A stretch of DNA of 64,000 nucleotides from Ornithinimicrobium sediminis (lineage in GTDB: Bacteria; Actinomycetota; Actinomycetes; Actinomycetales; Dermatophilaceae): contig NZ_JAJSDQ010000002.1 in NCBI RefSeq assembly GCF_021272345.1, forward strand, positions 372,001 through 436,000. Direction: 5' to 3'. The notes under the pieces were generated by a model that did not search any database, was not told the DNA's origin, and saw only the letters and a list, made by a program, of their open reading frames with translations. The position numbers and the translations under genes were made by a program. This document shows positions 1 to 64,000 of this stretch, piece by piece. The stretch's first letter is position 1; every line of letters starts with the position of its first letter.

Positions 1-556
1 TGTCACCGAGCGCGGCCTCGCTCACGACGTAGATGATGAAGCCGCTCAGCGCGAGGGTGGCGAAGATCGACAGCAGCGAGGGCAGGAAGATGCCGACGAG
101 CGAGATGTCCTCGGGGCTGAGCCGGGTGAGCGCCCCGAGCCCCAGGCTGATGAGCAGGGAGGGAAGCAGCACCACCCCCATGACCACGACGGACATGCCG
201 AGGGTGGCCTCGGGGTTGCGGCGCATGGTCGACAGGGCCCCGCCGAAGATGTCGCCGAGGGTGAGCGGACGCAGTGGGATGACGCCCGGGCGGTGCATGC
301 GGGCCACCTGCTCGGGGCTCAGCCCCTGCCACCCGGCGGGCGCGGGCGTGCCCCACCCTGGTCCCGGAGGCGGGCCCCCTCCGGGGCCAGGGGGGCCGTA
401 GCCCGGTGGCGGTGGTGGCGGTGGGCCGACGCCCGGTGGCGGTGGAGGCGGTGGGCCGTACCCGGCGGGCGGGGTCGTGTCGGCGGGCGGGGTCCGCGTG
501 GGCTCGGCCGGACCGCCCGGGGCAGCCCAGCCCCCACCGGGCGGCTCCTGGCTCAT
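1..556 (-). CDS. Proline-rich membrane protein, C-terminus outside window (partial)
   Basis: The reading frame is open from an ATG at 556 to the window edge (185 codons). The first ~85 residues are Pro/Gly-rich with repeated PPPPPPGYG-type units, a typical cytosolic low-complexity tail of actinobacterial membrane proteins. Then comes a basic amphipathic stretch (LTLGDIFGGALSTMRRNP) and two hydrophobic segments, one starting MSVVVMGVVLLPSLL and one around IFATLALSGFIIYVV. This layout fits the glycerophosphodiesterase membrane-domain-like helix bundle proteins of actinobacteria; no catalytic GDPD residues are visible in this part. The function is unknown. The next gene upstream on the same strand, a uridine-kinase-like gene, ends 22 bases before its start, so they may be cotranscribed. 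Confidence 0.75.
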   Translation of the reverse strand, partial: MSQEPPGGGWAAPGGPAEPTRTPPADTTPPAGYGPPPPPPPGVGPPPPPPPGYGPPGPGGGPPPGPGWGTPAPAGWQGLSPEQVARMHRPGVIPLRPLTLGDIFGGALSTMRRNPEATLGMSVVVMGVVLLPSLLISLGLGALTRLSPEDISLVGIFLPSLLSIFATLALSGFIIYVVSEAALGD

Positions 557-578
557 CGGTGTGCTCCCCTCGGTCCGG

Positions 579-1199
579 TCACGGCGCAGGGTCCCCCAGG
601 AGGTCCCGGGCTCGTGCCTCGGCCACCGCGCTGGTCATCGGGAGTGCTCCCAGAGCCTGCTGCGCCCTGACGATACCTTCCTCACTGCGGCGCAGGTGGT
701 GGCCCCTTCGCCAGAGGGTGGACAGCGACTTGCGTCGCTCGGACACGTCGCGGACGAAGCGTCGTCCGAAGGTGACCCACGGGCGACCGCTGATGCACCA
801 GGCACCTGCGAGCAGGTCCTGCTCGGCGAGAGGCGCCACGATGTGTGCCGCGAAGATCCCCTCGACGACGACGACGGGTGCCGACCCCACCCGGACGCGC
901 CGGCTGCCCACGCGTGCCGAGGCGCTGATGTCGTAGACGGGGACCTCGACCTCGCCCTCCCTGCAGAGGGCACGGATCGCGGCCAGCGCTGCCTCCTGGT
1001 CCCACGACCCTACGTCGTCCCAGTCGGGCAGACCGAGCGGCGACATGGGCAGCGACGGGTCTCCGGCCTCGCGGTAGAAGTCGTCGAGCTCCACCACCGG
1101 CCACCCGTGCTCGGCCTGCAGCCGGCGGGCCAGGCGTGACTTGCCGGAGCCACTGGGACCGGCGAGGACGAGGACCCTGGCGGTGGGGGCGGTCATCAC
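579..1199 (-). CDS. Uridine kinase-like P-loop kinase
   Basis: This 206-residue protein begins with a beta strand and a clean Walker A motif GPSGSGKS (residues 14-21), followed by ELDDFYRE, the acidic substrate-loop pattern of uridine/cytidine kinases, and VVVVEGIFA, a Walker B-like strand. The family phosphorylates uridine or related small molecules with ATP. The single-domain length fits. The start is GTG at 1199, followed by an in-frame ATG at 1196; I prefer the GTG because a TAGACT hexamer lies 8 bases upstream. The substrate is not provable from sequence, as several actinobacterial paralogues are annotated uridine kinase without assay. Confidence 0.8.
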   Translation of the reverse strand: MMTAPTARVLVLAGPSGSGKSRLARRLQAEHGWPVVELDDFYREAGDPSLPMSPLGLPDWDDVGSWDQEAALAAIRALCREGEVEVPVYDISASARVGSRRVRVGSAPVVVVEGIFAAHIVAPLAEQDLLAGAWCISGRPWVTFGRRFVRDVSERRKSLSTLWRRGHHLRRSEEGIVRAQQALGALPMTSAVAEARARDLLGDPAP

Positions 1200-1207
1200 G
1201 GACCGGC

Positions 1208-1213
1208 AGTCTA
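1208..1213 (-). promoter_or_regulatory. Leaderless-type -10 (TAGACT) for the uridine-kinase-like gene
   Basis: TAGACT reads towards the GTG at 1199 with an 8-base gap, the spacing expected if transcription starts on the start codon. No Shine-Dalgarno is present. It is divergent from the PH-protein element at 1229-1234. Confidence 0.4.
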
Positions 1214-1228
1214 GCCGTCCGGCCTGCC

Positions 1229-1234
1229 TACACT
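1229..1234 (+). promoter_or_regulatory. Leaderless-type -10 (TACACT) for the PH-domain gene
   Basis: TACACT sits 9 bases upstream of the ATG at 1244, with no Shine-Dalgarno between them. Together with 1208-1213 it forms a divergent promoter pair in a 44-base gap. Confidence 0.4.
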
Positions 1235-1243
1235 GGCCCGATC

Positions 1244-1849
1244 ATGAGGAGCACACCGCAGGGGAGCGACCGGAGCATCGCCGTCTACCGCACGCTGCCG
1301 GCCCGCATCATCGGGTGGGGGATGGCGCTGGGCGTGATCGGCATCGGCTTCGTCGTCGTGCGGACCGAGGCCCAGCTCGGCCGGCCGGTCCTGCCGCCGG
1401 TCGCCATCGCCCTGACGATCCTGGCCGTCGTCTGGGTGGTGCTGCTGCGCCCCCACGTCGAGCTGCGCCGTGACGGCGTGACCCACCGGAACCTGCTCAC
1501 CGACACCGACGTCCCGTTCAGCAGGCTTCAGGAGGTCGGTCACCAGTGGGCCCTGGAGCTCACGGACACCGCGGGCCGGCGGCACAGTGCCTGGGCGGTG
1601 CCCAAGCAGCGTGAGTTCTCGGCCCGCCGGCGTTTCGACGACTTCGCCGAGACCACCTCACGGCGCCGCGGGCGGCCGGGGACCACGGCGATCGTGGTGG
1701 CCGACGACGTGCAGCGGGAGTGGCAGCGATGGAGGCTCGAGGGGGGAGTGGTGGAGCCGGACGCGCCCGCCCGCAGGCAGTGGGCCTGGAGCGCCCTCGG
1801 GCCCCTCGGCGGGGCTGCCGTGCTGCTGCTGCTCGCGCTCCTGCTCTGA
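1244..1849 (+). CDS. PH-domain membrane protein
   Basis: This 201-residue protein has two N-terminal hydrophobic helices (around GWGMALGVIGIGFVVV and PPVAIALTILAVVWVVLL). A small soluble domain (HVELRRDGVTHRNLLTDTDVPFSRLQEVG) follows and resembles bacterial PH domains of the DUF2581/bPH type. A hydrophobic C-terminal segment (AVLLLLALLL) ends the protein. Such proteins are common in actinobacteria and of unknown function. The start ATG at 1244 is chosen because upstream in-frame starts run into the divergent gene and a TACACT element lies 9 bases before it. Confidence 0.7.
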   Translation: MRSTPQGSDRSIAVYRTLPARIIGWGMALGVIGIGFVVVRTEAQLGRPVLPPVAIALTILAVVWVVLLRPHVELRRDGVTHRNLLTDTDVPFSRLQEVGHQWALELTDTAGRRHSAWAVPKQREFSARRRFDDFAETTSRRRGRPGTTAIVVADDVQREWQRWRLEGGVVEPDAPARRQWAWSALGPLGGAAVLLLLALLL

Positions 1850-1862
1850 CGGACCCCGGAGG

Positions 1863-3533
1863 TCACCCCTCGGTGCGCGTCAGCTCCTCCATCGCCTCCC
1901 GCACCGCCTGCAGCCGACCTGAGGCCCGCGCGCGGGCCTGGGCCAGGGGCTCGCTCAGCGTCACAGGCACGACGGCCTCGAGGTAGACCTTGAGCTTGGG
2001 CTCGGTGCCACTGGGCCGCACGATGACCCGGGTGTCGTCCTCGAGGTAGTAGCGCAGACCCTCGGTGGGAGGAAGGTGTGCCGAGCCCTCCGCCAGGTCC
2101 TCGGCGGAGCGCACCGGCACCCCCGCGATGTGCTGGGGCGGCTGCGCGCGCAGCCGGGCCAGCACGGGTGCGATCAGGGACAGGTCGGCCACGCGCACGC
2201 TGAAGGCGTCCGTCGCGTAGACGCCGTGCCGGACGGCCAGGTCGTCGAGCACGTCCAGCAGGGTGCGGCCCTCTGCGCGGGTGACGGCCAGCAGCTCGGC
2301 GACGAGCAGCGCCGCGGTCACACCGTCCTTGTCCGGGACGCGAGCGGGGTCCACACAGTAGCCCAGCGCCTCCTCGTAGCCGTAGGCCAGCCCCTCGACG
2401 CGGCCGATCCACTTGAAGCCGGTGAGGGTCTCCACCGCCGGCAGGCCGGCCTCCTCGGCCATGGCGCCCAGGAGCCGCGAGGACACGATCGAGCGGGCCA
2501 GGACGGTGCGCCCGGCGTCCGGGCGCAGGCCACGCTGCAGGATGTGGTGTCCCAGCAGCGCGCCGACCTCGTCGCCCCGCAGCATCCTCCAGCCGTCAGG
2601 ACCGGGCACGGCCACCGCACACCGGTCGGCGTCCGGGTCGTTGGCGATGACCGCGTCGGGATGGACCGCCTCGGCCAGGGTCAGTGCGGCGTCGATGGCC
2701 CCGGGCTCCTCGGGGTTGGGGAAGGCCACCGTCGGGAAGGCGGGGTCCGGGGCCTCCTGCTCCACGACCGGGGCGGGTGCGGGGAACCCTGCGCGCTCGA
2801 AGGCACGACGGATCACCTCGGCGCCCACGCCGTGCAGCGCTGTGTGCACCAGGGAGACCTCCCGCGGGGAGTCGGGCGAGACCACCGCGGCTGCCGCGTC
2901 CAGGTAGGCCTCCTCGACGTCCTCGGACAGCGTCGTCCAGCCGTCGTCGACGAGCGGGACCTGCGCCGCCGACCTGACATCGTCGATCCGGTCGGCGATC
3001 TGGCTGTCGGTCGGCGGGACGATCTGTGAACCGTCGCCGAGGTAGACCTTGTAGCCGTTGTCCTGGGGCGGGTTGTGGCTGGCGGTCACCATGACACCGG
3101 CGTCGGCACCGAGGTGACCGACCGCGAAGGCCAGCACCGGGGTGGGCAGGGGCTCGGGCAGCACGAGGGCCCGGCCGCCGGCCGCCGTCACGACCGCGGC
3201 GGTGTCGCGGGCGAAGACGTCGGAGTTGCGCCGCGCGTCGAAGCCGATGACCACCGTCGGCTCGGGGTCGACCTGCTCCTTGAGGTATGCGGTGAGGCCG
3301 GCGGCGGCGCGGATCACCACCGCCCGGTTCATCCGGTGCGGGCCCGCGCCGAGCTCACCTCGCAGGCCTGCGGTGCCGAACTCGAGGAACCCGCTGAACC
3401 GGTCGGCCAGGTCGCTGAGGTCACCGCTCTGCTCGGCGCGGGCGATGACGGCGGCGAGCTCCTCCCGCGTCTGCTCGTCGGGGTCGTCGGCCATCCAGGT
3501 GCGGGCCCGGCTGAGCAGGTCCGGCTGCGACAT
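1863..3533 (-). CDS. pmmB: Phosphosugar mutase (PmmB/PgmB family)
   Basis: This 556-residue alpha-D-phosphohexomutase-superfamily enzyme shows all four active-site elements. They are TASHNP with the phosphoserine, DPDADR as the metal-binding loop (usual form DGDxDR, here Gly to Pro), GFKWIGR as the sugar-specificity loop, and RPSGTEPKLK as the phosphate-binding loop. The family interconverts sugar 1- and 6- (or pentose 1- and 5-) phosphates. Its position 20 bases after a purine nucleoside phosphorylase gene, as in mycobacterial deoD-pmmB, suggests it processes (deoxy)ribose 1-phosphate from nucleoside cleavage; the exact substrate is inference. The start ATG at 3533 has GAAGGTGG upstream; another ATG at 3554 would overlap the preceding stop codon. 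Confidence 0.85.
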   Translation of the reverse strand: MSQPDLLSRARTWMADDPDEQTREELAAVIARAEQSGDLSDLADRFSGFLEFGTAGLRGELGAGPHRMNRAVVIRAAAGLTAYLKEQVDPEPTVVIGFDARRNSDVFARDTAAVVTAAGGRALVLPEPLPTPVLAFAVGHLGADAGVMVTASHNPPQDNGYKVYLGDGSQIVPPTDSQIADRIDDVRSAAQVPLVDDGWTTLSEDVEEAYLDAAAAVVSPDSPREVSLVHTALHGVGAEVIRRAFERAGFPAPAPVVEQEAPDPAFPTVAFPNPEEPGAIDAALTLAEAVHPDAVIANDPDADRCAVAVPGPDGWRMLRGDEVGALLGHHILQRGLRPDAGRTVLARSIVSSRLLGAMAEEAGLPAVETLTGFKWIGRVEGLAYGYEEALGYCVDPARVPDKDGVTAALLVAELLAVTRAEGRTLLDVLDDLAVRHGVYATDAFSVRVADLSLIAPVLARLRAQPPQHIAGVPVRSAEDLAEGSAHLPPTEGLRYYLEDDTRVIVRPSGTEPKLKVYLEAVVPVTLSEPLAQARARASGRLQAVREAMEELTRTEG

Positions 3534-3553
3534 ACGCCCACCTTCGGCGGCCA

Positions 3554-4390
3554 TCAGATGCGCCCCACGATGTCCGCGAGCAGGCGCCCGCACCGCTGGG
3601 CGGCGGCCTGGCCCGCCTCGATGACCTCCTGGTGCGACAGCGGCACCTCACTGATGCCGGCCGCGGCGTTGGTGACCAGCGAGACGCCCAGCACCTCCAT
3701 GCCGGCCTGGCGGGCAGCGATCGCCTCCAGCGTGGTGGACATGCCCACGAGGTCGGCACCGATGACGCGGGCCATCTGCACCTCCGCAGGGGTCTCGTAG
3801 TGCGGCCCGCGGAACTGGGCGTAGACACCCTCGGGCAGGTCGGGGTCGACCTCGTGGGCGATCGCCCGCAGCCGGGGGCTGTAGAGGTCGGTGAGGTCGA
3901 CGAAGGTGGCGCCCTCCACCGGGGAGTGGGCGGTGAGGTTGAGGTGGTCACGGATCAGCACCGCCGTGCCGGGCTGCCACTCCGGGCGCAGCCCCCCGCA
4001 CCCGTTGGTCAGCACGATGGAGGAGCACCCGGCAGCCGCGGCGGTGCGCACGGCGTGCACGACCGCCCGCACGCCCCGGCCCTCGTAGAAGTGGGTGCGG
4101 GTGCCGAACACGAGTGCCCGTCGGTCCGTGCCGGCGATCCGGACCGAGCGCATCGTGCCGCTGTGGCCCTCGACGGCAGCCTGCGCGAATCCCGGGACGT
4201 CGGTGTTGTCGACGGTGGCCAGCGTCTCGCCCACCATGTCGGCTGCGGGCCCCCAGCCGCTGCCGAGCACGAGGGCGACATGATGGCTGTCGGCGCCGGT
4301 GCGGCTGGCGATCACGTCCGCCGCGGCGCGGGCCACGGCGAACGGGTCGGTCTGTGGGTCGGAGAGGTCGAGAAGTGCATGGTTGCTCAC
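3554..4390 (-). CDS. deoD: Purine-nucleoside phosphorylase, trimeric type
   Basis: This 278-residue enzyme cleaves purine (deoxy)nucleosides with phosphate to base plus (deoxy)ribose 1-phosphate. Signature elements are GSGWG (phosphate loop), GHSGTM, THFYEGRG, QFRGPHYETPAE and TNAAAGI with the base-contacting Asn, all typical of the low-molecular-weight trimeric PNP family. It starts with GTG at 4390, preceded by TAGGGT with a 6-base gap, so the transcript may be leaderless. The phosphosugar mutase follows on the same strand, which gives a compact salvage operon. The gene is divergent from the LpdA-type flavoprotein, 31 bases away, matching mycobacterial order. Confidence 0.93.
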   Translation of the reverse strand: MSNHALLDLSDPQTDPFAVARAAADVIASRTGADSHHVALVLGSGWGPAADMVGETLATVDNTDVPGFAQAAVEGHSGTMRSVRIAGTDRRALVFGTRTHFYEGRGVRAVVHAVRTAAAAGCSSIVLTNGCGGLRPEWQPGTAVLIRDHLNLTAHSPVEGATFVDLTDLYSPRLRAIAHEVDPDLPEGVYAQFRGPHYETPAEVQMARVIGADLVGMSTTLEAIAARQAGMEVLGVSLVTNAAAGISEVPLSHQEVIEAGQAAAQRCGRLLADIVGRI

Positions 4391-4396
4391 CCGCGC

Positions 4397-4402
4397 ACCC
4401 TA
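4397..4402 (-). promoter_or_regulatory. Leaderless-type -10 (TAGGGT) for deoD-pmmB
   Basis: TAGGGT lies 6 bases before the GTG start of deoD in the 31-base divergent gap to lpdA. No ribosome binding site fits in the interval. Confidence 0.45.
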
Positions 4403-4421
4403 CCGATGGTTGGATGGGAGC

Positions 4422-5825
4422 GTGACTGCATCCCAGACATCCGTGGTGATCATCGGCGGCGGCCCCGGCGGCTACGAGGCGGCTCTGGGCGCCGCCCAGC
4501 TCGGCGCGCAGGTCACGGTGGTGGAGGCGGAGGGGCTCGGAGGTGCCACCGTGCTCACCGACTGTGTGCCGAGCAAGGCGCTCATCGCCACGGCGGACTT
4601 CATGGACCGGTTCAGCGCCGCCAAGCGGATCGGGGTCGGCTTCGACGGCGCTCCCGGTGACCAGGGGGTCACCGCCCACCTGTCCGACATCAACGCCCGC
4701 ATCATGGGGCTGGCTGCGGCCCAGAGCCGGGACATCCAGGAGCGGCTGGAGTCCGCGGGTGTCGACGTCGTCCAGGGCCGCGGTCGCCTGGCCGGGCGGG
4801 ACGCCGTCGAGGTGGTGGACGCCGACGGCACCGCGGAGCAGCTGCCGGCGGACATCGTGCTCGTGGCGACCGGGGCCCGACCACGCATCCTCGACAGTGC
4901 GGTGCCGGACGGCCGCCGCATCCTGACCTGGCAGCAGATCTACGAGCTGGAGGCGCTGCCCGAGCACCTCGTGGTCATCGGCTCGGGGGTGACGGGTGCC
5001 GAGCTGGCGCACGCCTACCTCGGTCTGGGGTCGGCGGTCACCCTGGTCTCCTCACGCGACCGGGTCCTTCCGGGACAGGACGCCGACGCGGCCAACGTGC
5101 TGGAGGACGTCTTCCGACGCCGCGGCATGACGGTGCTCAACCGTTCGCGGGCCGCTGCCGTGCGGGTGGTGGGGGACGGCGTGGTCGTGACCCTCGAGGA
5201 CGGTCGGGAGGTGGCCGCCTCCCACGCGCTCCTGGCCGTCGGCTCCTTGCCCAACACCGCCGACGTGGGCCTGGAGGAGGCGGGAGTGGACCTCACGCCC
5301 CCCGGGCACGTGGTGGTCGACCGGGTGTCCCGGACGTCGGTGCCGGGTGTCTACGCCGCGGGGGACTGCACCGGTGTGCTGCCGCTGGCCTCAGTCGCGG
5401 CGATGCAGGGGCGCATCGCGATCGCGCACGCGCTGGGGGACGCCGTGGCGCCGCTGTCCCTGGGACGGGTGAGCTCCAACATCTTCACCGACCCGGAGAT
5501 CGCGACCGTGGGGGTCGCGCAGTCCGACATCGACGAGGGCAGGGTCGACGCCCGCACCGTGATGCTGCCGCTCACCAAGAACCCGCGCGCCAAGATGCAG
5601 AACGTGCGCGACGGCTTCGTCAAGATCTTCGCCCGTCGCGGCAGCGACACCATCCTCGGCGGCGTGGTCGTCGCGCCGCGTGCCAGCGAGCTGATCTTCC
5701 CCATCGCGTTAGCCGTCGCGACTCGGCTCAACGTGGACCAGTTCGCCTCCACGTTCACCGTCTACCCCTCGATGTCGGGGTCGATCGCCGAGGCGGCCCG
5801 ACAGCTGCACTCCGTGGCGGACTGA
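4422..5825 (+). CDS. lpdA: LpdA-type NAD(P)H-quinone dehydrogenase (flavoprotein disulfide reductase family)
   Basis: This 467-residue two-dinucleotide-binding flavoprotein opens with VVIIGGGPGGYEAA (FAD) and has a second GxGxxG (VIGSGVTGAELAHAY) for NAD(P)H. In the redox loop it reads GGATVLTDCVPSK, with one cysteine where dihydrolipoamide dehydrogenases have CxxxxC. The C-terminus lacks the HxxxxE catalytic dyad (TVYPSMSGSIAEAARQL). This pattern matches mycobacterial LpdA (Rv3303c type), which reduces quinones rather than lipoamide, so dihydrolipoamide dehydrogenase would be a misannotation. The GTG start at 4422 is the first codon consistent with the N-terminal strand. The gene is divergent from deoD. 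Confidence 0.88.
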   Translation: MTASQTSVVIIGGGPGGYEAALGAAQLGAQVTVVEAEGLGGATVLTDCVPSKALIATADFMDRFSAAKRIGVGFDGAPGDQGVTAHLSDINARIMGLAAAQSRDIQERLESAGVDVVQGRGRLAGRDAVEVVDADGTAEQLPADIVLVATGARPRILDSAVPDGRRILTWQQIYELEALPEHLVVIGSGVTGAELAHAYLGLGSAVTLVSSRDRVLPGQDADAANVLEDVFRRRGMTVLNRSRAAAVRVVGDGVVVTLEDGREVAASHALLAVGSLPNTADVGLEEAGVDLTPPGHVVVDRVSRTSVPGVYAAGDCTGVLPLASVAAMQGRIAIAHALGDAVAPLSLGRVSSNIFTDPEIATVGVAQSDIDEGRVDARTVMLPLTKNPRAKMQNVRDGFVKIFARRGSDTILGGVVVAPRASELIFPIALAVATRLNVDQFASTFTVYPSMSGSIAEAARQLHSVAD

Positions 5826-5874
5826 CCGCGCCGGTGCGCCTCCGGGCCGACCGGTTACCGCGCGACCGTTGAGG

Positions 5875-7653
5875 TCAGTCCGTGAGCTCGCAGATGACGG
5901 CGCCGTTGGTGACCGTCGCACCGATCGTCGCCGACAGCCCGCTGACCGTGCCGGACTTGTGGGCCTTGATGGGCTGCTCCATCTTCATCGCCTCGATGAC
6001 CACCACGACGTCGCCCTCGGCGATCTCCTGGCCGTCCTCGACCGCCACCTTGACGACCGTGCCCTGCATCGGTGCGGTCACCGCGTCCCCGGAGGCGACC
6101 CCGCCGCCGGAGCCACCGCGGGTGCGCTTGGGGGCCTTCTTGCGGGCGCCGGCGCCGTTGCCTGTGCCACCGCCGAGGCTCACCCCGGCCGGCAGGGAGA
6201 CCTCTAGCCGCTTGCCGCCCACCTCGACGACGACCCGCTGGCGCTCCTCGGGCGTGCCGTCGCCGTCCGCGGTGGGCCCGGCGTAGGGCTCGATGGTGTT
6301 GGTGAACTGTGTCTCGATCCACCGGGTGTGCACGGCGAACGGCTCGGCCGGGTCGGCCGGCGCGAAGGCAGGGTCCCGCACCACGGCACGGTGGAAGGTG
6401 AGAGCGGTCGGCATGCCCTCGACCACGAACTCGTCCAGCGCCCTCCGCGCCCTCTCCAGCGCCTGCTGCCGGTCGCGGCCGGTGACGATGAGCTTGGCGA
6501 GCATGGAGTCGAAGGCGCCGGAGACCACGTCGCCGGCCTCCACACCCGAGTCGACGCGCACACCGGGGCCGCTCGGCACCTGGTAGGTCAGCACGGTGCC
6601 TGGAGCGGGCAGGAAGCCGCGGCCCGGGTCCTCGCCGTTGATCCGGAACTCGATGCTGTGCCCACGGGCGGCTGGCATCTCGTAGCCGAGCTCCTCGCCG
6701 TCGGCGATGCGGAACTGCTCGCGGACCAGGTCGATGCCGGTGACCTCCTCGGTGACCGGGTGCTCGACCTGCAGCCGGGTGTTCACCTCGAGGAAGGAGA
6801 TGGTGCCGTCCTGGCCCACGAGGAACTCGCACGTGCCCGCGCCGACGTAGCCGGCCCCGCGCAGGATGGCCGTCGAGGCACGCACCAGCTCATCGTTCTG
6901 CTCCTGGGACAGGAACGGGGCAGGAGCCTCCTCCACGAGCTTCTGGTGCCGCCGCTGGAGCGAGCAGTCGCGGGTGGAGACCACGACGACGTTGCCGTGC
7001 TGGTCGGCCAGGCACTGCGTCTCGACGTGGCGCGGCTGGTCGAGGTAGCGCTCGACGAAACACTCACCCCGGCCGAACGCCGCCACCGCCTCGCGGACCG
7101 CGGAGTCGAACATCTCCGGGACCTCCTCGAAGGTGCGGGCGACCTTCAGGCCGCGGCCGCCACCACCGTAGGCAGCCTTGATCGCCACCGGGAGCCCGTG
7201 CTCGCGCGCGAAGGTGAGCACCTCGTCGGCATCGGCCACGGGGTCCTGGGTGCCTGGCACGAGAGGCGCGTGGGCCGCGGTCGCGATGTGGCGGGCCTTC
7301 ACCTTGTCACCGAGGGAGTCGATGGCCTGCGGCGGAGGGCCGATCCAGGTCAGCCCGGCGTCGATGACGGCCTGGGCGAAGTGGGCGTTCTCGGCGAGGA
7401 AGCCGTAGCCGGGGTGGACCGCGTCGGCGCCGGCCGTGTGGGCGATCTCGATGAGCTTGTCCTGCACGAGGTAGGACTCGCCGGGCGTGCTGCCCCCCAG
7501 GGCGTGCGCCTCGTCGGCGACCTTGACGTGCAACGCATCCCGGTCGGGGTCGGCATAGACGGCGACGGAGCCCAGGCCTGCGTCCTTGCAGGCGCGGGCG
7601 ATGCGCACGGCGATCTCGCCGCGGTTGGCAATGAGGACCTTGCTGATCGGCAT
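5875..7653 (-). CDS. accA: Acyl-CoA carboxylase alpha chain (biotin carboxylase plus biotin carrier)
   Basis: This 592-residue protein has the biotin carboxylase N-terminus ([14 protein letters not shown]), an ATP-grasp centre with the Gly-rich loop AYGGGGRG, and a C-terminal biotinyl domain with EAMKME. The acceptor lysine is about residue 557. It makes carboxybiotin from bicarbonate and ATP and passes it to carboxyltransferase beta chains. Two candidate partners lie in this window, at 9432-10994 and 18497-20101, together with an epsilon subunit and a biotin ligase. The length is that of AccA3-type chains. The ATG at 7653 is preceded by TAAGGT with a 7-base gap and no Shine-Dalgarno. Confidence 0.94.
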
Positions 7654-7660
7654 GGGGGTC

Positions 7661-7666
7661 ACCTTA
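7661..7666 (-). promoter_or_regulatory. Leaderless-type -10 (TAAGGT) for accA
   Basis: TAAGGT ends 7 bases before the accA ATG at 7653. A promoter here would uncouple accA from the MerR gene upstream on the same strand. Confidence 0.45.
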
Positions 7667-7698
7667 GACCCTGCCGGCCGGGCAGCGAGGTGAGCCAC

Positions 7699-8094
7699 TC
7701 AGGCCATCCTGTCCAGATCCGCGCGGCACCTCTGCTCCAGGTCCTCGAGCTCGGCCAGCGACTGCTCGATGTCCTGGCGCCGGCGCTCGAGGTCGACACG
7801 GCGGTGGCCGATCTGGTCCAGCAGGTAGCGCAGCTGCCCCGCCTCGCCCGGCTGGTCGTCGTACATGTCGATGATCGTCCGGATCTCGTCCAGGGGGAAG
7901 CCCAGCCGGCGCCCGCGCAGGATGAGGGCCAACCTGATGTGGTCGCGCCGGTGGTAGAGGCGCCGCGAGCCTCCCGGCCCGACCCGCTCCGGGCCCAGCA
8001 GTCCCAGCTGCTCGTAGTGCCGCAGCGCCCGGTGTGTCACGTCGAACTCGTCGGCGAGCTCGGCAATGGTCCAGGTGCGGGGAGTGCGGGACAT
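7699..8094 (-). CDS. MerR-family transcriptional regulator, LiuR-like
   Basis: This 131-residue protein has an N-terminal MerR winged helix (DVTHRALRHYEQLGLL, then the wing GGSRRLYHRRDHIRL) and a long C-terminal helix rich in Arg, Glu and Gln for antiparallel dimerisation. There is no Cys pair for metal sensing. It is divergent from an acyl-CoA dehydrogenase and carboxyltransferase, the context of LiuR-type MerR regulators of branched-chain amino acid breakdown. The intergenic region carries a perfect 16-bp palindrome at 8189-8204, the likely operator. The start is ATG at 8094; an alternative ATG at 8103 would add three residues. The inducer, presumably an acyl-CoA intermediate, is inferred. 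Confidence 0.82.
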   Translation of the reverse strand: MSRTPRTWTIAELADEFDVTHRALRHYEQLGLLGPERVGPGGSRRLYHRRDHIRLALILRGRRLGFPLDEIRTIIDMYDDQPGEAGQLRYLLDQIGHRRVDLERRRQDIEQSLAELEDLEQRCRADLDRMA

Positions 8095-8188
8095 AAGCGG
8101 CATCGTGAACGGTCCCGACGCGCGGGTCAACCAGGAGCCCCCACCGGGCTGGACTTGTCTTGACGCAAGGTCAGATTGCTACCTTACG

Positions 8189-8204
8189 TTGACGTTAACG
8201 TCAA
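8189..8204. promoter_or_regulatory. Perfect 16-bp palindrome, probable MerR/LiuR-type operator
   Basis: TTGACGTTAACGTCAA is its own reverse complement. It lies between the MerR gene (start 8094) and the acyl-CoA dehydrogenase (start 8246), inside the promoter region: a TTGACG at 8160-8165 and the palindrome's own TTGACG are both candidate -35 elements. It resembles the TTGACGT-type palindromes assigned to LiuR regulators; the assignment rests on form and context. Confidence 0.6.
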
Positions 8205-8245
8205 GACACGGGTCAAGACACCGAAGGCAGAGAGGCCTACCGCCG

Positions 8246-9427
8246 ATGTTCGAGCTCAGCAAGGACCACGAGGACTTCCGCGCGCTGGTGCGCGACTTCG
8301 CGCAGAACGAGGTCGCACCGCACGTGGAGCGCTGGGACGCCGAGGCCCACTTCCCGACCGAGCTGGTTCCCGCGATGGGCGAGCTCGGCCTGTTCGGCCT
8401 CAACGCCCCGGAGGAGTACGGCGGCGCAGGGCTGGACGAGGGGGGCTTCACCTACCTGTGCCTGGCGATCGAGGAGCTGGGCAGGGTCGACCAGTCCATC
8501 GGCATCACCCTGTCCGCCGGGGTGGGCCTGGGCATCAACCCGATCCTCACCTACGGCACCGACGAGCAGAAGCAGCGGTGGCTGCCCGACCTCGTGGCAG
8601 GACGCGCCCTCGCGGGCTTCGGGCTGACCGAGCCGGAGGCAGGCTCTGACGCCGGTGCCACGAAGACCCGGGCCACCCTGGCCGACGGGACCTGGACGGT
8701 CAACGGGGCCAAGGCCTTCATCACCAACTCCGGCACCGACATCACCTCGGTCGTGACGGTGACGGCCAAGACCGGCGAGACCTCTGAGGGCAAGCCTGAG
8801 CTCAGCGCGGTCATGGTGCCCTCCGGCACTCCCGGCTTCGTCGTCGAGCCGGCCTACCGCAAGCTCGGCTGGCACATCAGCGACACCCACGGCCTCACCT
8901 TCGAGGGATGCCAGGTCCCGGAGGCGAACCTCCTGGGAGCGCGCGGGGAGGGGTTCAAACAGTTCCTGAAGACCCTCGACGACGGGCGCATCGCCATCTC
9001 CGCCCTGGCCGTGGGCTGCGCCCAGCGGATGCTGGAGGAGGCGAGCTCGTACAGCCGGACCCGGATCGCCTTCGGCCGACCGATCGCGGTCAACCAGGGC
9101 GTCTCCTTCCAGATCGCCGACCTGGCCGTCATGGTCGAGGCCGCCCGGCTGCTCACCTACAAGGCCGCCTGGCTCAAGGACGAGCAGGAGGCGGGCCGCC
9201 GGGGGGTGGCCGAGGTGAAGCAGGCCGCCGCCATCGCCAAGCTCTACTCCACCGAGGCCGCGGTCACCGCGACCCGCATCGCCACGCAGGTCTTCGGCGG
9301 CAACGGCTTCATGGAGGAGTACCCCGTCGCCCGGTTCTTCCGGGACGCCAAGATCCTGGAGATCGGTGAGGGCACCTCCGAGGTCCAGCGCATGCTCATC
9401 GCGCGGGGCCTGGGACTGCCGGCCTGA
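8246..9427 (+). CDS. Acyl-CoA dehydrogenase (short/branched-chain type)
   Basis: This 393-residue flavoenzyme introduces the alpha-beta double bond into an acyl-CoA using FAD. Family motifs seen are FGLTEPEAGSD, the FAD/substrate loop TNSGTDI, QVFGGNGFMEEYP and EIGEGTSEVQR. The last motif holds the catalytic Glu at the position used by butyryl- and branched-chain dehydrogenases. Isovaleryl-CoA dehydrogenases instead carry Gly there and use another Glu, so isovaleryl specificity is not favoured. The gene heads an operon with a carboxyltransferase beta chain 4 bases downstream and is divergent from a LiuR-like MerR gene, pointing to branched-chain amino acid or related acyl-CoA catabolism. Confidence 0.9.
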   Translation: MFELSKDHEDFRALVRDFAQNEVAPHVERWDAEAHFPTELVPAMGELGLFGLNAPEEYGGAGLDEGGFTYLCLAIEELGRVDQSIGITLSAGVGLGINPILTYGTDEQKQRWLPDLVAGRALAGFGLTEPEAGSDAGATKTRATLADGTWTVNGAKAFITNSGTDITSVVTVTAKTGETSEGKPELSAVMVPSGTPGFVVEPAYRKLGWHISDTHGLTFEGCQVPEANLLGARGEGFKQFLKTLDDGRIAISALAVGCAQRMLEEASSYSRTRIAFGRPIAVNQGVSFQIADLAVMVEAARLLTYKAAWLKDEQEAGRRGVAEVKQAAAIAKLYSTEAAVTATRIATQVFGGNGFMEEYPVARFFRDAKILEIGEGTSEVQRMLIARGLGLPA

Positions 9428-9431
9428 CACG

Positions 9432-10994
9432 ATGGCCCCCATGACGAACGCGCATCCCGACCCACGGGTCGCCGACCTGCGGCAACGGCTCGAGGTGGCC
9501 CTCGAGGCCTCCGCCGGCCCCAGTGAGCAGGCTCGCGCCAAGCTGGACTCCCAGGGCAAGCTCTACGTCCGCGAGCGCATCGCGCTGCTCTTCGACGAGG
9601 GGACGTTCGTCGAGGACGGGCGCTACGCCAACGCCACGGCCACGGGGCTGCCCGCCGACGGCGTGGTGACGGGCCGGGGCGAGGTCGACGGGAGGGCGGC
9701 CATCGTGGTCGCCAACGACCCGACGGTCAAGGCCGGCTCGTGGGGTGCCCGCACGGTCGAGAAGATCATCCGGGCCACCGAGGCCGCGCTGCGTGAGGAG
9801 CTGCCCGTCTTCTGGTTCGTGGACTCCGCCGGAGCCCGGATCACCGACCAGGTCGACCTCTTCCCCGGTCGGCGCGGTGCGGGCCGGATCTTCCACAACC
9901 AGGTCGCGCTGTCGGGCAAGGTGCCCCAGATCTGCTGCCTCTTCGGGCCCTCGGCGGCGGGGGGTGCCTACATCCCCAGCTTCACCGACATCGTGGTCAT
10001 GGTCGAGGGCAACGCCTCGATGTACCTCGGTAGCCCGCGGATGGCGGAGATGGTGGTCGGTGAGACGGTCTCCCTGGAGGAGATGGGGGGCGCTCGGATG
10101 CACTGCACGGTCTCCGGGGTGGGCGACCTCCTGGCGTCCGACGACACGGAGGCCATCGAGCTGGCCAAGCTGTACTTCTCCTACGTGCCCGACAGCTGGC
10201 GCACGCCCACGCCCCGGTACGAGGTGGAGGAGCCCTCGCTGCCGCTGACCCGTGACACGGTGCCGCAGGCCGAGTCGGTGCCCTTCGACGTCCACGACGT
10301 CATCGACGGGCTCGTGGACGCCGACAGCTTCTTCGAGATCAAGCCGCTCTTCGCGCCCGAGCTCGTCATCGGGTTCGGCCGGATGGCAGGGGAGACGGTG
10401 GGCCTGGTGGCCAACAACTCCGCCGTCAAGGGTGGGGTGCTGTTCAGCGACTCCGCCGACAAGGCGTCACGCTTCATCTGGCTGTGCGACGCCTTCGGGA
10501 TCCCGCTGGTCTACCTCGCGGACGTGCCAGGCTTCATGATCGGCTCGGAGGTGGAGCGTGGCGGCATCATCCGCCACGGCGCCAAGATGGTCTCCGCGGT
10601 GTCCGAGGCGACGGTCCCGCAGTTCTGCGTCGTCGTGCGCAAGGCCTACGGCGCCGGCCTGTACGCCATGGGCGGGCCGGGGTTCGGGCCGGACGCCACG
10701 CTGGCCCTGCCGACGGCGCGCATCGCCGTGATGGGGCCTGAGGCTGCCGTCAACGCGGTCTACGCCAACAAGGTCGCCGCCATCGACGACCCGGCCGACC
10801 GGGAGGCCTTCGTCGCGGCCCGGCGAGCGGAGTACCTCGAGGACGTCGACCTCGAGCGGCTGGCGGCAGACCTGGTCATCGACGGCATCGTGGAGGCCGA
10901 CGCGCTGCGCGCCGAGCTGGTGCACCGCCTGCGGTACGCGGCACGCAGGGACCGGCACTTCTCCACCCGGCACCGTGGGGTGCCGCCGGTCTGA
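9432..10994 (+). CDS. Acyl-CoA carboxylase beta chain (carboxyltransferase)
   Basis: This 520-residue carboxyltransferase has N and C crotonase-like halves. GPSAAGGAYIPSFTD forms the oxyanion/acyl-CoA pocket and GAGLYAMGGPGFGPDATLALP the C-half biotin pocket. It transfers CO2 from carboxybiotin on the alpha chain to an acyl-CoA. It differs clearly from the AccD5-like chain at 18497-20101 (for example GGAYIPSFTD here against [11 protein letters not shown] there), so substrates probably differ. Linkage to the acyl-CoA dehydrogenase suggests an acyl-CoA from branched-chain catabolism; methylcrotonyl-CoA is possible but unproven. Either ATG at 9432 or ATG at 9441 could be the start; neither has a strong ribosome binding site. 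Confidence 0.88.
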   Translation: MAPMTNAHPDPRVADLRQRLEVALEASAGPSEQARAKLDSQGKLYVRERIALLFDEGTFVEDGRYANATATGLPADGVVTGRGEVDGRAAIVVANDPTVKAGSWGARTVEKIIRATEAALREELPVFWFVDSAGARITDQVDLFPGRRGAGRIFHNQVALSGKVPQICCLFGPSAAGGAYIPSFTDIVVMVEGNASMYLGSPRMAEMVVGETVSLEEMGGARMHCTVSGVGDLLASDDTEAIELAKLYFSYVPDSWRTPTPRYEVEEPSLPLTRDTVPQAESVPFDVHDVIDGLVDADSFFEIKPLFAPELVIGFGRMAGETVGLVANNSAVKGGVLFSDSADKASRFIWLCDAFGIPLVYLADVPGFMIGSEVERGGIIRHGAKMVSAVSEATVPQFCVVVRKAYGAGLYAMGGPGFGPDATLALPTARIAVMGPEAAVNAVYANKVAAIDDPADREAFVAARRAEYLEDVDLERLAADLVIDGIVEADALRAELVHRLRYAARRDRHFSTRHRGVPPV

Positions 10995-11003
10995 GCAGCG
11001 CGC

Positions 11004-11645
11004 TCAGGCCCATGGCCACAGCTCGTGCCACACGTGGCCGAGCTCGCGGAGCAGGGTGCGCACCAGCGGCAGGCTGACCCCGACGACCGCGTGGTAGTCG
11101 CCCTCGATCCGCTCCACGAAGGGGCCGCCGAGACCGTCCACGGTGAACGCCCCGGCGACGTGCAGCGGTTCTCCCGTGGCGACGTACGCCTCGATCTCCT
11201 CGTCACTCAGGTCCGCGAAGTGCACGACCGTGGACGCCGTCGCCCCCACGTGCCGCTCGTGACCGGCCACGCGCTGGTCGATCATCCAGTGGCCCGAGTG
11301 GAGCACGCCGCTGCGGCCGCGCATCCGCCGCCAACGGGCGATCGCCTGGTGGGGGTCGCGGGGCTTGCCGAACACCTGCCCGTCGAGCTCGAGCACCGAG
11401 TCGCAGGCCAGCACCAGTGGTGCCCGCCGGCCCTGCTCGAGCAGCCTGGACCCGACCCGCTCACCCTTGGCCCGGGCCAGCACCAGGGGCACCTCGTCGA
11501 GGGTCAGGGGTCCGGACCTCCTCCTCGCCTCGTCCAGGGCGGCGTCCTCGTCCACCCCGGAGACGATTACCTCAGGGTCCACGCCTGCGGCGCGCAGCGT
11601 GGACAGCCGGGCGGGTGAGGCCGATGCGAGCACCAGAGGGATCAC
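11004..11645 (-). CDS. maf: Maf-family nucleoside triphosphate pyrophosphatase
   Basis: This 213-residue protein begins VIPLVLASASPARL, the Maf nucleotide-binding signature (S-x-S-P-x-R), and has ACDSVLELDGQVFGKP with the catalytic Asp, then HSGH and GAFTVDGLGGPFVERIEGDYHAVVG. Maf proteins hydrolyse non-canonical or pyrimidine nucleoside triphosphates and influence septation. The start GTG at 11645 is favoured over GTG 11654 because TATCGT lies exactly 7 bases upstream. The gene is convergent with the carboxyltransferase, with a 9-base gap; maf next to accD genes is also the mycobacterial arrangement. Confidence 0.9.
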   Translation of the reverse strand: MIPLVLASASPARLSTLRAAGVDPEVIVSGVDEDAALDEARRRSGPLTLDEVPLVLARAKGERVGSRLLEQGRRAPLVLACDSVLELDGQVFGKPRDPHQAIARWRRMRGRSGVLHSGHWMIDQRVAGHERHVGATASTVVHFADLSDEEIEAYVATGEPLHVAGAFTVDGLGGPFVERIEGDYHAVVGVSLPLVRTLLRELGHVWHELWPWA

Positions 11646-11652
11646 GGCCCGC

Positions 11653-11658
11653 ACGATA
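11653..11658 (-). promoter_or_regulatory. Leaderless-type -10 (TATCGT) for maf
   Basis: TATCGT lies 7 bases before the GTG at 11645. It supports the shorter start over the alternative GTG at 11654, which would overlap the hexamer. Confidence 0.4.
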
Positions 11659-11757
11659 CCGGTTGCGGTCGCGGCCGAGGTGGGGTTGCGTGGAGGACCC
11701 GTTCGGGGGACCATGGCAGAACCTTCGATTTGTGAAAAACTTCACGAGGAGTCAACG

Positions 11758-12003
11758 ATGAGCGAACCCACGCAGCACCCGCAGCAGGCCGAGAACGTCT
11801 CCTGGACGGACCTGGGCCACGACCTGTGGAACTACCTGACCGGTCGCGGTGCGGCCATCAACTACAGCTTCGTCGACATGGAGGTGGAGGTGCCGCGGGA
11901 CACCGGCCCCGACGCCCCCCGCGCGACCTGGAAGCTCAACGGCACCCTGCGCATCACCACCTCCGACGACGAGTCGTCCGGCTCGGACCCTTTCACCGGC
12001 TGA
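11758..12003 (+). CDS. Small acidic protein of unknown function
   Basis: This 81-residue protein is preceded by a good ribosome binding site (GAGGAG, about 6 bases before the ATG at 11758). It is soluble and acidic, with a predicted short helix (WTDLGHDLWNYLTGRGAAINYSFVDMEVEVP) followed by a strand-rich part and a disordered acidic tail (TTSDDESSGSDPFTG). I do not recognise the family. Its stop lies 5 bases before the FHA-domain gene, so the pair is almost certainly co-translated and may act together. The leader just upstream has the short inverted repeat GTGAA-AAAC-TTCAC at 11732-11745. Confidence 0.7.
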   Translation: MSEPTQHPQQAENVSWTDLGHDLWNYLTGRGAAINYSFVDMEVEVPRDTGPDAPRATWKLNGTLRITTSDDESSGSDPFTG

Positions 12004-12008
12004 CCGGC

Positions 12009-12890
12009 ATGACGCGGCAGCTGCGACTGGACGCCGACCTGACCTTCTCGGTCAGCAACCCACCCGTCGACGGGCAGGAGGGCACGGTCGTCCAGGGGAC
12101 CGTCACGGCGGACGGCACCCACGTCGACATCACCGTGGACCGGCTGGAGTCGCTCGCGCCCGGCACGACCATGCGGGGGTCCGCAGCCACCGCCCGCACG
12201 ATCGCCAAGCAGCTGGCCGACCATGGCCTCAGCGTGTCCCTGAACGGTCCCGAGGGTCGTGTGCTGACCCTCGGGGCCGTCAAGGTGCCTGTGCTCCAGC
12301 GACTGGCGATCCGGTCGCCGCACCTGCGGATCGACGACCTGGGGCAGGCGCGGGCCCTCCTGCGCAGCCGGGGCAGGGTCACCGGCGGCCCGTCGTTGGC
12401 GGACCTGCTGCCACCGGGCACGCCCTGGCCTCCCGCACCGACCTTCCGCTACCGCCGACGGCGCATCACGACCACCCACGACCCGCGCGGGGGCGGCCGG
12501 CCCAGACTGGTCTTCTCCGTCTCGCAGGCCCCCGTGGTGGGCGCGACCCGGCGTGTCTACTACCTCGCCCGGGGCACGACCACCATCGGCAGCGACCCGA
12601 CCAACGACCTGGTGCTCGAGGGCCTGCAGCCCCAGCACGCCGAGGTGCGTCGCCGGGCCGAGGACGACGAGTACTTCCTGCACGCGCTCGGTGGCGCGGA
12701 GCCGACCCGGGTCAACGGGGCGCAGGCCGACACCCAGGTGCTGCGTACAGGCTCGCGGGTGCAGCTGGGGGAGTGGACGATGTCCTACGCCCGCGAGGAG
12801 TTCGCCGACCACGGCCGGCCCTTCGGTGGCCGGGAGGGCGGGGAGTTCAGCGACCAGCGGCCGCAGGAGCGTCCCACCACCTACCGGTAG
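12009..12890 (+). CDS. FHA-domain protein
   Basis: This 293-residue protein has a strand-rich N-terminal domain of unknown type (residues 1-110) and a basic linker (FRYRRRRITTTHDPRGGG). A C-terminal forkhead-associated domain at about 175-270 carries the hallmarks TTIGSDPTNDLVL, QHAEVRR and TRVNG. FHA domains bind phosphothreonine peptides, in actinobacteria usually targets of PknA/PknB-type kinases; no kinase gene lies in this window. The start ATG at 12009 is 5 bases after the small acidic gene. The N-terminal domain (AATARTIAKQLADHGLSVSL, GAVKVPVLQRLAI) might bind a ligand, but I cannot name it. Confidence 0.8.
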   Translation: MTRQLRLDADLTFSVSNPPVDGQEGTVVQGTVTADGTHVDITVDRLESLAPGTTMRGSAATARTIAKQLADHGLSVSLNGPEGRVLTLGAVKVPVLQRLAIRSPHLRIDDLGQARALLRSRGRVTGGPSLADLLPPGTPWPPAPTFRYRRRRITTTHDPRGGGRPRLVFSVSQAPVVGATRRVYYLARGTTTIGSDPTNDLVLEGLQPQHAEVRRRAEDDEYFLHALGGAEPTRVNGAQADTQVLRTGSRVQLGEWTMSYAREEFADHGRPFGGREGGEFSDQRPQERPTTYR

Positions 12891-12935
12891 CGTCAGGGCA
12901 GGGCCCCCGCGCACCGGGTCGTGGCTCCTGCAGGG

Positions 12936-14618
12936 TCAGAGCTCGTCCAGCAGCGCTGCCCGCAGGGTGTCCAGCCCCACCCCGCCGATGTCGAGCGCGC
13001 GGCGGTGGAAGGCCTTCAGGTCGAAGGCGTCACCCTCGCGGCGTCGCAGCTCGTCGCGGAGCTCGAGCCACAGGCGCTCACCCACCTTGTAGGACGGCGC
13101 CTGGCCGGGCCAGCCCAGGTAGCGGTCGAGCTCGAACCGCACGAAGCCCTCGTCCATGTTGACGTGGTCGTTGAGGAACTCCCAGGCCTTGTCGTAGGTC
13201 CACTCGCCGCCGCCCACCTCGTCGGGGGCCTCGAAGCCGCAGTGCACCCCGATGTCGAGGACCACCCGTGCTGCCCGCAGCGACTGGCCGTCCAGGAGGC
13301 CCATCCGCATGCCTGGGTCGTCCATGTAGCCGAGGTCGGCCATGAGCCACTCGGCGTAGAGCGCCCAGCCCTCGCCGTGCCCCGAGGTGAACGAGGCCAG
13401 CCGGCGCCAGCGGTTGAGCAGGCTGCTGCGGTAGACGGTCTGCCCGATCTGCAGGTGGTGACCGGGGACGCCCTCGTGGTAGACGGTGGTCAGCTCGCGC
13501 CAGGTGCTGAACTCGGTGAGGCCCTTGGGCACCGACCACCACATCCGGCCCGGCCGGCTGAAGTCCTCGGAGGGAGCCGTGTAGTAGATGCCGCCGGTCT
13601 GGCTGGGTGCGATCAGGCACTCGATGCGACGGATGGGCTCCGGGATGTCGAAGTGGACGTCCCCGAGGTCGGCGACCGCCTCGTCCGCCTTGACCTGCAT
13701 CCACTCGCGCAGGGCCTCGGTGCCGTGCAGCTGGTAGCGCTCGTCCTGGTCCAGCAGCGCGACGGCCTCCTTCACACTGGCGCCGGGGCGCACCCGGTCA
13801 GCCGTCTCCTCCATGAGAGCGGTGATGCGGGCCAGCTCCTCCTGCCCCCAGCGGTAGGTCTCGGCGAGGTCGATGTCCGCGCCGAGGAAGCTGCGCGACA
13901 TGAGCCGGTAGCGCTCCGTGCCCGCGGCGTCGGAGACGGGGGCATCGTCCAGGAGCTCCTCGGTGAGGGCCTGCGCCAGACGACCGTATGCCGCACAGGC
14001 GGCGTCGACCGCCGCGGACAGGTCGTCCCGCAGCTCCTCGTCCTGCCCGCCCGCCTCACTCAGGAGCATGCGGAAGGTGCTGTCCGCACCGGCCTGCTCC
14101 CGGCACTGCTCGGCGACCTTGTCGACCTGGCGGCGGGGGGCGATGGCTCCTCGGTCGGAAGAGTAGCGCAGCGCCGAGGCGTACTGCTCCAGCGCGACCG
14201 GGACCGCCCGCAGCCGGGCCGTCACGACACCCCAGTCGGCGGCGTCGTCCTTGCGCATGAGGTCGAAGATGTCGCGCACAGCCTGGACGGGCGAGGCGAT
14301 GACGTTGAGCTCCATGGGGTCGACGCCCTGCAGCATCCGCTCGCCGGTCTCGACCTCCAGCCCCAGACGCTCGCGCAGCGCCGCCACGGTGACCCGGTCG
14401 ACGTCGTCCACCGGGTCGGCACCGTCCAGGGCGTGCAGGGTCCGCCGGGCCAGGTCGACGCGCGCGCGCACGCCTTCGATGGACAGGTCGTCGATGCGGT
14501 CGTCCGCCCCGGGCACCCCCAGGTAGGTCGCCTCCAGCGGGCTCAGCTCCACGGAGGTGTCCAGGTGGGCATCGGCGATGCGGTCGATCTCGGTCCGGTC
14601 TCGGGTCTGCTCGGTCAC
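12936..14618 (-). CDS. DUF885-family metallopeptidase-like protein
   Basis: This 560-residue, mostly helical protein carries the DUF885 signature VYHEGVPGHHLQ, an HExxxxH-like zinc motif, and a conserved downstream Glu context (GHGEGWALYAEWLM). There is no signal peptide, so it is cytosolic. DUF885 proteins are related to M32/M3-like peptidases, but few are characterised. The start is GTG at 14618, exactly 7 bases from the -10 hexamer TACGTT; longer upstream extensions would run through the divergent MOSC gene. Confidence 0.85.
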   Translation of the reverse strand: MTEQTRDRTEIDRIADAHLDTSVELSPLEATYLGVPGADDRIDDLSIEGVRARVDLARRTLHALDGADPVDDVDRVTVAALRERLGLEVETGERMLQGVDPMELNVIASPVQAVRDIFDLMRKDDAADWGVVTARLRAVPVALEQYASALRYSSDRGAIAPRRQVDKVAEQCREQAGADSTFRMLLSEAGGQDEELRDDLSAAVDAACAAYGRLAQALTEELLDDAPVSDAAGTERYRLMSRSFLGADIDLAETYRWGQEELARITALMEETADRVRPGASVKEAVALLDQDERYQLHGTEALREWMQVKADEAVADLGDVHFDIPEPIRRIECLIAPSQTGGIYYTAPSEDFSRPGRMWWSVPKGLTEFSTWRELTTVYHEGVPGHHLQIGQTVYRSSLLNRWRRLASFTSGHGEGWALYAEWLMADLGYMDDPGMRMGLLDGQSLRAARVVLDIGVHCGFEAPDEVGGGEWTYDKAWEFLNDHVNMDEGFVRFELDRYLGWPGQAPSYKVGERLWLELRDELRRREGDAFDLKAFHRRALDIGGVGLDTLRAALLDEL

Positions 14619-14623
14619 GGTCC

Positions 14624-14640
14624 CGAACGTACTACGTTCG
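14624..14640. promoter_or_regulatory. Symmetric divergent leaderless promoter shared by the DUF885 and MOSC genes
   Basis: CGAACGTA-C-TACGTTCG is a perfect 8+1+8 inverted repeat. Each arm contains TACGTT pointing outwards. The left one ends 7 bases before the GTG at 14618 (minus strand) and the right one 7 bases before the ATG at 14646 (plus strand). Both genes therefore appear to be driven by one mirror-image element. Confidence 0.6.
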
Positions 14641-14645
14641 TCGGC

Positions 14646-15314
14646 ATGGCGAGTGCTCGGATCAGGTCGGTCAACACGGGGCGGGCCCACCCCATGCCGG
14701 AGGCCTCCACGGGGGTGACCGGCATCGACACGGCACCCGTGCGGTCCATCGAGGTGCGCGCCCCTGGCCCCAAGCGGGACGGCGGCGGCAGCGGCGTGGC
14801 CGGTGACGTCATCGGCAACCTGCGGCACCACGGAGGCGACCAGCAGGCCGTGTATGCCCTGGCGCGGGAGGAGCTGGACGCCTGGTCGGCGGAGCTCGGC
14901 CGCGACCTGCCCGACGGGATGTTCGGCGAGAACCTCACCACGGAGGGCATCGACGTGGACGCCGCCGTCCTGGGACAGCGATGGCAGGTCGGTGACCGGG
15001 TCGTCCTGCGGGTCTGCGGGCCTCGCATCCCGTGCCAAACCTTCGCCGTCCGGATGGGGGAGCCGGCGTGGGTGCGCCGCTTCACCGAACGGGGCCGACC
15101 CGGGGCCTACCTGGCGGTGGAGGTGCCCGGCACCCTGCGCCCGGGTGACCCGGTCGTGCCCGGCGAGCCGCCGCAGCACGGTCTGGACGTCATGGACGCC
15201 TTCGCGGCCTTCATGGGGGAGCGGGACCTGGCGGCCGCACTCCTGGTGGCCGGCTGCCTGCACCCGGACGACCACGCCGAGCTCGAGCGCTCGCTCCGCC
15301 GGCGCAGCCACTGA
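14646..15314 (+). CDS. MOSC-domain protein (YiiM-like)
   Basis: This 222-residue MOSC-domain protein shows the invariant Cys in the segment RIPCQTFAVRMGEP and the upstream GGDQQAVYALAREELDAW and FGENLTTEGID motifs of the YiiM branch. MOSC domains bind molybdenum cofactor or sulfur; YiiM-type proteins in other bacteria take part in reduction of N-hydroxylated compounds with partner reductases. No molybdenum enzyme is encoded nearby. Its ATG at 14646 is 7 bases from the mirror-image promoter shared with the DUF885 gene. It is convergent with the subtilase, separated by a 15-bp terminator hairpin. Confidence 0.88.
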   Translation: MASARIRSVNTGRAHPMPEASTGVTGIDTAPVRSIEVRAPGPKRDGGGSGVAGDVIGNLRHHGGDQQAVYALAREELDAWSAELGRDLPDGMFGENLTTEGIDVDAAVLGQRWQVGDRVVLRVCGPRIPCQTFAVRMGEPAWVRRFTERGRPGAYLAVEVPGTLRPGDPVVPGEPPQHGLDVMDAFAAFMGERDLAAALLVAGCLHPDDHAELERSLRRRSH

Positions 15315-15328
15315 CGGCCGCACACGCA

Positions 15329-15362
15329 GGCGGCCCGCCTCCCGAGGGGGAGGCGGGCCGCC
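15329..15362. terminator. Bidirectional intrinsic-type hairpin between MOSC gene and subtilase
   Basis: Arms 15329-15343 and 15348-15362 are perfect 15-bp complements with a GAGG loop. The hairpin lies between convergent stops at 15314 and 15387. There is no U-tract on either side, as is common for actinobacterial terminators. Confidence 0.7.
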
Positions 15363-15386
15363 GGTGTCACCGCGAGGTGCCAGGGG

Positions 15387-18149
15387 TCAGTTGCCCTTCC
15401 CCTTCCCCTTGCCCTTGCCACCGCTGTTGCCCGGAGCGCTGTCCGGACGGTCGATGGTGAACGACGGGCTGGTCCACGTCTCGACGTGGTCCGGGTTGCT
15501 CGCGTCACCCAGGGCCTTCACGACCGTGAGCTCCAGGATGTAGTCGCCGTCGGGCACCGTCTTGCGCTTGTCGTTGCCCTGGTTGTGGTCCCGGGTGCCG
15601 TCCCACGCCCAGGCCGAGAAGCCGTCGGCGCTGCCCGAGCGAGCGAGGTAGTCGCCTTCCATGACCACGGGGAACGCCGGGTGCACCAGGTCGCCCTTGG
15701 TGCCGTCGGCGTTGGCCTCGTAGACCTCGAAGGTGGCCGACCGGGCCGGGTGCCGCAGGTGCACCGCGGCGGTCGGCACGTCGCCATCCTCCATCGTGAA
15801 GACGGTGCCCTCGTCGGCCAGGTCCCAGCTGCCGTTCATGGTGCAGTCGACGCCGATGAGGCGGTCGCAGCCGGTGAGCTGGGCCAGGGCCGGGAACGTC
15901 GGGTGCTCCAGCACCGGCAGCTCCTGGTAGTCGCCGTCGAAGCCGGCGTACGGCACCCGCAGCGTGCCGGAGGTCTCCGACGTGAAGGTGACGTAGCCGC
16001 CGTACTGCGCGAGGGCGTTCTCACCGGTGTCCTGGATGGTCACCGTGACCTCGCTGCTGCCGCCGGAGGGGACGTTGACCGACTCGGGGCCATCCATCGA
16101 TCCGAGGGGACCGTAGTACCCGGGGTCGTTGGGGTCGAGCCCACCGGTCGACAGCGCGCCGACGTGCCCGACGTCATAGGTCACCGCCTCGGCGCCCTCG
16201 TTGTGCAGGGTCATCGTGACCTCGTGCCCGCCCGCGGCGCTCTCGCCGAGCGACAGCTTGCCCGGGGTGACCGAGGTGGTCGCCAGGATCGTGTCGTCGA
16301 TGTCGAGCATGCCGGCACCCTGGCGGTGCACGGGCTCGATGTAGCCGGCACCGGGCGCGAGGTTCCACTCCGCGGGGTCGGCGTGGTTCTGCAGCATGGC
16401 ACGCACGTCGTGCGCCTCGGTGTCGGGCTTCTCCTCGAGCAGGAGGGCCACGGCGCCGGCCACGTGCGGCGAAGACATCGAGGTGCCGGACAGGGTGGCG
16501 TAGCCGCCCTTCTCCAGCGGGTAGGTGGCGTAGATCTGGCCACCGGGGGCCCCGAGGTCGGGCTTGAGCTCGAGCTCGGCGCTCATCCCGTAGGAGCTGA
16601 AGCTGGAGATGAGGCCGCCGGTCGGGCTCGGGGCCGTGGCGGTCTCGTCGGTCCACGTCATCTCCGCGCCGCCGTCGACGATGCGCTCGTCGATCAGGAT
16701 GCCGTCGGCCCGGGAGATCGAGACGAAGGGGATGGTGACGGCCGGGTCACCCGACAGCGACGGGTTGATGTAGCCGGCAGCGTTGTTGTAGAGCACGACG
16801 CCCTCGGCACCGGCGTCCTGGGCGTTCACGGCCTTCTGGTGGAAGGTGCACACGCCGCGCTCGATGAGCACGACGGTGCCGTCAAGGAGGCCCTCGTCCA
16901 TCGGGTCACAGGCCTGCGCCTCGGCCGACCCCGGCGCACCGAGGCGCGACAGGGTTGCGGTGCCCTCGGTGGGGGGCTCCGGCGCCGGTGACCCCACGAC
17001 ATACGGGACCGCGCGGTCGTCGGGGCTGACCGTGAAGGCGTTGGCGGTGAAGAACTCGTTGTCGTAGGACGCGACCCCGATCACGTGCTCGCCCACACCC
17101 GGGGAGCCGGCCGACCAGGTGCCGGCGGCACCGGAGTTGCCGATGGAGGCGACGACCACCATGCCGGCCTCGACGAGAGCGTCGGCACCGGCGGCGGTCG
17201 GGTACTGCTTCCAGGTCGAGAAGGCGGACCCGATGCTCATGTTGAGCACGTCCATGCCGTCGTCGTAGGCCCGCTCCATGGCGGCGAGCATGATGTCGGC
17301 GGTCGTGGAGCCCTCGCACCCGAAGACCCGGTAGGCGCCGAGCGTCGACCCGGGGGCCACACCCACCTGCTCGCCGTCGGCGCCGACGATGCCGGCCACG
17401 TGCGTGCCGTGGCCCTGGCAGTCGTCCGGGTCACCGTCGGGCTGCGGGACCGGCTGGTAGTCCTCGCTGGAGGAGTCGGCGTTGTAGCTGTCGCCCACGA
17501 AGTCGTAGCCGTAGGCGACCCGCTCGGTCGGGAAGCCGGTGCTGCCGTCCGCGCCGTTGCCGCCGAAGTCGGGGTGGTCGTAGTCGATGCCGGTGTCCAT
17601 GACGGCGACCTTGACGCCCTCACCGGTGAGGCCCAGCTCGCTCTGCGCGACGTCCGCGCCGGTCATGCCGACGGCGTAGGCCATGTCGGGCTGCTCGCCC
17701 TGCTCGGGCGCGGGCGCCTCGATGACCTCGACCGGGAAGACCGCCTCGACCTGCGAGGTCCGGGCGGCCTTGCGCACGTCGGCCTCGGAGCCCTTCACGG
17801 CGACTCCCTGCCAGACCTTGCCGTAGCTGCGGGTGACCTCGAGGTCCGCGCCTGCGGCACGCGCCTCGCGCTCGAACTGTCGCTGCGTGGCCTTGACGGA
17901 GGACGCGTTGCCCCCTGTGGCGGTGGGCTGTCCCTTGAGCTGCACGAACCAGGCGTCCGACTGGGTGTGCGCCTTGCCCTCGTCGCCGCCCGGGTGGACG
18001 ACGCCGAGGTCCTCGGCGCTGCCCAGGAAGGCCGGCTCGTCGGGGTCGGCCCCGGACGCTCCGGGCGCCAGGGTGGCGGCCATCAGCGCCGCGGCGCCGA
18101 GACCTCCGAGGGCTCGTCGAGCCCACCGGGAATGGGGGGTGTGTGGCAT
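15387..18149 (-). CDS. Secreted subtilisin-like serine protease (S8) with PA domain
   Basis: This 920-residue exported protease has a signal peptide at about 1-33 (basic RRALGG, hydrophobic AALMAATLA, cleavage near ASGA). An I9-type propeptide comes next (SDAWFVQLKG to about 150). The S8 catalytic domain has Asp185 (VMDTGIDYDHPDF), His247 (GHGTHVAGI) and Ser557 (GTSMSSPHVAGA). A protease-associated insert lies between His and Ser (VLIERGVCTFHQKAVNAQDAGAEG as visible in part). C-terminal Ig/Fn3-like domains end in a GKGKGKGKGN tail with no cell-wall anchor. AAGGGAG precedes the ATG by 6 bases. A hairpin GTTACC-GAAA-GGTAAC lies upstream at 18253-18268. It likely degrades extracellular protein. 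Confidence 0.93.
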   Translation of the reverse strand: MPHTPHSRWARRALGGLGAAALMAATLAPGASGADPDEPAFLGSAEDLGVVHPGGDEGKAHTQSDAWFVQLKGQPTATGGNASSVKATQRQFEREARAAGADLEVTRSYGKVWQGVAVKGSEADVRKAARTSQVEAVFPVEVIEAPAPEQGEQPDMAYAVGMTGADVAQSELGLTGEGVKVAVMDTGIDYDHPDFGGNGADGSTGFPTERVAYGYDFVGDSYNADSSSEDYQPVPQPDGDPDDCQGHGTHVAGIVGADGEQVGVAPGSTLGAYRVFGCEGSTTADIMLAAMERAYDDGMDVLNMSIGSAFSTWKQYPTAAGADALVEAGMVVVASIGNSGAAGTWSAGSPGVGEHVIGVASYDNEFFTANAFTVSPDDRAVPYVVGSPAPEPPTEGTATLSRLGAPGSAEAQACDPMDEGLLDGTVVLIERGVCTFHQKAVNAQDAGAEGVVLYNNAAGYINPSLSGDPAVTIPFVSISRADGILIDERIVDGGAEMTWTDETATAPSPTGGLISSFSSYGMSAELELKPDLGAPGGQIYATYPLEKGGYATLSGTSMSSPHVAGAVALLLEEKPDTEAHDVRAMLQNHADPAEWNLAPGAGYIEPVHRQGAGMLDIDDTILATTSVTPGKLSLGESAAGGHEVTMTLHNEGAEAVTYDVGHVGALSTGGLDPNDPGYYGPLGSMDGPESVNVPSGGSSEVTVTIQDTGENALAQYGGYVTFTSETSGTLRVPYAGFDGDYQELPVLEHPTFPALAQLTGCDRLIGVDCTMNGSWDLADEGTVFTMEDGDVPTAAVHLRHPARSATFEVYEANADGTKGDLVHPAFPVVMEGDYLARSGSADGFSAWAWDGTRDHNQGNDKRKTVPDGDYILELTVVKALGDASNPDHVETWTSPSFTIDRPDSAPGNSGGKGKGKGKGN

Positions 18150-18252
18150 GAACTGCTCCCTTGGATGGATATGACGGTGCCCCGTTATCGTCCATGATCC
18201 ACGTCACATCGCAACCGTTCGGACGATGTCTTTACCTTCTCCTGAACCGATC

Positions 18253-18268
18253 GTTACCGAAAGGTAAC
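18253..18268. promoter_or_regulatory. Short GTTACC-GAAA-GGTAAC inverted repeat upstream of the subtilase
   Basis: This perfect 6-bp stem with a GNRA loop lies in the AT-richer 123-base gap between accE and the subtilase, both on the minus strand. It may be an operator of the protease gene or a weak attenuator after accE; sequence alone does not decide. Confidence 0.3.
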
Positions 18269-18272
18269 CTCG

Positions 18273-18496
18273 TCAGCGCGGCAGCGCCGAGCCTTTCCAT
18301 GCCCCCGGCCCGGGGCTCAGCCGGGGCCGGGCTGCGCGGGAGCGGGCGTTCCACAGGCCACGCCGGCCCGACGCCGCCGGACCGGTCGGCTCGCCGGAGC
18401 CGGCGCCCAGCGCGCTCAGCACGGCGACGACGGCGGCCGTCTCCTCCGGTGTCGGTGACCCTGCGATCCGCAGGACCGTCGCGGGCTGGTCGGTGC

Positions 18497-18500
<4 letters not shown>
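18273..18500 (-). CDS. accE: Acyl-CoA carboxylase epsilon subunit
   Basis: This 75-residue protein begins [20 protein letters not shown] and has [16 protein letters not shown] followed by a basic, Pro-rich C-terminus with WNARSRAA. This is the pattern of actinobacterial AccE/PccE epsilon subunits, which bind the beta chain and stimulate the alpha-beta complex. The GTG start at 18500 overlaps the accD5 stop by 4 bases (GTGA), so the two are translationally coupled. It is too short to stand out on its own; position and the P-TPEE-A-A motif make the call. Confidence 0.85.
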
Positions 18501-20101
<1,601 letters not shown>

Positions 20102-20108
20102 GCCGGAC

Positions 20109-20118
20109 AACTTAGTCT
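20109..20118. promoter_or_regulatory. Overlapping divergent -10 elements of accD5 and birA
   Basis: On the minus strand TAAGTT (20109-20114) ends 7 bases before the accD5 ATG. On the plus strand TAGTCT (20113-20118) ends 7 bases before the birA GTG. The hexamers share the bases TA at 20113-20114. The entire intergenic space is 24 bases. Confidence 0.55.
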
Positions 20119-20125
20119 TCTCCGC

Positions 20126-20902
20126 GTGCAAGCACACCGATGGGCACGCCCCGAGTGGCATCGGACCATCGACTCCACCCAGAGCGCGCTGCTGCGCGAC
20201 CCCCGCCCCGGGCGGGTGGTCGTCGCCGAGCACCAGAGTGCCGGGCAGGGTCGGCGAGGACGCACCTGGAGCGCGCCACCAGGAGCCGCGCTGGCGGTGA
20301 GCGTCGCCCTGCCGGCACCGCGGCCGGAGGTCGTCGGGTGGGTGCCGCTGCTCACGGGTCTCGCCGTCGTGCAGGCCCTCGGCGCGGGACCGTATGCCGT
20401 CCCGGCCGCTCTCAAGTGGCCCAACGACGTGCTGGTGCCGCAGGACGGTCAGTGGCGCAAGGTGTGCGGCATCCTGGCTCAGGTGGTGCCCGCGGCCTCC
20501 GCACCCGGGCCGGTGGTGGTCCTCGGCACGGGGATCAACCTCGACCAGGACCGCGAGGACCTGCCGGTGCCGACTGCGACCTCCTGGCGCTTGGCGTGCG
20601 GCAGCGAGTCCCTGCCGCCGTCGGCCAGGCAGGCGTGGCTGCAGGACTACCTGCGTGCGCTCGACGGGCTCCTGGACCTGCTGGAGCGCGACCCCGCAGC
20701 GCTTCGGGCCGCCTACGCGCGGCGGTGCCGCACGCTCGGGCAGCCGGTGCGTGTCCACCTGCCCGACGGCAGCACCGAGGAGGGCCGGGCCGTGGGCCTG
20801 GACGACTCCGGTGCGCTGCTCGTCCAGAGCGCGACGGGGACGCGCGCACACCACGCCGGTGACGTCGTCCACCTGCGCCACGACCGGTCGACGGAGCGCT
20901 GA
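20126..20902 (+). CDS. birA: Biotin--[acetyl-CoA-carboxylase] ligase
   Basis: This 258-residue class I biotin protein ligase lacks the N-terminal DNA-binding domain of Escherichia coli BirA. Motifs are GQGRRGRTW (biotinyl-AMP loop), KWPNDVLV and CGILAQ, with GTGINL in the core and a small C-terminal SH3-like domain ([22 protein letters not shown]). It attaches biotin to the carrier lysine of the alpha chain encoded at 5875-7653. The GTG at 20126 fits a leaderless start with TAGTCT 7 bases upstream. The promoter is back-to-back with accD5, linking biotinylation with the enzyme it serves. Confidence 0.92.
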
Positions 20903-20918
20903 CCCCGGCCGGCGGCGA

Positions 20919-20924
20919 TAGCCT
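20919..20924 (+). promoter_or_regulatory. Leaderless-type -10 (TAGCCT) for the enoyl-CoA hydratase gene
   Basis: TAGCCT ends 7 bases before the ATG at 20932, in the 29-base gap after birA. Confidence 0.4.
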
Positions 20925-20931
20925 GCCGGGC

Positions 20932-21732
20932 ATGACGCAGACCGCACCGACGATGTTGCAGCTGACCCGGCACGGCGACGAGGGGCACGTGGTGGAGCTC
21001 GCCCTGGACCGGCCCGAGGCCCTGAACGCCATCTCCACCGCCTTCGCGGAGGAGATCGCCACGGTCACCGGCCGGCTCGCCGCCGACCCGACGGTGCGCG
21101 CCGTCGTGCTGACGAGCACCCACCCCACCTCGTTCTGTGTGGGCGCCGACCTCAAGGAGCGCAACGGCTTCACCGACGCCGACCTGATGGCCCAGCGCCC
21201 GGTCACCCGAGGCGCCTACGGCGGGGTGCTGGCGCTGCCCGTGCCGGCCGTCGCCGCGGTCGAGGGCTATGCGCTGGGCGGAGGGATGGAGCTGGCCCTG
21301 TCGTGTGACCTCATCGTCGCCGGCGAGCGGGCCACCCTGGGCCTGCCGGAGGTGTCCGTGGGGGTGGTCCCCGGTGGGGGAGGCACCCAGCTGCTCACCC
21401 GTCGGGTCGGCTGGTCGCGGGCGGCCTCGCTCATCTTCACCGCGCGCAAGGTGCCCGCCGACGAGGCGGGCCGGCTCGGGGTCGTCGACGAGGTCGTGCC
21501 GGCGGGAAGCGCACGCGAGCGCGCGCTGGCGCTGGCCGCGCTCGTCGCCCGACACTCCCCGGTGGGGGTGCGCAACGCGAAGCGGGCCATGCGTCTGGGC
21601 TCGGACGTGGACCTCACCACCGGGCTCGAGGTGGAGGACGCGTGCTGGCGTGCCACCGCCTTCTCCGGCGACCGCCGGGAAGGGGTGGCGGCCTTCGCGG
21701 AGAAGCGCGCGCCCCGATGGCCGGGCATCTGA
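20932..21732 (+). CDS. Enoyl-CoA hydratase/isomerase family protein
   Basis: This 266-residue crotonase-fold protein carries the usual oxyanion-hole segments ([29 protein letters not shown]) and [19 protein letters not shown]. Glutamates at both canonical hydratase positions (GGGMELA and LPEVSVG) are present, so true hydratase activity is plausible. It would hydrate 2-enoyl-CoA in beta-oxidation or branched-chain catabolism. It follows birA on the same strand and precedes a two-component system. The chain-length preference cannot be judged. Confidence 0.9.
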
Positions 21733-21744
21733 GCGTCACGTCCG

Positions 21745-21750
21745 TATCAT
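21745..21750 (+). promoter_or_regulatory. Leaderless-type -10 (TATCAT) for the response regulator gene
   Basis: TATCAT ends 7 bases before the ATG at 21758. No Shine-Dalgarno is seen. Confidence 0.4.
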
Positions 21751-21757
21751 CGTCCCC

Positions 21758-22435
21758 ATGACCCGGGTACTGCTGGCTGAGGACGACGAGACCATCTCCG
21801 AACCGCTGGCCCGCGCGCTGCGTCGCGAGGGCTACGTCGTGGACGTCGCCCCCGACGGGCGCGCGGCCCTGACGCTGGCCGAGCAGGAGACCCCTGACCT
21901 GGTGGTGCTGGACCTGGGGCTGCCCTACCTGGACGGGCTGGAGGTGTGCCGCCGGATCCGCCAGGAAGGGCTGACCGCCCCGGTCCTGATCCTCACGGCG
22001 CGCGGCGACGAGGTGGACACGGTCGTCGGCCTGGACGCCGGCGCCGACGACTACGTCACGAAGCCCTTCCGCCTGGCCGAGCTCCTCGCTCGGGTGCGTG
22101 CCCTGCTGCGACGGGGCACCGACAGCCAGCAGGCGGGGGACCGGCCCGTGGTCATCGACATCAAGGCGCGCCGGGCGTTCTTCGACGGCCAGGAGCTGGC
22201 GCTGACGGCCAAGGAGTTCGACCTGCTCCGGGTGCTCACCCGCGAGGAGGGGCGCGTCGTCTCCCGCGAGGCCCTCATGCGCGAGGTCTGGGACAGCTGG
22301 TTCGGCTCCACCAAGACCCTGGACATGCACATCTCCGTCCTGCGCCGCAAGCTCGGCGACGACGCCAACCGCCCCCGGCACATCGTCACCGTGCGCGGTG
22401 TGGGCTTCCGTTTCCAGAACGAGCCGGAGCGCTGA
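21758..22435 (+). CDS. OmpR-family response regulator
   Basis: This 225-residue regulator has a receiver domain with the acidic pocket EDDE, phospho-acceptor Asp52 (VVLDLGLPYLDG), Thr in ILTARG and Lys in DDYVTKPF. A winged-helix output domain follows with LTAKEFDLLRVL and RRKLGDDANRPRHIVTVRGVGFRF. It is paired with the histidine kinase that starts 11 bases downstream. The signal and regulon are unknown; the kinase has only a short extracellular segment, so an envelope or membrane signal is possible. Confidence 0.92.
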   Translation: MTRVLLAEDDETISEPLARALRREGYVVDVAPDGRAALTLAEQETPDLVVLDLGLPYLDGLEVCRRIRQEGLTAPVLILTARGDEVDTVVGLDAGADDYVTKPFRLAELLARVRALLRRGTDSQQAGDRPVVIDIKARRAFFDGQELALTAKEFDLLRVLTREEGRVVSREALMREVWDSWFGSTKTLDMHISVLRRKLGDDANRPRHIVTVRGVGFRFQNEPER

Positions 22436-22446
22436 CCGGCACCGGC

Positions 22447-23517
22447 ATGCGGCAGCTGGTGCGCCGGACCGCGCTGCAGGGGGCCGGCATCGGTGCCGGG
22501 ACGGCCCTGCTGGTCGGCGCGCTCGCCGCCGGCCTGCTGCTGGCGGAGGAGCAGCTGCGCAACGACCAGGGTCGACCGCCGGTGCCGGGCTGGTGGATCG
22601 CGGGGGCCCTGGTCATCACGGTGGTGGTCACGGCGCTCGTCACCCTGGCCAGCGCGACGGCCCTGGCCGACCGCACGGCCGGCACCCTGACCAGGGCCAT
22701 GCAGCGGCTGGCGCAACGGGCCGACGACTTCGGTGCCGGTGGCTTCTCGATCGACCCGGTGGCAGGCCTGGACCAGCAGCTCGGGCGTGGGGAGGACGAC
22801 TGGCAGACGGGGGTCGCCGAGGTCGACACCGTCGGCCGCATCCTGGAGCGCAACCACCGGGCGCTGTCCCGGGCCCTGTCCGCCGAGCGGTCGTTCGCCG
22901 CGGACGCCTCCCACCAGCTCCGCACCCCCCTCGCCGCACTGCTGATGCGGCTGGAGGAGATCGTGCACACCGACGACCTCGCCGAGGCGAAGGTGGAGGC
23001 GGACGTCGCCATCGGCCAGACCGAGCGGCTCGCGGGGGTCGTCGACGACCTGCTGCACCGCACCCGGGCGGGCCACGCCGACGGTGGCCGGTCCGTGTCG
23101 CTCGACACGGTGCTGTCCGGGCTGGAGCAGGAGTGGGCACCGGCCTTCGAGGCGGCCGGGCGCTCCATCGTGGTGAGTGCCGAGCGCGCCATGATCGTGC
23201 GCTCGAGCGCGTCGGCGATCTCCCAGATCCTCAACACGCTCGTCGAGAACGCCCTGCAGCACGGGGCCGGCCTGCTCACCGTCTCGGCCGTCCGCAGCGG
23301 TCCCTCGGCCATGATCGAGGTCCGGGACGAGGGCCCGGGCATCGACGTCGACCTCGCCCGTCACGTCTTCGACCGTGCCGTCACGAGCGGGGCGGGGACG
23401 GGTCTGGGCCTGGCGGTCGCCCGGGAGACCGCTGAGTCCTTCGGGGGACGCCTCGAGCTGGCTCAGGCGTCGCCGGCGGTGTTCGTGCTGTACGTCTCCA
23501 TGGCCCCCGCGCCCTGA
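22447..23517 (+). CDS. Sensor histidine kinase
   Basis: This 356-residue kinase has two transmembrane helices (about 13-33 and 51-75) with only about 17 residues between them. A HAMP-like segment (LASATALADRTAGTLTRAMQRL), the H-box with His156 (ASHQLRTPLAAL), an N-box (NTLVENALQHG) and G-boxes (DEGPGID, GTGLGLAVARE) follow. The tiny extracytoplasmic loop suggests sensing within or next to the membrane. It partners the OmpR regulator immediately upstream. The last 55 bases overlap the 3' end of the convergent GtrA gene, an unusually deep convergent overlap. Confidence 0.9.
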   Translation: MRQLVRRTALQGAGIGAGTALLVGALAAGLLLAEEQLRNDQGRPPVPGWWIAGALVITVVVTALVTLASATALADRTAGTLTRAMQRLAQRADDFGAGGFSIDPVAGLDQQLGRGEDDWQTGVAEVDTVGRILERNHRALSRALSAERSFAADASHQLRTPLAALLMRLEEIVHTDDLAEAKVEADVAIGQTERLAGVVDDLLHRTRAGHADGGRSVSLDTVLSGLEQEWAPAFEAAGRSIVVSAERAMIVRSSASAISQILNTLVENALQHGAGLLTVSAVRSGPSAMIEVRDEGPGIDVDLARHVFDRAVTSGAGTGLGLAVARETAESFGGRLELAQASPAVFVLYVSMAPAP

Positions 23518-23999
23518 GCGTCCCCGACGTGGGAGAACACGTAGGTGCGGTAGGCCCAGAACCGGAAGACGGTGCCCAGCACCAGGCCGATGCCGTTGGC
23601 GCTGACGTTGTCGGCGAGCTGGCTGTCCAGGCCGAGGACGTAGCGCGAGAAGCCCAGGCAGGCCAGGGCGATCGCCAGGCCCAGCACGTTGAACACGACG
23701 AAGAGCACGAACTCGTGCGACTTGCGGCTGCGACGCCGATGGCGGAAGGTCCAGTAGCGGTTGCCCAGCCACGCGAACACCATCGCGATCGCAGTCGCGA
23801 GGATCTTGGCACGCAGCGGGATGTCGTGCATCGGGCCCACCCCGGGGGTGCCCGGGACGCCGAAGACCACCAGGTTGTAGAGCGTGGTGTCGATGACGAA
23901 CGCGCCCAGCCCGATCAACCCGAACTTGCCCACCTCCAGGGCCAGCAGGTCGTAGACACCGCGGGCACGCTGCAGCAGGGTGGAGAACGGGCCGGGCAT
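23463..23999 (-). CDS. GtrA-family membrane protein
   Basis: This 178-residue protein has four hydrophobic segments in the GtrA pattern: GKFGLIGLGAFVIDTTLYNLV, AKILATAIAMVFAWLGNRYWTF, FVLFVVFNVLGLAIALACLG and SANGIGLVLGTVFRFWAYRTYVF. GtrA proteins are thought to flip or support polyprenyl-linked sugars used to decorate the envelope. A GtrA-like gene beside purK is also the mycobacterial order. The ATG at 23999 has TATGCT 6 bases upstream. The C-terminal tail overlaps the 3' end of the histidine kinase gene. Confidence 0.85.
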   Translation of the reverse strand: MPGPFSTLLQRARGVYDLLALEVGKFGLIGLGAFVIDTTLYNLVVFGVPGTPGVGPMHDIPLRAKILATAIAMVFAWLGNRYWTFRHRRRSRKSHEFVLFVVFNVLGLAIALACLGFSRYVLGLDSQLADNVSANGIGLVLGTVFRFWAYRTYVFSHVGDAQGAGAMETYSTNTAGDA

Positions 24000-24005
24000 T
24001 CTCGC

Positions 24006-24011
24006 AGCATA
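24006..24011 (-). promoter_or_regulatory. Leaderless-type -10 (TATGCT) for gtrA
   Basis: TATGCT ends 6 bases before the ATG at 23999. It is divergent from the purK element at 24024-24029, 12 bases away. Confidence 0.4.
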
Positions 24012-24023
24012 CGTCGTGGAGGC

Positions 24024-24029
24024 TAGGCT
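24024..24029 (+). promoter_or_regulatory. Leaderless-type -10 (TAGGCT) for purK-purE
   Basis: TAGGCT ends 8 bases before the GTG at 24038. It would drive the purK-purE operon. Confidence 0.4.
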
Positions 24030-24037
24030 GTGCGGTC

Positions 24038-25261
24038 GTGACTGGTGTGCCCGCGTCCGAGGACCCGAACCCGCCGCTGCGCGCAGAGGGGGGCTTCCCC
24101 GTCGTCGGCATCATCGGCGGGGGCCAGCTGGCCAGGATGTGCCAGCCGCCGGCCGTCGCGCTGTCGCTCACCCTCTCGGTGCTGGCCGAGACCTCGACGG
24201 GATCGGCGGCGCTGGTGGTGCCGCACAGCCCGGTCGGTGACCACGCCGACGTCGAGGCCGTGCGGGCCTTCGCCCGCTCGTGCGACGTCGTCACCTTCGA
24301 CCACGAGCACGTCCCTGCGCACGTGCTGCGGGCCCTTGTCGAGGACGGGACCAGCCTGCACCCCTCACCCGAGGCGCTGCTGTTCGCTCAGGACAAGCTC
24401 GCCATGCGCAGGCGGCTCACCGAGCTCGGCATCCCGTGCCCCCGGTGGTCCGCCGCGCGCAGCCAGGACGAGGTCCAGGCGTTCGGTGACCGGGTCGGCT
24501 GGCCGGTGGTCGCCAAGACCCCGCGCGGGGGCTACGACGGCAAGGGGGTGCGCCTGGTGCGCGCGGCCGCCGACCTGTCGGACTGGCTGGCCGTGGTCGG
24601 TGAGCCGGGGCCGCTGGCCGACGGCATCCTGCTCGAGGAGGCCGTCGGCTTCCGCCGCGAGCTGGCCGCTGTGGTCGCACGCAGCCCCAGCGGGCAGGCG
24701 GCGGCCTACCCCGTCGTGGAGACCGTCCAGACCGACGGCATCTGCACCGAGGTGCTGGCGCCGGCGCCGGACCTCGACGACGACCTGGCGGTCACCTGCG
24801 CCGAGGCCGCGCTGCGCATCGCCGGCGAGCTCGACGTGACCGGCATCCTGGCGGTCGAGATCTTCGAGGTGACCGACCCGGCGACCGGTGCCCCGGCATA
24901 CCTGGTCAACGAGCTGGCGATGCGCCCGCACAACAGCGGGCACTGGACCATCGACGGGGCGGTGACGAGCCAGTTCGAGCAGCACCTGAGGGCGGTGCTG
25001 GACCTGCCGCTGGGGCAGACCTCGCCGCGGGAGCGGTGGGCGGTCATGGCCAACGTGCTCGGGGGGGAGCAGCCCGACCTCTACCCCACCTACCGGCACC
25101 TCATGGCGCGCGACCCGGGGCTGCGGGTCCACCTCTACGGCAAGGGCGTGCGGCCGGGCAGGAAGATCGGCCATGTCACCGTGTACGGCGACGACCTGAC
25201 CCACCTGCGGGAGCGCGCCGGGCACGCTGCCGACTACCTGCGCGGGGTGATCGACGAGTGA
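24038..25261 (+). CDS. purK: 5-(carboxyamino)imidazole ribonucleotide synthase
   Basis: This 407-residue ATP-grasp enzyme makes N5-CAIR from AIR, ATP and bicarbonate in purine synthesis. Seen motifs are the N-terminal [13 protein letters not shown], the ATP-grasp loop [23 protein letters not shown], and [26 protein letters not shown], the PurK signature. The first ~20 residues ([18 protein letters not shown]) are a non-conserved extension; the GTG at 24038 is the only start matching the -10 element. purE follows 16 bases after the stop, the usual pairing. Confidence 0.94.
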
Positions 25262-25277
25262 GGGCGGTGCGAGGCCG

Positions 25278-25793
25278 ATGAGCGGACAGGTCCCGGTGGG
25301 GCTGGTCATGGGCAGTGACAGCGACTGGCCGGTGATGGAGCAGGCTGCGCTGGTGCTCGACGAGCTCGACGTGGGCTACGAGGCCGACGTCGTCTCCGCC
25401 CACCGCATGCCCGTGGAGATGGTCGACTACGGCCGGTCGGCCGCCGGGCGTGGGCTCCGGGTCGTCATCGCCGGCGCCGGGGGAGCGGCCCACCTGCCCG
25501 GCATGCTCGCCTCCGTGACGGTGCTGCCGGTCATCGGGGTGCCGGTGCCGCTGAAGCACCTGGACGGCATGGACTCGCTGCTGTCGATCGTGCAGATGCC
25601 CGCCGGGATCCCGGTGGCCACCGTGTCGATCGGGGGCGCCCGGAACGCCGGCCTGCTGGCCGCGCGGATCCTCGCGGCCGGCACCGACGAGGAGGCTCTC
25701 GCGCTGCGCGGTCGTCTCGAGGTCTTCGCCGACGAGCTGCGCGTGCTGGCCCAGGCCAAGGGGGAGCGGCTCCGCTCGCGGGTCAGCGACTGA
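25278..25793 (+). CDS. purE: N5-CAIR mutase
   Basis: This 171-residue class I PurE converts N5-CAIR to CAIR. Motifs are [10 protein letters not shown] (phosphate loop), SAHRMP with the catalytic His, [11 protein letters not shown] and [30 protein letters not shown]. It is the second gene of the purKE operon. Its last 11 bases overlap the 3' end of the convergent CoA-binding protein gene. Confidence 0.95.
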
Positions 25794-26226
25794 GACGGGG
25801 CCACTCGATCATCGGGCACGTGTCCATCACGACCTCCAGACCGGCCTGCTGCGCCCGCTGGGCGGCCTCCTCGTCCACGACGCCGAGCTGCAGCCACAGG
25901 GTGCGTATGCCGAGGCGCTCCCGCTGCTCGACCGCCTCGTCCACGCAGCGACCCACCCGCGCGGAGTTGACGAAGAAGTCGACCACCTCGACCGGGCCGT
26001 CGGGGATGTCGGCGAGCCGCGCGTAGCCGGTCTCCCCGTGCACGGTCTCCGCACGCGGGTGCACGGGGACCAGTCGGTGGCCCTGGTCCTGCAGGAAGCG
26101 TGAGACCCCGTAGGCGGTGCGGGAGGTGTTGCCGGACAGGCCCACCACGGCCCAGGTGCCGGGCGTGGTGAGGACCCGCGTGATGACGGCGGGGTCGTTC
26201 TGGTGGGGGGCTGGTGCGGTCGTCAT
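25783..26226 (-). CDS. CoA-binding protein (YccU-type Rossmann protein)
   Basis: This 147-residue single-domain CoA-binding protein has [26 protein letters not shown] as the Rossmann dinucleotide turn, [11 protein letters not shown], and [38 protein letters not shown]. The closing D-x-C-P-x-x-E pattern is typical of the family. The biochemical role is unknown; the domain also occurs in succinyl-CoA synthetase and acyl-CoA synthetases. It is convergent with purE (11-base overlap) and divergent from the LLM oxidoreductase, 30 bases away. Confidence 0.87.
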
Positions 26227-26244
26227 GGGACCAGTGTGGCGGAG

Positions 26245-26250
26245 TAGGTT
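26245..26250 (+). promoter_or_regulatory. Leaderless-type -10 (TAGGTT) for the LLM oxidoreductase
   Basis: TAGGTT ends 6 bases before the ATG at 26257. Confidence 0.45.
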
Positions 26251-26256
26251 GAGCGC

Positions 26257-27273
26257 ATGCGATTCGGAATCTTCGTGCCCCAGGGATGGCGGATGGACCT
26301 GGTCGGGATCGACCCGCAGGACCAGTGGGGGGTCATCGCCGACCTGGCCCGCCGGGCCGACGACCACGACGCCTGGGAGTCCATCTGGGTGTACGACCAC
26401 TTCCACACCGTGCCGGAGCCCAGCGAGCACGCCACCCACGAGGCCTGGAGCCTGATGTCCGCCCTGGCCGTGGTGACCTTCCGGGCCCGTCTGGGCCAGA
26501 TGTGCACCTGCATGAGCTACCGCGAGCCGACCTACCTCGCGAAGGTCGCGGCGACGGTCGACGCCATCTCGGCCGGGCGTCTGGACATGGGCATCGGCGC
26601 CGGGTGGTACGAGCACGAGTGGCGGGCCTACGGCTACGGCTTCCCGTCCGCGGGCGAGCGGCTGGCGCGGCTGCGGGAGGGCGTGGAGATCTTCCGGCAG
26701 ATGTGGACCACCGGGTCGGCGACCCTGGACGGGGAGCACTACCAGGTCGACGGCGCCCTGTGTCACCCCCAGCCGCTGCAGGGCACGAGCCACGCGGGGT
26801 CCGCGCGCAACGGCATACCCCTGTGGGTCGCGGGGGGCGGGGAGCGCAAGACCCTGCGGATCGCGGCCGAGTATGCCGACTACACCAACTTCGACGGCTC
26901 CCTGGAGGGCTTCCGGCACAAGTCCCAGGTGCTCGCCGGGCACTGTGCCGACATCGGGCGGGACATGGACGAGATCGTCCGCAGCGCCAACTACAACGTG
27001 GTCATCGGCAGCACCGAGGCCGAGGTCGAGGACCGGCTGGCGATGATCCGGGGCAAGGTGCTCGAGGCCGGCCTCAGCGACGCCAAGGCGGACGAGGTCG
27101 TCGCCGGGCTGCGCGCCGGCCCCGCGGTCGGCACCCCCGAACAGGTCGTGGAGACCCTGCGCGAGCTGCAGGACGCCGGGATGACCTATGCGGTCACCTA
27201 CTTCGCCGAGGCGGCCTACGACATCTCGGCCATCGAGCTCTTCGAGCACGAGGTCATGCCCGAGCTGCGGTGA
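26257..27273 (+). CDS. LLM-class oxidoreductase, probably F420-dependent
   Basis: This 338-residue TIM-barrel flavin/F420 oxidoreductase of the bacterial luciferase-like superfamily begins MRFGIFVPQGWRMDL. It carries VYDHFHTVPEP, LGQMCTCMSYREPTYLAKVAATVDAISAGRLDMGIGAGWYEHE (as seen in parts) and GTPEQVVETLRELQDAG. Actinobacterial members with this N-terminus are usually annotated F420-dependent, and F420 biosynthesis genes lie about 9 kb away at 35082-37123. The substrate is unknown. It is followed after 32 bases by the acyl-CoA dehydrogenase with its own -10 element. Confidence 0.85.
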   Translation: MRFGIFVPQGWRMDLVGIDPQDQWGVIADLARRADDHDAWESIWVYDHFHTVPEPSEHATHEAWSLMSALAVVTFRARLGQMCTCMSYREPTYLAKVAATVDAISAGRLDMGIGAGWYEHEWRAYGYGFPSAGERLARLREGVEIFRQMWTTGSATLDGEHYQVDGALCHPQPLQGTSHAGSARNGIPLWVAGGGERKTLRIAAEYADYTNFDGSLEGFRHKSQVLAGHCADIGRDMDEIVRSANYNVVIGSTEAEVEDRLAMIRGKVLEAGLSDAKADEVVAGLRAGPAVGTPEQVVETLRELQDAGMTYAVTYFAEAAYDISAIELFEHEVMPELR

Positions 27274-27293
27274 CAGCTGTCCCTACCGGCGAG

Positions 27294-27299
27294 TAAGGT
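27294..27299 (+). promoter_or_regulatory. Leaderless-type -10 (TAAGGT) for the FadE25-like gene
   Basis: TAAGGT ends 6 bases before the GTG at 27306. Confidence 0.45.
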
Positions 27300-27305
27300 G
27301 CGAGT

Positions 27306-28463
27306 GTGAGCGACGTCGAGCTGTTCCGGACCACCGAGGACCACGAGGCACTGCGCGAGGCGGTGCGTGAGGTGTGCGAGGCCAAGATTGGCCCGCACGC
27401 CGCGGCCGTCGACGAGCAGAGCCGCTTCCCCTCCGAGGCGCTCCGGGCGCTGACCGCGACCGACTTCCATGCCCCGCACATCCCGGAGGAGTACGACGGA
27501 GTCGGCGCCGACGCTCTCGCCACGTGCATCGTCATCGAGGAGGTCGCCCGCGTCTGCGCCTCGTCCTCCCTCATCCCGGCGGTGAACAAGCTCGGCACGA
27601 TGCCGGTCATCCTGGCCGCCTCCGACGAGCTCAAGCAGCGCTACCTGCCGCCGGTGGCACGTGGGGAGGCGATGTTCTCCTACGGTCTGTCCGAGGCCAA
27701 CGCCGGCAGCGACACCGCCGGCATGACCTGCAAGGCCGTCGAGCAGCCGGACGGCTCGTTCGTGCTGAACGGCCAGAAGTCGTGGATCACCAACGCCGGG
27801 GAGTCGGAGTTCTACACCGTGATGGCGGTGACCGAGCCCGACGCACCGCGAGGGCGCAACGTCAGTGCGTTCGTGGTCGAGCGCTCGGACGAGGGCTTCA
27901 CGTTCGGTGCTCCGGAGAAGAAGATGGGCATCAAGGGGTCGCCGACGCGGGAGCTGCTCTTCGACGACTGCCGCATCCCCGGTGACCGGCTCGTGGGGGA
28001 GCGCGGTGAAGGTCTGCGGCTGGCGCTGCACACCCTTGACCACACCCGGGTCACCATCGGCGCGCAGGCCATCGGCATCGCCCAGGGAGCGCTCGACTTC
28101 TCCCTCGGCTACGTCAAGGAGCGCAGGCAGTTCGGCAAGGCTGTCGCCGACTTCCAGGGTGTGCAGTTCATGCTCGCCGACATGGCCATGAAGCTCGAGG
28201 CGGCGCGGCAGCTGGTCTACGTGGCGGCTGCCAAGTCGGAGCGCGGGGACGCCGACCTGACCTTCTTCGGTGCCGCGGCGAAGTGCTACGCGGCGGACGT
28301 CGCGATGGAGGTCACGACCGATGCGGTGCAGCTGCTCGGTGGCTACGGCTACACGAAGGACTTCCCGGTCGAGCGCATGATGCGCGACGCCAAGATCACC
28401 CAGATCTACGAGGGCACCAACCAGATCCAGCGGGTCGTCATGGCCCGCCAGCTGCTGCGGTAG
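27306..28463 (+). CDS. Acyl-CoA dehydrogenase, FadE25-like
   Basis: This 385-residue acyl-CoA dehydrogenase has FSYGLSEANAGSDTAGM, NGQKSWITNAG, the substrate/FAD contact RVTIGAQAIGIAQGAL, LGGYGYTKDFPVERMMRDAK and IYEGTNQIQRVVMARQLL. The catalytic Glu is in IYEGTNQ. The sequence and its place next to purEK match mycobacterial FadE25, one of the most conserved actinobacterial members. It would oxidise a short to medium acyl-CoA. A nearby GTG at 27304 is out of frame. A 20-bp terminator hairpin follows. Confidence 0.9.
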   Translation: MSDVELFRTTEDHEALREAVREVCEAKIGPHAAAVDEQSRFPSEALRALTATDFHAPHIPEEYDGVGADALATCIVIEEVARVCASSSLIPAVNKLGTMPVILAASDELKQRYLPPVARGEAMFSYGLSEANAGSDTAGMTCKAVEQPDGSFVLNGQKSWITNAGESEFYTVMAVTEPDAPRGRNVSAFVVERSDEGFTFGAPEKKMGIKGSPTRELLFDDCRIPGDRLVGERGEGLRLALHTLDHTRVTIGAQAIGIAQGALDFSLGYVKERRQFGKAVADFQGVQFMLADMAMKLEAARQLVYVAAAKSERGDADLTFFGAAAKCYAADVAMEVTTDAVQLLGGYGYTKDFPVERMMRDAKITQIYEGTNQIQRVVMARQLLR

Positions 28464-28465
28464 AG

Positions 28466-28493
28466 CCAGGACCGACGGACCAGGACTGACGGA
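28466..28493. repeat. 14-bp tandem duplication after the FadE25-like gene
   Basis: CCAGGACCGACGGA is followed directly by CCAGGACTGACGGA, 13 of 14 bases identical. The repeat lies between the stop at 28463 and the terminator hairpin, so it looks like a small non-coding slippage product. Confidence 0.75.
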
Positions 28494-28534
28494 CCGGATC
28501 CCCCTGGGGCCAACGCCCCAGGGGGATCCGGTCC
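28491..28534. terminator. 20-bp perfect bidirectional terminator hairpin
   Basis: Arms 28491-28510 and 28515-28534 are perfect complements with a CAAC tetraloop. The hairpin lies between convergent stops at 28463 and 28557. No U-run follows. Confidence 0.8.
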
Positions 28535-28556
28535 GTGCGGCCGGTCGGCGGGCTCG

Positions 28557-29450
28557 TCAGTGGACGATCATCACCGGCATCCGCGTGTGGTGGAGCACCG
28601 CACGGGACGTGGAGCCGAGCATCAGCCCGGCCAGCGCTCCGTGGCCGCGGGAGCCGACGACGACGATGCTGGCGCCCTCGGCAGCCTTGAGCAGCGCGTC
28701 CTCCGGGCGGTCCTCCGGCGTCTCGGTCGTGACGACCAGGTCCGGGTGCTTCGCGGTGACCCGCGCGGCGGCGTCCTTGGCGGTGCGCTCGGCGCCGTCC
28801 TGCCGGTCCTTGACCGCCTCGGCCGTGGAGGAGTATCCGACAGGCGGCAGGTCCCACGGGTCCGGGTGCGGCGGGTGCCAGCTGGTGACGATGTGCAGCT
28901 CCGCGCCGTAGCTGGCGGCGAGGTCTGCGGCGCTGTCGACGGCGCGGTCGGCGCCGACGGAGCCGTCGGAGCCGACGACGATGCGGTGGTCGGGGCCGGG
29001 CACCTCGGCGTCGCCCTCACGGACCACGACGACGGGGCAGCGGGCGTGACCGCTGACGGCGTATGCCGTGGCGCCGAGCAGGGCGCCGCGCACACGACCG
29101 CGGCCGTGGCTGCCCACGACGACCATCGCGGCGCCGGTGGACGCCTCGTCGAGCGCCAGGGCCGGTCCGACGAGTGAGCTGGCGACATCCGCCACCACCT
29201 CCGGAGCAGCTGCGCGCGCCCGGTCCACCCCACGTGCCGCGACCGCTCGTGCGGCCTCGTGCACACGGTCGGGCTTCCACAGGCCCACGCTCACGTCGTG
29301 CGCGTAGGTGATGCGGTCTGCGGCGTGCAGCACGACCAAGGGCGCACCGGCGTGCACGGCGGCGCGGGCGGCCCAGTCGACAGCGGCGTCCGCAGTGGCT
29401 GATCCGTCGTAGCCGACCACGACGGGACGGGGACTGATGTGGTGTGTCAT
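28557..29450 (-). CDS. Tandem universal stress protein
   Basis: This 297-residue protein consists of two Usp domains. Each has the N-terminal Asp strand (VVVGYDGS; IVVGSDGS) and the ATP-binding G-x2-G-x9-G-[ST] loop (GSHGRGRVRGALLGATAYAV; GSRGHGALAGLMLGSTSRAV). The first domain reads GAT in place of GS at the end of the loop, the second has GST. Tandem ATP-binding Usps in actinobacteria are linked to hypoxia or dormancy. The ATG at 29450 has a strong GGAGG. Two palindromic GTCCYGGGAC elements 22 bp apart lie 72-104 bases upstream. Confidence 0.93.
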   Translation of the reverse strand: MTHHISPRPVVVGYDGSATADAAVDWAARAAVHAGAPLVVLHAADRITYAHDVSVGLWKPDRVHEAARAVAARGVDRARAAAPEVVADVASSLVGPALALDEASTGAAMVVVGSHGRGRVRGALLGATAYAVSGHARCPVVVVREGDAEVPGPDHRIVVGSDGSVGADRAVDSAADLAASYGAELHIVTSWHPPHPDPWDLPPVGYSSTAEAVKDRQDGAERTAKDAAARVTAKHPDLVVTTETPEDRPEDALLKAAEGASIVVVGSRGHGALAGLMLGSTSRAVLHHTRMPVMIVH

Positions 29451-29521
29451 GGCGACCTCCTGGTGGGATAACGGGACACCTTCAGGATGGCCTGGCAGGC
29501 GGACGAACTCCAGAGGCGAAG

Positions 29522-29553
29522 GTCCTGGGACGCCTAGGGTTTGGTCCCGGGAC
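29522..29553. promoter_or_regulatory. Paired GTCCYGGGAC palindromes upstream of the universal stress protein
   Basis: GTCCTGGGAC (29522-29531, one central mismatch) and GTCCCGGGAC (29544-29553, perfect palindrome) are spaced exactly 22 bp start to start, two helical turns. They lie between the LCP stop and the Usp gene. This is a candidate dimeric regulator site; the regulator is unknown. Confidence 0.4.
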
Positions 29554-29556
29554 GGA

Positions 29557-30837
29557 CTACGGCTCGATGGTGAGGGACTCGCCGTCGCGCAGGGCCTGGA
29601 AGAGCCGAGCGGACTCCGTCTCGTCCCACAGCACCGAGCTGCCCGCCTCCGTCTGGTAGTTGGAGTCTGCGACCGGCACCGTGAGGGAGGTGCCGTCACC
29701 GCCTGAGATGCTCCTCATCGCCAGGCCCACGCGCACCATGTCGACCAGCGAGGTGTCCTCACCGATGCGCAGCGCCGACCCGGTGGCGGTGCCGGCCTCG
29801 TGCAGCGCCCAGGGCACCAGCAGCGTGCTGGGCCGGGTCATCTCCTGCACGAGGGCGGCTAGGAACTGGCGCTGCCGCTCGACCCGGCCGAGGTCCCCGC
29901 GGGGGTCGGCGTACCGCATCCGCACGTAGGCCAGCGCGTCCTTGCCCTCCAGCTCCTGGCAGCCTGCCGCGAGGTCGAGGTCGCTGCGCTCCTCGACGAC
30001 GGGCTCCGGCAGGCACATACGCACGCCGCCCACGGCGCCGACCACGCCGACGAACCCGTCGAAGCCGATCTCGACGTACCCCTCGATCGCCAGCCCCGTG
30101 GACTGCTCGACGGCGTCGACCATCAGCGCGGGGCCCTCCAGGGCGTAGGCGGCGTTGATCTTGTTGAACCCGTAGCCAGGGATCTCCACGTAGGAGTCGC
30201 GGGGCACCGAGAGCAGCGTGGGGTCCTGCCCGAGCCCGGGCATGTGCAGCACCATGAGGGTGTCGGCCCGTGCACCCTCGACGCTGCCCGTCCGCAGCTC
30301 GCGGCGTTGCTCGTCGGTCAGGTCTGCGCGGCTGTCCGTGCCCACGAGCAGGATGTTCGTGCCGGCGGCGGGCGAGGGGCGGGCGGGGTTGTCCGGAGTG
30401 GCGTCGACCCGTCCGATGGCCAGCCAGCTCGCCGCGGCTGCCCAGACCAGGGCCAGGACATACACCAGCACCACTGCGGTCACCACGACGAGGACGCGTC
30501 GGGCGCCGTAGCGGGGCGGCCGCGGCGGGGGCTGAGCCGCTTGCCGGGAGGGTGCCGGGCGCTGTGTCGTGGCCACGCGGTAGGCCGCACGGTCCTCGGC
30601 CAGGTCGCGCGGACCCTCCCGTCGCCGGCGGGGCTCGACCCAGCCTCCGTCCTCCCACGGGTCGGAGGGCTGGTCCCAGCGCTCGTCGTCAGCCCGGTCC
30701 CAACCGTCGTCGGAGGCCTGGTCCCAGTGCTCGTCGGGCGCCTGGTCCCAGCCGTCGTCGGTCGGCCACGGGGCCGGCTCACCTCGACGGGTGCGAGGCA
30801 GCGGGCGGGTCCAGTCGTCCTCGGGGCGGTGCGGCAC
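29557..30837 (-). CDS. LytR-CpsA-Psr (LCP) family cell-wall ligase
   Basis: This 426-residue LCP protein has a long cytosolic N-terminus with four 8-residue Trp-Asp repeats (residues 27-58) and one transmembrane helix (about 114-138). The extracytoplasmic LCP domain has NILLVGTDSRAD, ADTLMVLHM, SVPRDSYVEIPGYGFNKINAAYALEG, GFDGFVGVVGAVGGV and YVRMRYADPRGDLGRVERQRQFL. The conserved Arg/Asp residues that bind the polyprenyl pyrophosphate are present. The family attaches envelope glycopolymers (arabinogalactan, teichoic acid-like) to peptidoglycan. The GTG at 30837 is 7 bases from TACCCT. It is the CpsA-like neighbour of a TIGR03089 gene in mycobacteria too. Confidence 0.92.
   Translation of the reverse strand: MPHRPEDDWTRPLPRTRRGEPAPWPTDDGWDQAPDEHWDQASDDGWDRADDERWDQPSDPWEDGGWVEPRRRREGPRDLAEDRAAYRVATTQRPAPSRQAAQPPPRPPRYGARRVLVVVTAVVLVYVLALVWAAAASWLAIGRVDATPDNPARPSPAAGTNILLVGTDSRADLTDEQRRELRTGSVEGARADTLMVLHMPGLGQDPTLLSVPRDSYVEIPGYGFNKINAAYALEGPALMVDAVEQSTGLAIEGYVEIGFDGFVGVVGAVGGVRMCLPEPVVEERSDLDLAAGCQELEGKDALAYVRMRYADPRGDLGRVERQRQFLAALVQEMTRPSTLLVPWALHEAGTATGSALRIGEDTSLVDMVRVGLAMRSISGGDGTSLTVPVADSNYQTEAGSSVLWDETESARLFQALRDGESLTIEP
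30664..30759 (-). repeat. Four tandem 24-bp (8-residue) Trp-Asp repeats inside the LCP gene
   Basis: Residues 27-58 read as four octads of the form D-[DE]-x-W-D-[QR]-[AP]-x, with Trp at positions 30, 38, 46 and 54. They lie in the cytosolic tail before the transmembrane helix. Confidence 0.85.
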
Positions 30838-30844
30838 GCCCTTC

Positions 30845-30850
30845 AGGGTA
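30845..30850 (-). promoter_or_regulatory. Leaderless-type -10 (TACCCT) for the LCP gene
   Basis: TACCCT ends 7 bases before the GTG at 30837. The identical hexamer faces the other way at 30868-30873, so the pair forms an inverted repeat. Confidence 0.45.
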
Positions 30851-30867
30851 TGCGAGCCTCTGCCCGA

Positions 30868-30873
30868 TACCCT
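30868..30873 (+). promoter_or_regulatory. Leaderless-type -10 (TACCCT) for the glycosyltransferase gene
   Basis: TACCCT ends 6 bases before the GTG at 30880. It argues for this start over the ATG at 30850, which would lie upstream of the promoter. Confidence 0.45.
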
Positions 30874-30879
30874 GCACGC

Positions 30880-31917
30880 GTGCCGACCCGACCGACCGAC
30901 CCCGCCGACGGGGCACACCGCCCGCTCGCCGTGTCGGTCGTGATGCCGGTGCGCAACGAGGAGCACCACCTCGCCGAGTCGGTCGGCTCCGTGCTCGCCC
31001 AGGACTACGCCGGCGAGATCGAGGTCGTCCTCGCCGTCGCCCCGAGCCAGGACGCCACCGAGCAGGTGGCCGAGGCCCTGGCCCGCGGGGACGCCCGGGT
31101 GGTCGTGGTCGGCAACCCGGGAGGGCGCACCCCGGACGGTCTCAACCTCGCTCTCGCCCGGGCACGCCATCCGGTGGTCGCCCGGGTCGACGGCCACGGG
31201 GCGCTCCCGGCGGACTACCTCAGCACAGCGGTCGAGGTGCTGCAGCGCACCGGTGCCGCCAACGTGGGAGGGGTGGCTCTGCCCGAGGGGCGGACACCCA
31301 TGCAACGCGCCATCGCGACCGCGATGGGCTCACCGCTGGGCATGGGGGGCGCGCGATTCCGGGTGGGCGGGGCCGAGGGCGAGGCGGAGACCGTCTTCCC
31401 CGGCGTCTTCCGTCGTGAGTGGATCGACCGGGTCGGCGGCTTCGACCCCCGCTATGACCGGGCGCAGGACTGGGAGCTCAACCTGCGCATCCGGCAGGCG
31501 GGGGGCGTGGTCTGGTTCACGCCCGCGCTCCGGGTGACCTACCGGCCGCGCGCCGGGCTGCGCGAGCTGGCTCGCCAGTTCTACAGCACAGGACAGTGGC
31601 GGCGTCGCCTCGCGCGAGAGCACCAGGGCGCCCTGGGCCCACGCTTCCTCGCCCCGCCGCTGACCGTGCTGGCGGTGACGCTCGGGGCGGTGGGGGCAAC
31701 GGCATACCGGCCCCTGGCCGTGCTGCCGCTGGGGTATGCCGCTGCCGTCGCCCTCGGCGGCTGGTGGATCGCGCGGCGCGAGCCGGTCGCGGTCCGGGTG
31801 CGCGTGCCGGCGGCTCTGGCGACCATGCACCTGAGCTGGGGGACGGGCTTCCTCGTGGGGCTCAGAGGGCGGAGCGGAGCTCCGGCTCCGTCTTGGCCCG
31901 CACCTCGTCCTCGGTGA
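30880..31917 (+). CDS. Family 2 glycosyltransferase (ExoA-like)
   Basis: This 345-residue GT2 enzyme begins its catalytic fold with [26 protein letters not shown], has a VARVDGHG divalent-metal motif in place of DxD, and [15 protein letters not shown] as the catalytic-base region. C-terminal hydrophobic segments ([35 protein letters not shown] in part) suggest membrane association. It probably adds a sugar to a lipid-linked envelope polysaccharide, consistent with the divergent LCP ligase. The last 56 bases overlap the convergent CoA-transferase B gene. GTG 30880 is chosen for its -10 spacing. Confidence 0.88.
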
Positions 31918-32497
31918 CCCCGGGAGCCAGCTCGCGCAGCACCAGCCCCTCGTCGGTCACGTCGACGACGGCGAGGTCGGTGATGATGCGCTGGACGACG
32001 GCCAGCCCGGTGATCGGCAGGGTGCACTCCCGCACGAGCTTGTAGGAGCCGTCGCGCGCCACGTGCTCCATGAGCACGATGACCTTCTTGGCGCCGTGGA
32101 CCAGGTCCATCGCCCCGCCCATCCCCTTGACCATCTTGCCGGGGATCATCCAGTTGGCGATGTCGCCGCCCTCCGAGACCTGCATGGCGCCCAGGATCGC
32201 CGCGTCGACCTTGCCACCCCGGATCATGCCGAAGCTCGTCGCCGAGTCGAAGAAGGACGCACCGGGCCGGACGGTCACGGTCTCCTTGCCGGCGTTGATG
32301 AGGTCGGGGTGCTCCTGGCCCTCCACGGGGTAGGCGCCGACACCGAGGATGCCGTTCTCGGACTGCAGCACGAGCTCCACGTCGTCGGCCACGTAGTTCG
32401 GCACGAGGGTGGGCAGCCCGATGCCGAGGTTGACGTAGTCGCCGTCGGCCAGCTCCCGGGCCGCGCGCGCAGCCATCTGCTCACGGGTCAGCGCCAT
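31862..32497 (-). CDS. scoB: 3-oxoacid CoA-transferase subunit B
   Basis: This 211-residue beta subunit has the catalytic Glu in SENGILGVG and the family signatures [13 protein letters not shown] and [24 protein letters not shown] (seen in part). With subunit A it moves CoA between succinyl-CoA and acetoacetate or a similar 3-oxoacid. Subunit A ends one base before this gene's start, so expression is coupled. The 3' end overlaps the convergent glycosyltransferase by 56 bases. Confidence 0.92.
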
Positions 32498-32498
32498 G

Positions 32499-33296
32499 TC
32501 AGGACTCCTGTGCTGTCGCGGGGGTGGTCGCGGGGCGCACCGTGCGCTTCTCGATGCGCTTGTCGGCCGCCTGGTCGGGGGTCAGCGGCAGCACGCGTTG
32601 GATGTAGATGCCGGGCAGGTGCACGCTGTCGGGGTCGAGGTCCCCCGGCTCCACGAGCTCCTCGACCTCGGCCACACCGACGCGTCCGGCCATGGCGCAC
32701 AGCGGGTTGAAGTTGCGGGCGCTCTGCCGGAAGACGAGGTTGCCGTGGCGGTCGCCCTTCCACGCGCGCACCAGGCCGAAGTCGGCGGTGATGGCCTCCT
32801 CCAGCACGTAGTCGCGGGTCTGGTCGAGGAAGTCGAACCGACGGGTCTCCTTCGGCGGGGACGCGAGCACGACGTTGCCCTCGCTGTCGTAGCGCCAGGG
32901 CATGCCACCCTCGGAGACCTGGCTGCCGACACCGGTCGCGGTGAAGAAGGCGGGGATGCCGGAGCCGCCGGCCCGGAGCTTCTCGGCCAGGGTGCCCTGC
33001 GGGGTGAGCTCGACCTCCAGCTCGCCGGACAGGTACTGCCGCGCGAACTCCTTGTTCTCCCCGACGTAGGACCCGATGATCCGGCGGATCCGCCCCGCCC
33101 CGAGCAGCACGCCCAGGCCCCAGTCGTCGACACCGCAGTTGTTGGAGACGACCTCCAGGTCACCGGTGCCGCGGGCGAGAAGCTCGGCGATCAGCACGGA
33201 GGGGATCCCGCACAGGCCGAACCCGCCCACGGCCAGGGTCATGCCGTCGGAGATGCCCTCGACGGCCTCGGCAGCAGTGGCGACGACTTTGTCCAT
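32499..33296 (-). CDS. scoA: 3-oxoacid CoA-transferase subunit A
   Basis: This 265-residue alpha subunit has the signatures [21 protein letters not shown] (CoA loop GGFGLCGIP), [38 protein letters not shown] (seen in part) and [10 protein letters not shown]-like [12 protein letters not shown]. It partners subunit B directly downstream. The enzyme activates acetoacetate or related acids, which fits the acyl-CoA degradation genes elsewhere in the window. The ATG at 33296 lies 7 bases from TAGAGT; that hexamer contains the stop codon of the upstream TIGR03089 gene. Confidence 0.92.
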
Positions 33297-33303
33297 GCCG
33301 GGG

Positions 33304-33309
33304 ACTCTA
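33304..33309 (-). promoter_or_regulatory. Leaderless-type -10 (TAGAGT) for scoAB, using the upstream TAG stop
   Basis: TAGAGT begins with the TAG stop codon (33309-33307) of the TIGR03089 gene and ends 7 bases before the scoA ATG. Confidence 0.45.
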
Positions 33310-34047
33310 GTCGGCGGTGCCGAGGTCCGCTCCGGGGCCCGCCACGCGCTGCACCGCCTCGGACCGCATCCGCTGGTCCTCCGCCTGCGGGGAGCCGCCA
33401 CGCACGATCACGAGGGAGCCGTGCCCCGCCCAGACCGCCAGTGCCTGGTGCAGCAGGGTGTCGGTCCGGTCGGTCGTGACCAGCACACGCGTGCCTGGCG
33501 TCACTGCGCGCGGCATCAGCGCGCGGTATGCCGTGCGCACCCCGTCGGCGACGAGGGCGGGGTCCTCGGCATCCGGCTCGTCCCAGGGGGTGAAGTCGTC
33601 ACCGTGGCTCGCGAGGTCGCGCGCCTCGTCCATGACTCCCGAGCGCAGCTCGGCTCCGAAGCTCCGCGCCAGCGCAGGCAGGGCGACCGCGACGACCTCG
33701 TCGGCGTCCTCCGCAGCCCGGCCGGCCGGATCCGTGGTCACCAGCACGTCAGCGCCCTCGTGCGGGTCGACCGTGACCGTGGCTCCGACGGACCAGACCG
33801 CGAAGGCCCAGTAGAGGCTGCGCCAGTGGGGGGCAGGCAGTTCGAGCCGGACGACGCTGCCGGGAGCGACGTCGTAGTCCTCCTGCAGGGCGTTGGCGGC
33901 CTTGGCCACCCAGGTCGCGAACACCTTGCGCGACAGCTCGATCCGCTCGCCCTGGGTCGGCCCCGGAGAGTCGTCGTAGAAGGTCAGGGCCGGCCGGCTC
34001 GCGTCGTCGGCGAGCAGCTGGGCCAGCACGTCGGCGGGAGTGTGCAC
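33307..34047 (-). CDS. TIGR03089-family protein (partial AMP-ligase-like fold)
   Basis: This 246-residue protein resembles the N-terminal half of acyl-CoA synthetases (TPADVLAQLL, ALTFYDDSPGPTQGERIELSRKVFATWVAKAANAL, LPAPHWRSLYWAFAVWSVGATV). It lacks the ATP/AMP motifs (YTSGTTG, GRxD) and the C-terminal domain. TIGR03089 proteins are conserved in actinobacteria with no known function, and one follows the LCP gene in mycobacteria. Start: GTG 34047 lies 7 bases from TAGGTT, while GTG 34053 would leave only one base, so the former is preferred. It precedes scoAB, whose -10 overlaps this stop codon. Confidence 0.82.
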   Translation of the reverse strand: MHTPADVLAQLLADDASRPALTFYDDSPGPTQGERIELSRKVFATWVAKAANALQEDYDVAPGSVVRLELPAPHWRSLYWAFAVWSVGATVTVDPHEGADVLVTTDPAGRAAEDADEVVAVALPALARSFGAELRSGVMDEARDLASHGDDFTPWDEPDAEDPALVADGVRTAYRALMPRAVTPGTRVLVTTDRTDTLLHQALAVWAGHGSLVIVRGGSPQAEDQRMRSEAVQRVAGPGADLGTAD

Positions 34048-34054
34048 CCGCACC

Positions 34055-34060
34055 AACCTA
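34055..34060 (-). promoter_or_regulatory. Leaderless-type -10 (TAGGTT) for the TIGR03089 gene
   Basis: TAGGTT ends 7 bases before GTG 34047 and decides the start against GTG 34053. Confidence 0.45.
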
Positions 34061-34117
34061 GTGCACGGCCCCGGGGCCCGCGGCGGGCCGCGGACCCGGC
34101 CGTGCGACGCTACGAGC

Positions 34118-35059
34118 ATGTCGACCGTGCCGGCGCCCCCCACCCGTTCGCGGGTCTGGCACCCGGGACGTCCGGTGGACGTGCTCGCGACGTGGGGGAC
34201 GCTGCGTCGCGGTGCGGGCGACCCCGCGTGGCTGGTCTCGGGGGGAGTCCTGTGGCGTGCTCTCGCGACTCCGCTCGGAGCAGTCACCCTGAGGGTCGGT
34301 GTGGACGCCCGGCACGAGCGGGTGGTCGCCCGGGCCTGGGGGCCGGCCGAGTCGGTGGACCGCCTGCTCGACGCCCTCCCGCGCATGCTGGGCGCCGATG
34401 ACGACCCCGCGGGCTTCGAGCCTCGTCATCCGGTGCTCGAGCGCGCCCTGCGGCTGCACCCGGGGTGGAGGGTGCCGGCCACCGGGCTGGTCCTGGAGGC
34501 CATGGTGCCGGCCGTGATCGAGCAGAAGGTCACCGGCCAGGAGGCCTTCGGTGGGCAGCGCAGGCTGGTGCGGAAGCACGGCACGCCGGCTCCGGGGCCG
34601 GGTGCCGGTCTCGGCCTCGTCGCGCCCCCCGGTGCCGACCGGCTCCGGTCGGTCGCGTCGTGGGAGTGGCTCCAGCTGGGGGTGAGCCCGCAGCGTGCGG
34701 ACACGGTCATGCGGGTGGTGCACCTGGCCGACCGCCTGGAGGAGCTGCCCCAGCTGACCCGGGCGGCTGCCCGGCGGCGGATGACCGCGGTGGCCGGGGT
34801 CGGGGTGTGGACCGCCGCGGAGACGGCGCAGCGTGCCCTCGGCGACCCTGATGCCGTGAGCTTCGGTGACTACCACGTGGCACGCAACATCGGGTGGGCG
34901 CTCACCGGGGTCGAGGTGGACGACACCGGTCTCGCCGAGCTGCTGGATCCCTACCGGGGTCATCGCTACCGCGTGCAGCGGCTCCTGGAGCTCGTCGGAG
35001 TCCGGAGACCTCGCCGGGGGCCACGGATGGCCCCGCGCCACCATCTGCCGACACGCTGA
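34118..35059 (+). CDS. DNA-3-methyladenine glycosylase II-like (HhH-GPD) protein
   Basis: This 313-residue HhH-GPD DNA glycosylase has a helix-hairpin-helix RMTAVAGVGVWTAAETAQRALGDPDAV (seen in part) followed by the catalytic Asp in SFGDYHVARNIGW, the AlkA pattern. The segment VPAVIEQKVTGQEAFGGQRRLV forms the conserved N-part of the fold. It should excise alkylated purines as the first step of base excision repair. There is no AraC/Ada domain. It is divergent from the TIGR03089 gene and convergent with fbiB. Confidence 0.88.
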   Translation: MSTVPAPPTRSRVWHPGRPVDVLATWGTLRRGAGDPAWLVSGGVLWRALATPLGAVTLRVGVDARHERVVARAWGPAESVDRLLDALPRMLGADDDPAGFEPRHPVLERALRLHPGWRVPATGLVLEAMVPAVIEQKVTGQEAFGGQRRLVRKHGTPAPGPGAGLGLVAPPGADRLRSVASWEWLQLGVSPQRADTVMRVVHLADRLEELPQLTRAAARRRMTAVAGVGVWTAAETAQRALGDPDAVSFGDYHVARNIGWALTGVEVDDTGLAELLDPYRGHRYRVQRLLELVGVRRPRRGPRMAPRHHLPTR

Positions 35060-35081
35060 GACCCGCCCGACCGGTGGTGCC

Positions 35082-36107
35082 TCAGGCGGTGACCTCGACA
35101 CGCCGCTCCACCGTCTCGGAGTGCAGGGCCACCTCCAGACGAGCCGCCAGCCGACCTCGTTCGTAGGGGTCGGCGCACCGGATGCAGAGCACCGTCCCGG
35201 TGTCCTCGACCTCCGCCCGGCCGTCGCTGCCGAGCATCGCGAGCGCGACCGCGCGCGACACCCTGTCCGTCTCGGGCTCGGGCAGCACGGAGGCGATGCC
35301 GACCTGGGCGGCCACTGCCGACCCTGGTGGTGCGCCCAGCGCACACCTGACGGCCTCCGCCCGACCCAGCCCGAACCAGTCCCCGGGGCCGGTGCGCACG
35401 AGGTGTGCGGCGCCTGGGGCGCCCGGACGCGTCACCGTGCCCTGGGGGAGTCCGCGCACGAGCGCTACCGGCACCGCTGCGGACTTGCCCTTCACGAGGT
35501 CGGCGGCGGCAGCGATCTCGTCGGCGACGGCACGAGAGGTGACCCTCAGCGGTCGCCCGTCGACGTCCTCTCCGCCGCGCAGGTCGTCGAGCACTGCGAC
35601 ACCGCAGGCGCCCAGGGCGAAGTCGACCTGTCCCTCGCGCCACGGGCGCCCGGCGGTGTCGCTGAGGACCACCCCGATCTCCGGCAGCGGTGCAGGCGCG
35701 TAGGCGTGAAGAAGACCGGCATAGAGCGCACGGGCAGCCAGGTCGGGGTCGGCGGGCAGCAGCAGCAGCCCGCCGCGCGGGCCGGTGTTGGACGCGTCCA
35801 CCCCGGCAGCGGCCAGGACCGGACCGGCCAGCGCCTCGACGACACGGGTCGTCCCCGACGGCGAACGGCGCTCGGCCACGACGCGCCGGCTCTGCGCCAG
35901 CACGACCGCGTCCCGGTCCGTCGTGTCGGTGTGCAGGCCCCAGGCCTTGGAGACGAGCTTGCCCGACACGACCAGCACGTCGCCGGTCTGCAGCGTCACC
36001 CCGGCGCCGTCGAGGGCGCTTCGGAGGAGCCTGCCGAGGTCATGGTGCTGCTCGACCTCGGGGATGTCGTGCAGCGGGATGAGGCTGACGGTGCCGGCGA
36101 CGCTCAT
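35082..36107 (-). CDS. fbiB: Coenzyme F420-0:L-glutamate ligase lacking the nitroreductase domain
   Basis: This 341-residue protein matches the gamma-glutamyl ligase (CofE) part of FbiB over about residues 1-250. It shows VSGKLVSKAWGL, GGLLLLPADPDLAARAL, IGVVLSDTAGRPWREGQVDFALGACG (in part) and LVKGKSAAVPVALVRGL. It adds glutamates to F420-0. Mycobacterial FbiB continues with an FMN nitroreductase domain to about 450 residues; here the last ~85 residues are short and unrelated. It overlaps fbiA by 4 bases (ATGA), so the pair is coupled. A separate reductase elsewhere in the genome would be needed to finish F420. Confidence 0.88.
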   Translation of the reverse strand: MSVAGTVSLIPLHDIPEVEQHHDLGRLLRSALDGAGVTLQTGDVLVVSGKLVSKAWGLHTDTTDRDAVVLAQSRRVVAERRSPSGTTRVVEALAGPVLAAAGVDASNTGPRGGLLLLPADPDLAARALYAGLLHAYAPAPLPEIGVVLSDTAGRPWREGQVDFALGACGVAVLDDLRGGEDVDGRPLRVTSRAVADEIAAAADLVKGKSAAVPVALVRGLPQGTVTRPGAPGAAHLVRTGPGDWFGLGRAEAVRCALGAPPGSAVAAQVGIASVLPEPETDRVSRAVALAMLGSDGRAEVEDTGTVLCIRCADPYERGRLAARLEVALHSETVERRVEVTA

Positions 36108-37123
36108 ACCGAGGCGCCCGCCGTGCGTGGCCCGACGGCGGCAGCGAGGTCCAGCGCGGCCTCCGCGATCCCGGCGGCCGTCCGCACGTCGCGCATCAGC
36201 AGGTCGCGGTCGCGGACCTGGACGGACCGCATGCCGGCAGGGAGCGGGCTGGCGGCGTCGCGGGTGTCGACGAGCCATCCGTCGAGGAAGTCCCCGTAGA
36301 GGCCGGCGACGCCGGCGGCGCTCACCTCGACGCCCAAGGGGGCCAGGCAGGCGTCGGCGTGCCCACGCACCGGGGCGCCCCCGATGATGGGGCTCACCCC
36401 GACCACGGGCGCCCGGGTCCCTCGCAGGGCGTCCCGGACCCCGGGGACGCCGAGGATGATGCCGATCGACACGACCGGGTTGCTCGGCGGCAGCAGCACG
36501 ACATCTGCCTCACGGATCGCGTCGAGCACTCCCGGTGCGGGGACAGCGCGGTCCAGTCCGGCGACCGTGAAACGCTCTGCCGGCACCTCCGCCCTCATCT
36601 GCACCCACCACTGCTGGAAGTGCACGGCACGCTCGACGCCGGGCTCTGTCCCCGAGGCCTGGTCGCGGACCACCACGTGGGTCTCGATCGGAGTGTCCGT
36701 GACCGGCAGCAGCGTCACCCCCTGCTCGGGCAGGCCCCACCGGGTGGCGAGCCGTGTGGTGACGGCGCTGAGCGGCATACCCTGCCCGAGCCACTGGCTC
36801 CGGGCGACGTGGGTCGCGAGGTCGCGGTCGCCCAGACGGAACCACTGCGGTCGCACGCCGAGCGCGGCGAGCTCCTCCTGTGCGTGGAAGGTCTCGTCCG
36901 CGCGCCCCCAGCCCTGGTCGTCCTCGACCCCGCCACCGAGCGTGTAGAGGACGGTGTCGAGGTCGGGGCAGACCCGCAGGCCGTAGAGGGTGATGTCGTC
37001 GCCGGTGTTGCCGATGACCGTCACCTCGGCACGGTCCGCCTCGGCACGCTCGGAGAGGTGGTGCAGGAGCCCGCGGAGGAAGCGGGCACCGCCGACGCCG
37101 CCGGTCAGAGCTGTGATGCGCAT
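36104..37123 (-). CDS. fbiA: 2-phospho-L-lactate/phosphoenolpyruvate transferase of F420 synthesis
   Basis: This 339-residue CofD/FbiA enzyme transfers the phosphoenolpyruvyl or phospholactyl unit to the deazaflavin Fo. Seen are ITALTGGVGGARFLRGL (nucleotide/Fo loop), VIGNTGDDITLYGLRVCPDLDTVLYTLGG (in part), LPPSNPVVSIGIILGVPGV and SPIIGGAPVRGHADACL, all family hallmarks. The ATG at 37123 is preceded closely by GGAGGC. It heads the fbiAB operon and is divergent from whiB, the same order as in mycobacteria (fbiA next to whiB2). Confidence 0.94.
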   Translation of the reverse strand: MRITALTGGVGGARFLRGLLHHLSERAEADRAEVTVIGNTGDDITLYGLRVCPDLDTVLYTLGGGVEDDQGWGRADETFHAQEELAALGVRPQWFRLGDRDLATHVARSQWLGQGMPLSAVTTRLATRWGLPEQGVTLLPVTDTPIETHVVVRDQASGTEPGVERAVHFQQWWVQMRAEVPAERFTVAGLDRAVPAPGVLDAIREADVVLLPPSNPVVSIGIILGVPGVRDALRGTRAPVVGVSPIIGGAPVRGHADACLAPLGVEVSAAGVAGLYGDFLDGWLVDTRDAASPLPAGMRSVQVRDRDLLMRDVRTAAGIAEAALDLAAAVGPRTAGASV

Positions 37124-37165
37124 GCCTCCATTGTCGCTGGCGGGGAGCTTGTAGCAGACCAGGGG

Positions 37166-37194
37166 TTGACGGGGCGGGATGACACGCGTGTAAT
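37166..37194 (+). promoter_or_regulatory. Sigma-70-type promoter of whiB with palindrome over the -10
   Basis: TTGACG (37166-37171) and TGTAAT (37189-37194) are separated by 17 bp, a good housekeeping promoter, giving a leader of roughly 70 bases. The palindrome ACACGCGTGT (37182-37191) overlaps the -10 and could be a regulator site. Confidence 0.55.
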
Positions 37195-37270
37195 TCACTT
37201 GTCGTGATGTTGCTTCCGGTCCACCGGAGGGGCGGGTCCGACAGGTGCTGGCGATGTCGGAGGAGGAGCC

Positions 37271-37540
37271 GTGCACGAGATGGAGATGCTGACACTGCTG
37301 AGTGTGGAAGAGGGGACGGAGGAGGCGTCCTGGCAGGAGCGCGCGCTGTGCGCGCAGACGGATCCAGAGGCCTTCTTCCCTGAGAAGGGGGGGTCCACCC
37401 GGGAGGCCAAGAAGGTCTGCGTCGGGTGCGAGGTGCGCGCGGAGTGCCTCGAGTACGCCCTGGCGAACGACGAGCGCTTCGGGATCTGGGGCGGGCTGTC
37501 GGAGCGTGAACGGCGCAAGCTGAAGAAGCGGGCCGTCTGA
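37271..37540 (+). CDS. whiB: WhiB-family iron-sulfur transcription factor (WhiB/WhmD type)
   Basis: This 89-residue protein closely follows the Streptomyces WhiB and mycobacterial WhmD/WhiB2 pattern: WQERALCAQTDPEAFFPEKGG, CVGCEVRAEC with CxxC-x5-C, the turn GIWGGLSERERRKLKKR and a basic DNA-binding tail. The four cysteines ligate a [4Fe-4S] cluster. In relatives it controls septation and sporulation with WhiA. GTG 37271 follows GGAGGAGGAG; ATG 37280 is an alternative. Its own sigma-70-like promoter lies about 80-105 bases upstream. A whiB of this class in a probably non-sporulating organism points to a division role. Confidence 0.95.
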   Translation: MHEMEMLTLLSVEEGTEEASWQERALCAQTDPEAFFPEKGGSTREAKKVCVGCEVRAECLEYALANDERFGIWGGLSERERRKLKKRAV

Positions 37541-37563
37541 GCCCTGCCACCCCCAGCCGACCC

Positions 37564-40500
37564 GTGAGCCCGGCCTCGCGTCGTGCTGCCGTCGACGGGG
37601 TCAGCGTCCTCCTGCTGGCCGGTCCCGGTGGCGGCGTCGTCGACGAGGTGCTCGATGCCCTGGGGGCCCAGTCGACCCGCCCCGACCAGGTCGTCGTGAC
37701 GGGTCTTGCGCCCGACTCGCCGGAGGCTGCCCGGGCGCAGGCCCACCCGATCACCCTCGACGGGGTCGAGGTGCTGCTGCGTCCGCCGGCGATCGGGGTC
37801 GACCATCCTCGGGCTGCGTCCGTGAACGACGCGCTCCACGTGCTGCCCGACGACCCACGACGCTGGGTCTGGGTCCTGCACGACGACTCCCTGCCCCGGC
37901 CGGACGCACTCACCGCGCTGCTGGAGCCGGTTCGGCGCAGCAGCCGGGTGGGGGTCGTCGGTCCCAAGCTGGTCCGGAGGGACGACCCGCGGGTGCTCCT
38001 CGGTGTCGGACACCGGGTCACCCGCGGCGGACGGTCGGCGGACGACGGGCCCGAGCGGTTGGTAGACCAGGGCCAGTTCGACACCCGCACCGACGTCATC
38101 GGGGTGCCGCTGGCCGGCATGCTCGTGCGCAGCGACGTGCTCGCCGAGGTGGGTGGGGTGGAACCGGCCTTCGACCAGGGCACCGAGGGCCTCGACCTGT
38201 CCTGGCGCAGCCACCTGCGAGGTCACCGCGTCGTGGTCGCCACCCAGGCTGTCGTGGCCCAGGGCGACCACGGTCCAGGGATCACCTCGCCCGTGCAGCA
38301 CCGTCGTCGCCTGCGCCAGGTGGCCCTGGCCCGGGGCTCATGGTGGCGGACCCCCGCGCGGACCGCCGCCATCGCGCTGGCCGCGGTGCTGTCGACGCTC
38401 GCCCTGCTGCTCCTCAAGCGACCCCAGGAGGCGCGCGCAGAGCTGGCAGACCTCACCGCCGTCCTGGCGCCGGGACGCAGCACCGCTGCACGCTGGCGGT
38501 TCCGGGGTCGCCGGACGGTCCGTGAGCGAGACCTGCAAGGGCTCTTCGCGCCGGCCGGAGCCGGGTGGCGGGGCACCGGGGAGACCCTGCAGGAGGCCTT
38601 GTCGCCACGACCGGCGGGCGATGCCTCGGAGCCGGCACGGAAGGGGGTCGAGACCGGTCCCGTCGGGGAGGAGGTGGTCTCCCTCGACGACGACGTCCGG
38701 GGGCGAGCACGCCGGTGGAGCTGGTGGCTCACCGCGGCTCTCGTCCTTGCCACCGTGGTGTCCGTGGCCCGCTGGCGGGAGATCTGGGCAGGGTTGGCAC
38801 CCGCGGGGGACGGGGTGCGTGGCGGCGAGCTGCTGAGCTCGGGTGCAGGCGCCGGTGACGCCTGGGCGCTGTGGGCACTGCCGTGGACGGGCTCCGGCCT
38901 GGGGTCAGCGGGCCAGGCGCCGCCGTGGGTCCTGCCGCTCGCCGGGCTGGCCTGGGTGGCCGAGCGCCTCCCCGGCGGCCCTGGCGCGTCCTCCTCCGTC
39001 GACGTCGTCACGGCCTGGCTGCTGTGGGCCGCCCTCCCGGCAGCCTGTGTCTGCGCCTATGTCGCCCTGCGGGTGGCCACGAGGCGCCGCGGTGTCCGCG
39101 CCGTCGCCGCACTGGCGTGGGTCGGGCTGGCGCCCCTGGCCGTCGGGGTCGACGAGGGCCGTGTGGGACCGGTGGTCCTGCACGTCCTCGCTCCGCTCGT
39201 CGTCGCGGGGGTGGTGGCGGCCATGGACAGCTCTGTGGGCGGGCGCACGGGGACCACACTCGCCGCTGCGACCGTCCTGGTCGTCGGCATCGTCGCCTGG
39301 TTCGTCCCGGCCGTGCTGGTCTGGACCTGCGTCATGGCGCTGGTGATGCTGGCGCGCGGTCCGCGCCGGGTGCGATGGCGGGGCCTGGCCGTCGGGGTGC
39401 TGCCCCTCCTGCTGCTCGGACCGTGGCTGCGCACCCTGTGGGAGGAGCCACTGCTCGTGCTGGGCGGGGCCGGCACGGGCACGGTCCAGGGTGTGGTCCC
39501 GACGTGGCAGGCCCTGCTCCTTCACCCGGGTGGACCGGTGCCGCCCGTCCTGTGGTGGACGGCGCCGCTGTGGCTGCTGGCCGTCGCGGCCGTGCTGTGG
39601 CCGGACCCGCGTGGTCGCCGCGCCGGGTGGCTGCTCGTCGGTGCACTGGTCGCCCTGGCCGGGGCGCTCGTCGCACCGTGGGTGCATCTGGGCGTCACGC
39701 CCTCGGGGTACGCCGAGGCGGGACGGGTCGTCACCCTGTGGCCGGGGGTGTTCCTGAGCCTGACCGGTGCTGCGCTCCTGGGTGCGGCGGTGCTGGCCGT
39801 GGAGCCGGTCCTGAACGGGCGACCGAGGGCTGCACGTCCGCCGCTGCGCGCCCTCGCCGGTGCCGTCTCAGTCCTGGCCATGGTGGCCGCGGCCGCCTCG
39901 GCCGGCGTCGTGGTGTGGCGGGCGGTCGGCTCTCCGGACCCCACCCTCGCGGTCGCCTCGCCGGCGGTGCCGGCCGTGGTGGCAGAGCAGGCGTCGGGCC
40001 CGACCGCGGTGCGCTGGCTGAGCCTCACCACGCAGGGGCCGGCCGAGTCCTATGCGGTGCGCTATGCCCTGCGCGGCACCGAGGTCGACCCCTGGGTGCG
40101 GGACCGTGTGGAGGAGAGCACAGTCACCGCCCGCTCCACCGAGCCCGCGTCGGCAGCCGTCGAGGAGCTGGTGGGTGTGGAGGCAGCCGGAGCGGTGGGT
40201 GAGGCGCCAGGGGCCGCGCTGGCCGCTCTCGCCGTGGGATACGTGTACCTCGATGCGGAGGAGGACCACCCGCTCGTGGCCGGGTTGGAGAGGGTCCCGG
40301 GTCTGACCAGGATCAGTGCGCCCCAGGGTGGGGTCCTCTGGCGGGTGACCGCGGGTGAGGACGCTCCCGACGCCGTGCCGGGGCGGGTGCGCGTGCTGGA
40401 CCCCGCCGGTGACCAGGTGGCGGTCCTGGGTGTCCGCGGCTCCCACTCCCAGGTGTCCGCGGAGCTCCCGCAGGGGGGAGCGGGTGGTCGCCTCGTGGTC

Positions 40501-40734
40501 TCCGAAGGGGCCGGGTGGCCCGCGGTCGCCCAGGTGCGGGCCGACGGCGACCTGGTGCCGGCCCGACCGGGGTGGCCGCCCACCTACGACCTGCCCGAGG
40601 GGGTCGAGCAGGTGGAGGTCGAGCTGCCCCGCGCGGACCGCGCCTGGTGGGTCGCCACCGGAGCCCTGGCGGCGCTCGTGGGGTTCCTCGCCCTGCCGGT
40701 CGGCGGCGGCCGCCGGGAAGGACGGACCTCGTGA
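37564..40734 (+). CDS. Giant GT2 glycosyltransferase with polytopic membrane C-terminus
   Basis: This 1056-residue protein starts with a GT2 fold (VSVLLLAGPGGGVVDEVLDAL), an HDDS metal motif at residues 106-109 and a catalytic-base region (EGLDLSWRSHLRGHRVVV) near 225. From about residue 270 to 780 come roughly a dozen hydrophobic helices. A long extracytoplasmic part without Cys lies at about 800-1030, and a last helix (WWVATGALAALVGFLALPV) precedes a basic end. It overlaps the DUF5719 gene by 4 bases, so the two are translationally coupled. The probable role is transfer and export of an envelope glycan; the sugar and acceptor are unknown. Confidence 0.85.
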   Translation: MSPASRRAAVDGVSVLLLAGPGGGVVDEVLDALGAQSTRPDQVVVTGLAPDSPEAARAQAHPITLDGVEVLLRPPAIGVDHPRAASVNDALHVLPDDPRRWVWVLHDDSLPRPDALTALLEPVRRSSRVGVVGPKLVRRDDPRVLLGVGHRVTRGGRSADDGPERLVDQGQFDTRTDVIGVPLAGMLVRSDVLAEVGGVEPAFDQGTEGLDLSWRSHLRGHRVVVATQAVVAQGDHGPGITSPVQHRRRLRQVALARGSWWRTPARTAAIALAAVLSTLALLLLKRPQEARAELADLTAVLAPGRSTAARWRFRGRRTVRERDLQGLFAPAGAGWRGTGETLQEALSPRPAGDASEPARKGVETGPVGEEVVSLDDDVRGRARRWSWWLTAALVLATVVSVARWREIWAGLAPAGDGVRGGELLSSGAGAGDAWALWALPWTGSGLGSAGQAPPWVLPLAGLAWVAERLPGGPGASSSVDVVTAWLLWAALPAACVCAYVALRVATRRRGVRAVAALAWVGLAPLAVGVDEGRVGPVVLHVLAPLVVAGVVAAMDSSVGGRTGTTLAAATVLVVGIVAWFVPAVLVWTCVMALVMLARGPRRVRWRGLAVGVLPLLLLGPWLRTLWEEPLLVLGGAGTGTVQGVVPTWQALLLHPGGPVPPVLWWTAPLWLLAVAAVLWPDPRGRRAGWLLVGALVALAGALVAPWVHLGVTPSGYAEAGRVVTLWPGVFLSLTGAALLGAAVLAVEPVLNGRPRAARPPLRALAGAVSVLAMVAAAASAGVVVWRAVGSPDPTLAVASPAVPAVVAEQASGPTAVRWLSLTTQGPAESYAVRYALRGTEVDPWVRDRVEESTVTARSTEPASAAVEELVGVEAAGAVGEAPGAALAALAVGYVYLDAEEDHPLVAGLERVPGLTRISAPQGGVLWRVTAGEDAPDAVPGRVRVLDPAGDQVAVLGVRGSHSQVSAELPQGGAGGRLVVSEGAGWPAVAQVRADGDLVPARPGWPPTYDLPEGVEQVEVELPRADRAWWVATGALAALVGFLALPVGGGRREGRTS

Positions 40735-42239
40735 GGCCCGGTGCCGCCGCCACGCTGCGCGGGACCGTGGTGGTCCTTGCGGTCGCCGGGCTGGCGGTCG
40801 GCGCAGGCTGGCTCGAGGTGCCCCTGGTCCTGCCCCCGACCGTGGCCGACGAGGTGGCGGCGCCCGGGGAGGAGACGGCGCTGGTGCGCACCTCGGCGCT
40901 GGCCTGCCCCGGGCCCGAGCAGCAGGGACTGGTGGACCCCACGGTGCCGGAGCAGCCCCAGGAGGTCACGGTGGCCGGGGTGACGGTGCCTGCCGAGGCA
41001 CTGCCCGACGAGCCGGCGACCGGGCCCGGTGGTGACCCTGCCCAGCACACGGGTGAGCTCTCCCTGATGCCCACCGGCGACGACGCCGCGGTGACCACCG
41101 GCTCGCGGGGCGAGCGCGTGAGCCTGGACCTGCGCGAGCCCGAGGGAGTGCTGGTGCTCGCCGACGGAGTGCTGGCGCCGGGGCTCGCGGCGGGACAGTG
41201 GCACCTGTCCCTCGACGAGCAGCGCAGGGGCATGACGGCGACACCGTGCACGGTGCCGGCCGAGGAGTCCTGGCTGGTCGCCGGCGGCGGCGAGGCCGGC
41301 CGCGTGGAGAGGCTCGTGCTGGTCAACCCGGCGACCGACCCCGTCACCGTGCAGCTGCAGGTGCTGGGCGGCGACGGCACCCCCGAGACGGCCGCTGGGG
41401 AGTCGCTGGTGGTGCCGGGAGGAGGGCGCGTCGTCACGCTCCTGGATGCGCTCGCCCCCGGGCTGGCCACACCCGTCGTCCGTGTCACCTCCGAAGGAGG
41501 CCCGGTCGGCGCCTTCCTGGGCGACCGCTGGCTGCAGGGAAGCACCGACCGCGGCCTGGCCCTGACGTCCGCCACCCTCCCTCCCTCGCCGGCCCAGCTG
41601 GTCCCCGGAGTGCGGGTGGCAGAGGGTGAGGCCGGGACAGCCCTGCGGGTGGCCGTGCCCGGCCCGTCACAGGCGGTCGTCCAGGTGAAGGCCCTGACCC
41701 CCTCGGGTCCGGTCCGTGTGCAGCAGGACGTCACACTGGTGCCCGGCGGCAGGACACAGGACATCCAGCTCAGCGACCTCCCGGCAGGGGCCTATGCCCT
41801 GGAGGTCCTCAGCGACGAGCCGGTGGTCGCCGGCGCGATGTCGACGACGAGCTCGACCGAGGACGGGGTCGCAGACCAGGCCTGGGCTCCCGCGTCACCG
41901 CCGGTGACCGGACTGGCCGGTGCGCCGCTGCCGGACCTCGAGCAGGACTGGGACGGTCTGCTCCAGCTCGCGAGCACCGCGGGCGGCACCGCCGAGGTGC
42001 TGCTGGTGAGGGCCGACGGTGAGGTCTCCGTCCAGCAGGAGCAGGTCGAGCCGGACACCACGGCGGAGGTGCCGGTCGGCGACGCGGTGAGCGTCTGGGT
42101 GCGTCCGCTGTCGGGTGAGCTGAGTGCCGCGTTGCTGCTCGGGGTCACCGACGACGGGGGCGACCTGAGCGCGGTCGTGCCGCTGAGCGGGCTGCCGCTC
42201 GTGAGCAGCCTCACCTCGGTGGCACCGGCGCGGCCCTGA
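40731..42239 (+). CDS. DUF5719-family extracytoplasmic protein
   Basis: This 502-residue protein has a signal-anchor helix (about 8-27, GTVVVLAVAGLAVGAGWLE) and a large exported beta-rich region. A single disulfide-type Cys pair is possible (LACPGPEQ near 57 and ATPCTVPAEESW near 180). Repeated strand motifs such as VNPATDPVTVQLQVLG, LAPGLATPVVRVTS and LPAGAYALEV suggest several Ig-like or beta-sandwich modules. DUF5719 is conserved next to GT2-membrane proteins in actinobacteria, and its function is unknown. Its GTG start overlaps the GT2 stop (GTGA), implying a 1:1 partner on the outer face of the membrane. Confidence 0.82.
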   Translation: MRPGAAATLRGTVVVLAVAGLAVGAGWLEVPLVLPPTVADEVAAPGEETALVRTSALACPGPEQQGLVDPTVPEQPQEVTVAGVTVPAEALPDEPATGPGGDPAQHTGELSLMPTGDDAAVTTGSRGERVSLDLREPEGVLVLADGVLAPGLAAGQWHLSLDEQRRGMTATPCTVPAEESWLVAGGGEAGRVERLVLVNPATDPVTVQLQVLGGDGTPETAAGESLVVPGGGRVVTLLDALAPGLATPVVRVTSEGGPVGAFLGDRWLQGSTDRGLALTSATLPPSPAQLVPGVRVAEGEAGTALRVAVPGPSQAVVQVKALTPSGPVRVQQDVTLVPGGRTQDIQLSDLPAGAYALEVLSDEPVVAGAMSTTSSTEDGVADQAWAPASPPVTGLAGAPLPDLEQDWDGLLQLASTAGGTAEVLLVRADGEVSVQQEQVEPDTTAEVPVGDAVSVWVRPLSGELSAALLLGVTDDGGDLSAVVPLSGLPLVSSLTSVAPARP

Positions 42240-42242
42240 GGG

Positions 42243-42635
42243 CTACAGCACCTCGTCCGGGTCGATCCCCAGCATCTGCGCGATCTGCTCGGCGACGACC
42301 TGGTGCACGACGGCGACCGTCTCGCCGTGCTCGCGGGCGTGGGCCTCCACCGGTCGGCGATAGACGACCAGCCGTGCGGGCAGCTCACCCTGGGCGGGGA
42401 AGAGCCTGCCCAGGGCCACCCCGTCCTCCCACGGGGCTGGGTCCGACGGCGGCACGTCCTCGACAGCGAGCTCCAGCGGAGGCAGGTCGTCACGCAGCCG
42501 CTGCTCGACGGCATGCAGGGCATCCAGCACCGCCTCGTCGAACCGCTGCCGGCGTGAGGTCATGGCAGGCACGGGCGGCCAGGCCAGCGGGCCCCGCAGC
42601 CCCCGGTCGTGGCGGTCGCGGCGACGTGGAGGCAC
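42243..42635 (-). CDS. Zincin-like 'metallopeptidase family' protein without HExxH
   Basis: This 130-residue protein has a basic N-terminus with RGLRGPLAWPPVPAMTSRRQRFDEAVLDAL, matching the actinobacterial proteins related to mycobacterial Rv3259 (PF06262-type). Where zincins of this fold have HExxH, this one reads VVHQVVAEQIAQMLGID, so one His remains but the catalytic Glu is Gln and the second His is absent. It may be a structural descendant rather than a peptidase. GTG 42635 is the start that keeps the conserved basic N-terminus. It is convergent with DUF5719 and divergent from the DUF3499 gene. Confidence 0.78.
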   Translation of the reverse strand: MPPRRRDRHDRGLRGPLAWPPVPAMTSRRQRFDEAVLDALHAVEQRLRDDLPPLELAVEDVPPSDPAPWEDGVALGRLFPAQGELPARLVVYRRPVEAHAREHGETVAVVHQVVAEQIAQMLGIDPDEVL

Positions 42636-42688
42636 GTTCCGACACTACCTGCGGCGTGGTGATCCGGGCTGCTGTCGGCGTGGGGACC

Positions 42689-42694
42689 TAGAGT
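42689..42694 (+). promoter_or_regulatory. Leaderless-type -10 (TAGAGT) for the DUF3499 gene
   Basis: TAGAGT ends 8 bases before GTG 42703. GTG 42697 would leave only two bases, so it helps to set the start. Confidence 0.4.
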
Positions 42695-42702
42695 TGGTGA
42701 TC

Positions 42703-43059
42703 GTGACGATCTCTCGCCAGTGCTCCCGGACCGCCTGCGGGCACCCGGCTGTCGCCACCTTGACGTACGTCTACGCAGAACAGACCGCAGTGCTCGGGCC
42801 GCTGGCGACCTACGCCGAGCCGCACTCCTACGACCTCTGCACGGGTCACGCCATACGGCTGACCGCGCCCCGGGGGTGGGACATCGTCCGTCTGGACGAC
42901 CCGGACGGGACGCCCGCCCCGCCGGCGGACGACCTGGTGGCACTGGCCGAGGCCGTGCGCGAGCGGGGCCGCGCCGGATCGGGCCGGCCGGCATCGCCGC
43001 CCGCGACGGTCACCGAGGTGACGCGGCGCGGTCACCTCCGGGTGCTGCGGGACGGCTAG
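42703..43059 (+). CDS. DUF3499-family small zinc-ribbon-like protein
   Basis: This 118-residue protein starts VTISRQCSRTACGHPAVATLTYVY and later has YDLCTGHAIRL. The Cys7-x4-Cys12 pair together with the Cys and His of CTGH could form a zinc ribbon. DUF3499 proteins are found next to manB in actinobacteria (Rv3258c position) and have no known role. The C-terminal third (ATVTEVTRRGHLRVLRDG) is basic. Its TAG stop is the start of the TAGGGT element of manB. Confidence 0.85.
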   Translation: MTISRQCSRTACGHPAVATLTYVYAEQTAVLGPLATYAEPHSYDLCTGHAIRLTAPRGWDIVRLDDPDGTPAPPADDLVALAEAVRERGRAGSGRPASPPATVTEVTRRGHLRVLRDG

Positions 43060-43062
43060 GGT
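43057..43062 (+). promoter_or_regulatory. Leaderless-type -10 (TAGGGT) for manB, using the upstream TAG stop
   Basis: TAGGGT starts with the stop codon of the DUF3499 gene and ends 9 bases before GTG 43072. Confidence 0.4.
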
Positions 43063-43071
43063 CACGTTCTG

Positions 43072-44505
43072 GTGAGCGTGCGCCTGTCGGAGTTCATCAA
43101 GGCCTACGACGTGCGGGGTCTGGTCCCCGAACAGCTCGACGTCGGCGTGTGCGAGGCGCTGGGGTCGGCCTTCGCCCAGGTGGTCGTGAAGCCCGAGGGC
43201 GCCGAGGGCGTGGTCGTCGGCCATGACATGCGCGACTCCTCGCCGTCGCTGGTCGCAGGCTTCGCCGAGGGGGTCCGTCGCCAGGGGGTCGACGTGACCC
43301 TGGTCGGCCTGTGCTCCACCGACGCGCTCTACTACGCCAGCGGTGTCACCGGGCTCCCCGGTGCGATGTTCACGGCCAGCCACAACCCGGCCAGGTACAA
43401 CGGCATCAAGCTCTGCCGCGCGGGAGCGCGCCCGGTCGGCCTGGACAGCGGACTCGCCGAGGTGCGCGACCTCGCCCAGTGGCTCCTCGACCGGGGCGGT
43501 GCGCACGACCTGCCGACGGCGGCACGGGCGGGCAGCACGACGGTGCGAGACATCCTGGCCGACTACGCGGCCTACCTGCACGCGCTGGTCGACCTCACCG
43601 GTGGCCGTGAGCTGACCGTCGTCATCGACGCGGGCAACGGCATGGCCGGGCACACGGTGCCGGCGGTGCTGCAGCGAGACGGACTGCCCCTGCGCGTCGT
43701 GCCTCTCTACTTCGAGCTCGACGGCACCTTCCCCCACCACGAGGCCAACCCGCTGGACCCGGCCAACCTGGTCGACCTGCAACGGGCCGTGCTGGATCAG
43801 GGCGCCGACCTGGGCCTGGCCTTCGACGGCGACGCCGACCGGTGCTTCGTCGTGGACGAGCAGGGAGAGCTCGTCACCGCCAGCGCCGTGACGGCCCTGG
43901 TCGCCGAGCGGGAGATCCTCAGGGAGCTCGCCGCGGGCAGGTCGCCGGACGAGGTCAGCATCGTGCACAACATCATCAGCTCGCGAGCCGTCGCGGAGAC
44001 GGTCGAGCGGCTGGGCGCACGCGCCGTGCCCTCCCGGGTGGGCCACTCCTTCGTCAAGGCTCGCATGGCCGAGCACGAGGCGGTCTTCGGTGGCGAGCAC
44101 TCGGGGCACTACTACTTCCGTGAGTTCTGGTATGCCGACACCGGGATGCTCGCAGCGATGCATGTGCTCGCAGCCTTGGGTGCTGACGAGCGCCCGCTCT
44201 CGCAGATGGTGGCCCCGTACGACCCCTACGTCGCCTCCGGGGAGATCAACTCCGAGGTCGACGACGTCCCTGCCGCCACCGCGCGGGTGCGGTCCTGGGG
44301 TGCCGACCAGCCGGGCGTGGTCATGGAGGACCTGGACGGCCTGATGCTCCGACACACCGGCAGACCGGGGTGGTGGGTGTCCGTCCGGCCGAGCAACACG
44401 GAGCCGTTGCTGCGCCTCAACGTGGAGGCCGACGACACCGCGACGATGGAGCGGCTGAGGGACACCGTCCTCGACCTCGTCCGGATGGGTACGGTAGGCC
44501 CATGA
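43072..44505 (+). CDS. manB: Phosphomannomutase/phosphoglucomutase
   Basis: This 477-residue enzyme has the phosphoserine loop TASHNPARYNGIK, the metal loop DGDADR, the sugar loop GGEHSGHYYFREFWYADTG (Gly-Glu-His-Ser-Gly, the mannose/glucose type) and the phosphate loop RPSNTEPLLRLNVE. It interconverts mannose 6- and 1-phosphate, feeding GDP-mannose for envelope glycans. The place beside Trm112 and SIS genes matches the mycobacterial manB-Rv3256c region. Its stop overlaps the Trm112-family start by 4 bases (ATGA). The GTG start is 9 bases from TAGGGT. Confidence 0.93.
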   Translation: MSVRLSEFIKAYDVRGLVPEQLDVGVCEALGSAFAQVVVKPEGAEGVVVGHDMRDSSPSLVAGFAEGVRRQGVDVTLVGLCSTDALYYASGVTGLPGAMFTASHNPARYNGIKLCRAGARPVGLDSGLAEVRDLAQWLLDRGGAHDLPTAARAGSTTVRDILADYAAYLHALVDLTGGRELTVVIDAGNGMAGHTVPAVLQRDGLPLRVVPLYFELDGTFPHHEANPLDPANLVDLQRAVLDQGADLGLAFDGDADRCFVVDEQGELVTASAVTALVAEREILRELAAGRSPDEVSIVHNIISSRAVAETVERLGARAVPSRVGHSFVKARMAEHEAVFGGEHSGHYYFREFWYADTGMLAAMHVLAALGADERPLSQMVAPYDPYVASGEINSEVDDVPAATARVRSWGADQPGVVMEDLDGLMLRHTGRPGWWVSVRPSNTEPLLRLNVEADDTATMERLRDTVLDLVRMGTVGP

Positions 44506-44708
44506 GCCCCACCATCCCTGCCTGGGCCCGCGAGCTGCTGCGGTGCCCGGTCGGGCACCATCCCCTCGTCGACGGCACGGACGACGCCGGCCACCCCGTC
44601 ATGGTGTGTGCCGAGGACTGCCCGGGGCCGGGCCAGCGGCGCAGCTACCCCGTCACCGACGGGATCCCGGTGCTGCTGGTGGCCGAGAGCACCGTGACAG
44701 GTCGCTGA
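44502..44708 (+). CDS. Trm112-family small zinc protein
   Basis: This 68-residue protein has the Trm112/UPF0434 layout ELLRCPVGHHPL, MVCAEDCPG and RRSYPVTDGIPVLLVAES. Cysteines can form a zinc knuckle, and YPVxDGIPVLL is the family's closing motif. Eukaryotic Trm112 activates methyltransferases; bacterial members are largely uncharacterised. The start overlaps the manB stop by 4 bases, and the SIS gene follows 4 bases after its stop, so the three are one translational unit. Confidence 0.88.
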   Translation: MSPTIPAWARELLRCPVGHHPLVDGTDDAGHPVMVCAEDCPGPGQRRSYPVTDGIPVLLVAESTVTGR

Positions 44709-44712
44709 CGCC

Positions 44713-46002
44713 GTGGCTCCGCACATCGACGACGCGCTGCTGGACGACACCGACGAGCTGCTGCGCAAGGACTCGCTGAAGACGCTCCGCGCTCTGGCCA
44801 CTGCCGGGGCGCAGACCCGCGAGGCCGTCGCGCTCACCCACGAGGCGGGGATCGACAGGCTCGGTCGCCTCGACCGTCCGCGGTCGGTCCTGGTGGCGGC
44901 GCTGGGCGGGTCGGCACTGGTCGCCGACGTGCTGGAGCTGCTGGCCGAGCCCGGCTCCCCGGTGCCGGTCCAGGCACGCCGCAACCTCCCTCTGCCGGGG
45001 TGGGTCGGTCCGCTCGACCTCGTGGTGGCGGTGTCGCTCTCCGGCCGGGCCCCCGGTCCGCTCGCCGTGGCCGCGGAGGCCGCGCGACGCGGCGCCAGCC
45101 TGCTGACCGTCGGCGCCGACGACTCGCCTCTGGCAGAGGTCTCCCGGCGGGCGCGTGGGGTCCATGTCGGCACCGGCAGGGGCCCCCGCGCCAACAGCCG
45201 CACGGCCCTGTGGAGCCTGCTGACCCCCGTCCTGCTGGGGGCCGACGTCCTGGGCCTGATCGACTGTCCGGACAGGACGATGGCCGAGGCGGCGGACCGG
45301 CTGGACGAGTGTGCGGAGTCCTTCCGCCCCTCCTCGGAGACCTTCGTCAACCCGGCGAAGCTCCTGGCTGTCCAGCTCGCCGAGACCGTGCCGGTCGTCC
45401 TCGGCGACGGTCCTCTCGGGGGCGTCGCAGCCGCCCGTGCGAGCTCGATGCTGGCCCGGACCGCCCGCGTCCCGGCTCCGTTCGGTGAGCTTCCCGACGC
45501 CGCGAGCCAGATCGTCGCCTGCTTCGACGGGCCTTACACGGCCATCGGCGGCCGCCGCCCGGGCACCTACGACGAGCGCCGGATCCGCCTGGGTGACATC
45601 GACACGAGCCGCTGGGAGCCGCATCACTTCGACGAGCCCGAGGGGGAGCTGATGGAGCGCCGCCGCGGTCCCGGCGAAGAGACGGGGGACCTGTTCGCCG
45701 ACCCTTACCTGGACACGGCGGTCCCGCCCCGGCTGGGCCTGCTGATGCTGCGCGACGCCACGGCCGACCCACCGTCGCGGGAGTCGGAGGAATCCGCGGC
45801 CCTGACCGACGCCGTCCTGCAGACCGCGCGTGAGGCCGGGGTCCGCGTGATGGAGAGACGGGCCGCACCGGGGGCTCCGGTCGTCCGGCTGGCCGACCTC
45901 GTCGCCACCGTCGACTTCACCGCGACCTACCTGGCCCTCGGCCTGGGTCTGGACCCGTCCGTCTCGCCGCACGTGGCCGACCTGCGTGACCGCACCCGCT
46001 GA
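44713..46002 (+). CDS. SIS-domain sugar-phosphate isomerase-like protein
   Basis: This 429-residue protein has a double-SIS arrangement: [54 protein letters not shown] (in part), then VPVVLGDGPLGGVAAARASSMLARTARVPAPFGELPDAASQIV (in part). It resembles the bifunctional phosphoglucose/phosphomannose isomerase family, but the usual second-domain catalytic His/Glu context is weak. Mycobacteria have a similar gene (TobH type) between manB and manA. It probably acts in mannose-phosphate metabolism; a binding-only role is possible. Confidence 0.82.
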   Translation: MAPHIDDALLDDTDELLRKDSLKTLRALATAGAQTREAVALTHEAGIDRLGRLDRPRSVLVAALGGSALVADVLELLAEPGSPVPVQARRNLPLPGWVGPLDLVVAVSLSGRAPGPLAVAAEAARRGASLLTVGADDSPLAEVSRRARGVHVGTGRGPRANSRTALWSLLTPVLLGADVLGLIDCPDRTMAEAADRLDECAESFRPSSETFVNPAKLLAVQLAETVPVVLGDGPLGGVAAARASSMLARTARVPAPFGELPDAASQIVACFDGPYTAIGGRRPGTYDERRIRLGDIDTSRWEPHHFDEPEGELMERRRGPGEETGDLFADPYLDTAVPPRLGLLMLRDATADPPSRESEESAALTDAVLQTAREAGVRVMERRAAPGAPVVRLADLVATVDFTATYLALGLGLDPSVSPHVADLRDRTR

Positions 46003-46012
46003 GGAGGGCTCC

Positions 46013-46867
46013 ATGGGCACCCACCGCGAGCTGGAGGACGGCATACAGCGCGACTTCTCGCGCGCGATGTCCTACGGCGACTACCTCGACCTGGGACGGA
46101 TCCTGTCCGCCCAGCACCCGCGCGCCGTGCCGCCGAGGCACGACGAGCTGCTGTTCATCGTGCAGCACCAGACCTCTGAGCTCTGGCTCAAGCTGATGCT
46201 CCACGAGCTCGTCTCCGCCCGGGACCTCGTGCGGGAGGACCACCTGCCCCCTGCTCTGAAGCGCCTGGCGCGGATCAAGCAGATCCAGGCCACGCTGACC
46301 GAGCAGTGGTCGGTCCTGGCCACGCTGACCCCCAGTGAGTACGCAGAGTTCCGAGCCTTCCTGGCCACGGGTTCGGGCTTCCAGTCCTGGCAGTACCGTT
46401 CCGTGGAGTTCCTGCTGGGCAACAAGAACGCCGAGATGCTGCGCGTCTTCGAGCACGACCCTCAGGTGCACACCGACCTCTCCGCGCTGCTGCACGAACG
46501 CAGCCTGTACGACGAGGTCCTGGCCTGGCTGGCGCGGCAGGGGTATGCCGTGCCGGCCGCGGTGCTGGAGCGCGACTGGTCGCAGCCGTACACCCCCCAC
46601 GAGGAGGTGGTCGACGTCTTCGCCGACATCTACGCCGACCCGACCCGGCACTGGGGGGTCTACGAGCTGTGTGAGGAGCTCGTCGACGTCGAGGACAACA
46701 TGCAGTTCTGGAGGTTCCGTCACCTCAGGACGGTGGAGCGCATCATCGGCTCCACGCCGGGCACCGGCGGCTCCTCGGGGGTGCCCTTCCTCCGTCGGGC
46801 GCTCGACCTCACGTTCTTCCCCGAGCTCTACACCGTCCGCAGCCGCATCCAGGAGGCGCAGGTATGA
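46013..46867 (+). CDS. kynA: Tryptophan 2,3-dioxygenase
   Basis: This 284-residue haem enzyme opens the indole ring of tryptophan to N-formylkynurenine. Characteristic stretches are YGDYLDLGRILSAQHP, DELLFIVQHQTSELWLKLMLHEL, FQSWQYRSVEFLLGN and NMQFWRFRHLRTVERIIGS, the last with the proximal His region, then GTGGSSGVPFLR. AGGAGGGC sits just before the ATG at 46013. It overlaps kynU by 4 bases. No kynurenine formamidase gene (kynB) lies in the window. Confidence 0.95.
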   Translation: MGTHRELEDGIQRDFSRAMSYGDYLDLGRILSAQHPRAVPPRHDELLFIVQHQTSELWLKLMLHELVSARDLVREDHLPPALKRLARIKQIQATLTEQWSVLATLTPSEYAEFRAFLATGSGFQSWQYRSVEFLLGNKNAEMLRVFEHDPQVHTDLSALLHERSLYDEVLAWLARQGYAVPAAVLERDWSQPYTPHEEVVDVFADIYADPTRHWGVYELCEELVDVEDNMQFWRFRHLRTVERIIGSTPGTGGSSGVPFLRRALDLTFFPELYTVRSRIQEAQV

Positions 46868-48099
46868 CCGTCACGTCACGGCCCGCGGCGGAGCTGGACG
46901 CCGCCGACCCGCTGCGCAGCTTCACGCTCCGGTTCGAGCCCGCGCCGGGGGTCCGCGCCTACTTCGACGGCAACTCCCTCGGACGGCCGGTCGCCGGCAC
47001 GGCGGAGGACATGGCGCGGTTCGTCCGGGAGGAGTGGGGCACCCGGCTGATCCGCAGCTGGGACGAAGGCTGGATGACCTGGCCCGAGCGTCTGGGCGAC
47101 CGGCTGGGGGAGGTGGCCCTCGGCGCCGCGGCCGGCCAGACCGTCGTGGCCGACTCCACCACGGTGATGCTGTACAAGCTGGTCCGCGCGCTGGCGGACG
47201 CCCGGACGGCACAGGACCCGCAGCGGCGCGAGCTGGTCGTCGACACGGACAACTTCCCCACCGACCGCTATGTCGCCGAGGGCATCGCCGCGGAGCGCGG
47301 ACTGGACCTGCGCTGGGTCGAGGCCGACCCGGACACCGGGGTGACCGCCGAGCAGGTGGCCGCGGTCGTGGGGGAGCGCACCGCGGTCGTCCTGCTGAGC
47401 CACGTGGCCTACCGCTCCGGGTTCGTGGCCGATGCACCGGCCATCACGCGCACCGTCCACCACAGCGGTGGGCACGTGGTGTGGGATCTCAGCCACACCG
47501 TCGGCTCCGTGCCGGCGCAGCTGGACGACTGGGGCGCCGACGCGGCGGTCGGATGCGGCTACAAGTATCTCAACGGTGGTCCCGGCGCTCCGGCCTTCGG
47601 TTATCTCGCCGCACGCCACCACGACAGCGTGCGACAGCCGGTGCAGGGCTGGCTCGGACGTCAGGACCCCTTCGAGATGGGCCCCGGCTACGTGCCGGCA
47701 GCCGGCGTCCGCGCCCTCGTCAGCGGCACACCGCCGGTCGTGTCGATGGTGCCCCTGTGGCGGGGTGTCGAGCTGCTCGCCGAGGCCGGCATCGACGCGG
47801 TGCGGCAGAAGTCGCTCGCGCTGACCGACCACGCCTGGTCGATCGTGGACCAGTGGCCCTCCCGGCTCGGCGTGCAGGTGGCCTCACCGCGCGAGCACCA
47901 GCGACGTGGGGGTCATCTCACCCTGCGGCACCCGAGCTTCCGCGAGGCGCTGCCGGTGCTCTGGCAGCGGGGTGTCATCCCCGACTTCCGGGCGCCTGAC
48001 GGACTCCGCCTGGGACTGTCACCGCTGTCCACGACCTTCGCCGAGGTGGAGGTCGGGCTGACCGAGATCCGCGCCGTGCTCGAGGAGCTGTCCAGGTAG
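46864..48099 (+). CDS. kynU: Kynureninase
   Basis: This 411-residue fold-type I PLP enzyme cleaves kynurenine to anthranilate and alanine. Visible are YFDGNSLGRPV at the N-terminus, the PLP-phosphate contact DSTTVMLYKL, the Asp pair around VVWDLSHTVGSV, and the Schiff-base Lys in CGYKYLNGGPGAPAF. The start overlaps kynA (ATGA). kynA plus kynU without kynB means formamidase must be encoded elsewhere. The TAG stop forms the first half of the TAGTCT element of the mycothione reductase gene. Confidence 0.95.
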   Translation: MTVTSRPAAELDAADPLRSFTLRFEPAPGVRAYFDGNSLGRPVAGTAEDMARFVREEWGTRLIRSWDEGWMTWPERLGDRLGEVALGAAAGQTVVADSTTVMLYKLVRALADARTAQDPQRRELVVDTDNFPTDRYVAEGIAAERGLDLRWVEADPDTGVTAEQVAAVVGERTAVVLLSHVAYRSGFVADAPAITRTVHHSGGHVVWDLSHTVGSVPAQLDDWGADAAVGCGYKYLNGGPGAPAFGYLAARHHDSVRQPVQGWLGRQDPFEMGPGYVPAAGVRALVSGTPPVVSMVPLWRGVELLAEAGIDAVRQKSLALTDHAWSIVDQWPSRLGVQVASPREHQRRGGHLTLRHPSFREALPVLWQRGVIPDFRAPDGLRLGLSPLSTTFAEVEVGLTEIRAVLEELSR

Positions 48100-48102
48100 T
48101 CT
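48097..48102 (+). promoter_or_regulatory. Leaderless-type -10 (TAGTCT) for mtr, using the kynU TAG stop
   Basis: TAGTCT begins with the kynU stop codon and ends 8 bases before GTG 48111. It shows mtr can be transcribed independently of kynAU. Confidence 0.45.
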
Positions 48103-48110
48103 TGCGCCGC

Positions 48111-49514
48111 GTGACGTCTTCGCACTACGACCTGGTCATCATCGGCACGGGCTCGGGCAACTCCCTGGTCACCCCTGACTTCGCCGACAAGCGGGTCGCC
48201 GTCGTGGAGGAGGGGGTCTTCGGTGGGACGTGTCTGAACGTCGGCTGCATCCCCACCAAGATGTTCGTCTACGCAGCAGAGGTCGCGACCTCGGTCCGCG
48301 AGTCCGCACGCTTCGGTGTCGACGCCACCCTCGACCGGGTGCGGTGGGACGACATCCGTGACCGCGTGTTCGGCCGGATCGACCCCATCGCGGAGGCGGG
48401 CCGCGACTACCGCGTCGAGGGCCCCAACACCACCGCCTACCTCGGCCGGGCCAGGTTCACCGGCGAGCGCGAGCTCGAGGTGACGGGGCTCCCGGAAGGT
48501 GGGTCCGCGCGGATCACGGGCGACCAGGTCGTCATCGCCACAGGCGCCCGTCCCTGGGTCCCCGACGAGGTCCTCGACTCGGGTGTGCGCTTCCACACGT
48601 CGGACACCGTCATGAGGATGGAGGAGCTGCCCGAGTCCATGCTCATCCTGGGCGGCGGCTACATCGCGTCCGAGTTCGCGCACATCCTCTCCGCGCTCGG
48701 GGTCCGGGTCAGTCTCGCGACCCGCGGCTCCGGGCTGCTTCGCCACCTCGACGACACCGTGAGCGCCGGCTTCACGGCACTGGCCCAGCAGCACTGGGAC
48801 GTCCATCTCGGGGTGGAGGCACGCGCGGTGACCCGGGACCCCCAGGGGGTCGTGCGCATGGAGCTGACGGACGGCAGTGCCCTGGAGGCACAGGAGCTGC
48901 TCGTGGCCACGGGCAGGCAGCCCAACAGCGACGACATGGGGCTGGAGGCGCTCGGTGTGCGGACCGACCGGGACGGGCGGGTGCTGGTCGACGAGCACGG
49001 ACGCACCGGCGTGGAGGGTGTCTGGGCCATGGGTGACGTGAGCTCGCCCTACCAGCTCAAGCACGTCGCCAACCACGAGGCGCGCGTGCTGGCACACAAC
49101 CTGGCCCATCCGCAGGACCTGAGGTCCTTCGACCACCGTGCCGTCCCCGCAGGGGTCTTCAGCCACCCTCAGCTCGCCTCGGTCGGGCTGACCGAGCGCC
49201 AGGCCAGGGAGGCCGGACACGACGTCACGGTGAAGGTCCAGATGTACGGCGACACGGCATACGGCTGGGCCATGGAGGACTCCTCGAGCCTGTGCAAGCT
49301 CGTGGCCGACCGTCGCACCCGGGGTCTGCTCGGTGCCCACCTCATGGGTCCGCATGCGACCAGCCTCATCCAGCCGCTCATCGAGGCGGTGCAGACCGGG
49401 CGTCCTGTCGACGGTCTGGCGCGCACCCACTACTGGATCCACCCCGCGCTCAGCGAGGTCGTGGAGAACGCCCTGCTCGGGCTGGACTTCACCGGCCCCT
49501 ACCATGGGACGTGA
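48111..49514 (+). CDS. mtr: Mycothione reductase
   Basis: This 467-residue flavoprotein disulfide reductase has FAD site YDLVIIGTGSGNSL, redox pair GGTCLNVGCIPTK with both cysteines, an NADPH site (LILGGGYIASEFAH) and the C-terminal catalytic HPALSEVVENALL with His and Glu. The GTGSGN start and overall length match mycothione reductase, which regenerates mycothiol with NADPH, rather than lipoamide dehydrogenase. GTG 48111 lies 8 bases from TAGTCT; a TTG at 48102 would overlap that element. A 117-base leader with no recognised motif separates it from sahH. Confidence 0.9.
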   Translation: MTSSHYDLVIIGTGSGNSLVTPDFADKRVAVVEEGVFGGTCLNVGCIPTKMFVYAAEVATSVRESARFGVDATLDRVRWDDIRDRVFGRIDPIAEAGRDYRVEGPNTTAYLGRARFTGERELEVTGLPEGGSARITGDQVVIATGARPWVPDEVLDSGVRFHTSDTVMRMEELPESMLILGGGYIASEFAHILSALGVRVSLATRGSGLLRHLDDTVSAGFTALAQQHWDVHLGVEARAVTRDPQGVVRMELTDGSALEAQELLVATGRQPNSDDMGLEALGVRTDRDGRVLVDEHGRTGVEGVWAMGDVSSPYQLKHVANHEARVLAHNLAHPQDLRSFDHRAVPAGVFSHPQLASVGLTERQAREAGHDVTVKVQMYGDTAYGWAMEDSSSLCKLVADRRTRGLLGAHLMGPHATSLIQPLIEAVQTGRPVDGLARTHYWIHPALSEVVENALLGLDFTGPYHGT

Positions 49515-49631
49515 GGGAAGCACCCGTGCTCGCAGCGCGTTCCCAGGCACACGCCTCACCCTGGGGCCAGCCTGTTCGCGGCTGTCCTCCGGCGCCCGCA
49601 CCATCCGCACCCTGACAAGGACCACATAGCG

Positions 49632-51086
<1,455 letters not shown>

Positions 51087-51106
51087 CGTCTGGGAGGCCG
51101 GATCCT

Positions 51107-51784
51107 GTGAACCCTCGCGTGCTCGTGGTCGACGACGACCAGGCCCTTGCCGAGATGCTGGGCATCGTGCTCCGCAAGGATGACCTCGACGTCGCTCACT
51201 GCGCCGACGGGGGTCGGGCCCTCGCGATGTTCCGGGAGTACCGCCCCGACCTGGTGCTGCTGGACGTGATGCTGCCGACCGTCAACGGCGTCGACGTGTG
51301 TCGCCAGCTGCGTGCGGAGTCCGGGGTGCCGATCGTCATGCTGACTGCTCGCACGGACACGCAGGACGTCGTCGCGGGTCTCGAGGCAGGTGCCGACGAC
51401 TATGTGGTCAAGCCCTTCAAGCCGCAGGAGCTCATGGCCCGGGTGCGGGCCCGGCTCCGCCGTCTGGACCGGCACCGCGAGGTCGAGCTGCGGGTCGGCG
51501 ACCTGGTCATCGACGTCGCCGGACACTCGGTGACCCGCGACGGCGCCGACGTGCCGCTCACCCCGCTCGAGTTCGACCTGCTCGTCGCCCTCGCCAGCAA
51601 GCCGAGCCAGGTCTTCGACCGCGAGTCGCTGCTGGAGCAGGTCTGGGGCTACCGGCACGCCGGGGACACCCGGCTGGTCAACGTGCACGTCCAGCGGCTG
51701 AGGTCGAAGATCGAGAAGGACCCCGAGAACCCCCAGATCGTGGTGACGGTGCGTGGCGTCGGATACAAGGCCGGCGGCAGCTGA
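51107..51784 (+). CDS. mtrA: Response regulator MtrA
   Basis: This 225-residue OmpR-type regulator has receiver residues VVDDD, phospho-acceptor Asp53 (LVLLDVMLP), Thr in MLTARTD and Lys in DDYVVKPFKPQE. The winged-helix ends RSKIEKDPENPQIVVTVRGVGYKAG. The strong match in sequence style and its place before MtrB and LpqB identify MtrA, the essential actinobacterial regulator of cell-wall metabolism and division. GGGAGG lies about 9 bases before the GTG at 51107. The 3' end overlaps mtrB by 32 bases. Confidence 0.96.
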   Translation: MNPRVLVVDDDQALAEMLGIVLRKDDLDVAHCADGGRALAMFREYRPDLVLLDVMLPTVNGVDVCRQLRAESGVPIVMLTARTDTQDVVAGLEAGADDYVVKPFKPQELMARVRARLRRLDRHREVELRVGDLVIDVAGHSVTRDGADVPLTPLEFDLLVALASKPSQVFDRESLLEQVWGYRHAGDTRLVNVHVQRLRSKIEKDPENPQIVVTVRGVGYKAGGS

Positions 51785-53447
51785 GGACCGCCCTGCGCGC
51801 GCGGGGGAGGAGGAGAGCACCGGCATCTCCTGGCTCGCTGCGCTCGGGGGTCGGCTGCTGCGCTGGTGGCAGTCCTCCCTGCGGGTGCGGGTCATCGTCA
51901 GCACCGTGGTGCTGGGCACGGTGCTGACCACGCTGACCGGGACGCTTCTCTACCAGCGTGTGGCGGCGGGCCTGGTCGAACAGGCCGTCGCCAACGCCGA
52001 GGTCGACGCCGCACGTGAGGTGCAGCAGGCCCAGGAGCTCTTCGACAGCACCGACCGGCGGGACAACGTGGGCCTGTCGGCGACCGCCTTCCAGACGATC
52101 TCCCAGATCTCGCCGGGCGCTCAGGGGGACGAGCGGATGGTCATGCTCGCGCGCTCCCTGGACAGCGACCGGGACACCCTCATCGCGCCACTGGTGTCCG
52201 GTCCCATCACCGCCACGGCCGTGCCGCGGGAGCTCCGGGAGGCGCTTCAGGACAACCCCAACCTCCAGCAGGTCTTCGTGACCCAGCTGCCCGAGGGACA
52301 GGTCGACGCGGGCGACACCGTCGTGATGGTGGCCTCCCGCGTCCAGATCCCCCGAGCAGGTCCCTACGACCTCGTGCTCATCTACCCGATGCAGCGCGAG
52401 CAGGAGATCCTCGACCTGGTCCGCGAGTGGTTCCTCATCGGTGGGCTCATGCTCTCCCTGCTGGTCGGTGGCATCGGATGGCTCGCGACACGTCTGGTGA
52501 CCGAACCGGTGGGCCAGGCTGCTGCGGTGAGCCAGGAGCTCGCCCGTGGTGAGCTGGACGAGAGGCTCCCGGTCCGCGGCACCGACGAGCTGGCCCGCCT
52601 CGCGATGTCCTTCAACACCATGGCCGACAGCCTCCAGCACCAGATCGTCCAGCTGGAGCACCTGTCCCAGGTGCAGCAGCGGTTCGTCTCGGACGTCTCC
52701 CACGAGCTGCGCACCCCGTTGACCACCATCCGGATGGCAGGTGAGGTTCTGCACATGGCGCGCGAGGACTTCAGCGCCCCGGTCGCCCGCTCCGCCGAGC
52801 TGCTCTACAGCGAGCTGGACCGCTTCGGTGACCTGCTCGACGAGCTGCTCGAGATCAGCCGTTACGACTCCGGCACCACGGTGCTGCAGCCTCGGCGCGG
52901 TGACCTTGTCGCGCTGACCAGAGAGGTCGTGAACGGTGTCGAGCCGCTGGCCGAGCGCGCCGGCAGCCCGCTGAGGGTCCACGCAGGGTCGCCGGAGGTC
53001 TTCGTCGACATGGACGGCCGACGGATCGCGCGGGTGCTGCGCAACCTGGTCGTCAACGCCATCGAGCACGGGGAGCGCGAACCCATCGACATCACTGTCT
53101 GCCGGTCTGAGGAGATCGCCGTCGTGACCGTGCGGGACCGTGGCGTCGGGCTGTCCCCGGAAGACGTGGAGCGGGTGTTCGAGCGGTTCTGGCGGGCCGA
53201 CCCGGCGCGGGTCCGGTCCACTGGCGGCACCGGGCTGGGCCTCTCGATCGCCCGGGAGGACGCGCGCCTGCACGGGGGCTGGCTGCAGGCGACGGGACGA
53301 CCGGGCCAGGGGGCCTGCTTCCGGCTCGTGCTTCCGCTCAGCCAGGACATCCGCCTTCCGGAGGAGCCCGGAGCGGTGCCCTGGGAGCCCGAGCGCGACC
53401 CCGTCCCGCCGGCGGTCGCGACCGCCCATGTGCGAGAGGTGGTCTGA
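51753..53447 (+). CDS. mtrB: Sensor histidine kinase MtrB
   Basis: This 564-residue kinase has a first transmembrane helix (about 48-68), an extracytoplasmic sensor of about 150 residues, a second helix (about 228-250) and a HAMP domain (TRLVTEPVGQAAAVSQELARGEL). The H-box has His317 (VSDVSHELRTPL), and N/G boxes follow (NLVVNAIEHG; DRGVGLSP; GTGLGLSIAR). It phosphorylates MtrA, and in relatives LpqB modulates it. GTG 51753 gives a 32-base overlap with mtrA; no better in-frame start exists before the first helix. The C-terminal tail is Pro-rich and acidic. Confidence 0.95.
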   Translation: MASDTRPAAAEDRPARAGEEESTGISWLAALGGRLLRWWQSSLRVRVIVSTVVLGTVLTTLTGTLLYQRVAAGLVEQAVANAEVDAAREVQQAQELFDSTDRRDNVGLSATAFQTISQISPGAQGDERMVMLARSLDSDRDTLIAPLVSGPITATAVPRELREALQDNPNLQQVFVTQLPEGQVDAGDTVVMVASRVQIPRAGPYDLVLIYPMQREQEILDLVREWFLIGGLMLSLLVGGIGWLATRLVTEPVGQAAAVSQELARGELDERLPVRGTDELARLAMSFNTMADSLQHQIVQLEHLSQVQQRFVSDVSHELRTPLTTIRMAGEVLHMAREDFSAPVARSAELLYSELDRFGDLLDELLEISRYDSGTTVLQPRRGDLVALTREVVNGVEPLAERAGSPLRVHAGSPEVFVDMDGRRIARVLRNLVVNAIEHGEREPIDITVCRSEEIAVVTVRDRGVGLSPEDVERVFERFWRADPARVRSTGGTGLGLSIAREDARLHGGWLQATGRPGQGACFRLVLPLSQDIRLPEEPGAVPWEPERDPVPPAVATAHVREVV

Positions 53448-53448
53448 G

Positions 53449-55221
53449 ATGGGTCCTCGGAGTCGGGTCGGCACGGTGTGGGTGGTCCTGCTCGCGGTGC
53501 TCGCACTGGGTGCCTGCGCAGGTCTGCCCACCGACACCACACCGCGTCCCGGTCAGCCGGTGCTGGGCCAGCCCAGGCCTGGACCCCAGGCGAGACCGGA
53601 GGCACCGCGCCCGGACGCCTCCCAGGAGGAGATCGTCCGCGGCTTCCTCCTGGCCAACGTCGGTTTCGTGGACAGCCACGACGTGGCACGCGACTACCTC
53701 ACCGACGACCTCGCCGCATCGTGGGTGCCGACCGACAACGTCGTCGTCCACGACGGGGACTACGAGCTGGACTCCGTCGACGCCGGCGTGATCGAGGTGT
53801 CTGCGGACGTGCGAGGGCTGCTCGACGAGGAGGGACAGCTCTCCGAGCTGCCTGAGGGGAACAGGCGCAGCGTGGAGTTCGGTCTGACCCTCGTCTCGGG
53901 CGAGTGGCGCATCGAGGAGTTCCCGGACGACTTCGGGCTGTGGCTGTCCGCGACGGACTTCGAGCTGCAGTTCCGCACCGCCTCGGTCGCCTACCTCTCG
54001 CCCGTACGCGACGTGTTCGTGCCCGACGTGCGCTGGTTCCCCCGTGACGACGGCCTGCCGACAGCGCTTAGCCGGGCCTTGCTGGAGCCCGTGCCCGACT
54101 ACCTGGACGGTGCGGTGGTGACCGCCGTCACCGAGGACATGGAGCTGGTGGCGGGTGCAGTGCCGGTGGACTCCGCCACCGCGACGGCGGTGGTGAACCT
54201 GCGGGGCCCTGGGCTCAGTGACGACACCGACCGTGCTCGCCGGCTGTGGGCCCAGTTCACCCGCACGCTCACCCAGGCGGGCGGTGTGCGCCGGGTGGAC
54301 CTGCAGATCAACGGGCAGTCGGTCATGGTGCCCGGTGTCGACGGGCCGGTGGAGAGCGCGGAGGATCTGGGCTTCACCGAGGTCGACCCCTCGGTCGAGT
54401 ACGCCTTGCTGCGGGTCCAGGACCAGCTGACCCTCGTCGACCCGGACGACTACGCCCTGAGGTCGGTGCCCCCGGGCACCGAGGGCCTGCCGGAGGTGCC
54501 GGACGTGCCGGTCCGGTGGCAGTCCCTGGCGACCGACCCCGACATCGCCCAGCTCGCCGGCGTCAGCGCCGACCGCGCGACTCTATGGCGCTGGCGGGAC
54601 GGTGAGGAGGTCGAGCGTCCCGAGATCGGGGTGGGGCTGACCGACCCGGTCTTCGACCGGCTGGGCTCCCTCTGGCTGGCCGGCCGCTCGGCGACCGGGT
54701 CGCGGGTGTGGGCGCTGGACGCAGGCGGGTCGCTGGACACGGTGGCGCGCCGGATCGAGGTCGAGTGGCTGGGGGAGGACCTCGTGATCGAGAAGCTGCG
54801 GGTGGCACCGGACGGTCAGCGGGTCGTGCTGGAGATCTGGGACCCCACCAGCGGCACACACGAGCTCGCGTTGTCCGGCGTGGTCCGCGACAGCGACGGC
54901 CGGCCCCGTGCACTCAAGGAGCCTCGTCCGGTCGCCGGCGTCCTGGACACCGTGTCGTCGCTGGCCTGGACGTCCACGACCTCACTGGTGGTGCTGGGCC
55001 AGCGGGCCGAGGACGACGGTCCGACACCGTTCCAGGTGCCGCTGGGCAGCTGGGTGACCTCTGTCCGTGCAGAGCCGGGGGCGGTGCAGCTGCGGGCTGC
55101 TCCCCAGCAGGAGGGGTACGAGATGTTCCTGGTGACCGTCGCCGGAGAGATCTTCACCCTCGAGGGTGCCGGATGGTTCTCCTACCGCAACGGGGACGAC
55201 CTGGTGATCCCTGCCGGGTGA
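53449..55221 (+). CDS. lpqB: Lipoprotein LpqB
   Basis: This 590-residue lipoprotein has a type II signal peptide ending in the lipobox LGAC (Cys23), a GerMN-like domain (FRTASVAYLSPVRDVFVPDVRWFP, LPTALSRALLEPVPDYLDGAVVTA in part) and a C-terminal beta-propeller-like domain. LpqB sits outside the membrane and tunes MtrB activity. The stop of mtrB and the ATG are one base apart, making mtrA-mtrB-lpqB one operon. Confidence 0.95.
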   Translation: MGPRSRVGTVWVVLLAVLALGACAGLPTDTTPRPGQPVLGQPRPGPQARPEAPRPDASQEEIVRGFLLANVGFVDSHDVARDYLTDDLAASWVPTDNVVVHDGDYELDSVDAGVIEVSADVRGLLDEEGQLSELPEGNRRSVEFGLTLVSGEWRIEEFPDDFGLWLSATDFELQFRTASVAYLSPVRDVFVPDVRWFPRDDGLPTALSRALLEPVPDYLDGAVVTAVTEDMELVAGAVPVDSATATAVVNLRGPGLSDDTDRARRLWAQFTRTLTQAGGVRRVDLQINGQSVMVPGVDGPVESAEDLGFTEVDPSVEYALLRVQDQLTLVDPDDYALRSVPPGTEGLPEVPDVPVRWQSLATDPDIAQLAGVSADRATLWRWRDGEEVERPEIGVGLTDPVFDRLGSLWLAGRSATGSRVWALDAGGSLDTVARRIEVEWLGEDLVIEKLRVAPDGQRVVLEIWDPTSGTHELALSGVVRDSDGRPRALKEPRPVAGVLDTVSSLAWTSTTSLVVLGQRAEDDGPTPFQVPLGSWVTSVRAEPGAVQLRAAPQQEGYEMFLVTVAGEIFTLEGAGWFSYRNGDDLVIPAG

Positions 55222-55282
55222 CGTCGTCCACAGCACGCCCACGGGCCTGCCCGGTGTCCCCTCGGCGTGCCAGGGTGGCGGT

Positions 55283-56056
55283 ATGCCGTCGCCCGCTCAC
55301 CTGGCCCGCGGGCTGAGGGCGCTGGCGGACCTCTCCCTCCCGGTGGAGTGCGGCGGCTGCGGCTCGGCCGGCGTGCGCTGCTGCTCCTCGTGCGCCGGTG
55401 TCCTCCGGGTCGCCGTGCCCGTCCCGTGGTCACCCACACCGGCTCCCCCCGGGTTTCCCCCGGCCTGGGCCGCTCTGCCGTACAGCGGTCCGGTCCGCGG
55501 CTGCGTGGTCTCGTGGAAGGACGGTGGGCGCGCCGACCTGACCCAGCTCCTGGCGCCGGTGCTGGCCAGAAGCCTCGGCGTGGCCCTGCGGGACCACCGT
55601 CCATGGAGGGCCCGGCTGGCCGCCGGGGCACCGGTGGCGCTCGTGCCGGTGCCGTCGGCGGCCGCGGGAGCCCGCGCCCGCGGCTGGAGGCCGGTGGCCG
55701 AGCTCTGCGATACGGTGCTGTCCCGGCTGCCGGACGACCTCGCGGTGTGCCTGGTGCCCGCGCTGGTCATGACGGGCCGGGTGCGCGACCAGGCGGGGTT
55801 GCGGCGTTCCGACCGGCTGGACAACCTCACTGGCGCGATGAGGGTGCGCGAACGCCGTCTGGCCGGCCTCGAGGGGGCATGCGTGGTCGTGGTGGACGAC
55901 GTCGTGACGACCGGTGCCACCCTGCGCGAGGCAGCACGAGCACTGGGGTCGGCGGGGGTCGAGGACGTGGTCGCGGTCACCCTCGCGGCCACCCACCGAC
56001 GGCTCGACGCGCCGCCCGCGGGGGCAGCTCTACCGGCTGGTCCGGGCCGGGTCTAG
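55283..56056 (+). CDS. ComF-family phosphoribosyltransferase-like protein
   Basis: This 257-residue protein has an N-terminal double zinc ribbon (CGGCGSAGVRCCSSCAG, two CxxC pairs) and a PRTase domain with WKDGGRADL, PVPSAAAGARARGW, RVRDQAGLRRSDRLDNL and the PRPP loop VVVVDDVVTTGATLREA. ComF proteins bind single-stranded DNA machinery in natural transformation; many actinobacterial homologues are uncharacterised and sit between lpqB and hpf as here (Rv3242c position). The ATG at 55283 has CAGGGT 6 bases upstream, a poor leaderless element. The TAG stop begins the TAGGGT element of the hpf leader. Confidence 0.9.
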   Translation: MPSPAHLARGLRALADLSLPVECGGCGSAGVRCCSSCAGVLRVAVPVPWSPTPAPPGFPPAWAALPYSGPVRGCVVSWKDGGRADLTQLLAPVLARSLGVALRDHRPWRARLAAGAPVALVPVPSAAAGARARGWRPVAELCDTVLSRLPDDLAVCLVPALVMTGRVRDQAGLRRSDRLDNLTGAMRVRERRLAGLEGACVVVVDDVVTTGATLREAARALGSAGVEDVVAVTLAATHRRLDAPPAGAALPAGPGRV

Positions 56057-56059
56057 GGT
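56054..56059 (+). promoter_or_regulatory. -10 (TAGGGT) for the hpf transcript, using the comF TAG stop
   Basis: TAGGGT begins with the comF stop codon and ends 6 bases before an ATG at 56066. Transcription from here would give hpf a leader of about 120 bases. Confidence 0.45.
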
Positions 56060-56065
56060 GGGGTC

Positions 56066-56137
56066 ATGGGAAGACTTCCCGCACCGCAGACGCACCCCGA
56101 CGGTGCTCCGGGACGGGGGTGGGGCCAGACGGTATGA
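56066..56137 (+). CDS. Candidate 23-residue leaderless upstream ORF of hpf
   Basis: An ATG 6 bases after TAGGGT opens a 23-codon frame starting MGRLPAPQTHPDG and ending TGA at 56135-56137. It then leaves 50 bases to the hpf start with its own strong Shine-Dalgarno. The ORF is in a different frame from hpf. The peptide is Pro/Gly-rich and has no recognised family. It could be a regulatory leader peptide or a chance ORF; the exact leaderless spacing is the only argument. Confidence 0.35.
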   Translation: MGRLPAPQTHPDGAPGRGWGQTV

Positions 56138-56187
56138 GGGCACCTGGACGCCCACGACCTGCATCACATCCCTCACAAGGAGGACCC

Positions 56188-56871
56188 ATGGACGTGACCG
56201 TGACCGGCCGGAAGAAGACGGTCTCCGACCGTTACCGCCGCCACCTCGAGGACAAGCTCGACAAGATCCCCCAGCTGGCCCCGCGCGTCTCGCGCACCGA
56301 GGTCGTGCTGACGCACGAGGCCAACCCGCGGCTGGCCAAGACGAGCGAGCGGGTGGAGATCACCTGCTACATCAAGCGCACCGTCGTGCGCGCCGAGGCG
56401 GCCGCGGACGACGAGTACGCCGCTCTCGACCTGGCCATGAGCAAGCTGACGGAGCGGCTTCGCAGGGCGCACGACAAGCGGCGGATCAGCCATAGCGGGA
56501 AGCACCGCCTGCCCTCGGTCGCCGAGGCGACGTTCGGCCTGCCCACCGACCCGCTGGGGTCTGCGGAGAGCGAGCCGGAGGAGGCGCGCGACCCGGCCGA
56601 GGCCGTCGACGAGGCCCTGGGCACCGAGGGGAACAGCCCGATCGAGCTGCGCGAGAAGACCCACTCGTCGGCGCCGATGACCGTCGGTCAGGCACTCAGC
56701 CGGATGGAGCTGGTGGGCCACGACTTCTTCCTGTTCCACGACGCCGACACCGGGCTGCCGAGCGTGGTCTACCGCAGGCGTGGCTGGTCCTACGGGGTGC
56801 TGCGGCTCGACGAGGCCCTGACCGAGACCGACGACTCCCACGACGAGGAGCAGGCCGCGGCAGCGGGCTGA
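56188..56871 (+). CDS. hpf: Long-form ribosome hibernation promoting factor
   Basis: This 227-residue protein begins MDVTVTGRKKTVSDRYRRHLEDKL and has the S30AE RNA-binding domain (about 1-100). A flexible acidic linker (SAESEPEEARDPAEAVDEAL) follows. The C-terminal dimerisation domain reads IELREKTHSSAPMTVGQAL, FFLFHDADTGLPSVVYRRRGWSYGVLRL (in part). Long HPF joins two 70S ribosomes into inactive 100S dimers in stationary phase. AAGGAGG at 56177-56183 is a strong Shine-Dalgarno 4 bases before the ATG, unlike most genes here. A 15-bp terminator follows. Confidence 0.94.
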   Translation: MDVTVTGRKKTVSDRYRRHLEDKLDKIPQLAPRVSRTEVVLTHEANPRLAKTSERVEITCYIKRTVVRAEAAADDEYAALDLAMSKLTERLRRAHDKRRISHSGKHRLPSVAEATFGLPTDPLGSAESEPEEARDPAEAVDEALGTEGNSPIELREKTHSSAPMTVGQALSRMELVGHDFFLFHDADTGLPSVVYRRRGWSYGVLRLDEALTETDDSHDEEQAAAAG

Positions 56872-56890
56872 CCGTCGTCCGGCACGGTCC

Positions 56891-56930
56891 GGCGAGCGTC
56901 GGGTCTCCGAGGGGTGACCCGACGCTCGCC
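56891..56930. terminator. 15-bp terminator hairpin after hpf
   Basis: Arms 56891-56905 and 56916-56930 are perfect complements with a 10-base loop. A T-richer stretch (GTCGGTTTGG) follows. It ends the hpf transcript before the divergently controlled YcaQ-like gene. Confidence 0.75.
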
Positions 56931-56966
56931 GTCGGTTTGGGCCGGTCCAGTCGGCTGCCCTCGCAC

Positions 56967-56972
56967 TAGGGT
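56967..56972 (+). promoter_or_regulatory. Leaderless-type -10 (TAGGGT) for the YcaQ-like gene
   Basis: TAGGGT ends 6 bases before the ATG at 56979. Confidence 0.45.
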
Positions 56973-56978
56973 CACCCC

Positions 56979-58178
56979 ATGACCGCGACCGTGAGCCTGG
57001 CCCAGGCTCGGCGTATCGCCCTGGCGGCCCAAGGGTTCGCCGACCCACTGCCCGGTGGGAGGGTGACTCGTCGACATCTGCTCCGGGTCGTCGACCGCGT
57101 GCAGGTGGTGCAGATCGACAGTGTCAACGTAGTCGCACGCAGTCACTACCTCCCGTTCCTGTCCCGCCTCGGGCCCTATGACCGGAGCCTGCTCGACGGC
57201 CTTCGAGACGGACGTTCAGGTGGCCGGCCGCGCCCGCGGGGGCTGGTGGAGCACTGGGCCCATGAGGCGAGCCTCATCCCGCCCCAGACGTGGCCCTGGC
57301 TCGGGTTCCGGATGAGGGGGCCACGGGTCGACGCCTCGACCGCCGGCATCCGAGCCCGACATCCGGGGCTGCTGGAGGCCGTGGAGGAGGTCGTGCATGG
57401 CCATGGCCCGCTCACCGCGCGCGAGGTCGAGGCTCATCTCCCGCACGGGGCAGGCTCGCGGCGTGAGCACTGGGGGTGGAACTGGTCGGCGGTCAAGGTC
57501 TGCCTTGAGCACCTCTTCCGGGTCGGTGCCGTCACCAGCGCCGGACGGACGGCGCAGTTCGAGCGGCGATACGCACCGCTGACCCAGGTGCTCCCGCCCG
57601 AGGTGGTAGCCATGGCGCCGGGCGCTCCGGACGCACCCGACGACCTCACCTGCGCGGTCGAGCTCATGCGCAGGTCGGTCCGGGCACACGGCATCGGCAC
57701 CGAGCTGTGCCTGCGTGACTACTTCAGGCTCGGCGCGGCTGCCGGGCGACAGGCGCTGCAGGTGCTCGAGCGTGCGGGAGAGGTCGAGGCCGTGCGGATC
57801 CAGGGGTGGGACCAGCCGGCCTACCTCGATGTCACTGCCAGGCGTCCACGCTCTGTCCCGGGGCGGGCGTTGCTGAGCCCGTTCGACTCCCTCGTGTGGC
57901 AGCGCCGGCGCACCGAGCGGCTGTTCGGCTTCCACTACCGACTCGAGATCTACGTGCCGGCTGCCCGCCGTGTGCACGGCTACTACGTGCTGCCCTTCCT
58001 CCTGGACGAGCAGCTGGTGGGACGGGTGGACCTCAAGGCCGACCGTGCGACGGGCATGCTGGTGGTCCGTGCGGTCCACCTCGAGGCGTCGGCGCCCTCG
58101 CACGCCGTCGACGATCTGCGCGCCGAGCTGGCCAGCACGGCACGGTGGCTGGGCCTGGAGCGCGTCGCGATGCCCTGA
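56979..58178 (+). CDS. YcaQ/AlkX-family DNA crosslink glycosylase (winged-helix)
   Basis: This 399-residue HTH_42 protein has the family catalytic QxD motif in VVQIDSVNVVARSHYLPFLSRLG, an N-terminal three-helix region, winged helices near 145-200 and 235-270 and a C-terminal beta domain (SPFDSLVWQRRRTERLFGFHYRLEIYVP in part). These proteins unhook DNA interstrand crosslinks and remove bulky alkyl adducts. The length is normal. It is unlinked to the neighbours and has its own promoter. Confidence 0.88.
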   Translation: MTATVSLAQARRIALAAQGFADPLPGGRVTRRHLLRVVDRVQVVQIDSVNVVARSHYLPFLSRLGPYDRSLLDGLRDGRSGGRPRPRGLVEHWAHEASLIPPQTWPWLGFRMRGPRVDASTAGIRARHPGLLEAVEEVVHGHGPLTAREVEAHLPHGAGSRREHWGWNWSAVKVCLEHLFRVGAVTSAGRTAQFERRYAPLTQVLPPEVVAMAPGAPDAPDDLTCAVELMRRSVRAHGIGTELCLRDYFRLGAAAGRQALQVLERAGEVEAVRIQGWDQPAYLDVTARRPRSVPGRALLSPFDSLVWQRRRTERLFGFHYRLEIYVPAARRVHGYYVLPFLLDEQLVGRVDLKADRATGMLVVRAVHLEASAPSHAVDDLRAELASTARWLGLERVAMP

Positions 58179-58196
58179 GGCCGTCCCCGCGCTCGG

Positions 58197-59378
58197 TCAG
58201 GGCAGGGCCAGCAGCTCATAGCGTGCGGTGTCCTCCGGGACGCCGTGGGACCGGCCCGTCCAGGTGGCGTGCTCCACACCCACGCGGTGGAAGCCGCTCC
58301 CCTCGAGAGCGCGTGCAGAGTCCGCGTCGTCGACCCCGATGGTCGCCCCGAGACGGTGCAGCCTGGGGACGGCCAGGCCCGTGCGGGGGAGCGCCGCCCC
58401 CTGCCCGAGGACCTGGCCGGCCACCGCGACCAGCCCGCCGAGGAGCAGCGGGGCCGCGTGGGTGCGGGGGTCTCCTGTCATCCACCAGCCGAGCTCGCCG
58501 CTCCCGCGACGGGCGCCGCTGCTCACCCGCAGGTGGAGGGCCCCTTGCGGCGGGCCGTCGTCGGCCCGGGCGACGCACCAGGTCACGCGGGAGGCGGACG
58601 CTGCGCCGGCACGGCAGGCGTCGAGCCACGAGGTGAAGGCTGGACCCTCCGCGGGCTGCCGGACGTCCTGCTCGCCGGCCGAGACGAGCGAGGTGGCGCC
58701 CGGCACCCGACCGGCGTCCCGGTCCTCCCATGGACGCAGCAGCACCGCGTCGCTCTCCAGACGCGGCGTCTCCCACCACGCGTGGGCAGGCGACTGCGGG
58801 TCCGCGGCGAGCCGGGTGCCCCACCACCCCTCCCGCGGGCCGTCGGGGTGCGGCGCGATGCCCCGGACCGTCCCCTCGACCCGAAAGCCCAGCCGCCAGG
58901 CCACCCGGCGAGAGGCCCAGTTGCCCACCTCGCTGCGCCAGTGGGCCACCTCCACCCGGTCGGTCGTGTGCGCGTGTCGCAGAGCCAGGCCCAGACCCAG
59001 GACCGCCAGTCCGCGTCCGCGTCGGGCGGGGTGGACCACGAACCCGACCTCGGCGCCACCGTGACCGTCGGGGACGTACTCCACGGTGCCCGCATAGGGA
59101 GCATGGCCCGGCTCTCCCTCGCCCAGGCCGATGGCCCAGCGGCGGGGCGTCGTCGCGGAGCGAGCGGCCCACTGCTCGCGCGCGGCACGGACCCTGGCCT
59201 GTGCCTGTTCGGGTCCGAACAGCGGCTCCGACGGTGTCCACCGCTGCGTCTGCGGGTCGCGCTCCTGTTCCACCAGCGCGGGGATGTCGTGCTCCGCCAG
59301 GGGGCGTAGGACGACCTCGCCCGAGCGCAGCACAGGTGCGGTCGCCGGACCGGCTCCGGTCTGCTCGTGCGTCGTCAT
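58197..59378 (-). CDS. Tandem GNAT acetyltransferase
   Basis: This 393-residue protein has two GNAT domains. Domain 1 (about 20-190) is RimJ-like: VVLRPLAEHDIPALVEQE, EVGFVVHPARRGRGLAVLGLGLALRHAH and WRSEVGNWASRRVAWRLGFRVEG in part, with the acetyl-CoA loop RRGRGLA. Domain 2 (about 205-390) keeps AVLLRPWEDRDAG and GELGWWMTG but its acetyl-CoA loop is degenerate, so it may be structural. The substrate may be an N-terminus or a small molecule. AGGAGG stands a few bases before the ATG at 59378. It is divergent from secA. Confidence 0.85.
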   Translation of the reverse strand: MTTHEQTGAGPATAPVLRSGEVVLRPLAEHDIPALVEQERDPQTQRWTPSEPLFGPEQAQARVRAAREQWAARSATTPRRWAIGLGEGEPGHAPYAGTVEYVPDGHGGAEVGFVVHPARRGRGLAVLGLGLALRHAHTTDRVEVAHWRSEVGNWASRRVAWRLGFRVEGTVRGIAPHPDGPREGWWGTRLAADPQSPAHAWWETPRLESDAVLLRPWEDRDAGRVPGATSLVSAGEQDVRQPAEGPAFTSWLDACRAGAASASRVTWCVARADDGPPQGALHLRVSSGARRGSGELGWWMTGDPRTHAAPLLLGGLVAVAGQVLGQGAALPRTGLAVPRLHRLGATIGVDDADSARALEGSGFHRVGVEHATWTGRSHGVPEDTARYELLALP

Positions 59379-59412
59379 CGGGCCTCCTGCCCCATCTGCT
59401 CCCCGAACGGCT

Positions 59413-59418
59413 TAGCCT
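59413..59418 (+). promoter_or_regulatory. Leaderless-type -10 (TAGCCT) for secA
   Basis: TAGCCT ends 6 bases before GTG 59425 in the 46-base divergent gap to the GNAT gene. Confidence 0.45.
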
Positions 59419-59424
59419 AGGGGG

Positions 59425-62199
<2,775 letters not shown>

Positions 62200-62218
62200 C
62201 GCCGGCGGTTCCGGGCCC

Positions 62219-62728
62219 TCAGCCCAGGTCGAACACCGTCACCACCCAGCGCCCGTCGACCCCCACCATCCGCAAGGCCAGGGCGCGCACGCGGGAGCTG
62301 TGGGTGACGACCGCCGAGATCTCGGCGACCCCGTCCGCCGGCTGGCTGCACAGGAGCGCACGGACCCGGACGGCATGCCGCTGCCGCTGCCGTCGACGTC
62401 GGGCCAGGACCCCTCGTCGTGCCAGACTCTCCCGCAGCTCCGGGCTGACCCTCCGAGTGAGCTGGTTGGCCGGCCTGACACCGTCGACCACCTCGAGGCA
62501 GACACGGATGATCTGCCTCGCCCAGGGGGCGGGGTCGGGCAGGTCCGCAGCCCGGGTGGCCTGGGGCCCGAAGTGCGGGTCGTGGTCGAGGGGGTGCACG
62601 TCGACGGCGAGCGTGCCCTGGACGTACTCCTCCTCTACGGGGGTGCTCCAGTCCGCTGGGGTGAGGACCACCACAGGAGGAGCACTCCGGGGGACGGGGA
62701 GCACTCTCAGCGGCGCCAGGACGCTCAT
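62219..62728 (-). CDS. Conserved actinobacterial protein, DUF6459-like
   Basis: This 169-residue soluble protein has an N-terminal Pro/Val-rich segment (VLAPLRVLPVPRSAPPVVVL). A conserved core follows: APWARQIIRVCLEVVDGVRPANQLTRRVSPELRESLARR (in part), then a basic stretch RRRRQRQRH and a strand-rich end EISAVVTHSSRVRALALRM-VGVDGRWVVTVFDLG in part. Proteins of this type sit next to secA across actinobacteria; I assign DUF6459 with moderate certainty, and the function is unknown. It overlaps the LysM gene upstream by 4 bases (ATGA). Confidence 0.75.
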   Translation of the reverse strand: MSVLAPLRVLPVPRSAPPVVVLTPADWSTPVEEEYVQGTLAVDVHPLDHDPHFGPQATRAADLPDPAPWARQIIRVCLEVVDGVRPANQLTRRVSPELRESLARRGVLARRRRQRQRHAVRVRALLCSQPADGVAEISAVVTHSSRVRALALRMVGVDGRWVVTVFDLG

Positions 62729-63453
62729 CGGAGCTCTCCCTGCGGCCGCGGAGCGACGAGCTGCTGACCCGGAAGCACGAGGTCGGGGTCGTCGCCGATG
62801 ACGCCGCGGTTCGCCTCGTGCCACCGGGGCCAGGCCGCCGCGATCTCCTCGGCCGTCGCGTCGGGGCCGAGGTGGTGCGCGGCGATGGACCACAGGGTGT
62901 CGCCACCGTGCACCACCACGGTCCGGTCCTGCGCGCTGCCCCGGCTGACCAGGTCCGGAGCATGAGCGGGCACGGGGGCAGCAGGTGGGGTCCACCCCGG
63001 GACGGGCACCTGCGTCGACTCGCGCGGCGCGTCGGGCACGGACGCCGCACCGGCCGCTGCCGCCGCGGTCGTGACCTGGACGGTCGTCTGCCCTGTCGCC
63101 GCGGCCCCCGTCGCGGGTGTGGCCAGGCTGACAGCCAGCAGGACCGCCGCCGCGCGCGGCGCCCAGCCAGGCGCGGGGACCCGCGCCTGGGGATGTCCTG
63201 CTCTGCGCGGCATGACCGCCAGAGCGCCGACCAGCGCCGCCCAGGCGCAGGCGCCGGCACAGACGGTGCTGACCGCCGACACCAGGACGAGCATGCCCGC
63301 CTCGACCTCCACCGGGTGCCCGTGCCCGGCCGAGCCCAGACCGGTCCAGGTCAGCTGTGCCGTCCACCCAGCCAGCACCAGCATCCCCCCGGTGACCGCC
63401 AGCCCCAGCGCGGCCGCCCGGCCCGACTGCGGCACCTGCTCCGCTCGTCCCAT
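62725..63453 (-). CDS. LysM-domain membrane protein
   Basis: This 242-residue protein has an N-terminal pair of hydrophobic helices (LGLAVTGGMLVLAGWTAQLTW; MLVLVSAVSTVCAGACAWAALVGAL), a third (AAAVLLAVSLATPATGAAA), a Pro/Ala-rich linker and a C-terminal LysM (VVHGGDTLWSIAAHHLGPDATAEEIAAAW... ending LVLPGQQLV). LysM binds peptidoglycan, so the C-terminus should be outside. The start ATG 63453 has GGGGAC before it. It is coupled to the DUF6459-like gene. The promoter region contains two 10-bp direct repeats. Confidence 0.85.
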   Translation of the reverse strand: MGRAEQVPQSGRAAALGLAVTGGMLVLAGWTAQLTWTGLGSAGHGHPVEVEAGMLVLVSAVSTVCAGACAWAALVGALAVMPRRAGHPQARVPAPGWAPRAAAVLLAVSLATPATGAAATGQTTVQVTTAAAAAGAASVPDAPRESTQVPVPGWTPPAAPVPAHAPDLVSRGSAQDRTVVVHGGDTLWSIAAHHLGPDATAEEIAAAWPRWHEANRGVIGDDPDLVLPGQQLVAPRPQGELR

Positions 63454-63460
63454 GTCTGTC

Positions 63461-63490
63461 CCCAATGCGTTCGTTTGCGTCCGTTTGCGT
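63461..63490. repeat. 10-bp direct repeats upstream of the LysM gene
   Basis: Consecutive decamers TCGTTTGCGT (63471-63480) and CCGTTTGCGT (63481-63490) differ at one base, with a degenerate third copy CCCAATGCGT at 63461-63470. The stretch is less GC-rich than the surroundings. Helical-turn spacing suggests stacked protein binding, BldC-like in style. Confidence 0.5.
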
Positions 63491-63503
63491 TCATATCAAA
63501 CCA

Positions 63504-63516
63504 GATGCGACGCATC
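63504..63516. promoter_or_regulatory. GATGCG-A-CGCATC inverted repeat
   Basis: This perfect 6+1+6 palindrome lies 13 bases from the decamer repeats, in the divergent region between the LysM gene and the last gene. Its role is unknown. Confidence 0.35.
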
Positions 63517-63576
63517 GCGCAAGAGGGTGTGGACGCCAGCTGCTCGAGGACCCCCGGTTGTTGAGAGACTGCCGAC

Positions 63577-64000
63577 ATGCGCTGGTCCCTGCTCTTCGAC
63601 GACCTCGAGGCACAGCTGGCGGAGGTCGACCGCGTGGAGCTCGGGCTCGAGGTCGCCGAGCACGTGCGTGCGGAGCGAGGGCAGGTCGCGCTGGCAGACC
63701 GGCTCGCCGCATCCGTCGGCGCGACGGTGCGGCTGCGCGTGCGCGGGGCCGGCACCGTCGTGGGGGTGCTCGTGGAGGTGGGGTCCGGCTGGTGCGTCCT
63801 GCAGACCTCGGTGGCCGGGCCCGAGCGGCGCCGACCGGTCCTCGTGGCACTCCCGGCGGTGTCGACGCTCGGCGGGCTGCCGGTCCGCGCGGACCGGCCG
63901 GCCACCCATGCTCCGCGTCGGCTGGACCTGAGGCACGCGCTCCGGGCGCTCAGCCGGGACCGGGCCGTGGTCCGCCTGGTGGACGTCGACGGGGCGGACC
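63577..64000 (+). CDS. Unknown soluble protein, 3' end outside window (partial)
   Basis: A frame of 141 codons is open from ATG 63577 to the edge. The N-terminus is helical (LLFDDLEAQLAEVDRVELGLEVAEHVRAE), then a beta-rich segment (ATVRLRVRGAGTVVGVLVEVGSGWCVLQT) that looks like a small barrel, then a basic part. I do not recognise the family; similar frames near secA occur in actinobacteria. GAGACT lies 6 bases before the ATG, a degenerate leaderless -10. Confidence 0.65.
   Translation, partial: MRWSLLFDDLEAQLAEVDRVELGLEVAEHVRAERGQVALADRLAASVGATVRLRVRGAGTVVGVLVEVGSGWCVLQTSVAGPERRRPVLVALPAVSTLGGLPVRADRPATHAPRRLDLRHALRALSRDRAVVRLVDVDGAD

Follow-up and report, generated by a model that had tools for sequence, protein, structure and literature searches.

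Two putative leaderless -10 promoters fill the 27-bp palindromic gap between divergent DUF885 and MOSC genes in Ornithinimicrobium sediminis

The gap between a DUF885 gene and a divergently oriented MOSC-domain gene of Ornithinimicrobium sediminis most likely consists of two independent leaderless promoters of the TANNNT -10 type, which came to lie back to back by compaction of the gap, a reading to which we assign a probability of roughly 80%. The symmetry of the gap itself is probably incidental. The gene pair is located in a stretch of 64,000 nucleotides with a G+C content of 70-75%, in the following referred to as the window, which is part of a genome of 3.53 Mb in 16 contigs.

Results

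Geometry of the DUF885/MOSC gap

The peptidase-like DUF885 gene (PF05960, E 8.9e-166) occupies positions 12936-14618 of the minus strand and starts with the GTG at 14618, and the MOSC-domain gene (PF03473, E 7.5e-36) extends on the plus strand from the ATG at 14646 to position 15314. According to a direct reading of the sequence, the intergenic gap comprises 27 bp (14619-14645), and a perfect 8+1+8 inverted repeat, which occupies 14624-14640 and reads CGAACGTA-C-TACGTTCG, is centred on the midpoint of the gap at 14632. The earlier note was thus right in describing a 27-base, exactly symmetric gap with perfect 8+1+8 arms; its term "mirror repeat" was wrong, as 14624-14640 is an inverted repeat. 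Both strands carry the hexamer TACGTT, at 14633-14638 on the plus strand and at 14631-14626 on the minus strand, in each case followed by a spacer of 7 nt and then by the start codon of the respective gene. The two hexamers do not overlap, with 1 bp between them, and the start codons are 28 bp apart. We regard the hexamers as the putative -10 boxes of the MOSC gene (14633-14638, plus strand) and of the DUF885 gene (14626-14631, minus strand), which, judged from the positions of the boxes, would place the leaderless transcription starts at 14646 and 14618, respectively. A simple sigma-70 scan counts against this assignment, since it reported no promoter on either strand, and the boxes are not accompanied by a recognisable -35 element. 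No -35 motif was found for M. tuberculosis promoters either, according to the accessible part of a transcriptome study (PMC3898074).

Conservation of the putative -10 boxes in relatives

In relatives, a box was defined as TANNNT located 5-9 nt before an in-frame start codon not more than 12 codons from the aligned start; this freedom in the choice of the start favours the finding of boxes, and the controls were given equal freedom. The DUF885 loci were taken from the best matches among 53 of the 58 genomes with a match, and the 30 loci read comprise the window genome, 26 others of the genus and three of other genera. All 30 carry the DUF885 box, one of them (L168) at the edge of the 12-codon range, and none does so when the spacer is shifted to 15-19, 25-29 or 35-39 nt or when the motif is reversed or complemented (0/30 in each control). 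For MOSC, 19 of 27 loci of the genus, the window among them, have the box, compared to 3, 1 and 0 of 27 at the same shifted spacers, 1/27 for the reversed and 0/27 for the complemented motif. With a spacer of 7 nt on both sides and boxes conserved along with their genes at these frequencies, both hexamers have the sequence properties expected of leaderless TANNNT promoters.

The absence of the MOSC box from the remaining eight loci (L015, L019, L025, L026 and L028-L031) counts against a reading with two boxes. In the first four of these, the MOSC start lies close behind what reads like upstream coding sequence, and the MOSC gene may have joined an operon there, which could explain the missing box. 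The earlier note had stated that close relatives in which the gene pair persists but the hexamers are gone would speak against its proposal. Such a loss was seen in no case for DUF885, but among the 19 genus genomes in which the pair is divergent within about 900 bp, three lack the MOSC box (L028, L029, L031).

The boxes of the two genes differ in sequence. Before DUF885, the box is mostly TAGGTT or TAGCGT; before MOSC, CATACC[CG]T is shared by 9 of the 17 distinct relatives that entered the MOSC profile. This profile was built from 17 of the 18 boxed MOSC relatives (one duplicate dropped), and the corresponding DUF885 profile from 25 of 29 relatives (without one duplicate and three relatives from other genera). 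Even the nearest relatives compared are distant, with an identity of the MOSC protein of at most 58% within the genus and up to 60% outside, and of the DUF885 protein of no more than 77% along its entire length, or 79% along a part of it in genome G019. In the latter genome (locus L170), the match covers only query residues 127-560, and a further piece upstream is matched as well, pointing to a frameshift or to a fault in the assembly.

Leaderless-type boxes in the genome

We examined a genome sample of 864 kb, i.e. about 24% of the genome, which includes the window chosen beforehand. Within this sample, TANNNT is found at spacers of 6-9 nt in front of 99 of 743 genes, as compared to 1.84 per position at spacers of 15-59 nt, and the reversed motif is found in front of 15 genes. 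The peak of TANNNT in the genome together with the conserved boxes makes it likely, as far as can be judged from sequence, that leaderless messages are used by this genome in general and by the DUF885 and MOSC genes in particular. The claim of the earlier note that two outward-facing -10 boxes serve two leaderless genes is therefore well supported as a prediction, by position-specific conservation and by the genome-wide peak.

Both boxes were found in 13 of the 115 divergent pairs of the sample, where independence of the two sides would give about 9.5 (single-gene rate 66/230); thus, pairs with a box on both sides are not clearly in excess of independence. The reversed motif occurs on both sides in 0 of the 115 pairs. 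Pairs with both boxes are concentrated at short distances, i.e. there are 7 among the 23 pairs whose starts lie at most 60 bp apart, compared to 6 among the 92 wider pairs (Fisher p 0.0041), figures for which alternative boxed starts within 60 nt were allowed, a freedom which shortens some distances (with the control motif, 22 rather than 23 pairs are close). The start-to-start distances of the seven close pairs are 24, 28, 32, 39, 45, 48 and 54 bp. Allowing these alternative starts was also what recovered the DUF885/MOSC pair, as our home-made gene caller dropped the MOSC gene in one run and put its start at 14694 in another. In stretches of the relative G029, 3 of 45 pairs carry both boxes, including 0 of 7 close pairs, and the clustering at short distances was not seen there. 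Two further divergent pairs with TANNNT before both starts are located in the window at 1199-1244 and 23999-24038, with distances of 45 and 39 bp.

Gap length and symmetry across relatives

The distance between the two genes varies considerably among the 31 genus genomes. The pair is divergent with starts less than 200 bp apart in 12 of them (28 bp in the window, 36 bp twice, and 56, 63, 75, 80, 86, 107, 109, 167 and 183 bp), divergent at 511-902 bp in seven (G014 at 894 or 902 bp, depending on the start chosen) and divergent at 1.7-3.5 kb in another seven (G003, G012, G013, G016, G021, G027 and G028). In one genome (G009), the MOSC gene is present and DUF885 is represented by no more than a distant homologue, located on a different contig; in four (G004, G017, G020 and G022), the search for MOSC gave no match at E 1e-30. 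Both boxes accompany the gene pair at start-to-start distances of 36, 56, 63, 75, 80, 86, 107, 109 and 167 bp within the genus, and at 51-147 bp in seven loci outside the genus. Among the named loci, which are the best 80 of 584 relatives, seven show a DUF885 gene within the fetched flank, and in five of these (L062, L064, L065, L100 and L067, the latter from O. tianjinense) the two genes diverge at a start-to-start distance of 51-109 bp. The DUF885 gene has its box at every distance read, including 1.7-3.5 kb, and the MOSC box is found in three of the seven genomes with the genes this far apart (L018, L021, L023). Since the boxes are kept at 36-900 bp and, for MOSC in these three of seven cases, also at 1.7-3.5 kb, we conclude that each is tied to its own gene. 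Accordingly, the idea that one 17-bp repeat drives both genes holds insofar as the two boxes abut, but not with regard to a single shared element, as each gene has a box of its own.

The symmetry was found in none of the relatives tested for it. The test for palindromes was based on 15 gaps, i.e. that of the window and 14 others, leaving out gaps of at least 130 bp, duplicates and L171. A comparable repeat was found in 0 of the 14 other gaps, whose longest inverted repeats have 3-6 bp per arm, a length that for every gap was also attained in 566 or more of 2000 shuffles. The conserved symmetry for which the earlier note had proposed to align the gap in related genomes could thus not be confirmed.

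Within the window, perfect 8+1+8 repeats occur five times, compared to a mean of 3.4 and a largest value of 7 in 20 Markov-1 simulations, and repeats with 8-bp arms and spacers of 0-4 occur 31 times, compared to a simulated mean of 18. Perfect 8+1+8 repeats are hence common in such DNA, and therefore the length of the repeat alone means little; with the count in the window near the simulated mean, we dropped it as evidence. What counts against an incidental symmetry is that arms of 8 bases were reached in only 3 of 2000 shuffles of the 27-base gap, a figure qualified by the gap having been picked after the fact for its striking look. A further perfect palindrome of 16 bp, TTGACGTTAACGTCAA, which is A+T-rich for this sequence and a possible operator, is located at 8189-8204 of the window.

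The NAPRT/clpS pair

A tighter and, by sequence, more widely conserved example than DUF885/MOSC is the divergent pair formed by the genes for nicotinate phosphoribosyltransferase (NAPRT) and clpS. In the window genome, the start codons of this pair are 24 bp apart (L189:11162-11186, corresponding to G000 C9:551162-551186) and the two leaderless-type -10 boxes overlap by a central TA. We examined 59 loci from the genus, family and class of the window, which combine the best 30 of 55 and the best 30 of 112 matching genomes with the own locus in both. The pair is divergent in 53 of the 59 loci and not present in this form in the other six. Both boxes were found in 42 loci, and the remaining 11 pairs have the NAPRT box and lack the clpS box. 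Starts 23-25 bp apart with boxes sharing the central TA (ANNNTANNNT) are seen in 19 of the 59 loci, which bear four family labels (f1, f2, f27, f47). Titles and abstract openings listed from one open-licence collection gave nothing relevant on clpS in connection with NAPRT, leaderless messages or divergent transcription.

Alternative explanations of the palindrome

Among the alternatives, the one that survives best, rather doubtful as we consider it, is that the MOSC gene lost its own box by deletion and obtained a new promoter from an inverted copy of the DUF885 box, made by fold-back or template switching, so that the palindrome would be a scar. The arm on the DUF885 side indeed resembles some orthologues (CGAAC-N-TA in G010, G015 and G124), and the box on the MOSC side departs from the usual CATACC[CG]T. 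In an 11-position profile, it lies at +1.8 bits towards the DUF885 form, where 14 of the 17 MOSC boxes score -7.0 or less. However, the other three MOSC boxes (-2.5, -0.4 and +6.0) depart from the norm as well, a few point changes would give the same result, and the state before the proposed event was seen in no close relative. We are equally doubtful about an extended form, in which the birth of a promoter by such a copy, as the gap shrank, is combined with a recurrent actinobacterial class of gaps, where about 25 bp would constitute the whole core control of two genes with an exclusive orientation of the polymerase, and of which NAPRT/clpS would be a widely kept example.

It is less probable still, and on the whole unlikely, that a dimeric repressor, e.g. 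a TetR-like protein, uses the palindrome as its operator, by which it would cover both -10 boxes and co-regulate the genes. An odd-centred perfect inverted repeat is the usual look of a dimer site, and the repeat of 17 bp overlaps both boxes. Against this stand the single exact copy of the 17-mer in the genome, with three further sites at 2-3 mismatches and one site for the backward-read control pattern, the result for the 14 other gaps, and the three neighbouring genes tested, which encode a Maf, an FHA-domain and a subtilase protein and no regulator. As a main reading, the operator was dropped on these three grounds, i.e. no recurrence in the genome, no conservation and no regulator among the three neighbours. 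The LexA (SOS) box of actinobacteria consists of CGAAC/GTTCG half-sites with GAAC and GTTC 4 nt apart; in the DUF885/MOSC gap, GAAC and GTTC are 7 nt apart, and we do not assign the repeat to this class.

We see very little room for the proposal that the symmetry was selected as a switch, by which the DUF885 and MOSC genes exclude or balance each other. Hexamers and 7-nt spacers are identical on both sides, and the footprints of two polymerases must overlap when starts are 28 bp apart, resulting in a steric clash. We know of no functional link between the DUF885 and MOSC proteins, and nothing relevant on a link or on divergence of the two genes appeared in the titles and abstract openings listed from one open-licence collection. 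In addition to the missing symmetry in all 14 other gaps, members of the genus differ widely in the distance between the genes, with values between 28 bp and 3.5 kb, and this variation argues against selection for mutual exclusion. Furthermore, in E. coli, according to the available part of the work of Warman et al. 2026 (PMC12825309), all five of the five bidirectional promoters tested had a basal activity too low for competition, which can appear once one direction is activated. By analogy, mutual exclusion at the DUF885/MOSC gap would be possible but is not expected at rest. The mutual exclusion which the earlier note had envisaged thus keeps its steric basis, but nothing indicates that exclusion was selected.

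Hardly more credible is a chance palindrome that has no promoter function, with the start sites located elsewhere. In its favour are the perfect 8+1+8 repeats that DNA of this kind should contain by chance, and that no -35 element was found; the position-specific conservation of TANNNT for both genes with clean controls, and the TANNNT peak before starts in the genome sample, argue against it.

Discussion

The preferred reading, i.e. two independent leaderless promoters brought together by compaction, can be pictured as follows. Each gene would possess one TANNNT -10 box of the actinobacterial type, independent of the other and placed such that transcription would begin on the start codon or directly beside it; both messages would thus probably be leaderless. 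In relatives, each box appears to belong to its own gene, with the boxes further apart; in this species, the gap would have shrunk until the boxes touched, and with both boxes happening to read TACGTT, the gap would have become a palindrome. RNA polymerase could not occupy both boxes at once, and a strong promoter on one side might therefore interfere with the other. The DUF885 and MOSC genes are probably expressed independently as long as activity stays at the ordinary basal level, as suggested by the behaviour of the E. coli promoters.

If both genes are indeed leaderless, the DUF885/MOSC gap illustrates the degree of compaction open to a divergent control region of such genes: without a 5' leader or a visible -35 element, two -10 boxes can fill the entire gap. 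It also shows that a striking symmetry can be incidental. For competition of polymerases at a shared -10 element between two actinobacterial mRNAs, NAPRT/clpS is the better test case.

Bidirectional promoters have been described as a shared -10 element with starts around or within it at a distance of 7-25 bp from each other (PMC10268837, as far as the text is accessible), with 18 bp as the commonest distance and 10 and 23 bp also common (PMC12825309, likewise in part); the 23-bp spacing of NAPRT/clpS is one of these common distances. The DUF885/MOSC gap resembles the promoters of Warman, Grainger and colleagues in its opposed -10 boxes, which are too close for two polymerases, and in its symmetric sequence. 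It differs from them in the larger distance between its predicted starts, 28 bp, and in its non-overlapping hexamers, and it therefore falls outside the strict definition (7-25 bp, shared -10), by 3 bp.

Among actinobacteria, TANNNT about 12 bp before the start has been reported to mark leaderless genes (Zheng 2011, PMC3160421, in the accessible part). The DUF885 and MOSC genes match these TA-led genes, with a TANNNT whose first T lies about 12 bp ahead of the start codon; the accessible text of that study treats genes singly, whereas DUF885/MOSC is a divergent pair. A query for leaderless genes, bidirectional promoters and divergent transcription together gave no match in the open-licence collection. 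Close relatives of the arrangement are those of M. tuberculosis, whose transcriptome study calls closely juxtaposed divergent promoters a common feature and includes a leaderless divergent pair, PrpD/Rv1129c (Cortes 2013, PMC3898074, in the part available). Like these pairs, DUF885/MOSC combines TANNNT without a conserved -35 element, divergent genes and, by prediction, leaderless messages. Unlike them, it has a gap of 27 bp, in which identical abutting boxes form a palindrome, and its starts are deduced from sequence. Juxtaposed divergent leaderless promoters are thus already known, and the DUF885/MOSC gap is probably a new case of them.
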